From: Candidatus Desulfovibrio intestinigallinarum
Lineage (GTDB): Bacteria > Desulfobacterota > Desulfovibrionia > Desulfovibrionales > Desulfovibrionaceae
Length of the DNA stretch: 42,189 nt
Direction: 5' to 3'
Assembly (NCBI GenBank): GCA_019114565.1
Contig: DXFI01000122.1
Coordinates: 1 to 42,189 of the forward strand
Positions within the stretch are counted from its first letter, which is position 1, and the number at the start of each line of letters is the position of its first letter. Below, in pieces: positions 1 to 42,189 of the stretch. The notes beneath the pieces were generated by a model. That model saw only the letters and a list, made by a program, of their open reading frames with translations. It did not search any database and was not told where the DNA came from. Made by a program: the position numbers and the translations under genes.

Positions 1-14
1 GGAGAATAAGTACC

Positions 15-365
15 ATGAAAAAAGGGATGCTCATTTTATTGCAAATTGTTTTTATATTCATGCTCTCTTCTCCCCTACAGGCTTTTGAGCTTGAAGGTTG
101 GTGGATGACAAATGAAAATGTGATACAGGAAATGAAAATAATTCATTTTTCCCCAAAAACATTTCAAGGATGGAATAAAAAATGGGAAAATGTTTCGTAC
201 AGAAATGAAAACGGTGTCATAATAATGGACGCTAACAACCTTGCTGGAGTTTTCAAAAAAATAGACGATTCTCACATACGTTGTTTAAGTCCAAGAGGCT
301 TAAATTATAAAAAAATATCAGAACAAGAAGCTCTTAATATTATAAATCAAAATGGGTCAGAATAA
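15..365 (+). CDS. small secreted hypothetical protein, AT-rich, convergent with trbJ
   Basis: ORF with GGAG just upstream of ATG and an N-terminal signal peptide (MKKGMLILLQIVFIFMLSSPLQA); no family recognised. Confidence 0.6.
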   Translation: MKKGMLILLQIVFIFMLSSPLQAFELEGWWMTNENVIQEMKIIHFSPKTFQGWNKKWENVSYRNENGVIIMDANNLAGVFKKIDDSHIRCLSPRGLNYKKISEQEALNIINQNGSE

Positions 366-1150
366 GATTTCATATCAATACCTTTAAAGCCCTCTCTCAT
401 CTGTCGCTGCATCTCTTCCCCCATCTGCTCCTCCTTCTCCCTCTTCGTCTGGCTCGCCAAATCCGACTGAACCTTGGTTGCAATGAGTTCGCGGAGCTGG
501 CGAGCCTCCTGTATTTGCAGGGCCGCAAGCTGGTTGGCCGCCATGAGAGCCTGCTGCTGGCCTTCCGGGGTATCGAGCAGGGAGTTCACGTAGCTTTCCA
601 GCTCCCCGCTTTCCTCAAGCTGCTTCAGCTGATGCCCGGAAAGCTGGAAGGTCGCCTGCGTGGCCCGATCCACGCGGTCGCTCCACGTGTCCCAGCTCGT
701 GTGATAGGCCGAAACGCCCTGCGTCAGCAGGTTGCGCGGCAGGTTTGCCAAATCCTTCAGGTCATCCCGCGTGCCGTACAATTCCTCATGAATGCGCGCG
801 AGCCCCTGTATGTCCGCCCGCATGGAATTGAGAGCCGCCGTGATGCGTCCGGCCTCGGAGAGCTTGTCCGAAATACGGCGGATCACTTCGCGGGGCAGAC
901 GCACGGTATTCTGCACCATGTTGGCGTACTGCTGGATGTTCTGCTGCACCATCTCAAGCTGCGCAGCCGTCTGCTGTATGGCCTCGTCATAGCCCTTGAT
1001 GAGCGTCTGGAGCTGTTCAAGGTTGGTGACGCGATCAAGCGCCTGCGTGACGTTTTCCGAGCAGTTCCAGCAGTAGACCGTATCCGCATGGACAGGAGCG
1101 GCGGGAGTGGCGCAACAGACCAGTAAGGCGAAAACAAGGGATTTTTTCAC
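347..1150 (-). CDS. trbJ: P-type conjugative transfer protein TrbJ-like (VirB5-like)
   Basis: signal peptide, coiled-coil rich, pattern YDEAIQQTAAQLEMVQQNIQQYANMVQN typical of TrbJ; sits in a trb cluster. Confidence 0.8.
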   Translation of the reverse strand: MKKSLVFALLVCCATPAAPVHADTVYCWNCSENVTQALDRVTNLEQLQTLIKGYDEAIQQTAAQLEMVQQNIQQYANMVQNTVRLPREVIRRISDKLSEAGRITAALNSMRADIQGLARIHEELYGTRDDLKDLANLPRNLLTQGVSAYHTSWDTWSDRVDRATQATFQLSGHQLKQLEESGELESYVNSLLDTPEGQQQALMAANQLAALQIQEARQLRELIATKVQSDLASQTKREKEEQMGEEMQRQMREGFKGIDMKSYSDPF

Positions 1151-1401
1151 AGGAGTTCTCCGTAACGTTCGACAATCTTTTGCAGCGGCAGCAATATAAG
1201 GCAGGCAATTCCCGCAACACAGAGAAGAGCCTGAGCAGCGAAAAGTATCCGTTCAAAAGCGCATGACTTACTGTCAATAATATTTTGTAGACAGGCACGA
1301 ACGCCATACACGCAACCTGCGAGGCTGCACAGCCAGAACGTCAGCAGGATCAGCAAGGCAAGGGCATGTGATTCTCCGTAGCTTTCCACAATCTTTTTCA
1401 T
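1147..1401 (-). CDS. small membrane protein
   Basis: ORF of 84 aa with hydrophobic segments, stop overlaps trbJ start. Confidence 0.5.
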   Translation of the reverse strand: MKKIVESYGESHALALLILLTFWLCSLAGCVYGVRACLQNIIDSKSCAFERILFAAQALLCVAGIACLILLPLQKIVERYGELL

Positions 1402-1406
1402 AGGTA

Positions 1407-2294
1407 CTATCCAGCTTGCTGAAGTATTTGATGCGCTATGGTGAGCAAATCTTCCCTGCGTTTTCCCTTACCTTCCGGTATATTCAGAAGGTATTGAAAG
1501 CTGTCATAATCAAACACAATTCGCTTTCTGAAAAGTTCTTTTTTTACGCCGTTTTTATGTGACACTATCACCATATCCATTGATTCTGTTATGGCATCCC
1601 CCTCTGGCCGAATATCATGACGGGAAAAATACATATCAATATGAAGAAAAGATTTGCCTTTTTTGTCCAGTTTGTCTCCTGAAAACACGACATTTGGCTC
1701 ATGTTCCGCTATGGATTTTTTCATTACTTCATCCTTAACAAGGCAATAAACAAGAGACTTTGCCCTTGCAAAATACCCTATCATCCACGGGATATTGATG
1801 AGAGATGCATATTTATACCGATATCCTTCTTCCGCCAAATAATCCTCAAGCAACGCTTGAGCCAATTTGGGACTGATGATTATTCCGAGAGCTTGCTGCA
1901 ATACACGAACAATTCGATCAAAATGCCGTTCAATTATGTGCAGGATTTGAGGGGCCAGATCGTCATTGCCAGATTTTCTGGCGGATTTTTCCGCCTGAAT
2001 CCGACTTTTTGCCGCCAGAGGACAATTTTCATACGCCGCCTGTCTGTATGTCGCCAGTCTGGGGATGGTTTTGGGGATATGCTTTGCATAAATGGCACGC
2101 TCCACCTTTTGCTGATGCAGGCCGATAATCTGAACAGGATTATTGCATGCCGGACATACGGCGTAATGGCGCATCTTTCCATCACTTTCCAGCATGACAT
2201 AAGGTGGCATTCTGGAAGTCATTTCAAGATAAATTTCCTTTGTCAGCGGATAATGCCTTGCATCCATGTCTGGGTGGAGCTTGAAAATTTTCAT
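1407..2294 (-). CDS. hypothetical protein with CPAC/NCPL putative zinc-binding N-terminal region
   Basis: 295-aa ORF; VCPACNNPVQIIGLHQQ...YAKHIPK...AAYENCPLA. Confidence 0.6.
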   Translation of the reverse strand: MKIFKLHPDMDARHYPLTKEIYLEMTSRMPPYVMLESDGKMRHYAVCPACNNPVQIIGLHQQKVERAIYAKHIPKTIPRLATYRQAAYENCPLAAKSRIQAEKSARKSGNDDLAPQILHIIERHFDRIVRVLQQALGIIISPKLAQALLEDYLAEEGYRYKYASLINIPWMIGYFARAKSLVYCLVKDEVMKKSIAEHEPNVVFSGDKLDKKGKSFLHIDMYFSRHDIRPEGDAITESMDMVIVSHKNGVKKELFRKRIVFDYDSFQYLLNIPEGKGKRREDLLTIAHQILQQAG

Positions 2295-2301
2295 GAAATT
2301 C

Positions 2302-2586
2302 TCACAGGTTCAGGTTGTAGCGAACATCAATGTCTATCCACCATTGCGGGGGAAGGGGCGGCACATGCCCCTCGTCTTCCGCGAATTTAAGGCATTCCAG
2401 GATGGTGAGCAAACCGATGCTGAAATGATGATATCTGTCCTTCATGGCGAAAAGCACGGGATCAAAGCAGCAGTCCGCATTCTGTTCCGTGACGGCCAGA
2501 GTTCCATCCGAAGCGCGTTCAGCTTCGGCGGGGTTGGCGAGACCGGCTTCCATTTCCTGTTCAAAAGCGTCGTTCTTCGTATCCAT
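2302..2586 (-). CDS. hypothetical protein
   Basis: 94-aa ORF in operon between trbE and the 295-aa ORF. Confidence 0.5.
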   Translation of the reverse strand: MDTKNDAFEQEMEAGLANPAEAERASDGTLAVTEQNADCCFDPVLFAMKDRYHHFSIGLLTILECLKFAEDEGHVPPLPPQWWIDIDVRYNLNL

Positions 2587-2595
2587 GACTTCCTC

Positions 2596-5016
2596 CTAAA
2601 GCGCGTTGCGTTCCTCAAGCCAGGCATCCGCCCAGACATCCGGCCCGTGTTCGGCCATGAGCTCCCGGATACGGGCGATGCTGCCCTTGTCCGAAGCTCC
2701 CACAAAGGCGAGTTCCTTTGCCGAAAGTCCGAGCTGGAAAAGCCGTCTTCCGTCGTCGTTGACCATGTAGTAGTCCCTCTTGGGCACGGCATGGCCGATC
2801 ATTGCAATCTGGCGCTCGTTAAGGCCGCAGCCCTTGTAAAAACCAATCTGTTCGGCATTGGAGAGGGCCGCCGCGTTGGGCAGATAGATTTTCGTGGGGC
2901 AGGACTCCACAAGCACGTCCATAATGCCGCTTCCCTGCGCGTCGGAAAGGCTCTGCGTCGCCATGACCACGGCGCAGTTGGCCTTGCGCAGCACCTTGAG
3001 CCATTCTCGGATTTTCGCCCGGAAAACGGGATGCCCCAGCATGATCCAGGCCTCGTCCAGCACCAGCAGCGAGGGGGCGCCGTCCAGAGCTCCCTCGATA
3101 CGATGGAACAGATAGTTGAGCACGGGGATGGCGTTGTTGTCGCCCATTCTGAGCAGGGATTCGACCTCGAAGACCACGAGCGACGAAAGCCCCAGCTCGT
3201 CGGTTTCCGCATCCAGCAGCGTGCCCAGCACGCCCTTTGACGTATAGGGTTGCAGGGCTTCGCGGATAACTTCGTCCGGCACCAGATAGGAAAAGTGCGT
3301 GAGCGAGCGCATGTTCTCCGGCTGCGCGCGCAGAAGTTCCATGCCCTTATGCACGGCGTTGCGCATGGGCGGCGTGAGCGGCACGTTCTGGAGTTCCAGA
3401 AGGCCCGCAATCCATTCTTCCGCCCAGGCCTGTTCCGAACCGCCGTCAATGCGCGCCAGCGGCGCGAAGGAAAGCGTCCCGCCTCCGATATTGTAGTGAG
3501 CGCCCTTCATGGCCGCGCAGAGAGGAAACAGACTCTCCCCCTTGTCAAAGGCGAAGATGCGCCCGGCGTATCGCCTGAAATTCCAGACGATTTCCGCAAG
3601 CAACGTGGACTTTCCTGCGCCGGTAGGCCCGAAGATGAGCGTGTGGCCAAGGTCTCCCACATGCAGATTAAAGTTGAAGGGCGTCGCGCCGTCCGTCAGG
3701 AAGACGGCCAACGGCGGCGATGCCGGCGGATAGAGCGGACAGGGACTTTGCGGATTGCCCGTCCAGACGGAATGCAGCGGCAGCAGATCGGCCAGATTCA
3801 GCGTGGAGATCAGGGGCCTGCGCACGTTGGCATAGGAATTTCCCGGAAGCGAGCCGAGCCATGCCTCAAGGGCGTTGACGCTCTCGATACGGCAGCCGAA
3901 GCCCTGCGACTGGAGCAGGCGGCGCACTTCCCGCGCGTGCTCTTCCAGCCGTTCCCTGTCTTCGTCCAGCAGGACGATGTTCGACGTGAGATACCCCGCG
4001 CCGACGATGCCGGACTGCACGTCGGTTTTGGCCGTTTCGGCGTCTTCCCTCATGAGCAGCGCGTCCCGGTCTATTTTGGGGTTCGGATTGTTCAGGAACT
4101 GGTCAAGAAAGCCGACGACCTTCTGGTTCCAGCCCTTGACGAACATGGCGATCTCTTTTTCCGCGTCGAACTGGTCAAGGCAGATGAAGCGCGTGGAATA
4201 GCGCAGTTCAAATGGCAGAAGGTCGAGCGCCGACAGCATGGACGGCCACGACTCCTGCGGCAGGCCGTCGATGGCAATCACGGCAAGATGCTTTTTCCCC
4301 AGACACGGCTCAAGCCCGCCCACAAGGTCTTCTTCGCCGATGAGCGCGTCCAGATACATGGGCGTTTCCGGCACCCGAAAATAGTGCATGCCGCCGGAGA
4401 CGCAGCTCTGGAGCCAGGCCAGCAGATCGGAGTGCGTGAACTGATGCCCGACGCGATCCGTAGCCTCGTATTCGCCAAGACGCCGCATTTTGAGCCCGCC
4501 CGCCGTGCAGGCGTCCTCAAATTCCGCCAGAGAATGCTCGAACCGCTCCAGGTCGCGGCTCATGTCGGGCGCGCCCCGTTCCCCGCGGGCGGCGCCGGCC
4601 ATGCGCGCGGCGCGCGCGTCCGGCAGCCAGGTCAGCACGGCAAAGGTGGACGTGACGCGGCAGATGTCGCTCCGGAAAAAGGAGCGCCGTCCCTCGTCCA
4701 GCATGCGCGAGATACGATCCGGGAAACGGCTGTTCGCGGGATCGGGATAGGCGCGCCGCGTCGTGCGGGAGGCGTCCACATGGAGCATCCATCCCGACCC
4801 CAGCCCCTTGATGGCGGCGCTGACCTGCATGGAGACCCGTTCCAGCTCCGCGGGCACGGCGCTGGCGGTATCCTGTCCGCGCACTTCGTAGCCCGCGAGA
4901 AACGAGCCGTCCTTTTGCAGGACGACGCCCGGCGCAATGAGGGCGGCATAGGTCAGCAGATCGGGCAGCCCTTTGGCTTTTGACCGGAAATCCTGTAGAC
5001 AGAGCATGGTTCGCAC
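2596..5016 (-). CDS. trbE: conjugal transfer ATPase TrbE (VirB4 family)
   Basis: 806 aa; Walker A FGPTGAGKSTLLAEI, Walker B SLLVLDEAW, MATQSLSDA motif typical of VirB4/TrbE. Confidence 0.92.
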   Translation of the reverse strand: MRTMLCLQDFRSKAKGLPDLLTYAALIAPGVVLQKDGSFLAGYEVRGQDTASAVPAELERVSMQVSAAIKGLGSGWMLHVDASRTTRRAYPDPANSRFPDRISRMLDEGRRSFFRSDICRVTSTFAVLTWLPDARAARMAGAARGERGAPDMSRDLERFEHSLAEFEDACTAGGLKMRRLGEYEATDRVGHQFTHSDLLAWLQSCVSGGMHYFRVPETPMYLDALIGEEDLVGGLEPCLGKKHLAVIAIDGLPQESWPSMLSALDLLPFELRYSTRFICLDQFDAEKEIAMFVKGWNQKVVGFLDQFLNNPNPKIDRDALLMREDAETAKTDVQSGIVGAGYLTSNIVLLDEDRERLEEHAREVRRLLQSQGFGCRIESVNALEAWLGSLPGNSYANVRRPLISTLNLADLLPLHSVWTGNPQSPCPLYPPASPPLAVFLTDGATPFNFNLHVGDLGHTLIFGPTGAGKSTLLAEIVWNFRRYAGRIFAFDKGESLFPLCAAMKGAHYNIGGGTLSFAPLARIDGGSEQAWAEEWIAGLLELQNVPLTPPMRNAVHKGMELLRAQPENMRSLTHFSYLVPDEVIREALQPYTSKGVLGTLLDAETDELGLSSLVVFEVESLLRMGDNNAIPVLNYLFHRIEGALDGAPSLLVLDEAWIMLGHPVFRAKIREWLKVLRKANCAVVMATQSLSDAQGSGIMDVLVESCPTKIYLPNAAALSNAEQIGFYKGCGLNERQIAMIGHAVPKRDYYMVNDDGRRLFQLGLSAKELAFVGASDKGSIARIRELMAEHGPDVWADAWLEERNAL

Positions 5017-5117
5017 TCCACATTCACAAAAAGGATGAAAACGATGCTGAAATTTAGTTCAGCTTTGCAATTTAAATAGCATTTTTGTCAGTTTCACATT
5101 ATCGTTAAAAGTTTTCA

Positions 5118-5513
5118 TTATCTAAACATATGAAAAACATATATATGGCGGACATTAGTGCCGTCAGCGGAAAAAAAATACATCACCCGCATGAGCATAT
5201 CATTCTCGGTAAACATTATCATGAAAAACATGACAAAAAGTATAACGACAAAGAAAAGAGCGGAAAAGAGAAACACCATGTTGGAGAAGAAAAGAAGATT
5301 GACAAAAGCACCCAGCAGGAAAGTTCCGCACAGGACATCGCAGAAAAAGTCCGGGCACAAATAAGATTCGCCCAACGTTCGCCGCAGGGGCTTCCCCGTT
5401 CGTGTGCGCAGGAAAAGCCAGAAGGCAAGAGTGATGCCGCCGGTTATCAATGTTCCGGCCCTGTATGCGGAGCTCATGCTATCCATGAGCGCGGAAAGAT
5501 TGGCAGGTGACAT
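5118..5513 (-). CDS. membrane protein of unknown function
   Basis: 131-aa hydrophobic ORF in transfer operon. Confidence 0.5.
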   Translation of the reverse strand: MSPANLSALMDSMSSAYRAGTLITGGITLAFWLFLRTRTGKPLRRTLGESYLCPDFFCDVLCGTFLLGAFVNLLFFSNMVFLFSALFFVVILFVMFFMIMFTENDMLMRVMYFFSADGTNVRHIYVFHMFR

Positions 5514-5528
5514 GGCGTACTCCTGAGC

Positions 5529-5675
5529 TCAGCGACGAATGATATGATGGACGACATGCACGACGCGTAGTCCTTCCCGGCGCGGACGGGAGAATATCCA
5601 GGAGGCGAAGGCGGCGACCAGCGCGGCCACGCTGATGACAAAGGCCGCAAGGGCAAGGATTGAGGCAAGGGACAT
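5529..5675 (-). CDS. small single-TM protein (48 aa), below the supplied ORF size cutoff
   Basis: ATG...TGA reading MSLASILALAALAAFVISVAALVAAFASWIFSRPRREGLRVVHVVHHIIRR-like, between pilT-like and the 131-aa ORF. Confidence 0.5.
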   Translation of the reverse strand: MSLASILALAAFVISVAALVAAFASWIFSRPRREGLRVVHVVHHIIRR

Positions 5676-5684
5676 GGCGGACTC

Positions 5685-6236
5685 CTACCGGCTGTTTCTG
5701 ATGTCGTTGATATGCCGCGCGACGGCCCGCGCATACGCCCGGCCCCGCGCGGGATTTTTGTGCAGGGGCGTGTGATAGTAGGCAACGGCCTTCCAGTTGA
5801 GCCCGTGACGCCGGATTTCCTGCGCCAGAATCCACACGCCGATTTTGGCGTTATTGGCAGGCTCAAGCACCTGCTCCAGCGGCCATTCATACTTCCTGAT
5901 CCAGTAGGAGTTGATCTGCATGAGGCCCACGTCGAAGGACTTTCCCGCGCGCAGGGCGGCGCGGGCCACGCGCACGGCCTCGGCCTTGCTTTGCGGGCGC
6001 ACGTCCTTCCCGGCCACATTGATGATCCAGGGATGCCAGCCGCTCTCCTGTCTGGCGATGGCCAGCGCCAGAATTTTCGGCACGCCGTACTCGTCGCAGG
6101 GGCCTTGCAGCAGCATCCCGGCAACCTGCCTGCGCTCGTCCGGGGAAGCCGTCGCCCGCGCCTGCTGGACGCAGCACGCCAGAATCAGTAAGGACAGAGC
6201 GGCGCAAAATGCTATTCGTTTCAATGGAGGCTCCAT
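5685..6236 (-). CDS. lytic transglycosylase, PilT (IncI)/VirB1-like
   Basis: SLT signature ALAIARQESGWHPWIINVAG...FDVGLMQINSYWI; signal peptide. Confidence 0.88.
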   Translation of the reverse strand: MEPPLKRIAFCAALSLLILACCVQQARATASPDERRQVAGMLLQGPCDEYGVPKILALAIARQESGWHPWIINVAGKDVRPQSKAEAVRVARAALRAGKSFDVGLMQINSYWIRKYEWPLEQVLEPANNAKIGVWILAQEIRRHGLNWKAVAYYHTPLHKNPARGRAYARAVARHINDIRNSR

Positions 6237-6264
6237 GATTCGTCGAGATTCAAATCATCAGTTT

Positions 6265-6417
6265 TTAATAGATATGCCCCTTAAAGCTGTACAGTAGTAA
6301 CAGTCCAGCAAAAGCAATCGCCCCTAAAATGAATATGGTATGTATGCTCAGTGCAATCAAAATTTTGCAGACTTCTCGAAATGTAGTCCCATGTCTTCTT
6401 TTCTTTTTTGGCATCAT
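6265..6417 (-). CDS. small membrane protein (50 aa), below the supplied ORF size cutoff
   Basis: reads MMPKKKRRHGTTFREVCKILIALSIHTIFILGAIAFAGLLLLYSFKGHIY; shares FR-VCKIL-AL with the neighbouring ORF. Confidence 0.5.
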   Translation of the reverse strand: MMPKKKRRHGTTFREVCKILIALSIHTIFILGAIAFAGLLLLYSFKGHIY

Positions 6418-6437
6418 ATCAATGCGGGACATTATGA

Positions 6438-6860
6438 CTAATTGACATAGTTAAACAATGCAAATACGAGTATGATATGAAATATAATGTAGCCCAATGC
6501 CATCAAAATTTTGCAGACATCCCGAAATTCTGGAGACTTTTGCGCGACGCGATGAAAAATATACGCGACAACAAGGACAGCCAGCGCCGCAAGGGAGGCG
6601 ATGCGTAAGGCGTCTCCCGCCTCAAAAAGGATGTAGGAAACAGCCCGGACGCAAAGAACCCCCACCCAGCAGACAGGCAGCGCCGTCATGGAAAGCGCGA
6701 AAACAAAGGCCAGCCGCCCCATGAGCGAGAGGCTCTGTAACGGACTCAGAATCGGAGAGCGCAGCAGACGCGCCTTCAGCGCATGGCGCTTCCTGGCCGC
6801 AAGCCAGACTCCCAGGGCGGCTATGTTGGCGGCGATCCAGACAGGAAAAACGCTCGTCAT
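6438..6860 (-). CDS. membrane protein of unknown function
   Basis: 140-aa ORF with several TM segments, directly after pilV. Confidence 0.6.
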   Translation of the reverse strand: MTSVFPVWIAANIAALGVWLAARKRHALKARLLRSPILSPLQSLSLMGRLAFVFALSMTALPVCWVGVLCVRAVSYILFEAGDALRIASLAALAVLVVAYIFHRVAQKSPEFRDVCKILMALGYIIFHIILVFALFNYVN

Positions 6861-6863
6861 GAA

Positions 6864-7988
6864 TTAACTCCCCGATTTCACGCACTGCGTCAGCGCGAAG
6901 ACGCGGGCGTAGTTTGCCGCCGGATAGAGCCAGCCCTCGTCGTCGCCCGTGCTTTTGTCCGCCGTCTGGAGCCGCAGATGCACCTGCCATTCCGTGGCCG
7001 ACACCGAAGTCGCCCATGCCTGAAAGGCCGTGATGGGCGGCGCCTGCGCTCCGGCCGCGGCCAGCTGGGGAGCCACATAGATGGCGGGCGTCGTATTCGT
7101 GCCCGGAGCGCAGACGGGCTTCTTCACCCGCGCGCCGTTGGCGACAACGACCGCTTCCTTGAAGTGCGCGGCATTGCCCGTGTCGCTGACAAGCTCCAGA
7201 GAATGATTGCGACAGAGATAGAGGCCCTGTTCGCGATCAAGAAACATGCGTCCCTGATCCTCGTCCGCCGTGCAGGATTCGGAGGAAATTTCGCGTTCCA
7301 CAAACTGCACGGACTGCGCGTTGTCGATAGCGTGATCCGTCATGTCGAGTTCGGTCTGCATGGCGTTCAGCTCCGGGTTTCCGGGCACGGCCACGCGATA
7401 GAGAAAATCCTGCCCCAGCGCCGAGGAATCGTAGATGGAAAGCGCTCCGAGATGCCCCGCGCCCGGCGAAGGAATCCCCAGCGAGGCAAGACTGACGGCC
7501 CAGCCGTTGCCGGCTCCCTGAAGCGTGCCGCTGGACTCTCCGGGCTTGACGCCGGTGGGCACATAACCGCCCGCGCCGCCCACGAGAGACGCCGTGAACG
7601 GAATGACGGAGTTGGCGAAGGCGTCCGAGGAATCCGCCGCGCCGCGTCCGCCCGATGTCAGGACGACAGCCTGGAGTCTGCCGGTCTCCGGCTGACGGAC
7701 GTAGACGGAATAGTTCTGCAACCAGATGTTGTGTTCGCTGAACCCCGCGGGCAGGAAACCTTCGTTGACGAGAGTCTGAATCGTCACGGTGGGGCCGGAC
7801 GAGGCTCCAGTCTGTGCCAGCAGCGTGTCCTGATGGCGGTTGACATAGGAGCGCGCTCCCTGAACCACCATGCGCAGATGATCCGCGGCCACGCGCTGCT
7901 GCGACGCCGTATTGCCCATGACCCAGAGATCCGCGAGGTTCGGAAGCATCAACAAAAAGATGAGCAGCATGCCGATTGCATGGATCAT
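6864..7988 (-). CDS. pilV: PilV-like minor pilin/adhesin of a conjugative type IV pilus
   Basis: N-terminal TM plus QRVAADHLRMVVQGARSYV and LVNEGFLPAGFSEHNIWLQNYSVYVRQP typical of PilV; ATGA overlap with upstream pilM-like gene. Confidence 0.8.
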   Translation of the reverse strand: MIHAIGMLLIFLLMLPNLADLWVMGNTASQQRVAADHLRMVVQGARSYVNRHQDTLLAQTGASSGPTVTIQTLVNEGFLPAGFSEHNIWLQNYSVYVRQPETGRLQAVVLTSGGRGAADSSDAFANSVIPFTASLVGGAGGYVPTGVKPGESSGTLQGAGNGWAVSLASLGIPSPGAGHLGALSIYDSSALGQDFLYRVAVPGNPELNAMQTELDMTDHAIDNAQSVQFVEREISSESCTADEDQGRMFLDREQGLYLCRNHSLELVSDTGNAAHFKEAVVVANGARVKKPVCAPGTNTTPAIYVAPQLAAAGAQAPPITAFQAWATSVSATEWQVHLRLQTADKSTGDDEGWLYPAANYARVFALTQCVKSGS

Positions 7989-8416
7989 GAGACCTCCACG
8001 ACGCTGACAAGATTGCCGTTGGGAACAAAGGAAGGCACGGGAACGGGATGCGGGCCGGTCGCAGGCGCAAGTCGCCCGCCGTAGGCCAGTCCGATGGCAA
8101 AGCTCCCCCGGAAGAGCCGGCGCACGGCTTCCGCTTCCTCCGGCGAGGCTTCGCCGTAGACGTAGCAGCAGCCGTCCAGCATGCGGGCATGCCAGGTCCG
8201 CGCCATGCGCCAGCTTTCCGGGAGACTGAGAGACGCGAGCGGTATGTCCCCGCTGTAGCCCTTGTGCGCGAAGGCGAACTGGAAGGCCGCGTTGCGATAG
8301 ACGGCATAGTTTGTCGCGACGCTCTCGTGAGAGACTTCCTGAACGTCTCGGTTTGCCGGAATCCTGAGCAGGGCCATGACCCCGATAAGGACGGCAAGCA
8401 CGGCAAGGGCTTTCAT
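7985..8416 (-). CDS. pilM: PilM-like protein of IncI-type pilus cluster
   Basis: 143 aa, N-terminal TM, genomic context between pilS and pilV. Confidence 0.65.
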   Translation of the reverse strand: MKALAVLAVLIGVMALLRIPANRDVQEVSHESVATNYAVYRNAAFQFAFAHKGYSGDIPLASLSLPESWRMARTWHARMLDGCCYVYGEASPEEAEAVRRLFRGSFAIGLAYGGRLAPATGPHPVPVPSFVPNGNLVSVVEVS

Positions 8417-8423
8417 GGGGGAG

Positions 8424-8894
8424 CTACCTCACGGTATAGGTGACGGTGTTGGTTTCGCCGCAGGCATTGGCGATGGCGGCCACGTCCTCGAAGTCGAGTT
8501 CCGCGCCGTTGACGGCAATGCTTTCCCAGGCGTCGCCCTGGAAGCGGGCGAGCTGCGTGCATTCGGACTGCGGGATGTTGGTCAGCTCGATGCTGAAGGT
8601 GCCGTTGCTGGCATCGCCGGAGAGCGTAATATCGCCGCCCCAGGCGTTCTTGAGCGAGTTGTCCGAGATGAAGGATTGCGGCACGAGACCGGCGTTGATA
8701 GCGACATCGTTGGAAAGATCGGCATAGCTCGATCCCGTGAAGAACTTCTGCACTTCCATGCGCAGAACGACGAGATTTTCCTGCGTGGTGCCGATGTTGA
8801 TTTTGCTGTAGGCGGAGTTGATGCCTATGGCAGCCGCGCCAATGATGAGCAGACCGATGAGCAGTCGGCCTATAATCGGGCCAAGTTCACCCAT
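8424..8894 (-). CDS. pilS: PilS-like major pilin
   Basis: 156 aa, single N-terminal TM then pilin-like body (WGGDITL...), pilR/pilS TAATG overlap. Confidence 0.8.
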   Translation of the reverse strand: MGELGPIIGRLLIGLLIIGAAAIGINSAYSKINIGTTQENLVVLRMEVQKFFTGSSYADLSNDVAINAGLVPQSFISDNSLKNAWGGDITLSGDASNGTFSIELTNIPQSECTQLARFQGDAWESIAVNGAELDFEDVAAIANACGETNTVTYTVR

Positions 8895-9955
8895 TACAAA
8901 CCCCCAAACTGGTTTTCAAACCCAGCGCTCGCCAGTGTAACCAACACAAGCTGTCCGATGACGAGCATATCCGCGACAGCCGCAATGCGCCGAGCATGCT
9001 TTTTGACAAGCTCAACGCCATCCTCAATCCAGGCATCGGCCAGCTCCGCCATGCGGGACTGAAAACCGGGCATCTTTGCATAGACCTGCAACTCTTCCAC
9101 AATCTCCTTACTGGGGAAGAGCATCCCGGAATTTTTGAGAGCCGTGCCAAAATCTTCTCCATGCCGCGAATGACACAGAATTGAGACAACGATTTCCCGC
9201 AGGTAAGGCGTAGAAGTTTCACCGGTCATGCTTTCCAGTATCTGGACAAGCTGATGCCCGGCCTGCGCCCGCGTGGCTATGGTGTAGAGCCAGACCGTCC
9301 CGACGGTCAGGCGATATATGCTCCAGGGCAGGCAGCGGTCTGCAATGCGTCGCCCCTTGCCCGTCCAGCGAGGAAAGGAAAGCACCGTAATCACTGCGAC
9401 TACCAGCAGCATAACGCCCGACCCAATCCCTGCGGGAGAAACCAGAAATGTGGAAATGGCGTGCAGAAGCCAGGTCGCGCCGGTGAATGTCGCCGGATTA
9501 AAAACCAGCATGAGCTGAGGCATGATATGCACGGCGACAAAAACAAAGAGCGCAATACAGGCAATCAGGGATATGACAGGGCCGGTCAGGCTGGAACGAA
9601 CGCTTCTACGAATGGTCATCTGTGCGTTGACAACCTTGATGGCCAGTCCGAGTCCTTCCGGCAGCCTGCCTGTGGAAAGGCCGGAGCCGATAAGCATGAT
9701 CTCTTCCTGCGTCGCCAGCCCTTCCAGCGCTACGTCCAGCGTTCTGCCGTCCCCCAGAACGGCCAGAATATGACTGTAGATATGCGCAAGCGGGGATTGG
9801 GCTTCCCTGGCGTGCTGCCGCAACTGGCGCAGGGATTCTTCCAGTCGCATGCCGTTGCACATCTGAGCCTGTAGTTTCTTCCAGGTGCGTATCCGCACAG
9901 CGGGGGTAAAGAAGAACTTTGCCTGAAGGCGTAGCGTCGGAGAAAGGTCAGGCAT
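8894..9955 (-). CDS. pilR: PilR inner-membrane platform protein (GspF/TadC-like)
   Basis: GspF-like architecture; start taken at MPDLSPTLRLQAKF overlapping pilQ end. Confidence 0.82.
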   Translation of the reverse strand: MPDLSPTLRLQAKFFFTPAVRIRTWKKLQAQMCNGMRLEESLRQLRQHAREAQSPLAHIYSHILAVLGDGRTLDVALEGLATQEEIMLIGSGLSTGRLPEGLGLAIKVVNAQMTIRRSVRSSLTGPVISLIACIALFVFVAVHIMPQLMLVFNPATFTGATWLLHAISTFLVSPAGIGSGVMLLVVAVITVLSFPRWTGKGRRIADRCLPWSIYRLTVGTVWLYTIATRAQAGHQLVQILESMTGETSTPYLREIVVSILCHSRHGEDFGTALKNSGMLFPSKEIVEELQVYAKMPGFQSRMAELADAWIEDGVELVKKHARRIAAVADMLVIGQLVLVTLASAGFENQFGGL

Positions 9956-11606
9956 TGCGCCCACCTCCCGCTTTTCTGGAACGGTTGCGGTCAAGATCGT
10001 AGTCCAGGGGCATGGAAAGCTGATCTTCCGTGGTAACGGGGTCGAGGATGCCGGACACAAGCAGATGTCTTGCATGCTCGAAGTATGTCATCCCGTGCAG
10101 CTCGTCGCGCCAGTAGATGCGCGCGCCTTCAAGATCGCCTTCCCGCATGAGTGCGAGCAGGGCCGAATCGACGACCACGATTTCAGCGACGACCGTCTGT
10201 CGCAAAAGTCCGGGCTGACCGCTTGCACGACAATGCTCGCAGCCTTCAGGATTGCGCAAAAACACCCCGTCATGCCGGGCGTCGCCGTAGATAAGCTCCG
10301 GCGGCAGACAGCGTTCGAGGCGCGCTCCCACATCGCGAGGCAGCTCGTCTCTGTTTTCCCTTACGGGCCGCTTGCAGTGCGGGCAGAGCTTTGCCACAAG
10401 ACGCTGATACTCCATGCCGGAAAGCACGGTAGGATCGCAGAGTGTGCGCAGCGGTTCGTGCATGTGGCCACGCAGCATGACTTCAAGGCGCGTCAGAATG
10501 CCGAAGGCGTCCGAGGCATGGATGGTCGCCCAGACGGCGTGGCCGGACTGCGCGACTTCGATGGCTGCCATTGCGGCATCGGCATAGCGGATTTCCCCGA
10601 TCATCACGGTGTCCGGGTCGTCGCGGTTGGTGCCGGCGATGGCCAGCGTATAGGCCGAGAGACCGCCGGTTCGCTGCTGATCCAGCTTGGAGTTGACGCG
10701 GATCTGATGCATGCCCGGAATGGGCTTTTCCGGCGGGTCTTCCACGGAAATGAAATTGTCGCCGGGCCGCTCCTGAATGAGCGCCTCCATCGTGTGCGCC
10801 AGCGCCGTGGACTTGCCCGATCCCGTGCAGCCGGAGATCAGCGTCATGCCGTTGCGGTTCGCGAGCGCGCGAAAAAGCGCCGTCTGCGCATGGCCGGGCC
10901 GCTCTTTGCCCGTCTCGTCCACCAGAACAACGTCGCTGCCGGTGAAGCCCAGCTTGCCCAGGCGCTCTTCCAGCGAGCCTGAAGCCCCGGAGGTATCGTG
11001 AATGAGGCGCAGCGCCATGAACGTGCCGTACCCGTTTTCGCCGTTGACGCATTCGACGGGTTCCGAATGGATGCGCACGGAATGCACGCCCTGCGGCAGA
11101 AAGTCCCGGTTGGCGATACGTCCGTCGAGCGGCGAAATCACGTCGAACGTCGGGGAGTCCTGGGCCGATCCCAGATGCTCGTAGATGATGCGGATCAGAC
11201 GCCTTCCCGTGTCGCCGCCAAGCTCCATGTCGTCGACGAGCATGCCGAGAATGCGGAAGCGCGTCTTGCAGAACGTTCCCGAATCCACGACATGGATGTC
11301 CGAGGCTCCCTGCGCGTGCGCACGTGCGATGAGGTCGATGGCCATCTGCTGGATGTCCGTGTCGCCGAGACCGGTGCGCGAGGCAAAGCGGGCGTAGTTG
11401 GCGTCAAAGTCCCCCGGAGGGACAAAATTCACGCCGGTAACGCCAAGTCTTGCCATGTCCACGACAAGGCTCACGAGAGCCGGTTCGCCCCGCACGTCCT
11501 CGGAAATGAAAAGCTCGTCGTCAACGAGCGCCGTGCGGAAACGCGCGGCGTCCGGCAGTCTGTGCAAAAGCGCTATGCGCTCCTGGAAAGTGTCCATATC
11601 AGGCAT
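9948..11606 (-). CDS. pilQ: PilQ type II/IV secretion ATPase
   Basis: Walker A ISGCTGSGKSTALAHTM, Asp/His boxes, MIGEIRYADAAMAAIEVAQSGHAVWATIHA; C-terminal Cys pairs CPHC/CEHC. Confidence 0.92.
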   Translation of the reverse strand: MPDMDTFQERIALLHRLPDAARFRTALVDDELFISEDVRGEPALVSLVVDMARLGVTGVNFVPPGDFDANYARFASRTGLGDTDIQQMAIDLIARAHAQGASDIHVVDSGTFCKTRFRILGMLVDDMELGGDTGRRLIRIIYEHLGSAQDSPTFDVISPLDGRIANRDFLPQGVHSVRIHSEPVECVNGENGYGTFMALRLIHDTSGASGSLEERLGKLGFTGSDVVLVDETGKERPGHAQTALFRALANRNGMTLISGCTGSGKSTALAHTMEALIQERPGDNFISVEDPPEKPIPGMHQIRVNSKLDQQRTGGLSAYTLAIAGTNRDDPDTVMIGEIRYADAAMAAIEVAQSGHAVWATIHASDAFGILTRLEVMLRGHMHEPLRTLCDPTVLSGMEYQRLVAKLCPHCKRPVRENRDELPRDVGARLERCLPPELIYGDARHDGVFLRNPEGCEHCRASGQPGLLRQTVVAEIVVVDSALLALMREGDLEGARIYWRDELHGMTYFEHARHLLVSGILDPVTTEDQLSMPLDYDLDRNRSRKAGGGRNA

Positions 11607-11609
11607 GAC

Positions 11610-12275
11610 CTACTCCTGCTCAAAGGGAATGCGTGTCAGCGCGCCGCTTTTGCGCACGCTGACGCCCTTGCGGGACACGACGAGCACGCCGCCGTTGAAG
11701 CGTTCCCCGTTTTTAACGGTGACAACACGTCCGTCGGAGGTGCGGATATCCGCGGAAAGCCTGCCGTCCACGCCCTGCACGGACACCACGGACGGCCCGG
11801 AACGCCGTTTTGGCTTTTCCTTTTCCGCATCGTCCAGGGGCGGCAGTTTGATGGTCGCCTGCGGCGCGGGCTGCGGTTGCGGTACGGGCGTCGCGACGAT
11901 GGGCTGCTGCGCTTCGGCAAGCCGCCTGCGCAGATCGGCAATTTCCGCTTCCTGCTGAAGCACCCGCTTGACGCCCCGCAGGCGAGACAGATCGCCAAGC
12001 GTCGTGTCCGATGCCGCCGGAGCGGGCAAGACCGGCGGCTTTGGAGGTTCCGTCTTTTTTTCCGCGTCGGCCCTGCGCGTTCCGATGGTTGGCAGAAGAA
12101 CCTCTCCCGGTGCCCCGGTCGGCTGAGCCTTTTTCGCCATGACCGGGCGCGGGCGCGGAGCGGGCGCGTCCTTCTGGTTCATGAAGAACCAGCCCGCGAC
12201 CCCGGCGACGCAGAGCGCCGAAAAGCCGCCGACAATCAGCGCGGCCTGCTTTTTAGAGAGCTTTTTAGCGTGCAT
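11610..12275 (-). CDS. pilP: PilP-like pilus assembly protein
   Basis: N-terminal TM, Pro-rich linker, C-terminal VRTSDGRVVTVKNGERFNGGVLV-like domain; order pilN-O-P-Q. Confidence 0.78.
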   Translation of the reverse strand: MHAKKLSKKQAALIVGGFSALCVAGVAGWFFMNQKDAPAPRPRPVMAKKAQPTGAPGEVLLPTIGTRRADAEKKTEPPKPPVLPAPAASDTTLGDLSRLRGVKRVLQQEAEIADLRRRLAEAQQPIVATPVPQPQPAPQATIKLPPLDDAEKEKPKRRSGPSVVSVQGVDGRLSADIRTSDGRVVTVKNGERFNGGVLVVSRKGVSVRKSGALTRIPFEQE

Positions 12276-13557
12276 GTATCATCCCCTTCACCGTCCAGCC
12301 GTCGCGGAACGTGATGTCCGAAATCGTGAGTCCAGGAATGGCGGAAAGCGTCTCGAAAAATCCCGACGCATCCCCCGTGACGCCCATGAGGATGTCCGGC
12401 ACGTCGGCGATTTCAAAGGCGCCGACCTGCCAAGGAGCGGTGATCGCCACCTTGTCGACGGTCTTTGAGGCCGGTTTCTTAAAGGACAGCTTGAGCCTTG
12501 TGTTCGTTGTCTGCGCAAGCTCGTAGAGCAGCGCCGACGCCTTTTCCACGGAGAGCAAAGCCCTGTGATCCGTCCCCGGCCCGTCGGGACGCGGCGAAAG
12601 CGCGATGTCCCGCGCCTTGCGCGTTGACTGCGCGAGCCGGGCGTTCTTCCTGTCCAGCGCGCCGTTGTCCGGCGGCGCGATGAAGCTGCCCCCGTCGGCA
12701 TGCCGCCATTGCAGCCCGACGTTTTTTCCGTTGCAGGACGCCTGCTCCAGCATCCAGCCCTGGGAAGAAAGCGGCACGTCCATCATGGCCGGAAGGCACT
12801 GGCGCGCGGCGTCTGCGGCCAGCGGCGCCTTCTGCCAGGCCATGTCGAAAAACTTTTCCGGGTGCTCCTTCAAATCCTTCTGGCGTTGCAGTTTCGCTTC
12901 ACGCGCGATTCTGGCGGCCTCGTAGGCCGCATGCCGCGCGTATCTGTCCCACGCGGCAAGGGAGCCGCCCACAATGGCCGCGAGAACCAGCGCGGCAATC
13001 CCGCGCTGGGCTGTTGTGCGGGAAATCGCCAGATTGAGGTTATGCAGACGGCCCAAATCTCGCAGCCAGACATCCGCCGGACGCAGACGGCATCGCTCCG
13101 AAAGAAAACGCGCGCTTTCTTCCGGGGACTCGCAAATCGTGCGCTCCTTCAGGCCGGACACCGAGTGCATGAGCCGCAGCATGCTCATGGCCTCTTCCTC
13201 GGAGGCGCAGGCAAGATCGCCGCGCTCCGGAATCACGCCGTCCACGCGGCAGTAGAGCCACCAGATGCGCTTTCCGCCCGCCGTCTTGAGAGGGAAAAGC
13301 CCCAGAAAGGACGGCGGCACGTCAAGGCACGCGCAAAGTGCGCGGGCACAACTCCAGCGCTTCCAATGTCCGTCCGAAGCGCCGAAGCCGCTTTGTGACA
13401 GTCCGTTACGGCTCCCGGTGCGGGCCTGTACGTCAAAGGACACGTCACGCTTGTGAGCTTCGGAAAGCAGCGCCTTACGGCCTGGATGACGTCTGGCGGG
13501 CGGCGCCCAGACAAGCCCCACGGCAAAGACGGCATGGTGCAGATCGACGAGATTCAT
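12265..13557 (-). CDS. pilO: PilO-like pilus assembly protein
   Basis: 430 aa, central TM; pilN-O-P-Q order. Confidence 0.75.
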   Translation of the reverse strand: MNLVDLHHAVFAVGLVWAPPARRHPGRKALLSEAHKRDVSFDVQARTGSRNGLSQSGFGASDGHWKRWSCARALCACLDVPPSFLGLFPLKTAGGKRIWWLYCRVDGVIPERGDLACASEEEAMSMLRLMHSVSGLKERTICESPEESARFLSERCRLRPADVWLRDLGRLHNLNLAISRTTAQRGIAALVLAAIVGGSLAAWDRYARHAAYEAARIAREAKLQRQKDLKEHPEKFFDMAWQKAPLAADAARQCLPAMMDVPLSSQGWMLEQASCNGKNVGLQWRHADGGSFIAPPDNGALDRKNARLAQSTRKARDIALSPRPDGPGTDHRALLSVEKASALLYELAQTTNTRLKLSFKKPASKTVDKVAITAPWQVGAFEIADVPDILMGVTGDASGFFETLSAIPGLTISDITFRDGWTVKGMIHAR

Positions 13558-13560
13558 TCA

Positions 13561-15120
13561 CTAATCCTCCGTGCCGCCCCCGGCGGCTTCAACGGAGATA
13601 GTGACGACCAGCAGCGTCTTGCCGTAGTCCGCCGAACGCCCCAAGTTGAAAAGCCCGAGGTTTTTCGCAAGAGACTGCGTTTCGTCCTGGAAACCAGCCA
13701 GCACGAGCGTCTGCCCCAGCTGCATCTGAGAGCGCTGCGAAAACGCCCGCGTGCTGGTCTTCGGCAGCTGAATACTCAGATCCTTCGTCGAAAACTCCGT
13801 GAGCTCGTCCAGCGTGGAGAGATTGAGATTGTACTGAAGTACGACGCGACGGCGATCAAGGATGTGTGGGATGATGGTCGCCGTGAAACCCGTGGTCACT
13901 TCGCCCGGTGTCAGCTCCGTGGTCTGCCCGTAATCGGATTGCGACGCGGAAGAGCCGGCCAGATAGGCCGTGCGCTGAATAGCCTGAATGGGTACCGGCT
14001 GATTGCTCATGACAAGACCGCCTCCGGACGTGACCTGTACGGCGTCGCCCCATTGCTTGAGCGCCTTCAGAACGCCCCCGGAATCCTTGAGCTTGCCGGA
14101 AACAATCGTGGCCGAGGCAGAATTGGAGCTCCCCAGATTGGAAAGGCTGCCCGCCACGATGCTCACGTCGTTGTTTGCAAAAATACCCTGCAAATTCAGG
14201 CCGGCCTCGTTTTCATCCGACACCTCCAGCGCCCAAACGCCGACGGAGACGGCTACCTGCCGCGACAGACGCCGGTTGGTATCCGAGATGTAGCGGCCGA
14301 TCTGGCGCACGTTTTCCGCAAAGTCCCGAACCGTGAGCGTCCCGGCGGCCTGATTGCCGACCACGGCCCCTTCGCCCGAAAGCAGGGCTTTGACGACCTT
14401 TTCCGTATCGCTCCAGACATCGAAGCGGTAGTTGACGTTGTTGCTTTGCGCGGTCTGGCTGGACGTGTCCGCCGTGACCACCGTCGCGTTGACGCCGCTC
14501 CCGCCGATGCCGGAGTTGGAGCTCTGCCGGCTTTTGTTGGTGATCTGGCTGTCGTACTCCACGGAACCCGGCGCGGACAACAGGGTGAACGTGCGCACCA
14601 TGAAGCGCGTGAACGTCACCGTGTTGCTTGCGGCGTCGTAGTCCCAGCCGTAGCCGCTGGACACGGCAATATGGTCAAGCAGGCCGCGCAGCGTGCCTTC
14701 GTAGGAAATGTCCACCGTCTGCAAGGGGCCGACGGAAGGGAGCAGAAGCGAAAGCTCCGGGTCTTCCGGCGCCCGCGTCGCGGGCCTGGCGTCCTTCAGC
14801 GGCGCGGGCTCCGCGCCGATACGCACGGAAACCGGCGTAAGTTCCGTCAGGGTGGAGACAATCTGTCCGAGCGTCCCCCGCTGGCGCAGCGTCACGTTGA
14901 CGGCGAGCGCCGCTTCCGAACGATCGGATTCCTTCAGCGGCACGACGTGCGCGCCCACGTAGGAATCCGCCGAAACTTCGACCGCCCGCGAGCGCGCGAG
15001 CGCCGAAAAGTCCTTCCCCTTCGCCTCTATGGCGTCCCTGTCCGGAGCGCCGCTGTGCGCGCAGCCGAACGACAGCGCCCCAATCTGCAACGCCGCTATA
15101 ATGCGGTGCATGCGTGTCAT
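13561..15120 (-). CDS. pilN: PilN secretin lipoprotein
   Basis: secretin C-terminal features (VTSGGGLVMSNQPVPIQ..., LGQTLVLAGFQDE); start at MTRMHR with AGGGGA upstream and ATGA overlap with previous ORF. Confidence 0.88.
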   Translation of the reverse strand: MTRMHRIIAALQIGALSFGCAHSGAPDRDAIEAKGKDFSALARSRAVEVSADSYVGAHVVPLKESDRSEAALAVNVTLRQRGTLGQIVSTLTELTPVSVRIGAEPAPLKDARPATRAPEDPELSLLLPSVGPLQTVDISYEGTLRGLLDHIAVSSGYGWDYDAASNTVTFTRFMVRTFTLLSAPGSVEYDSQITNKSRQSSNSGIGGSGVNATVVTADTSSQTAQSNNVNYRFDVWSDTEKVVKALLSGEGAVVGNQAAGTLTVRDFAENVRQIGRYISDTNRRLSRQVAVSVGVWALEVSDENEAGLNLQGIFANNDVSIVAGSLSNLGSSNSASATIVSGKLKDSGGVLKALKQWGDAVQVTSGGGLVMSNQPVPIQAIQRTAYLAGSSASQSDYGQTTELTPGEVTTGFTATIIPHILDRRRVVLQYNLNLSTLDELTEFSTKDLSIQLPKTSTRAFSQRSQMQLGQTLVLAGFQDETQSLAKNLGLFNLGRSADYGKTLLVVTISVEAAGGGTED

Positions 15121-15503
15121 GCGTTTTCCCCTGTATTCTGTCCTGGCCTTACCTGACGGCAGACGACGCGCACGCCGGGCCGGCAGGTTTCCAGAGTGCA
15201 CGGCCTGCCGTCATGCTTTCCGAAAAGGCAGGCCACGGCCTCCTGATAGTCCTCGTTGCGCCGTTGCCGCACACTGTCGCCATCTTCCGGAACCTGTCCG
15301 CCGGCAAGATGCAGCAGCCGGATCAAGGTCGCGTCCGTCTCCTTGAAAAACCTGATGAGCAGGGGATTATCCCGCAGAAAGTGCGGCTCCCGCGAGCGCA
15401 GGATGCGGAACAATCTGCGACCTTCGGCAACCCTGCGGCCAATCTCGTGCCGGAGCTCTTCCCCTCGCAATTCTTCAACCAGCGCTTCAACTGTGGCAGT
15501 CAT
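15117..15503 (-). CDS. hypothetical protein in pil cluster
   Basis: start at MTATVEALVEEL with GGAG about 8 nt upstream; between pilL and pilN. Confidence 0.55.
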   Translation of the reverse strand: MTATVEALVEELRGEELRHEIGRRVAEGRRLFRILRSREPHFLRDNPLLIRFFKETDATLIRLLHLAGGQVPEDGDSVRQRRNEDYQEAVACLFGKHDGRPCTLETCRPGVRVVCRQVRPGQNTGENA

Positions 15504-15650
15504 GGCCGAAACTCCGTCATCTTTTTCGTGCGTCTCCATCCATGCGCCACAAGAAAAGCAGCAGAAGAAATGGTAGCCACGCACTTTCGACAAAGGCCCC
15601 ACACCCTTCGCTCACAAGGAAATTCACCAATGAGCTAAAATAGCCTTCCA

Positions 15651-16869
15651 CTAATGCTCCGAAACGACCACGGTCTTATTGCCCTCGTAGACCGTGACGC
15701 GCAGGGCGTGTCCGTTGGCGGCCAGAGCCGCGAAGAAGTTCCGCACGGCCTCGATGTAGGTTCCGTGGAACATGGCGCGCGACTCCATCATGTAGTCGTT
15801 GGCGCTCTCCCAGATGAGATGATAGCCGGCCACCGTGGCCCAGCCCTCCATCTGTTCGCGCAGCGACATTCCCTTCTGGATTTCCCAGGGAAAGCCCGGA
15901 GCCGAAATCGGCGGCAGCTCCGCTTCGGGGAGCGCCGTCGTTGTCACAAGAGGTTGTGTCATCGGAGCAACCGGCGCAGCCGTGGCAACAGGCACAGCGG
16001 GCGGCGTCAGCGCGGGCGATATCTGTGTTTTGGTGGGAAGAGTCGATGCCGCGGGCACGCTCTTCTTTGCCAGACGTTCCTCCTGCTGAACTTCCGCAGC
16101 TTTCGGCGGCACGGGCACATCCGGCCCGGCCACAATGGTTCCCGCCGGAGGTTCCGAGAGGTAGACCAGCGTCCCTTTCGGCAGCGTTGCGAGCTTGCCG
16201 ACGCCGTTCCAGCGACAGAACTTGTCCACATTGACGCCGGATCGTCTGGCGACGGCGGCAGCCGTCGCCGTTTTACGCACGGGATAGCGTTTGACCGTCG
16301 CAGGCGTGCCGGCGGGCGCAGACTTAGTTTTCAGAGCCGGAGTCTCAGCCCTTGCGGGAGCCGGGTTCACCGGCACAGGGCTTTCCGGGAGCGGGCGGCC
16401 TTCCAGTTCGCGGGAGGGCGCGGGCTTCGCTGGCGGTTCGGTATACGCCGGCGGGGATTCCTCGCCCAGCATGCGGCTTACGGAAAAGACCCTGCCGTCG
16501 CTCATGGAGATTTGCGCATAGCCCACCGCCGGGCCGGAACCTTCCAGCGCGCCCAGGTGATAGCGCACTCCAAGGGACGAACCGCCGTAGTCCGGCGGCA
16601 CAATGGCAAAGCCTTTGAGCCGCAACGCCTTTTCAAAGGCTTCCCCGAACGCGCCGTCCGCGCGCGACAGCGCCAGCGCCGTATGCGCGGGAGCATGCCG
16701 CTCCGCAAGCTGATCCGCCGAGATTTCCGCAAGCGCCCTGGCATCGGCTGCGTGGGCCGCGCTCAGCCCGTCAAGGGACGCACCGGCGTTGCGCGTCGCC
16801 ACACAGCCGGAGGCCATGCCCGCGACAATAAGGGTCAGCGCGCACAGTTTCCTGAATCGTTTTTTCATG
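15651..16869 (-). CDS. pilL: PilL-like lipoprotein
   Basis: lipobox MASGC; C-terminal FPWEIQKGMSLREQMEGWATVAGYHLIWES...VRNFFAALAANGHALRVTVYEGNKTVVV (TcpQ/PilL-like). Confidence 0.82.
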
Positions 16870-16876
16870 ATGCTTC

Positions 16877-17167
16877 CTACCTGGAGGCTATGCGGCGCCC
16901 GGAACGGGCGCTGTAAAAAACCTGCTGCCGGACATGGCGCAGCCACACCCTACTCATCATGGGGTCAGCCCTGGCCATGCGGCGCAGCGCCCAGATGACG
17001 CAAAGCCAGAAAACAATCGCCGTGCCTGCGGAAACCAGCGACATACCGCCGATGCCGACAAGCAGCGCGGCCAGCGCCGAGCCGAGCGCAAGCTCACGTT
17101 CCGCGCCCATGACGAGATTTGCGCGGTGCAGCGAAGAATGAATAGGAATCCTGCGCAGCTCCATCAC
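16877..17167 (-). CDS. trbD: TrbD (VirB3-like)
   Basis: LRRIPIHSSLHRANLVMGAERELAL typical of TrbD/VirB3. Confidence 0.85.
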   Translation of the reverse strand: MMELRRIPIHSSLHRANLVMGAERELALGSALAALLVGIGGMSLVSAGTAIVFWLCVIWALRRMARADPMMSRVWLRHVRQQVFYSARSGRRIASR

Positions 17168-17499
17168 ACCAGTGCCCCCGAAAAGGAGAAAACGCTGTTC
17201 ACAACGCCGCCGGCGAAGCAGACGATGGAGATGCCCATGATGACCTGGAGCAGCAGCTTGAATCCGCCGGAAATGTCATCGCGATTGAAGAGATACATGA
17301 TCCCGGCGATGGCGAGAGCCGCTATGCTGATGAGCTTTCCCGCAGTACCTGTGACCGTGTTGACGACTTTTTCCAGAGGGCTGGAAAACTCCGAAATCCC
17401 CCCGCTGGCAAAAGCGCAGCCGGGATCGAGCAGCACGGCAAGAGCCGCGAAAAAAAGCAGAAAAAGACAGGGGTTAGCGAGCCGGATGTGACGGCGCAT
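17164..17499 (-). CDS. trbC: TrbC (VirB2-like) pilin
   Basis: signal peptide, FASGG, two hydrophobic segments. Confidence 0.85.
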   Translation of the reverse strand: MRRHIRLANPCLFLLFFAALAVLLDPGCAFASGGISEFSSPLEKVVNTVTGTAGKLISIAALAIAGIMYLFNRDDISGGFKLLLQVIMGISIVCFAGGVVNSVFSFSGALV

Positions 17500-17704
17500 A
17501 ATTCCCTCCTTGCGGGCGAGAAAGGCCGTCGTGCGGCTCAGGGTTGGGGCTCGTGGCCCTCAGGAAGTGATTGTTTGCCTTGCAGCGACGGCAGACGATC
17601 TCAATGTCGCCGCCCTCTCCAATGCGCCCTTTGAACAGCACTTTTCCGCAGGAGAGGCAGCGGACGGCATCCTCTTTTTTAACGCAGGATTGCGTCACAT
17701 TCAT
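17474..17704 (-). CDS. Com-like small zinc-ribbon protein
   Basis: VRCLSCGKVLFKGRI...IEIVCRRCKANNHF resembles Mu Com-family zinc finger; start taken at MNVTQSC. Confidence 0.7.
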   Translation of the reverse strand: MNVTQSCVKKEDAVRCLSCGKVLFKGRIGEGGDIEIVCRRCKANNHFLRATSPNPEPHDGLSRPQGGNYAPSHPAR

Positions 17705-18638
17705 AGACAGCCTCCGTTTCATAGCGACCGTTCGCATAGCCATGCACGCGCACAATGCTTTGCAGGCGCCGCGTGTTATCGCTGGTTCGTGTCATGAAGA
17801 CGACCAGATCGACGGCGCGCCCGATAAGCGCGCTCTTGCAGCCGACTCCGGCCTCTTCGACAAGTTCCTCCAGTCGCGGCAGGGCTTCTTCGGCGCTGTC
17901 CGCATGAAAAGTCCCGATGCCGCCGGGATGCCCCGTATTCCAGAGTTTCAGAAGCTCCAGCGCGGCCCCGTCGCGCACTTCACCGACAAGAATCCTTGTG
18001 GGCCGGTAGCGCATACAGGTAGCCGCCAGCTCCCGCATGCCGACCTTTTCCGTTGTCTGAAAAAAGACGACGTTCGGAGCGGAAGACTGCAACTCCCGTG
18101 TGTCTTCGAGAATTAACAGGCGATCATCGGGGCAAAGCTCATCCAGCTCCCGGATGACGGCGTTGACGAACGTCGTCTTGCCGGAGCTGGTGCCGCCGAC
18201 CACGACGATGTTTTTCCGCCCGACTATGGCCTCACGAAGAATCGGGATCACCTCCGGGCGCATGACGCCGCTTTCCACATAGTCCGAAAGCGGGATAATG
18301 CGCGCGGCCTTCTTGCGCAGGGAAAAAGAGGCTCCGGGGCCGACAATCGGGGGAAAAACACCCTCGAAGCGGCTCCCGTCCAGGGGGAAGACGCCTTCGA
18401 CAATAGGACGCCGTTCGTCCACGGTGCAGCCGAGCGCGTTCGCCACCAGCGAAAGAATGGCCTTGCCCTGCGCAACCGGCAGGTCTCCGACGCATTCCAT
18501 CGCTTCCCCGTACCGCTCAATCCAGAGTCTTCCGTCCGGGTTCAGCATGATCTCGACGACGTTCGGGTCTTCGAGATGCTTCATCATGAGCGGCCCGCAG
18601 TTGAACTTCAGACTGTCAAGCAAACGATCATCGCTCAT
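17679..18638 (-). CDS. trbB: TrbB conjugal transfer ATPase (VirB11 family)
   Basis: Walker A VVGGTSSGKTTFVNAVI; start MSDDRLLDSLKFNCGPLMMKHLEDPNVVEIMLNPDG. Confidence 0.92.
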   Translation of the reverse strand: MSDDRLLDSLKFNCGPLMMKHLEDPNVVEIMLNPDGRLWIERYGEAMECVGDLPVAQGKAILSLVANALGCTVDERRPIVEGVFPLDGSRFEGVFPPIVGPGASFSLRKKAARIIPLSDYVESGVMRPEVIPILREAIVGRKNIVVVGGTSSGKTTFVNAVIRELDELCPDDRLLILEDTRELQSSAPNVVFFQTTEKVGMRELAATCMRYRPTRILVGEVRDGAALELLKLWNTGHPGGIGTFHADSAEEALPRLEELVEEAGVGCKSALIGRAVDLVVFMTRTSDNTRRLQSIVRVHGYANGRYETEAVYECDAILR

Positions 18639-19087
18639 CAGCGCACCAGAAATCCCCAGACATTGACAAGGGCCGATACGGCGATAATGCCGGTGCAAAG
18701 GTACAGCGCAATCCCAAGGCCGGAGAGCCGCGCGGAAACCGCTGTCGAAGACTCGTGCAGCGCCGCGCTCACGTGCTGGAGCTCCTGCACGGCCACCCCG
18801 GACAGCTTTTCGCTGACGCCGGCCGACTCCTTTTTCACAGCTTCGGCAAGATCGTTCACCATGCCGTTCATGACTTCGGCGAGTTTTTTCCTGTGGCTTT
18901 CCTGAAGCCGTTTTTCCTCATTCAGCGCCGCCTGCATGATTGTCACCATGAGCAGTTCCGGCGCATCCGACGGGAGCGACATCTTGTGCTCCCGCTCAAT
19001 CAGCTGGCGCACAGCCTCTACGGAGAGTTCGCCCGCGTCCCGGACGACCCCGCTTTTGCCGTCCGCTGTCACCACATCCTCGTTCAT
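18638..19087 (-). CDS. traM: TraM-like (IncP) conjugal transfer protein
   Basis: 149 aa, C-terminal TM, order traK-traL-traM-trbB. Confidence 0.65.
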   Translation of the reverse strand: MNEDVVTADGKSGVVRDAGELSVEAVRQLIEREHKMSLPSDAPELLMVTIMQAALNEEKRLQESHRKKLAEVMNGMVNDLAEAVKKESAGVSEKLSGVAVQELQHVSAALHESSTAVSARLSGLGIALYLCTGIIAVSALVNVWGFLVR

Positions 19088-19317
19088 GCGTGCCCCCTTC
19101 CCCAGCGCAACTCATCAAGACTATCTTCAAGTAACACTTCAACATCATGCCGGAAGTCCTGATTGCCGAGCATCAGGATTCCGATTCGCATGAGCTTCTT
19201 GCCGATCAAGTCCACCCAGGCGTCGTCGCCGTTCAGCTTCAGCTCGAACGTGACGCCGGTCGATCCGGCCTGCCCAGACAGTTTCAGAATGCACTCCTGC
19301 ACTTCCCGTGCTTCCAT
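19084..19317 (-). CDS. hypothetical protein between traL and traM
   Basis: 77-aa ORF overlapping traM start. Confidence 0.5.
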   Translation of the reverse strand: MEAREVQECILKLSGQAGSTGVTFELKLNGDDAWVDLIGKKLMRIGILMLGNQDFRHDVEVLLEDSLDELRWGRGHA

Positions 19318-19322
19318 ACGAC

Positions 19323-20057
19323 TTACAGGACCCTGCTTTCCTCAATGCGTTCCCGCACCGCGTTCCAGTACGTCCGCAAACGGCTTTTTGTGCCGACATT
19401 CCCCGCAGCAATGGCTTCCGCAAGCGTCTGGTGATTGAGAAACACGCGCTCCAGATCCACGCCCCCGGTACGCGCGTCAATGACAGGCAGTTCAATGACG
19501 GAGACGATGGACGGGGTTTTCTCGCTGAGAAACTCGCCGAAGGTGCGCCCTTCGGGTTTAGGCGGTTTCCCGAAATAGGGATTGACCCAGACGACGACGC
19601 CCTGATTCGGGAACGATTCCGTCAGCTCGTGCAGCCCCTTGATGGTGTCATTGAATGCCTGTCCGCCGGTAATGACGGTATGCAGCAGAACGTGATGTCC
19701 GTTCCAGTCGTCGCCCCCTTCCTGGAGAGTGCTCAGCATGTCGCCATTTTTGATGTAATTCCCCAGCTCAACAAAGCTGGACGCCCCGTTGTCCACAATG
19801 ACGTGCTCGCACTGGCTATACGCAAGTCCTTCCATCAGCCCGTCAAATTTGCGGGGATCAATAGCCCCGCTTTCATCGAGCACGTCAATCCGCGTGACGG
19901 CAAAACTTTTGTATCCCGCGAGTGTTGCATTGATGGGATCGGTGTCAAATGCCTCGACGCTTTTTCCGAGCGCGGTCGCGGCCTGGTAAAGCAGCGCCGC
20001 AATCATGCTTTTCCCGACGCCGCCCTTGCCCTGCAAGATAAAATGAATAGTCGCCAC
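19323..20057 (-). CDS. traL: TraL-like ParA/MinD-type ATPase (IncP)
   Basis: deviant Walker A QGKGGVGKSMIAALLYQ. Confidence 0.82.
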   Translation of the reverse strand: MATIHFILQGKGGVGKSMIAALLYQAATALGKSVEAFDTDPINATLAGYKSFAVTRIDVLDESGAIDPRKFDGLMEGLAYSQCEHVIVDNGASSFVELGNYIKNGDMLSTLQEGGDDWNGHHVLLHTVITGGQAFNDTIKGLHELTESFPNQGVVVWVNPYFGKPPKPEGRTFGEFLSEKTPSIVSVIELPVIDARTGGVDLERVFLNHQTLAEAIAAGNVGTKSRLRTYWNAVRERIEESRVL

Positions 20058-20074
20058 TTTTTTCCCCTAAGGTA

Positions 20075-20197
20075 TCAGGCCAGAGGCCGTTTCAGTCTCA
20101 GCGTAAAATAAATGCAACCCAACGTGACTGCGGACATGATAAGACGGCACAGGGCTGCAAATATTGTCTTATCGCCAAACAACTCGACAACATTCAA
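20075..20197 (-). CDS. possible small TM peptide (40 aa, TTG start), not in supplied ORF track
   Basis: manual frame read: MNVVELFGDKTIFAALCRLIMSAVTLGCIYFTLRLKRPLA. Confidence 0.3.
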   Translation of the reverse strand: MNVVELFGDKTIFAALCRLIMSAVTLGCIYFTLRLKRPLA

Positions 20198-20251
20198 TGA
20201 GCACGAGTCGTCGTATTACTTTCAGAAAAAACTCCATCCAGCCCATATGCG

Positions 20252-20650
20252 CTACATTCCTTTCAACTCTTTCAGCCAGTCTGGTTCTCCGTGCCTTCCG
20301 AACGCAGGTTTATCGTCATTGTCTCCTGCGATGATGCACTTCCTCTGTTGCACGGCCTGTCCCTGCGCTGGAGTCGCCGACGCCGACTCCGTTCGCTGCG
20401 CGGGAAGCGCGGGAGCGGGGGCCGGGGGCTGAGGCAAAGCGTCCCCCTTTCGCGAACGGCGACGCATGACACAGGGACGCATGCCGCTCGCATATTGTCG
20501 GAAGGTGTCATAGCCCATGGAAATCTTGCCTTTTCCCTTCAGCATGTCATAGGCAAGCCGAAATGTGCCGCCGGACGCTAGGATTTCCTCGACTTCCGGC
20601 CTGACAGCGAAAAATTCCCGTCTGGCAAGCCCCGGACGTAGTCTTGTCAT
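20252..20650 (-). CDS. traK: TraK-family oriT-binding protein (IncP-like)
   Basis: FFAVRPEVEEILASGGTFRLAYDMLKGKGKISMGYDTFRQYA typical of TraK. Confidence 0.82.
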   Translation of the reverse strand: MTRLRPGLARREFFAVRPEVEEILASGGTFRLAYDMLKGKGKISMGYDTFRQYASGMRPCVMRRRSRKGDALPQPPAPAPALPAQRTESASATPAQGQAVQQRKCIIAGDNDDKPAFGRHGEPDWLKELKGM

Positions 20651-20713
20651 GTCGTCACCATCTGAACTGTTGCGTCAACGTGGTTATCGATAGTCATTGC
20701 AGTTCTTATTTTT

Positions 20714-21181
20714 TTATGTCGATAGCCACCAAAAATATCGTGTAAACAATCGAAAAAAGATCACTGCAAAGAGACCGCATACCGGCAACATCAACCATAA
20801 CAGACCTCGCGTACAACAATCCCTCGGCTTTTCGTCCGGCTTGAAACACCACCAGAACATGGATGCAGCGGCAAGATTTCCGGCTGACACAAATAAAAAC
20901 AATGTTTTTCTTGTTATTCCGATTGACATGAAGGCGTCATACAGCACAGCCAGCATCATGATTTCCGTGGCCGCAAGCATGCCGACCTCCGCCCACCAGA
21001 GAAGCCAGTCCGGCCTGTTCTTGCAGAAGAGGAGGAAACGCCGGCCATCGTCCAGCCGCGCCCTGAGCTTCCGCATGGCCAGACGCCGCGCATTTCGCTT
21101 TCTGTAGGGCGCTTGCCACTCCCGCGGCTTTGGGGGCGCATATGCCATCAGGATACGCCGTTTCGGTCTGACGTGACGCAT
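20714..21181 (-). CDS. membrane protein of unknown function
   Basis: start taken at MRHVRPKRR; basic N-terminus then several TM segments. Confidence 0.5.
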   Translation of the reverse strand: MRHVRPKRRILMAYAPPKPREWQAPYRKRNARRLAMRKLRARLDDGRRFLLFCKNRPDWLLWWAEVGMLAATEIMMLAVLYDAFMSIGITRKTLFLFVSAGNLAAASMFWWCFKPDEKPRDCCTRGLLWLMLPVCGLFAVIFFRLFTRYFWWLST

Positions 21182-21768
21182 CAGATGCACGCCCCACACT
21201 TGTTGGGGGGCGTAGTCCCGGCAATTCCATACAACCTTCGCAGCTCAATATATAAAGGTGGAATATCTTCACCATTATCAAGCATTTCTTTAAATTCAAG
21301 TTGCAGACGACGCCTGCAATACATTCTATGCCATGATGCAATCTCTCCTTCAGCTTGCAACCTGCAATAAAGATGCTCGCACCAGTATTTATGCTCATGA
21401 TTCAATGTATAGAAAGGAAAATGAGTATTTTTAGCCGCATATGCTGCAACGCTGGCCTCAAATTCCGCTACATCACGAGCTAAATGATTTTCTCGCTCAG
21501 GTATGCGACGATAATTTTTGCCTGATATTGCCTCCCGCTCCATCGCATCTTCGACAACCAAACGTGCCAGAAGCATACGGTAGAAGGGCAAGCCATCTTT
21601 TTTCCAATTACACCAGCGTTTATCTGTATGCAGCAATTTTACGGGATAGTGCCTGTTAACCCATCTCAGGATATTTAGGCTTACTGGTGTAGGCCGTATT
21701 ATTTCTGCGGCGACACGCGCCTCAAATTCTGCGGCGTCACAAAAGTCTTCTTCCATCCGAGTCCCCAC
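21181..21768 (-). CDS. hypothetical protein with an internal two-fold repeat
   Basis: AEFEARVAAEI...DKRWC and AEFEASVAAYA...HKYWC. Confidence 0.6.
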   Translation of the reverse strand: MGTRMEEDFCDAAEFEARVAAEIIRPTPVSLNILRWVNRHYPVKLLHTDKRWCNWKKDGLPFYRMLLARLVVEDAMEREAISGKNYRRIPERENHLARDVAEFEASVAAYAAKNTHFPFYTLNHEHKYWCEHLYCRLQAEGEIASWHRMYCRRRLQLEFKEMLDNGEDIPPLYIELRRLYGIAGTTPPNKCGACI

Positions 21769-21773
21769 AGAGA

Positions 21774-23033
21774 TCAGGCGAAAACCCCTTCAAGCCATGC
21801 GTCGAACGAGGGAGGCGGCATTGCCCCGGTCATGCTTTCCCGTGCCCGGTCAAGCAGCTTTTCCGGCGAAAAGCCCAGCGCCCTGGCGCGACAGAGCGCG
21901 GCGCAAATCTTGCCTCTGACCTCGGACGGCCAAAGCCTGCTGAATGCGTCGAAAACTTTTCCCGCCTCGTCGGCCTTTGCCCGCTCTTCCGGGGTTCGCT
22001 TCGCCGGGGGAAGTTCCTTCGCGGGCGGCGCGAGAGGTACGGCCTGCGTGCCGGAGGAGGTATCGACGCCGCAGGCCGCCCCATACCCGTCCTGCCGGAA
22101 CGGTTCGTCGTTCCAGCGTTCGCCCTGGAGCCAGCCGGTCAGGTTCGGGACATAACCGCGCATCCAGCGGCTGTCTTCACGCCGGAAACGCTCGACAACG
22201 CCTAAAAGCGCGTCGATGTCCGGCAGGCGTCCCGCCCGCGCGAGAGAGCGGAAAGTTCGTTCAGCGGAAAGCCGCCCCTGCTTGATCGGCCATGCCTGGA
22301 ACAGCCGGTCAAAGGCCGCCGGAAGGAAGGCGGGACTGGTCGTACCGACCGCGCCGTCCGCGCTCCTCTTCGTTCCCGCCTTCCTGGAGTAAGTCATCGA
22401 CCGTTGAGTCAACGACCGACCTTCCGGCGTTTCAGCCCTTTTGGGGCGTGAAAGAAAATCCCCCCTCCCGGAGAGTTTCGGAGGACAGACGCCGCCCGTC
22501 GCACACGCTCTTGTCTGTGCGGGAGCGGATACGCGACGCGAAGGAGAAACATCGCCCGTGCTGGTCGTCGGAAGGGGGGAAAGGGGGGTAATATCTCTCT
22601 TTTCTTCTTTCTTATCTTCCTTAAAGGAAGGACCGGCAGATTTTGCCGCTCCGACCGGTACATTCTTCCGGTCTTCGGGTAAAAAAAGAGAGTCGGTTTC
22701 GTAGCCCAGCCGCTCAAGCAGCGACATGAGCCGGGGAGATCTGAGAAGGCGATAGACGCTGCGTCCGTTGTTGGATGTCCAGTCGCGACGCACGTCGATA
22801 TACTCGTAGTGGCGCAGGATGCCGAGGTAGGTCCGAGCCGTCCGCTCGCAGCCCTTGCACACGAGCGCGAGCGTCTCCATCGGAACCGAGCATTCGCCGG
22901 TATGGAGAGAGGAGCTGAAGAGGAAGGCGTAGAGATGGCTCGCTCCAAGCCCCACCTCCCGATCAAGGTCAATGAAACGGGGATAGAACTTGTCCGCCAC
23001 TCTCAAGAAATTCTGAGGCACCAAAGTCTTCAT
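21774..23033 (-). CDS. winged-helix replication-like protein (phage/plasmid replisome-organizer type)
   Basis: N-terminal HTH (SVPMETLALVCKGCERTARTYLGIL) and C-terminal FDRLFQAWPIKQGRLSAERTFRSL...YVPNLTGWLQGERWNDEP pattern; start MKTLVPQ with GGGG upstream. Confidence 0.65.
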   Translation of the reverse strand: MKTLVPQNFLRVADKFYPRFIDLDREVGLGASHLYAFLFSSSLHTGECSVPMETLALVCKGCERTARTYLGILRHYEYIDVRRDWTSNNGRSVYRLLRSPRLMSLLERLGYETDSLFLPEDRKNVPVGAAKSAGPSFKEDKKEEKRDITPLSPLPTTSTGDVSPSRRVSAPAQTRACATGGVCPPKLSGRGDFLSRPKRAETPEGRSLTQRSMTYSRKAGTKRSADGAVGTTSPAFLPAAFDRLFQAWPIKQGRLSAERTFRSLARAGRLPDIDALLGVVERFRREDSRWMRGYVPNLTGWLQGERWNDEPFRQDGYGAACGVDTSSGTQAVPLAPPAKELPPAKRTPEERAKADEAGKVFDAFSRLWPSEVRGKICAALCRARALGFSPEKLLDRARESMTGAMPPPSFDAWLEGVFA

Positions 23034-23075
23034 CTCAGCCCCCATGAAAAAGGCAAAGAAAAAGCCCCCGAACGC

Positions 23076-23104
23076 TTGACGCCGGTCTCAAAGAAGACTA
23101 TGGT
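23076..23104 (+). promoter_or_regulatory. sigma70-like promoter for a putative antisense sRNA
   Basis: TTGACG (23076-23081), 17-nt spacer, TATGGT (23099-23104). Confidence 0.55.
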
Positions 23105-23110
23105 AAAACC

Positions 23111-23175
23111 TGTCAACGGCTCACCACAGTGGGCATTGCCTCGAAAGCGCTTGCAACACTTTCGGGGCTTTTTTC
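23111..23175 (+). ncRNA. putative ~65-nt countertranscript RNA antisense to the leader of the replication-like gene
   Basis: promoter at correct spacing upstream and an intrinsic terminator at its end; no ORF needed to explain it. Confidence 0.45.
23139..23175 (+). terminator. rho-independent terminator
   Basis: CCTCGAAAG / CTTTCGGGG stem with one G:T pair, followed by CTTTTTTC. Confidence 0.7.
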
Positions 23176-23262
23176 TTTCGCTCTTTTCTGTACTTTTCTG
23201 GTTTTTGCTACCCGTTTTTTATCCCGGAAATTGCTCAAATAGCAAACAACATACCATATCGC

Positions 23263-23487
23263 CTATACGACGATTCCGGCCTCACGACACTCCCGAATCA
23301 GAGGCCCGTGCATCTTTTTCGGCACAAGATTCTTGAAGTATAACGCGGTCCTGAGAAGAGCTCGCTCGCAACCGCCGGGGCCTTCTTCCTCCAGCGCATC
23401 GAAATAATAGCGCTTGATCTTGGGATCACGGGTTTTCATGAAGGAATCAAGGCGTAACTGACCGCCATCATTGCTCTTTTTCATCAA
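23263..23487 (-). CDS. hypothetical protein
   Basis: 74-aa ORF at the distal end of the transfer module. Confidence 0.5.
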   Translation of the reverse strand: MMKKSNDGGQLRLDSFMKTRDPKIKRYYFDALEEEGPGGCERALLRTALYFKNLVPKKMHGPLIRECREAGIVV

Positions 23488-23566
23488 AAATCTCCTTTTT
23501 GCTGCCCATCTCTGTAAAAAACGCCCTTCCGGTTAGCTATAGGGTGTTGCAAAACCAAAAAAAGGG

Positions 23567-23600
23567 AGCTGGCCCCCAAAACCAACTCCCTTTAATCATT
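23567..23600. terminator. strong hairpin separating the conjugation module from the backbone
   Basis: AAAGGGAGCTGG...CCAACTCCCTTT stem-loop preceded by an A-tract. Confidence 0.65.
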
Positions 23601-23684
23601 AACTTTCTACTTTTTTGCCTTGGAATCCGCAAGGAAAAGGTTCCCTTCCCCCCTCAGTAATCAACCAAATCTCCCTTCTCCGCC

Positions 23685-24296
23685 CTACCCCGCAGCCGTC
23701 AAACACAGCATGACGGTTTGCAGGGGAGCCGCGGGCAGCGGTGGCGGCGGCGGAATAACCGGGCCGCCTTCGGGCCAGATGCACTGCGCGGTCATGGCAA
23801 CCATAGCCGCGCCCACGCCGCACTTGCAGATGGTGCCGAGAAAACGGCCCACCAGCGTGCCGAAGGCCGCGTTAAAGGCTTCCTGCCGGGAACGCCCCTT
23901 GAGCAGCTCCATCAGCAGACAGCCCAGCCATGCGCCGCCCAGCGCGCCGATAAGCGCGCCGAGTCCGAAGAAGAGGGGCGCAAGCACAATGGCGCCGATG
24001 ATACCGCCGATCATGCCTGCCAGCGTCCCCGCCGAACTGGAACCATGCCGCTTTGCCTTGAGGAGCTGCACGCCGGTTTCCATGACCTCCCCGGCCACGG
24101 CAAGGGCGCACATGCCGATCCAGTACCACAGGCCCATGCTGTTTTCCTGCGGTACGCCAAAGTACCAGAGGACGGCCAGCACAAGAATAAGCCAGTTGGC
24201 GGGCAGTCCCACCACATTGAGCAGCACGGAGCAGCCCAGAACAATAATAAACACCACGGCAAAGCCGGTGCCCAGCAGGGCCAGCAACGCTTCCAT
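23685..24296 (-). CDS. DUF456 family membrane protein
   Basis: GLPANWLILVLAVLWYF and Gly-rich TM pattern. Confidence 0.75.
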   Translation of the reverse strand: MEALLALLGTGFAVVFIIVLGCSVLLNVVGLPANWLILVLAVLWYFGVPQENSMGLWYWIGMCALAVAGEVMETGVQLLKAKRHGSSSAGTLAGMIGGIIGAIVLAPLFFGLGALIGALGGAWLGCLLMELLKGRSRQEAFNAAFGTLVGRFLGTICKCGVGAAMVAMTAQCIWPEGGPVIPPPPPLPAAPLQTVMLCLTAAG

Positions 24297-24302
24297 AAAC
24301 GC

Positions 24303-25622
24303 CTACTTGGTTGCGCGCCGATCCTGCACGCGCACGGCCTTGCCGCCCTCGTTGCAGGGCAGACTGCTGCTCTGGACAAGCTCGACTCTGGGCGTCACCA
24401 GAATTTCGTCGCGCAGACGGCGGGCAATGGTATTCTGCAGATTGTGCAGAATACGCATGTCTTCCACAAAATATTCGTCGCGCACTTCCACCTGCACGCG
24501 CATGACATCGCCGAGACCGTCGTTTTCCAGCAGGATCAGATAGTTCTGCCCCACTTCGGGGAAGCCCATGATCACCTTTTCAATCTGCATGGGATAGACG
24601 TTCACGCCCTTGATGATGAACATGTCGTCGGCGCGGCCAAGGATGCGATCCATGCGGCGGTGCTGCCGGCCGCAGGCGCATTCGCCGGGCAAAAAGCGCG
24701 TCAGGTCGCGGGTGCGGTAGCGCAGAATGGGCATGCCCTCACGGCACAGATTGGTCATGACAAGCTCGCCCACTTCGCCGTCGGGCACGGGCTCGCCGGT
24801 GGCGGGATCAATGATCTCGGCGAGGAAGGTATCTTCCCAGATATGCAGACCGTGCTGCTCGGGGCACTCGAAGGCCACGCCGGGGCCGTTCATTTCGGAA
24901 AGGCCGTAGGAGTTGAAAGCCTTCATGGCAAAAATGTCTTCAATACGCTTACGGAAGGCTTCGGTATAGGGCTCCGCGCCCACCACGGCGATACGCAGGG
25001 AGAGATCCGCCGGATTTTCGCCCATTTCGCGCAGCTGCTCGGCCAGAATGAGCGCATAGGACGGGAGAATGTGGGCCACCGTCGTGCGAAAATCCTTGAC
25101 CAGCTTGATCTGGCGGCGGGAGTTTCCGGGCCCTGCGGGAATGGTCATGCAGCCCAGACGCTCCGCGCCGAAGTGAATGCCCAGACCGCCGGTAAAGAGC
25201 CCGTAGCCGGACATGTTCTGAAAAACGTCGTCGGGGCGCACGCCGACCATGTACAGACAGCGCGCCATGAGATCGGCCCAGGTATTGATGTCGTTCTGCG
25301 TATGGCAGATGGCCACGGGCGTTCCGGTCGTGCCGCTGGAACAGTGCATGCGCACAATGTCGCGCTGCGGCACGCACAGAAGCCCCGTAGGGTACTGGGA
25401 GCGCAGATCGTCCTTGGTGGTAAAGGGAATCTTGCGCACGTCGTCCAGAGTGCGGAGGCTGTCGGGAGTTACGCCCGCAGCATCGAGCCGTTCTCGGTAA
25501 AAAGCGCATTTGCGGCTGTGTTCCACGAGGGAGCGCAGGCGCGTAAGCTGGGCGGCGGCAATATGATCGCGGCTCCAGGTTTCTGCGGCGTCGTAATAGT
25601 CGATGGTCATTGTCTCCCTCAT
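24303..25622 (-). CDS. phenylacetate-CoA ligase family AMP-forming ligase
   Basis: HCSSGTTGTPVAICHT, YGLSEMNGPGVAFEC, VYPMQIEKVIMG motifs. Confidence 0.9.
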   Translation of the reverse strand: MRETMTIDYYDAAETWSRDHIAAAQLTRLRSLVEHSRKCAFYRERLDAAGVTPDSLRTLDDVRKIPFTTKDDLRSQYPTGLLCVPQRDIVRMHCSSGTTGTPVAICHTQNDINTWADLMARCLYMVGVRPDDVFQNMSGYGLFTGGLGIHFGAERLGCMTIPAGPGNSRRQIKLVKDFRTTVAHILPSYALILAEQLREMGENPADLSLRIAVVGAEPYTEAFRKRIEDIFAMKAFNSYGLSEMNGPGVAFECPEQHGLHIWEDTFLAEIIDPATGEPVPDGEVGELVMTNLCREGMPILRYRTRDLTRFLPGECACGRQHRRMDRILGRADDMFIIKGVNVYPMQIEKVIMGFPEVGQNYLILLENDGLGDVMRVQVEVRDEYFVEDMRILHNLQNTIARRLRDEILVTPRVELVQSSSLPCNEGGKAVRVQDRRATK

Positions 25623-25625
25623 TCC

Positions 25626-26684
25626 TTATTTGCTGTTGTGTTGCGCGAGCCCCCAGAGCAGGCCGAAACAGCCGCCCATCATCATGTCGCCGAAGGGATC
25701 AAGAAAACGTCCCTGACCGCGCAGCAATTCGCGCCGCGGTCCCATGATATAGGTTGCGTCATAGCCGCCGGCCTCCTCGCAATAGGGGCCGAAGGCCGTG
25801 CCGTGCCCGCCGGTGGCCTGTACTTCCTCGCAGGGCAGCCAGGACTTGCGGAACTGTTCCAGATCGCGCAGCGTTTCTTCCTGCGTGCGCATGCCGGTAT
25901 GATGCTCGTAAATACCGCGGATTCTGCCCTGATACACAAGCGCCGCCACCGTATGGCTGTTCCCGACATTGATCAGGGTGATGCCGTCGCGGTAGCTGCG
26001 ATCCCGCACCTCCTGCACGCTCAGGGCCCCGAGCAGGGCGCTTGTGCCGGTGTCGCTCACGGGGCCGCCCGTCTTTTCGCGCAGGGCCTGAAGGCGCGTC
26101 AGCGGGCCCGGGATATCGCCGTCGTAAATCCAGTGCGCGGGATCGTTGTCCGCTCCCAGCAGGGCCGTCCAGGCCTGCATGCGGCCGTGCCGGTTGCCGT
26201 CGGGATGCACGCCGTGATCCTGCGCCGCGGCCACGACCATATGCGGCTGCGGCAGACAGGCATGACGCAGCAGGGAACTCCAGAACTCCGGAGAATAATC
26301 GGTCAGAAAGAGCGGCACATAGCCTTCGGGGCACTGCTCGCGCAGCTGCACGCCCATGCCTTCGACCACCTCCACGGCATCATGCAGCCCGCGGGATGCG
26401 GCCGTGGTGGAGGCCACGGACAGCCCCGCTGCCAGATGTTCGCGCACAGCCTGAGTGCAGCCGCCGCCGATATTGCCGCCGTAGAGCCAGACGTTGCACT
26501 TGAGCAGGGTCAGCTCCCGGATGCGCTGGGCGGCAAGCCGGGCCGGAGAAGGCAGGACAAAACGCGGCCAGTTGTGAAGCTCCAGACCGGGCCGGGCCAG
26601 CAGAGCATCCTGCGTGCCGCTGCCGATATCCAGACAGAGGACAGGGCCGTTCCTTTTCAGGAAATGTCTGACAAGTTCATTCAT
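25626..26684 (-). CDS. DUF1786 family protein
   Basis: CLDIGSGTQDALL, start MNELVRHF with GGGGGA upstream; ORF-track start lies inside a repeat. Confidence 0.75.
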   Translation of the reverse strand: MNELVRHFLKRNGPVLCLDIGSGTQDALLARPGLELHNWPRFVLPSPARLAAQRIRELTLLKCNVWLYGGNIGGGCTQAVREHLAAGLSVASTTAASRGLHDAVEVVEGMGVQLREQCPEGYVPLFLTDYSPEFWSSLLRHACLPQPHMVVAAAQDHGVHPDGNRHGRMQAWTALLGADNDPAHWIYDGDIPGPLTRLQALREKTGGPVSDTGTSALLGALSVQEVRDRSYRDGITLINVGNSHTVAALVYQGRIRGIYEHHTGMRTQEETLRDLEQFRKSWLPCEEVQATGGHGTAFGPYCEEAGGYDATYIMGPRRELLRGQGRFLDPFGDMMMGGCFGLLWGLAQHNSK

Positions 26685-26771
26685 AAGCAATCCCCCAGGG
26701 TCAGCAAAAGATGTATCCGCAAGGCGCGGCTTTCGCAAGCCTTGCCCCTTTCCGGCCCTGCGGTCTTCTTT

Positions 26772-26871
26772 AAGGCGTTTCACCTTTGAAAAAGGTAATA
26801 CGCGAGGCGGCGGCACAATGCCGTCCGGCCAGACGCGAGCGAAAAACCGCGTTTCAAGCTGAAAATGCTCT
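26772..26871 (+). repeat. family 1 palindromic element, copy 1 (internally deleted, ~100 bp)
   Basis: GCGTTTCACCTTTGAAAAAGGT...GAAAATGCTCT ends present, middle missing. Confidence 0.8.
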
Positions 26872-26882
26872 GGAGAAAAAAC

Positions 26883-26911
26883 TTGCCAGTCGGCGCGGCT
26901 TCGCGTATAGA
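26883..26911 (+). promoter_or_regulatory. promoter of tRNA-Leu copy 1
   Basis: TTGCCA-17-TATAGA, conserved at the other copies. Confidence 0.6.
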
Positions 26912-26921
26912 GCATCTCTCC

Positions 26922-27006
26922 GCCGAGGTGGTGGAACTGGTAGACACGCTATCTTGAGGGGGTAGTGGCAATAGCTGTGCGGGTTCGAGTCCCGCCCTCG
27001 GCACCA
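26922..27006 (+). tRNA. tRNA-Leu (anticodon GAG), CCA encoded
   Basis: GCCGAGG/CCTCGGC acceptor, loop TTGAGGG, long variable arm, GGTTCGAGTCC T-arm. Confidence 0.95.
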
Positions 27007-27021
27007 GTTCTGAAAGACAAA

Positions 27022-27050
27022 GGTCGTGGCATCATGCCGCGACCTTTTTT
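27022..27050 (+). terminator. rho-independent terminator after tRNA-Leu copy 1
   Basis: GGTCGTGGCATCATGCCGCGACCTTTTTT. Confidence 0.8.
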
Positions 27051-27216
27051 GTTGTGTCCGATATTCCCCCGCTCAGGACACGACAACCCCGGCAGAATCA
27101 GGCAAATCTCGGAGAGAAACGCATCTGGAACGGCGGCTGTCCTCCCGCTATACTGGCGGCGTCGGCAACGGGCAGCGGCCCGTTGCCTTCCCTTCCGCAA
27201 CAAAGAGATACCGAAC

Positions 27217-28614
27217 ATGAGCGACAAGAAAGACAGAATTTCCCGGCGCGGCCTGCTCAAAGCCACCGGCGCGGGGCTGGCCGGAGCGGCTGCCGTCTAC
27301 GGTCTGAACAAACTGGGCTGGCTTCCGGGCGCGGAAACCCCTCTGCCGCCTCCTCCCACGGATAAAATGACCTGCCGCACCCATCCCCGGAGCGGCGACG
27401 CCGTCTCCCTGCTGGGCTTCGGCTGCATGCGCCTGCCTGTTCTGCCGGAAGCGACCTCGCCCCGCGGGCCGGAGATTGACGAGGCCGCGACCTTCGCCCT
27501 TGTGGACTATGCGCTGGATCACGGGGTCAACTACTTCGACACGGCCTGGGGCTACCACGGAGGCGTCTCGGAAACCGTCATCGGCAAGGCGCTGAAACGG
27601 CATCCGCGGGATCGCTTTTATCTGGCAACCAAGATGCCGACCTATCTTGATCCCGATCTCAACATGGCAAAGGACATCTTTGCCCGGCAGCTGCAGAAAT
27701 GTCAGGTGGACTACTTTGACTATTACCTGCTGCACACGCTCACCAGCAAGCAGGAGTATCAGCGGGTCTACGAGGAACGGGGCGTTCTCGACTTTCTTCT
27801 GGAACAGCGGGAGCAGGGCCGCATCCGTCATCTGGGCTGGTCGTTCCACGGGGACATGGAAACGCTGGACTATGCTCTGTCACGCAATGTCCGCTGGGAC
27901 TTTGCGCTGGTGCAGCTGAACTATCACGATCTGCTGCATCAGCTTGTTCCATCCGTGGCGCAGCGGCGACGGGTCAAGGAACCGGCCCCGGCCCGCTGGA
28001 TGTTTGAAAGGATGCAGGAGAGCGGTCTGCCGCTGATGGTCATGGAGCCTCTGCTGGGCGGACGCCTCGCCCGCCTCAATAAAAAGGCGCTGACCATCCT
28101 TCAGGAAGAAGACCCGCGGGCCAGCGCGGCCTCGTGGGCCTTCCGCTATGCGGGGAGTCTGCCCAATGTCCTGACGGTGTTAAGCGGCATGACGTATCTG
28201 GAGCATTTGCAGGACAATGTGCGGACCTTCGCCCCGCTGAAGCCCTGCACCGAAAAGGATATTCTCGTGCTGGAAAAGGCCGTTGCCGCCTTTGCTTCCG
28301 GGGAAAATATCCCCTGCACAACCTGCGGCTACTGCATGCCGTGCCCTTACGGCGTCGATATTCCCACCGTCTTTCTGAATCACAATCACTGTCTGGACGA
28401 CGAACAGGTCCCCCGGGAAGAACGCGATCCCGAGTATGACAGCGCCAGACGGGCCTATCTGGTCAATCTTGCCCGGCGCGTGCCGCAATCGCAGGATGCC
28501 GCCCATTGCACCGGCTGCGGCAAATGCGTGAAGCTCTGCCCGCAGTTCATCGACATTCCCGGCGAAATGGCACGGCTCGGCAAATTTGCCGAGGATTTGA
28601 GACTGCGGGGATGA
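27217..28614 (+). CDS. Tat-exported aldo/keto reductase with C-terminal 4Fe-4S domain
   Basis: SRRGLLKATGAGLAGAAAVYG Tat signal; LGFGCMRLP AKR motif; CTGCGKCVKLCPQ. Confidence 0.88.
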   Translation: MSDKKDRISRRGLLKATGAGLAGAAAVYGLNKLGWLPGAETPLPPPPTDKMTCRTHPRSGDAVSLLGFGCMRLPVLPEATSPRGPEIDEAATFALVDYALDHGVNYFDTAWGYHGGVSETVIGKALKRHPRDRFYLATKMPTYLDPDLNMAKDIFARQLQKCQVDYFDYYLLHTLTSKQEYQRVYEERGVLDFLLEQREQGRIRHLGWSFHGDMETLDYALSRNVRWDFALVQLNYHDLLHQLVPSVAQRRRVKEPAPARWMFERMQESGLPLMVMEPLLGGRLARLNKKALTILQEEDPRASAASWAFRYAGSLPNVLTVLSGMTYLEHLQDNVRTFAPLKPCTEKDILVLEKAVAAFASGENIPCTTCGYCMPCPYGVDIPTVFLNHNHCLDDEQVPREERDPEYDSARRAYLVNLARRVPQSQDAAHCTGCGKCVKLCPQFIDIPGEMARLGKFAEDLRLRG

Positions 28615-30140
28615 CGGAGCATCGGGAACCCTTTTCCGACAAAAATACTATGGAACGAAAACTGCGAATCTTGCTTGAACTGCTGTGCCTGCTGGGCTTC
28701 GGCCTGCTGTTTCTGGATATTCACGGCCTCTGGTCGGAGCATCTGGCATGGCTTGGAAAAATCCAGCTCGTACCGGCGGCGCTGTCGGGCGGCATCATCA
28801 CGCTCATCGCAATTGCGGGCCTGACGCTGCTTCTGGGACGGGTGTACTGCTCCGTCATCTGCCCTCTGGGCATCCTGCAGGACATCATCCGGCATTTTCG
28901 CCGCAACGCGCGTTCAACCTACAGACCGAACAAAAAATATCTCCGCCTTGCGGCGCTGCTCATCTTTGCCGCCGGTCTGGGACTGGGCTTTTCCGCGCTG
29001 GCCGGAATCCTCGATCCCTACAGCGCGTTCGGACGCATTGCCGCGACTCTGTTCCAGCCCCTGGCCGTTCTCGTCAATAACGGTCTTTCACTGGCGGAAC
29101 AGGCGCTGGGAGGCGCGGCCATAGCTCCCGTTCCTCTGATTCAGAAAGGCGTGGCCGCGCTGCTGGGCGCTGCCGTCACCTTTCTTGTCATTGCCTTTCT
29201 TGCATGGAAGGGCGGGCGCATCTGGTGCAACACCCTGTGTCCGGTGGGCGCGCTGCTGGGCTGTCTGAGTCAGGTCGCCCTGTTCCGCCCGCGTCTGCGC
29301 CACAATCGCTGCACAGGCTGCGGGCGCTGCGCCGCGCACTGCAAGGCCGCCTGCATCGACACGAAGACCGGACACATCGACGCTTCGCGCTGCGTGGCCT
29401 GTTTCAACTGTCTGTCCGTCTGCCGTCATGACGCGCTGACCCTGCGGCCTCTGCCAAAGACAGCCGACGCTTCCGTCCGGCAGGCTCCCGGACAACGGAA
29501 AACCGCCGCTGTCGCCTCCGGTCGCCGCGCCCTGCTCGGCTGTCTGGCGGGCATGACGACGGCCCTCCTCTCCGGGGAAGCCGCCGCGGCATCAGGGCAC
29601 GGCAAGGAAATCCCCCGACAGGAGCCGACGCCCCGGCAGCGGCCCGAACGCGCCGTTCCCGTCCTGCCTGCGGGAGCTGTCAGCGAGGATCATTTCCGCA
29701 GCCATTGCACCGGCTGTCAGCTCTGCGTTGCCGCCTGCCCCAATCATGTGCTGCGCGCCGAAGACAGCGGTCTGACGATGCTGCAGCCGATCATGACGTT
29801 CGAGAACGGCTTTTGCCGGACCAACTGCACCGCTTGTTCTGAGGTCTGCCCTGCGGGGGCCATCCGCCCCGTGACCGTACAGGAAAAAACCGCCATCCAG
29901 ACAGGCAGAGCCGTCATCGACAGAACGCTCTGTATCGTCAACAAGGATAAGGTAACCTGCACGGCCTGCAAACGAAGCTGTCCCACGGGAGCCATCAGCC
30001 TTGCGGGGCCGAACGAACACAAGGAACCTGCCGTGGATACGGAACGCTGCACAGGCTGCGGCGCCTGCGAATATATCTGCCCTGCCCGCCCCCTTGCGGC
30101 CATTCGCGTGGAAGGCAACCGGATACATCGGCGCATTTAG
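28611..30140 (+). CDS. NapH-like membrane polyferredoxin with extra C-terminal 4Fe-4S domains
   Basis: VYCSVICPLGILQD, WCNTLCPVGALLG, many CxxCxxCxxxC motifs; ATGA overlap with upstream AKR gene. Confidence 0.85.
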   Translation: MTEHREPFSDKNTMERKLRILLELLCLLGFGLLFLDIHGLWSEHLAWLGKIQLVPAALSGGIITLIAIAGLTLLLGRVYCSVICPLGILQDIIRHFRRNARSTYRPNKKYLRLAALLIFAAGLGLGFSALAGILDPYSAFGRIAATLFQPLAVLVNNGLSLAEQALGGAAIAPVPLIQKGVAALLGAAVTFLVIAFLAWKGGRIWCNTLCPVGALLGCLSQVALFRPRLRHNRCTGCGRCAAHCKAACIDTKTGHIDASRCVACFNCLSVCRHDALTLRPLPKTADASVRQAPGQRKTAAVASGRRALLGCLAGMTTALLSGEAAAASGHGKEIPRQEPTPRQRPERAVPVLPAGAVSEDHFRSHCTGCQLCVAACPNHVLRAEDSGLTMLQPIMTFENGFCRTNCTACSEVCPAGAIRPVTVQEKTAIQTGRAVIDRTLCIVNKDKVTCTACKRSCPTGAISLAGPNEHKEPAVDTERCTGCGACEYICPARPLAAIRVEGNRIHRRI

Positions 30141-30163
30141 GGCAGGAATGTTTTTTCAGTGTG

Positions 30164-30340
30164 TTGGGGGGAAGGGGAACCCCTCATCTCTGCTGTCGAT
30201 GCCCGTAGCTTCCTGCGTCGCAACGGGCACGGCCTGCGGCCGCCATCCGGTCGCTGCCGGCGCGAGAGGGCCCAGCCTTTCCGAAGGAAAGGCGTTCTCG
30301 TAAACCTTCCCCCCAAGCCCCCCACCCCTTCCCCAGCGCG
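30164..30340. repeat. family 2 GC-rich hairpin element, copy A (diverged)
   Basis: GGGGGGAAGGGGAACCCC...GATGCCCGTAGC...AACGGGCACGGCCTGCGGCCGCC core. Confidence 0.7.
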
Positions 30341-30345
30341 CTTTT

Positions 30346-30493
30346 TAGAGCGTTTCGCCTTTGAAAAAGGTGAAATGCGAGGCTGCGGCATAGCGCCGCC
30401 CGGCCCAAAGTGAGCGGAAAAACCGCGTTTTTTCTGCGAAACGACAGGCCGTATGGTTTGAAGTGCGAAGCATTTCAAACTAAAAATGCTCTA
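30346..30493 (+). repeat. family 1 palindromic element, copy 2 (full length)
   Basis: TAGAGCGTTTCGCC...AATGCTCTA with TA at both ends. Confidence 0.88.
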
Positions 30494-30638
30494 AGAGGGG
30501 AGACAGGAGTCTGCGGCAAGCCTTTTTAGGAGCGGGCGAAATATTGCGTCCCCGGTATCCTCACCCGTCAATGGCATAAAAAATAAAATATCATAGCATA
30601 TTACAAAAACATTCAACCGTACCAGGCAGACCACAATG

Positions 30639-30795
30639 CGCGGGTTTTGGGGAGGATGGGGGAGCTTGAGGGGGAAGGAACCCCTTTTTGCCGCGAGCAG
30701 CGACCCAACGGGCGGCCGCAGGCCGTGCCCGTTAGGCGACGCAGGAGCCTTACGGGCATCGACAGCAGAGCAAAGGGGTTCCTTCCCCCTCAAAC
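30639..30795 (-). repeat. family 2 element, copy B
   Basis: TTGAGGGGGAAGGAACCCCTTTTT...AAAGGGGTTCCTTCCCCCTCAA. Confidence 0.85.
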
Positions 30796-30813
30796 AAAAG
30801 CAACTTCCGCCCC

Positions 30814-31719
30814 CTAACTGATAACGGGAATGACCGGCGCGCCTTCCAGACCGCGCAGCGGGCAGGCATCCAGCACGGCGGGGGGCAGTTCGCGCAGGCC
30901 CCGTTCCAGTGCGGCCAGCATGGCGATCTTTCTTTCCGACAGCACGCCGTACACCGGCACGGCATTGGAGGGGTGCAGCCCGAAGAAAATGGTATCGCCC
31001 GCATCCAGCCCCTGCAAAAAGTCTCTTTCCTCTTCCAGCAGCTCCCGCAGGGTAGGCTCCACAAAGCGCCCCTGTTCCAAATCTTCGTCCAGTTCGCACC
31101 CGGCGTCGATATGCAGGGAGGCCACAAAGACCAGCCCCGGCCGGGTACGGTTGACCAGTTCGCTGCTGGCGCGGGCGTGCTCGCGGCTCAGACGCCGCCC
31201 TCCCGCGCCCAGAATGATATTGAGGCTGAAATCCATCCCGGCGGCGGACAGACGGGACAGCTCCCGTTCCGCCTCGACGGCCGTGAAGCCCTTGTTCAGA
31301 TCGGCAAGCACCGCATCAAGGCCGGACTCCACGCCGATATTCAGCCCAGTAATCCCCAGTGCGCGCAGCTCCCGCAGCTCGGCGTCTGTCTTGTGCCGGA
31401 TGTTGCCGATGGCGGCATACATGCCGATGCTTGCCACTTCCGGCAGATGGGCACGGATTTGCAGAGCTGTTTCCTTCAGTCGTTCCGCCGGCAGCACAAA
31501 GGGATCGCCGTTCACCAGAAAGACACGCTCCACATGCCGGTACAGACGCCGGGCCTCGCGCAAATCCTGCTCTATCTGTTCGGGACTCTCCACGGCAAAG
31601 GGGATCTCCCGATACATGGTGCAGAAGCGGCACTTGTTGTGGCTGCATCCTGCCGTCACCTGCAACAGCAGTGACTTGCTTTCAAAGGGCGGTCTGTAGG
31701 TGGTGCCGGTATATTTCAT
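30814..31719 (-). CDS. radical SAM protein
   Basis: GCSHNKCRFCTMYRE (CxxxCxxC); start taken at MKYTGTTYRPPFESKSLLLQVTAG. Confidence 0.85.
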   Translation of the reverse strand: MKYTGTTYRPPFESKSLLLQVTAGCSHNKCRFCTMYREIPFAVESPEQIEQDLREARRLYRHVERVFLVNGDPFVLPAERLKETALQIRAHLPEVASIGMYAAIGNIRHKTDAELRELRALGITGLNIGVESGLDAVLADLNKGFTAVEAERELSRLSAAGMDFSLNIILGAGGRRLSREHARASSELVNRTRPGLVFVASLHIDAGCELDEDLEQGRFVEPTLRELLEEERDFLQGLDAGDTIFFGLHPSNAVPVYGVLSERKIAMLAALERGLRELPPAVLDACPLRGLEGAPVIPVIS

Positions 31720-31903
31720 ACGAAAAACCTCACGGAAAAAAGCGTCTTCTCCTGCCGCGCGCATTGCGGAAGCGGCACATAAAGACGGTTGCAAAATCTG
31801 CGGCACCGTAAATGATTCGATGTCGAATTTCAAGGCTGCCCCCGCGCCCTCTCCGGCGACCTCTGTTCCCTGCATGGCGCGTCCCGCGCCCCGGCCGCGC
31901 GGA

Positions 31904-31932
31904 TTGACCGCATCCGGCAGAACGGAATAGAG
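31904..31932 (+). promoter_or_regulatory. candidate promoter of paralog 1
   Basis: TTGACC-17-ATAGAG, conserved upstream of paralog 2 despite divergent surroundings. Confidence 0.45.
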
Positions 31933-31946
31933 TTTTCAGACAGACT

Positions 31947-31974
31947 GGAGCTTTTTTCAGTTTGCAGCGCTCTG
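31947..31974. repeat. family 1 element remnant (ends only)
   Basis: GGAGCTTTTTTCAGTTTG joined to GCGCTCTGA at the position where paralog 2 carries a larger element. Confidence 0.65.
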
Positions 31975-32011
31975 ACATGCGGATTCCCTACAGCCGACAA
32001 AGGAGAAAAGC

Positions 32012-33541
32012 ATGAAAAATTTCCTCCGTTCCGGCAGCCGGTGGTTCCGACGGGCGGGTCTGGCCCTGTCGGCGCTCCCAATGCTTCTTCTGCCCGCCGG
32101 AGAAAGTCCCGCCGCCGATACCGACGCCGTGTCGTCACCCCGGAGGGGCTTCATCATGGACATGACGCCGTTTTTTGACGAGCGAAGCGGCCGTATCCGG
32201 GCCATCGCCCCGGAATGTCGCGCCGTGAGCGGCATCATTGAAGATCAGGCCTTTGTCTGGAGCCGGGATTTCGGCATGATTCGTATCCCGGTTCCGACGC
32301 CGGATTACGGCCAGAGCGATTTTCTGAGCGACGACGGCCGCGTCATGGCAGGTTTTCTCTCCCGTAACGACAGAGACTATCCCGCCGGCTACGGTCAGAC
32401 ATGGGCCAAGACCGGTTTTATCTGGTATTACAAGGCGAAAAGACATTTCATGTCCCGGCACGGGCTTATTGACGTGTACTGGCGCGGCCTGTCGGCCGAC
32501 GGTCGCGTCGCCTTCGGTCAGGGAAGCGAACCCGTCCCCGGCGCGCCCCGGCCTGACGCTTCCGGGGAGGAGCTGGAACGCTTCGCCAAAACGCCGCAGG
32601 GCAAAAAAGCCATGGAAAGGGGCTATGTGCACAACAGGCCGCTCTGGTTCGTCCGGGAAGGAACACGCTACAGAGAGGTTCCCCGATTCAAGAACGAGAG
32701 TACGCTTCCTCAGCGAATTCTGAGCCGCGACGGGGAAAAAATCATATATTTCTCGTGGGGCAAAAGTTTCGTCTACAATCTCAAAACCGGTAAAAAGCGG
32801 CAGCTGACCTTCGGCGGCGCCGTCGCGGGCGGCGAGCCCGGAAAAGAACGCAACCTCGTCCGGGCGGGCGATCCGGACAGCCCCCTGTTCCGCTGGGGGA
32901 GATCCCGCTTCTGGTTGGCCAACACCCTCCTTACGGACGCGAAAATATTCGCTTTGCAAAAGAAAAAGGAGCTGGACCTCGAAAGCCCGATGCTCCTTGA
33001 CTGGTACGTCAAGGAAATAGACGACTGCACGCCGAGCTTCGACGCGCGCTACAACCTGTGTCATATCCGGTTGCAGGAATACCGGCCGGACATAAGCCGT
33101 AACAGGCCGGTGCTGCCGGGCGGCTTCTGGCTGCTGGCCCGGCTGGACGACAAAGGCGGCGTCACCCTCATTACCGACGATGACGAGTTTGCGGGACCGC
33201 TGGACGGGGCGGAGGACATCAGCGACAACGGCAGGATCGCCCTTTACAGTCAGGCGCGCGAAATGCGCGTCTGGAATGAGGACATCCCGACTCCCGCCGG
33301 GTACAGGTATAGCAACGCGTGGACGCTCCGGGACTATCTGGCCTCATTCGGGCTTGAACTTCCTCCGAATCGAAGAATCTGGGACGCTGTTATGAGCCCG
33401 GACGGACGCTGCTTTTTCGGCATGCTCTCTGCCAAAGACGGAGAAAAGCAGTTTCCTTATGAGAAGTTTCTCGCCTGCACGGGCGAGGGTATCGAGCCGC
33501 CGTTCTGGACCCTGAGAGAAGAAAAGACCATACGCCCCTAG
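32012..33541 (+). CDS. secreted HAF-like/beta-propeller-like protein, paralog 1
   Basis: signal peptide; repeated LSADGRVAFG / ISDNGRIALY / AFVWSRDFGM motifs; 509 aa. Confidence 0.7.
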   Translation: MKNFLRSGSRWFRRAGLALSALPMLLLPAGESPAADTDAVSSPRRGFIMDMTPFFDERSGRIRAIAPECRAVSGIIEDQAFVWSRDFGMIRIPVPTPDYGQSDFLSDDGRVMAGFLSRNDRDYPAGYGQTWAKTGFIWYYKAKRHFMSRHGLIDVYWRGLSADGRVAFGQGSEPVPGAPRPDASGEELERFAKTPQGKKAMERGYVHNRPLWFVREGTRYREVPRFKNESTLPQRILSRDGEKIIYFSWGKSFVYNLKTGKKRQLTFGGAVAGGEPGKERNLVRAGDPDSPLFRWGRSRFWLANTLLTDAKIFALQKKKELDLESPMLLDWYVKEIDDCTPSFDARYNLCHIRLQEYRPDISRNRPVLPGGFWLLARLDDKGGVTLITDDDEFAGPLDGAEDISDNGRIALYSQAREMRVWNEDIPTPAGYRYSNAWTLRDYLASFGLELPPNRRIWDAVMSPDGRCFFGMLSAKDGEKQFPYEKFLACTGEGIEPPFWTLREEKTIRP

Positions 33542-33563
33542 GCTCAGGACTCATTATGTCTTT

Positions 33564-33720
33564 TTGAGGGGGAAGGAGCCCCTTTGCTCTGCTGTCGATG
33601 TCCGTAAGGCTCCTGCGTCGCCTAACGGACACGGCCTTCGGCCGCCCGTTGGGTCGCTGCTTGCGGCAAAAAGGGGCTCCTTCCCCCTCAAACTCCCCCA
33701 TCCTCCCCAAAACCCGCACA
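33564..33720 (+). repeat. family 2 element, copy C
   Basis: TTGAGGGGGAAGGAGCCCCTTT...AAAGGGGCTCCTTCCCCCTCAAACTCCCCCATCCTCCCCAAAACCCGC. Confidence 0.88.
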
Positions 33721-33779
33721 CTGTGTCTCATAAGTAAAGATGGATATTTTTTGTAACATATAATGATATTTTATTTTTT

Positions 33780-33905
33780 AAGGTAAAACGCGGAGCTGCG
33801 GCACAGCGCCGCCCGGCCCGAAGTGAGCGGAAAAACCGTGTTTTTTCCACGAAACGACAGGCCGTATGGTTTGAAACGTACAGCATTTCAAACTGAAAAT
33901 GCTCC
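33780..33905 (+). repeat. family 1 element, copy 3 (5' truncated)
   Basis: GGTAAAACGCGGAGCTGCGG...CTGAAAATGCTCC. Confidence 0.8.
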
Positions 33906-33980
33906 AGGTCCCGCCTCCCGAAGCGCCCGCGCGGAGACGAAAAAGACGCGGCCGAAACGGAAAAAACGCTGAAAAAAGAC

Positions 33981-34009
33981 TTGCCAAGCGGCGCGGCTTC
34001 GCGTACAAG
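33981..34009 (+). promoter_or_regulatory. promoter of tRNA-Leu copy 2
   Basis: TTGCCA-17-TACAAG. Confidence 0.6.
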
Positions 34010-34019
34010 GCTTTTTGTC

Positions 34020-34104
34020 GCCGAGGTGGTGGAACTGGTAGACACGCTATCTTGAGGGGGTAGTGGCAATAGCTGTGCGGGTTCGAGTCCCGCCCTCGGC
34101 ACCA
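34020..34104 (+). tRNA. tRNA-Leu (GAG), identical to copy 1
   Basis: 85 nt identical sequence. Confidence 0.95.
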
Positions 34105-34119
34105 GTTCTGAAAGACGAT

Positions 34120-34149
34120 GGCTTCAGTCAAAAGACTGAAGCCTTTTTT
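34120..34149 (+). terminator. rho-independent terminator after tRNA-Leu copy 2
   Basis: GGCTTCAGTC AAAA GACTGAAGCC TTTTTT. Confidence 0.85.
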
Positions 34150-34264
34150 ATTTGTTTCGCACAGCGCCGCCCTCCCCGGCATTCTGCGCATATGACCGGC
34201 GCACCTTCCCGCCCGCACGGATTGACCGCATCCGTCAATCCGGAATAGAGTTTTCAGACAGGCT

Positions 34265-34380
34265 GGAGCTTTTTCAGTTTGAAGCGATCCGCCTTTCAAA
34301 CCATACGGCCTGTCGTTTCGGGCCGGGCGGTGCTGTGCCGCCGCCCCGCGTTTTACCTTTTTCAAAGGCGAAACGTTCTG
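34265..34380 (-). repeat. family 1 element, copy 4, in the 5' UTR of paralog 2
   Basis: inverted: GGAGCTTTTTCAGTTTG...AAAGGCGAAACGTTCT. Confidence 0.8.
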
Positions 34381-34417
34381 ACATGCGGATTCCCCCACAG
34401 CCGACAAAGGAGAAAGC

Positions 34418-35908
34418 ATGAAGGATTTCCTCCGTTCCGGCAGCCGGTGGTTCCGACGGGCGGGTCTGGCCCTGTCGGCGCTCCCGATGCTTCTTCTGCC
34501 CGCCGGAGAAAGCCCCGCCGCCGATACCGACGCCGTATCCTCGCCCCCGAGGGGCTTTCTCATGGACATGACGCCGCTTTTTGACGAGCAAACCGGCCGT
34601 ATCCGGGCCATTGCCCCGGAATGTCGCGCCATTACCGGCATCATCAAAAGTCAGCCCTTTATCTGGAGCCGGGATTTCGGCATGATTCACATCCCGGTCT
34701 CGGCGCCGGATTACGGCATGGGCGTTTTTCTGAGCGACGACGGGCGCACCATGACGGGCTTTCTTTCCCGCAACGACAAAACCTATCCCGTCGGCTATGG
34801 TCAGACGTGGGCCCAGGCAGGCTTTATCTGGTATTACAAGGGAAAACGACATTTCATGTCCCGGCACGGGCTTATTGACGTGGACTGGCGCGGCCTGTCG
34901 GCCGACGGCCGTGTTGCCTTCGGAGAGGGAAAGGAACCCGTCCCCGGCGCGCCCCGGCCTGACGCTTCCGGGGAGGAGCTGGAACGCTTCGCCAGAACGC
35001 CGCAGGGCAAAAAGGCCATGGAAAGGGGCTATGTGCACAACAGGCCGCTCTGGTTCGTCCGGGAAGGAACACGCTACAGAGAGCTTCCCCGATTCTTGAA
35101 CGAGCGATCGCTTCCCCAGCGAATTCTGAGCCGCGACGGGAAAAAAATCATATATTTCCTGGAGGCCAACAGCTTCGTTCGCGATCTCAGAACAGGCAGA
35201 GACCGGCAGCTGACCTTCGGCGGCGTCGTTGCGGGCGGTGTGCCCGGGAAAGGACGCAATATTCTCCGGGCGGGCGATCCGGACAATCCCCTGTTCCGCT
35301 GGGGAAGACACAGACTTTTTCGGGACGGCCGCCTCTATACGGATGCGGAAATAGCCGCTTTGCAAAAGGATAAGGACTTGTCCCCCAGAAGTCCGATGCT
35401 CCTTGACTGGTACGTCAATGAAATAGCTGAATGCGTGCCGAGCTTCGACGCGCGCTACAATCTGTGCTATATCCGGCTGGAGCTGCACCGGCCAGGAGGC
35501 CCGGAGTACGCCATCAGGGTGCTGGCCCGGCTGGACGACAAGGGCGGGGCTCTCCCCATTGACGACGACGAAGCCGGATCGCTGTTTCTGGGAGACATCA
35601 GCGACAACGGCAGGATTGTGCTTTACCGGCGAAACCTTGAAATGCGCGTCTGGAACGAGGATATCCAGCCTCCCCGTCCGTTCAGCGGTTCGTGGAAGCT
35701 CCGGGACTATCTGGCCACGTTCGGGCTGAACCTTCCCGGGGATCGGGAAATCCAGGACGCCATCATGAGCCCGGACGGACGCTGCTTTTTCGGTACGCTC
35801 TCTGCCAAAGATGGCGAAAAGAGATTCCCCTATCAGGAATTTCTCGCCTGCACGGGCGAGGGCATCGAGCCGCCGTTCTGGACGCTGGAAAAGATACCGC
35901 GTCCGTAG
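34418..35908 (+). CDS. secreted HAF-like/beta-propeller-like protein, paralog 2
   Basis: close paralog of 32012-33541; 496 aa. Confidence 0.7.
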   Translation: MKDFLRSGSRWFRRAGLALSALPMLLLPAGESPAADTDAVSSPPRGFLMDMTPLFDEQTGRIRAIAPECRAITGIIKSQPFIWSRDFGMIHIPVSAPDYGMGVFLSDDGRTMTGFLSRNDKTYPVGYGQTWAQAGFIWYYKGKRHFMSRHGLIDVDWRGLSADGRVAFGEGKEPVPGAPRPDASGEELERFARTPQGKKAMERGYVHNRPLWFVREGTRYRELPRFLNERSLPQRILSRDGKKIIYFLEANSFVRDLRTGRDRQLTFGGVVAGGVPGKGRNILRAGDPDNPLFRWGRHRLFRDGRLYTDAEIAALQKDKDLSPRSPMLLDWYVNEIAECVPSFDARYNLCYIRLELHRPGGPEYAIRVLARLDDKGGALPIDDDEAGSLFLGDISDNGRIVLYRRNLEMRVWNEDIQPPRPFSGSWKLRDYLATFGLNLPGDREIQDAIMSPDGRCFFGTLSAKDGEKRFPYQEFLACTGEGIEPPFWTLEKIPRP

Positions 35909-36049
35909 AGCCTTTCAACGTTGAAAGAGGTGAAACGCGAGGCGTCCAGCGCCGCCCGGCCCAAAGTGAGCGGAAAAGCCACGCTTTTTCCGCGAAACGG
36001 CAGGCCGTATGGTTTGAAATGCGAAGCATTGCAAACTGAAAATGCTCCA
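35906..36049 (+). repeat. family 1 element, copy 5
   Basis: TAGAGCCTTTCAACG...CTGAAAATGCTCC; starts at the stop codon of paralog 2. Confidence 0.85.
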
Positions 36050-36123
36050 GGTCCCGTCTCCCGAAGCGCCCGCGCGGGGACGAAAAAGACGCGGCCGGAA
36101 CGGAAAAAGCTCTGAAAAAGGAC

Positions 36124-36152
36124 TTGCCAAGCGGCGCAGCTTCGCGTACAAG
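36124..36152 (+). promoter_or_regulatory. promoter of tRNA-Leu copy 3
   Basis: TTGCCA-17-TACAAG. Confidence 0.6.
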
Positions 36153-36162
36153 GCTTTTTGTC

Positions 36163-36247
36163 GCCGAGGTGGTGGAACTGGTAGACACGCTATCTTGAGG
36201 GGGTAGTGGCAATAGCTGTGCGGGTTCGAGTCCCGCCCTCGGCACCA
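36163..36247 (+). tRNA. tRNA-Leu (GAG), identical to copies 1 and 2
   Basis: 85 nt identical sequence. Confidence 0.95.
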
Positions 36248-36261
36248 GTTCTGCAAGACAA

Positions 36262-36290
36262 GGGTTGTGGCATTTGCCGCAACCCTTTTT
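36262..36290 (+). terminator. rho-independent terminator after tRNA-Leu copy 3
   Basis: GGGTTGTGGCATTTGCCGCAACCCTTTTT. Confidence 0.8.
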
Positions 36291-36542
36291 CTTTTATTCC
36301 CAGACTGGCAGCCCGTCCTGCCTCCCGGTTCCCGGCTTTTGCGGACCTGCCTCGTCCCCCTTGCCATCCGAGGCGCTCCTCCGCTCAACCGCACAGAATC
36401 TGCACTCCCCGCAACCTGCCGTTCCGGTGAACATGCATCCAAAGCCTGTTGCTCCGATACATTTTTTGCAACTGTGCGCCGGATCACAGCCTGCCCATGC
36501 CATATGGATAATACTGAAAAATATAACGCTATGGAGGTTCCT

Positions 36543-36953
36543 ATGAAGTGGTTTGTTCACATCTGCCTGGCACTGGCACTGCTGACTGTGGGTGCAAACG
36601 CCGCCCATGCGGAAACCTATCAGCTTTCCACCCATATTCTTGACATTACCCGGGGCAAACCGGCTCCGGGCGTGGACATTGTCCTTTTCAAGATGGATCA
36701 GGGCAAGGATACATGGAGCAAAGTGGCCGATGGCCGAACCGATAAAAATGGCCGCGTAGCGAACTTTCTGCCCGGAAAGAACAATGCGGGAATCTACAAG
36801 CTGCGCTTCGAAATTGCTCCTTACTTCAAGGCCCACAATGAGCCTTCACTTTATCCCTTTATGGAAATCGTCTTCGCCATCGAGGGCACAGGCCATTATC
36901 ACATCCCCCTTACGATGACGGCCAACGGCTACTCCACCTATCGCGGCAACTAG
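36543..36953 (+). CDS. exported 5-hydroxyisourate hydrolase/transthyretin-like protein
   Basis: signal peptide; LSTHILD, GRTDKNGRV, HYHIPL and C-terminal YRGN (YRGS-like). Confidence 0.82.
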   Translation: MKWFVHICLALALLTVGANAAHAETYQLSTHILDITRGKPAPGVDIVLFKMDQGKDTWSKVADGRTDKNGRVANFLPGKNNAGIYKLRFEIAPYFKAHNEPSLYPFMEIVFAIEGTGHYHIPLTMTANGYSTYRGN

Positions 36954-36986
36954 AGCGTTTCACCTTTTTCAAAGCTAAAACGCTCC
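36951..36986 (+). repeat. family 1 mini-element, copy 6
   Basis: TAGAGCGTTTCACCTTTTTCAAAGCTAAAACGCTCC, starts at the HIUase-like stop codon. Confidence 0.7.
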
Positions 36987-36990
36987 GGCC

Positions 36991-37019
36991 TTGACATCTC
37001 ATGTCCCAGAATCTAACAT
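36991..37019 (+). promoter_or_regulatory. sigma70-like promoter with long leader upstream of the DegT gene
   Basis: TTGACA-17-TAACAT. Confidence 0.5.
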
Positions 37020-37365
37020 TTTATGTTTGATTTTACACAACCAGCTGTCCCGCCACGAAAAACAGTCGCAGGCTGCACCCCTTCCGCTGTCAGGCGGGAA
37101 AGACCGACTTGCCGGACTTTCCCGTACGCGCTATACACAGGCATCTCCAGAGCCCGGCACTCACTCCCGGAGCCACGGCTTCATGATAAAACATCCGCTC
37201 CCGGAGCGATTCCCGGCAACCATGCGCGTAAGGGCGAGAAGAGCAAGAAATGCGCATTGCGACAGCGAAACGACGCACTGTTCCGAGTCCTGGAGACGGC
37301 GCGATTTTTGAAACAGACGTTTCAAAAGCATCATGTTCACCTGTTTAACCCCTGCTGGAAGCTCT

Positions 37366-38466
37366 ATGAACATAACGCCGGTGACCCGTGCGACGCTGCC
37401 CCCGCTGGAAAGCTATCTGGAAAAGATCAGAGAAATCTTTTCCTGCCGCTATCTGACCAATAACGGCAAGAATGTCCGGGAACTGGAACAGTCGCTGACA
37501 GAATTTCTGGAGGTTCCGCAGCTGGCGCTCTGTACCAACGGAACGCTGGCCCTGCAGCTGGCCATCCGTATGCTCGGGCTCAACGGCAAGCCCGTCATCA
37601 CCACGCCCTTTTCCTATGTGGCCACCGTGTCCGCCCTGCTCTGGGAAGGCTGCGAACCAATCTTTGCCGATATTGATCCCCGCACGCTCTGCATTTCTCC
37701 CGAAGCCGTGGAGGCCTGCCTTGCCGAGCGCCCCGACGCCGCGGGCGTTCTGCCGGTGCATGTCTACGGCAATGCCTGCGACGTGACCGCTCTGGAGGAC
37801 ATCTGCCGCCGTCACGGCGTCGCCCTGCTGTATGACGCGGCCCACGCCTTCGGCTGCCGCATGCAGGGGCGCGGGCTGCTCGCCTGGGGCGATGCCGCGG
37901 CCGGAAGTTTTCATGCCACCAAGCTTTTCCATACCGTAGAAGGCGGCTGCGTGGCCTGCCACACGGAAGAAGCCGGAAAGCGCCTTGCGCTGCTGCGGGC
38001 TTTCGGCCATATCGGCGACGACTTCATCACCCTGGGCATCAACGCCAAGATGTCCGAAGTCCATGCCGCCATGGGCCTGTGCATGCTGCCGCTGCTGCCG
38101 GAGCTGATCCGCCGCCGCACCGAACTCTGCGCCGCCTATGACTCACTGCTGGACATGCCGCGCACCGGTCTTGCCAAACCTGTGCTGGCCGCCGGTCTGG
38201 AGTGGAATTACGCCTACTATCCCGTCATCTTCCCCGATCATGACGTGATGATGCGCTGTCTCGCCGCTCTCGGCAAGGAGCAGATCCACCCCCGCCGCTA
38301 CTTCTATCCCAGCCTGAACACTCTGCCCTATGTCCGCCATGTCCCCTGCCCTGTCAGTGAGGACATTGTGCAGCGTATCGCCTGCCTGCCGCTCTGGCCG
38401 GACATGGGCATGGACACGCTGGAACGGGTGGCCGCCATTCTGACAGCAACCCTCGGCAGAGCCTGA
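37366..38466 (+). CDS. DegT/DnrJ/EryC1/StrS family aminotransferase
   Basis: CTNGTLALQLAIRML, DAAHAFGCR, SFHATKLFHTVEGGCV (PLP lysine). Confidence 0.9.
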   Translation: MNITPVTRATLPPLESYLEKIREIFSCRYLTNNGKNVRELEQSLTEFLEVPQLALCTNGTLALQLAIRMLGLNGKPVITTPFSYVATVSALLWEGCEPIFADIDPRTLCISPEAVEACLAERPDAAGVLPVHVYGNACDVTALEDICRRHGVALLYDAAHAFGCRMQGRGLLAWGDAAAGSFHATKLFHTVEGGCVACHTEEAGKRLALLRAFGHIGDDFITLGINAKMSEVHAAMGLCMLPLLPELIRRRTELCAAYDSLLDMPRTGLAKPVLAAGLEWNYAYYPVIFPDHDVMMRCLAALGKEQIHPRRYFYPSLNTLPYVRHVPCPVSEDIVQRIACLPLWPDMGMDTLERVAAILTATLGRA

Positions 38467-38489
38467 CATTGGGGGCGACGCAGCCCCGA

Positions 38490-38635
38490 TAGATCTTTTC
38501 CAGCTTGAAACGCTTCGCCTTCCAAAACATACGGCCTGTCGTTTCGCGGAAAAAAGCTGTTTTTCTGCTCAATTCGGGCCGGACGGCGCTGTGCCGAGGC
38601 CTCGCGCTTTACCTTTTCAAAGGTAAAACGCTCTA
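38490..38635 (-). repeat. family 1 element, copy 7
   Basis: inverted; TAGATCTTTTCCAGCTTGAAACG...AAAACGCTCTA, TA at both ends. Confidence 0.82.
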
Positions 38636-38641
38636 AGCCTT

Positions 38642-39163
38642 TCACGACGTTTCGCCGTCATCCTTTATCCTTTCCTTGTCGAAATCCCGCCTGCCTCGCT
38701 TCCGGGCGTCCTCTTCGCTGACTTCGTCCTGCCAGCCGTTCCGGGTATCGGGGATGCAGTCAAAACGCGCCGCATAGGGTTTGATATCCAGCAGCGGCGT
38801 CCCGTCCAGAATATCCACCCCGCTGATGCGCAGTATATTACCTTCACGTCCCAGCAGGCGGACAATGCTCATGCCCAGCGGATTGGGACGGCAGGACGCG
38901 CGCGTGGCAAAAAGACCGCGCTCCACATCCTGAAGAAAGGGTTTGACCAGCAGCGACGCCGCCGGCGCCTGATGCAGATAATATAAAAGGTAAATGTGAG
39001 AGTACCCCTCGATATCCTGCAAACCGGCGGCATACTCGGGAAAGACTTCCACCGTTCCTTCACAGTCGGCGGCATAGCAGGGCTGTATGGGCGTTTTTGC
39101 GGCTTCCCTGTGCCGGGAATGCACAATGCCTATGGGTCTGAAGACAACTTCCGAAGCTCTCAT
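38642..39163 (-). CDS. trmO: TrmO-like tRNA (N6-threonylcarbamoyladenosine37-N6)-methyltransferase (YaeB/UPF0066)
   Basis: PIGIVHS, SHIYLLYYLH, SCRPNPLGMSIVRLL, DILDGTPLLDIKPY; start at MRASEVVF. Confidence 0.88.
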   Translation of the reverse strand: MRASEVVFRPIGIVHSRHREAAKTPIQPCYAADCEGTVEVFPEYAAGLQDIEGYSHIYLLYYLHQAPAASLLVKPFLQDVERGLFATRASCRPNPLGMSIVRLLGREGNILRISGVDILDGTPLLDIKPYAARFDCIPDTRNGWQDEVSEEDARKRGRRDFDKERIKDDGETS

Positions 39164-39314
39164 CCACCTTCCTCCCCGTACACAGCCGACGGCTCCCGCC
39201 GAAAACCCTTTCCGGCATTCCGCCGCAAGGGTTTTCGCTGGAAAATGCCGCCGGACTGGTATACGTTTCTTCCACCCCTCCAGTAAGGGGGCTTTTTTCT
39301 TGCACACGTGCGGA

Positions 39315-39463
39315 TAGAGCGTTTCAACTTTGAAAAAGGTGAAACGCGGAGGCGGCGGTACGGCGCCGCCCGGCCCAAAGAGAGTGGAAAAACCGCGTTT
39401 TTTCCGCGAAACGACAGGCCGTATGGTTTGAAATGCAAAGCATTTCAAACTGAAAATGCTCTA
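39315..39463 (+). repeat. family 1 element, copy 8 (reference full-length copy)
   Basis: TAGAGCGTTTCAACTTTGAAAAAGGTGAAACGC...TTTGAAATGCAAAGCATTTCAAACTGAAAATGCTCTA. Confidence 0.9.
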
Positions 39464-39471
39464 GTTCCAGT

Positions 39472-40044
39472 ATGCCCGATTCCTCCGAAGATAGCGACCC
39501 GAAACTTGCGGCCGGTCTTGCCGCTCTCGCCCGCGCCTGCGAAGAGGCGCGCTTTGACGTGCGGCAGCTCCGCGAAGCGCCGTATCTGCGTCTGTCCGCT
39601 GTTTTTCATCAGCGCAGCGAAGGCTATGCGCTGCTCAGAAAGGCAACGCTCTGGGCCGCGGAAACCCATGAATATCTTTACGTCTATACGCCTCCCGATC
39701 TTGACCTTCCCCTCTGGCGCACCATCCGGAACGACGTTCTGACCCGCGGGCTCGCCTGTGTGCGGCCGCATGACGAACACATGCTGTCCTGCATCAGCGC
39801 CGTGATTCTCTGCCGCAGCTGGCATGCGGATGCCGCAACCGCCCTGCGCAGAGAATGCTTCTCCAAAAGTTTTCTCTGGGGCCTGCGCGGCTGGACGCGC
39901 CTGCGGACGCTGGCAATCCGCCTGCCCGCCTCCGAAGGCTGCCCGGCTGCCCGCATTTGCAATACCTCCGCCGAAAAGACGCTGCTCCCGCTCATCGGGA
40001 ACGCGCTTTCCTCCCTGTTCACCCTGCAGGAGACTGACTCATGA
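39472..40044 (+). CDS. hypothetical protein coupled to cstA
   Basis: 190-aa ORF overlapping cstA start. Confidence 0.6.
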   Translation: MPDSSEDSDPKLAAGLAALARACEEARFDVRQLREAPYLRLSAVFHQRSEGYALLRKATLWAAETHEYLYVYTPPDLDLPLWRTIRNDVLTRGLACVRPHDEHMLSCISAVILCRSWHADAATALRRECFSKSFLWGLRGWTRLRTLAIRLPASEGCPAARICNTSAEKTLLPLIGNALSSLFTLQETDS

Positions 40045-41729
40045 ACTCGCTTTATCTGCTTCTCGGCGGCCTTGCCGCGCTGGCGCTGGGCTATTTTGTC
40101 TATGGCGCATGGCTGGAAAAGGTCTGGGGCCTTGATCCCCGCCGTCCCACCCCGGCGCATGAATTCCGGGACGGCATCGACTATCTGCCATCCCGCGCTC
40201 CTGTGGTGCTGGGGCATCACTTTTCCTCCATTGCCGGAGCCGGTCCCATCAACGGCCCCATTCAGGCGGCAATTTTCGGCTGGCTGCCCTGCTTCCTCTG
40301 GATTGTGATTGGCGGCATCTTCTTCGGCGGCGTCCATGACTTCGGCGCGCTCTTTGCCTCGCTCCGCAACAAGGGGCGCTCCATCGGTGAAGTCATCGCG
40401 GGCAGCATCGGGCAGCGCGCAAAGCGTCTGTTCATCATTTTTTCCTTCCTGACGCTGGTGCTTGTGGTCGGGGCCTTTGCCTCCATTGTGGCCGGGACCT
40501 TCAACGGCTTTACCCGGGATGCCGCGGGCGTCCTCGTTCATAACGACATCAACGGTTCGACCGCGACCATTTCCCTGCTCTTCATGCTGCTGGCCGTCAT
40601 TTTCGGTCTGCTGGTCTATCGCCTGGAAATGCCGCTGGGACGGGCAACCCTGATCGGCATTGCCGGTATTGTGGCCAGCATCGCGCTCGGCCTGCGCTTT
40701 CCCGTGCATATCGGCTATGACGGCTGGATGCTGCTGCTCGGCGTCTATATTTTCCTTGCCTCGGTGGCTCCGGTCTGGATTCTGCTCCAGCCGCGCGACT
40801 ATCTGAGTTCCTTCCTGCTCTATGCCATGATGCTGGCGGCCGTCGTGGGCATTGTCGCCGCCCGGCCCGTCATCGATCTGCCCGCCTTCACAAGTTTCGA
40901 AGTCAACGGGCAGTATCTCTTTCCGGCCCTCTTCGTCACCATCGCCTGCGGGGCCATTTCCGGCTTTCACTCGCTGGTGGCCTCCGGCACCACATCCAAG
41001 CAGCTGAACAGCGAACGCGATGCACGTCTTGTCGGCTTCGGTTCCATGCTCATCGAAAGCGCGCTGGGCATCGCCGCTCTGATTGCCGTGGGCTACATCT
41101 TTACCCGCAACGGCAATGCCTTCACCTCCCAGACGCCCACGCAGGTGCTGGCCGACGGCCTTTCGCAGATGCTGGCCTGCGTCGGTCTGGACAGCGCCGA
41201 GGCGCGCCGCACCACCTACGGGCTCGTCATTCTTGCCGTCTCCACCTTCTGTCTGACCTCGCTGGATACGGCAACCCGGCTGGGACGCTACATGTTTCAG
41301 GAACTCTGGCTCGCGCCGGGAGAAAATGCCGCCGATGTGCGCGGCTGGCGCGCCGTGCTGGTCAATAAATACGTGGCCACCGTCGTCACCGTCATTCTGG
41401 GCATGAGCCTCGGCTTTGGCGGCTATGCCAAAATCTGGCCCCTGTTCGGCGCGGCCAATCAGCTTCTGGCAGCTCTGGCGCTGCTGGCCGTGGCCTGCTG
41501 GCTGCAAAACCTCGCTCACCGCAACGCCATGTTCCTTGTGCCCATGTATTTCATGCTGGCCGTCACTCTGACCTCGCTGGTCCTGACCGTCAAAGCCCAG
41601 GGCAGCGCCCTGCTGGCCGGTACCGGCGGCCTCGTCGCCGCCATGCAGGTTGCCATAGCCCTGCTCCTGCTGGCGCTCTCGCTGGTGCTGGTCGTGGAAG
41701 GCCGCCGGGCCCTGCGACGCCGCGCCTGA
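40041..41729 (+). CDS. cstA: CstA family peptide/pyruvate transporter
   Basis: VVLGHHFSSIAGAGPINGPIQA, GVHDFGALFASLRNKGRSIGEV. Confidence 0.93.
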   Translation: MNSLYLLLGGLAALALGYFVYGAWLEKVWGLDPRRPTPAHEFRDGIDYLPSRAPVVLGHHFSSIAGAGPINGPIQAAIFGWLPCFLWIVIGGIFFGGVHDFGALFASLRNKGRSIGEVIAGSIGQRAKRLFIIFSFLTLVLVVGAFASIVAGTFNGFTRDAAGVLVHNDINGSTATISLLFMLLAVIFGLLVYRLEMPLGRATLIGIAGIVASIALGLRFPVHIGYDGWMLLLGVYIFLASVAPVWILLQPRDYLSSFLLYAMMLAAVVGIVAARPVIDLPAFTSFEVNGQYLFPALFVTIACGAISGFHSLVASGTTSKQLNSERDARLVGFGSMLIESALGIAALIAVGYIFTRNGNAFTSQTPTQVLADGLSQMLACVGLDSAEARRTTYGLVILAVSTFCLTSLDTATRLGRYMFQELWLAPGENAADVRGWRAVLVNKYVATVVTVILGMSLGFGGYAKIWPLFGAANQLLAALALLAVACWLQNLAHRNAMFLVPMYFMLAVTLTSLVLTVKAQGSALLAGTGGLVAAMQVAIALLLLALSLVLVVEGRRALRRRA

Positions 41730-41740
41730 TACGTTTTGTC

Positions 41741-41823
41741 TTGAGGGGGAAGGAACCCCTTTTGCTCGCGGCAAAAAGGGGTTCCTTCCCCCTCAAACTC
41801 CCCCATCCTCCCCAAAACCCGCA
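41741..41823 (+). repeat. family 2 element, copy D (core deleted); near-perfect hairpin downstream of cstA
   Basis: TTGAGGGGGAAGGAACCCCTTTTGC / GCAAAAAGGGGTTCCTTCCCCCTCAA. Confidence 0.88.
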
Positions 41824-41951
41824 TATAATATACTGACAGGTCAAGATGGTATCTCCATAACAATGAACTGTAAGTTTGTAGTAGCCACATGAAAAACAAG
41901 AAAAATCCCCCTTTTGCCATCGGCAGAAGGGGGATTTTCAGGTGCTTTTCC

Positions 41952-42099
41952 TGGAACATTTTCAGTCTGAAATGCTTTGTATTTCAAACCATACAGCCTG
42001 TCGTTTCGCGGAAAAACGCGGTTTTTTCACTCACTTTGGGCCGGGCGGCGCTGTGCTGCCGCCTCGCGTTTTACCCTTTTTCAAAGTTGAAACGCTCTA
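41952..42099 (-). repeat. family 1 element, copy 9
   Basis: inverted; CATTTTCAGTCTGAAATG...AAAGTTGAAACGCTCTA. Confidence 0.85.
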
Positions 42100-42166
42100 T
42101 TCCCGGGGGACGGCTGCCTCAGGGAAAACGACTGTTTTCCTGTTGCCGTTTATCCTCCCAATAAAA

Positions 42167-42189
42167 GCGCGTTGGGGGAAGGATGGGGG
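42167..42189. repeat. likely start of another family 2 copy, cut by the window edge
   Basis: GCGCGTTGGGGGAAGGATGGGGG resembles the tail of copies B/C/D. Confidence 0.4.

Follow-up and report, generated by a model that had tools for sequence, protein, structure and literature searches.

The question raised by this locus is how a minus-strand rep-like gene, whose leader is overlapped by signals for a short transcript of the opposite strand, might be controlled. The first-pass annotation had taken the arrangement for rep attenuation of the pT181/pIP501 type, in which a countertranscript RNA acts together with alternative leader pairings. The window, by which we mean the whole stretch of 42,189 nucleotides that was analysed, is an entire contig (G000:C48), and the conjugative element that carries the gene makes up its left ~23.6 kb.

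The rep-like gene and its conjugative element

The putative initiator is encoded at 21774..23033 on the minus strand, and its start at 23033 agrees with the N-termini of homologues. A search of Pfam gave no match for the window Rep itself; HTH_36 is present in its relatives, and a ColE2-type Rep domain was found neither in Rep nor in the relatives. Similarity to initiator families was found through phrog_270, a phage replication-initiation family matched by all ten aligned Rep members (best 8.5e-29), which bears out the earlier claim that a replication-like gene lies downstream of the leader. Rep presumably drives replication. Searches of viral contigs with Rep and with the product of a neighbouring 73-aa gene returned no relatives, Rep searches of a plasmid collection and of solved structures returned no match, and the matches from a phage search cover only 17% of Rep. 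A Rep profile search placed the family in 65 of 288 host-family genomes. The source genome carries a second, divergent rep gene (G000:C221:18659-19747; L031, L157), whose leader was found by the RNA model at 63.7 bits. The 73-aa gene (23263..23484, minus strand) lies upstream of the leader, and related open reading frames occur upstream of some relatives; a CopB-like role for it is only a guess.

The conjugative-element genes in the window encode VirB4/TrbE, a shufflon-type PilV, PilO, a secretin, TcpQ and two secretion ATPases, along with TraL, TrbB, TrbC, TrbD and one DUF5338 protein. Ordinary chromosomal genes run from 23685 onward, and similarity of the window to an uncultured Desulfovibrio MAG (L003/L029, L038/L039) ends near 23655, where this loss of similarity to a near relative likely marks the element edge. 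The rep-like gene adjoins that edge; an att repeat, that is, a second sequence copy at the element edge, was sought and not found. In single-contig genomes, related rep genes lie in chromosome-sized contigs (G021, G111) beside tRNA genes, and the related rep-bearing elements are therefore probably integrated conjugative elements; in G111 a DotH-like type IVB secretion gene lies near the related rep locus. The element may replicate autonomously, as the first-pass annotation had supposed. Elsewhere in the window, the shufflon-type PilV gene (6864-7988) has a 37-nt direct repeat pair nearby (6346-6382 and 6492-6528), and three tRNA-Leu(gag) genes of the chromosomal part (26922-27006, 34020-34104 and 36163-36247) sit inside repeated segments with more direct and inverted repeats.

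The predicted antisense RNA and the rep leader

The plus-strand sequence TTGACG-17-TATGGT (23076..23104; -35 TTGACG at 23076-23081, a 17-nt spacer and -10 TATGGT at 23099-23104) was the sole sigma70-like site found within 22900-23700. Shuffled sequences contained 0.6 +/- 0.6 such sites, and the single promoter match in the window is not significant alone; the weight therefore rests on comparison with relatives. An intrinsic terminator lies at 23138..23174 on the same strand, with a stem of GCCTCGAAAG (23138-23147) and CTTTCGGGGC (23159-23168) followed by T6. It was missed by the first terminator scan because its loop is 11 nt long, and was recovered by a separate scan. Promoter and terminator were thus confirmed where they had been proposed, and they delimit a predicted countertranscript RNA of ~64 nt (23111..23174, plus strand), for which we infer a start ~7 nt past the -10 and an end at the U-run. 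Such an RNA, presumably made on the evidence of these signals, would be antisense over its full length to the leader of the rep-like gene, as the first-pass annotation had it. Its first 7-9 nt are predicted to be unpaired and are complementary to the target loop described below.

The complementary leader, read along the minus strand, begins with the A-rich 5' strand of a helix, P1 (23164..23190), upstream of hairpin I, the complement of the antisense terminator at 23138..23174. Hairpin II (23097..23130) carries a hypervariable 7-nt loop (23111-23117, GUUGACA on the mRNA). A conserved box, GGCGUCAAGCGUUCGGGGGCU, located by pattern search at 23063..23083, includes the complement of the antisense -35, and the 3' strand of P1 (23043..23069), composed of GGGGGC and two U-runs, adjoins the ribosome-binding site. 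When the antisense-covered segment is unavailable, an alternative ribosome-site hairpin, GCCUUU-UUCAU-GGGGGC (23038..23054), is predicted. Folding of this region had been suggested as a check, and both RNAs proved more stable than their shuffles (z -3.9, 0/200, for the 127-nt leader; z -3.6 for the countertranscript RNA). Control of the IncFII/IncI type would call for a conserved leader peptide coupled to rep. A short leader open reading frame has 7 codons in the window and 12 in the nearest relative, and none shared was seen in the other leader groups, as judged by eye from aligned leaders.

Two leader pairings had been described as mutually exclusive, the near hairpin of GCCTCGAAAG and CTTTCGGGGC and a distal pairing in which AAAAAGCCCC is perfectly complementary to GGGGCTTTTT. 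Both pairings exist and their exclusivity is only partial, the predicted window fold accommodating GCCCC in the distal helix and GAAAG in the near hairpin. The distal pairing is one end of the long P1 helix, which joins the A-rich and U-rich arms over ~27 nt per strand and closes the leader immediately ahead of the ribosome-binding site. The U-rich tract said to follow the distal pairing does not hold up, as both U-runs lie inside this helix (23043-23069 with 23164-23190).

The motif GGYGTCAAGC-N0-5-GGGGGCT was used to search other genomes and identified mostly loci of this kind, ahead of homologous rep genes; its reversed control pattern gave zero matches. Matches L043, L048, L049 and L052 were discarded as not lying ahead of rep, and motif scans of viral contigs returned 51 stretches, only one of which (L062) lay at a rep gene on comparison with the Rep set. 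Within the comparison set of 48 leaders of related rep genes, an antisense TTGAC[AG] lies 42-66 nt ahead of the rep ATG in 47, and in most a TA...T hexamer follows exactly 17 nt past this -35. The terminator scan found an antisense terminator in 46 of 47 leaders, a result better than shuffles. Predicted antisense RNA lengths are mostly 61-77 nt, the shortest lengths coming from leaders with a misassigned hairpin I; the automatic assignment of this hairpin was wrong in a few leaders (L150, L126, L129 and L132), for which a manual assignment was used in the swap tests.

The leaders fall into three sequence groups (A, B and C) with a single architecture, in the order A-rich arm, hairpin I (the terminator complement), arm b, hairpin II, a GUCAA-bearing hairpin, arm b', U-rich arm and ribosome site. 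Covariation in homologues, proposed earlier as a check, was observed in the group C stems (33 double-changed cells against 11.6 +/- 2.9 in shuffles, 0/500), and structures slid along the alignment pair far less in this group. The idea of competing stems was retained in part among the homologues, in that alternative pairings are kept, but hairpin I and the distal helix are mostly separate segments that do not compete. A covariance model was built from group C leaders, with the group of the window left out. Its strong matches in group B (E 6e-15 to 1e-5) and its weaker ones to several group A leaders lie in the expected position and orientation; the window itself is missed by this model. A phylum-wide model search gave weak matches outside the host family, with E about 1e-6 to 1e-3. 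No leader reached the cut-off of an Rfam antisense or cis-regulatory family, the best antisense-family score being 14.2 bits for ctRNA_p42d against a cut-off of 50. The same layout is kept in dozens of relatives, and judged by this sequence comparison the antisense feature at the rep leader is therefore real, its conservation being far above chance.

Changes among close relatives are concentrated in the loops. Between the window and a 95%-identical relative (L046), the hairpin II loop differs at 6 of 7 bases while all 55 stem positions of the two hairpins are identical, as expected of a specificity (incompatibility) determinant. Across 15 close leader pairs, hairpin I accumulated 0.28 substitutions per base in the loop against 0.04 in the stem, and two leaders of one genome (L115 and L134) differ solely in hairpin I. 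In the window, the variable hairpin II loop (23111-23117) lies opposite the first bases of the antisense RNA, which are predicted to be unpaired, and sense-antisense pairing presumably begins at this hairpin II loop. A near-relative MAG (G048) holds two copies of the rep region, L046 and L047, with the same target loop; these identical loops are not easily reconciled with copies that replicate freely and are incompatible with one another.

How the antisense RNA may act on rep

The short antisense RNA very probably limits the frequency with which replication of the conjugative element starts, as far as sequence can indicate. Results for P1 bear on the manner in which this might be achieved. The P1 strands of each leader fit their own partners better than swapped ones, both globally (5/20000) and when swapped inside groups only over a slightly longer region (10/20000), and a control segment had no effect; the leaders are related to each other, so these permutation counts are not strict probabilities. 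The 3' end of P1 lies 3-26 nt from the start codon. Accessibility of the ribosome-binding site was scored over the region from -14 to AUG, with antisense-covered bases barred from pairing. With the antisense footprint masked, the mean predicted accessibility fell from 0.434 to 0.310, and 27 of 28 leaders showed a decrease, though the effect is small in several. The mean drop was 0.124, compared with 0.021 when the 5' leaders were shuffled, and the observed mean was not reached in any of 20000 resampled sets of these related leaders. This whole-region score was a second look, taken after a weaker score on six SD bases alone (drop in 21 of 31 leaders, p 0.019). In the window, the unpaired probability of the region was 0.59 free and 0.39 masked, and the U-rich strand of the masked leader is predicted to pair with the GGGGG ribosome site, structure predictions for multibranched RNAs of ~200 nt being unreliable in general. 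The group of the window has a poor SD (GGGGG), and a strong SD hairpin is absent from it.

The computed results comprise conservation of the antisense promoter and terminator, covariation in the hairpins, complementarity of the P1 strands, hypervariable loops and a predicted change in accessibility; that control acts at translation is what we infer from the folding models. Under such a model, the region would serve as the replication control of the conjugative element, with a ~64-nt countertranscript RNA transcribed from the strand opposite the rep leader. When this RNA is absent, P1 would join the A-rich stretch upstream of hairpin I with the U-rich stretch before the ribosome-binding site, leaving the ribosome site comparatively open so that Rep is made. 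When many element copies are present, the antisense RNA would be abundant and its unpaired 5' tail would touch the 7-nt loop of leader hairpin II, after which pairing would extend via hairpin II and hairpin I to the A-rich stretch. P1 would then not form properly, the U-rich stretch would pair with the ribosome site and Rep synthesis would drop, and the sequence of the loop would determine which elements recognise one another. We assign this translational switch a probability of roughly 0.55, and favour it over attenuation because masking lowers the predicted ribosome-site accessibility and the sense terminators are weak.

Leaders of group B offer an additional observation. In L116, L115, L119 and L135, a small antisense-covered hairpin and the ribosome-site hairpin have an identical loop (GAGCGAU, occurring twice, in L116), and these twin loops vary together between elements. 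The group B antisense RNA could therefore also pair directly with the ribosome site.

Transcription attenuation, the type of control named in the first-pass annotation, could here take a form in which the antisense RNA sequesters the upstream arm and a local hairpin around the GUCAA box, together with the U-rich stretch, then terminates transcription before rep. A loose scan did find sense hairpins ahead of U-rich stretches in 28 of 47 leaders, somewhat stronger than with shuffled heads (median -9.5 against -7.1 kcal/mol), and the group B leaders L122, L116 and L120 have a GC-rich hairpin near a U-run. These sense terminators are nevertheless weak and inconsistent, often several bases away from the U-run, with half the strength of the antisense terminators (median -9.5 against -18.4 kcal/mol), and the local stem of the window has about 5 pairs. 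The distal helix in relatives generally has no U-run after it, which argues against P1 as a terminator. The locus resembles pT181/pIP501 in having a countertranscript RNA opposite the rep leader, on sequence evidence, and differs in having no strong conserved sense terminator before rep; their terminator logic could not be upheld here, and we regard attenuation as clearly less probable than the translational switch.

A still less probable account has the antisense RNA working chiefly on the stability or processing of the transcript, by cleavage of the duplex, with P1 as a stability element. The full sense-antisense complementarity is compatible with it, as a duplex of this kind can serve as an RNase III substrate, and many relatives have an upstream hammerhead ribozyme that suggests a processed mRNA 5' end. 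Of 30 related loci searched, 18 have a type II hammerhead (RF02276) upstream of rep and on its strand, examples being L116 1237-1298, L128 1219-1284, L126 1210-1273, L042 2293-2358 and L044 456-520, among others, and a genome search gave many more just upstream of rep matches, on coordinates compared by eye. In groups B and C the ribozymes end about 190-230 nt ahead of the ATG, leaving 47-62 nt to hairpin I, a near-constant 56-62 nt in most; in group A they end about 470-860 nt ahead of the ATG and immediately precede the small upstream gene. These ribozymes may set the mRNA 5' end. Against the stability account, no type II hammerhead was found in the window, and the coupling between P1 and the ribosome site is left unexplained.

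It is very improbable that conservation here reflects a DNA element (operator or origin) with incidental antisense promoter and terminator signals. In favour of this reading, some conserved sequence (GGCGTCAAGC...GGGGGCT) lies outside the paired hairpin stems; against it, stems are kept though their sequences change on both sides, loops vary against constant stems, and the -35, the -10 spacing and the terminator are kept together in divergent leaders.

Bacterial hammerheads were reported near integrase and prophage genes in a 2011 survey (PMC3088659), and a literature search turned up no report of a connection with the control of rep. Extending the translational switch to the relatives, we tentatively propose, at somewhat less than even odds, a large undescribed RNA-switch family of integrated conjugative elements in Desulfovibrionaceae, in which the countertranscript would toggle P1 and the ribosome-binding site and a hammerhead would set the 5' end in most relatives, the window having lost or replaced its ribozyme.

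Known control systems and significance

The closest layout is that of REx-C (RepA-PFP, RepJ, pRA2). The parts of its description drawn on here (PMC5304414) give an antisense-terminator hairpin flanked by adenines, a second hairpin whose stem is conserved and whose loop varies, and an antisense promoter inside a third structure with rep downstream, in association with several Rep families; incompatibility is altered by few changes clustered in a stem-loop, and the SaL 2 loop is variable. Compared with that partial description, the window likewise has a terminator hairpin with an A-stretch, a variable-loop hairpin (loop 23111-23117, resembling SaL 2) and an antisense promoter. It differs in that its Rep groups with HTH_36 and phage O-like initiators, in its host, a Desulfovibrio-like genus as opposed to the Pseudomonas of REx-C, and in the long P1 helix that takes in the U-rich stretch, a helix absent from those parts of the description. 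In ColE2, as summarised in part of the same source, the rep 5' untranslated region is the complement of a small antisense RNA that acts post-transcriptionally. The locus studied here shares a predicted RNA of this kind and differs in that no ColE2-type Rep domain was found and in belonging to a conjugative, probably integrated element and not a small plasmid. For RNAII of pMV158, the portion of the source used (PMC4485353) describes an antisense 5' tail important for binding and inhibition of rep translation. The predicted contact of the window antisense RNA 5' tail with the target loop is similar; pMV158 has a rolling-circle Rep and a different leader, and the likeness drawn here is in the tail contact. 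The region would appear to work like REx-C/ColE2-like modules, its layout being close to what is described of them; it is not filed as a member because the Rep differs and the comparison made was one of layout.

Most known cases of replication control by antisense RNA come from plasmids of enterobacteria, pseudomonads and Gram-positives. Similar antisense control appears here in dozens of loci, in apparently chromosomally integrated conjugative elements of Desulfovibrio-like bacteria. If this is true, integrated conjugative elements would retain plasmid-like control of copy number and compatibility, the loop would constitute a testable specificity code, and the parts could be used to build vectors for a group in which genetic tools are scarce. 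A use for bacterial hammerheads may, in addition, be indicated by the neighbouring ribozymes.
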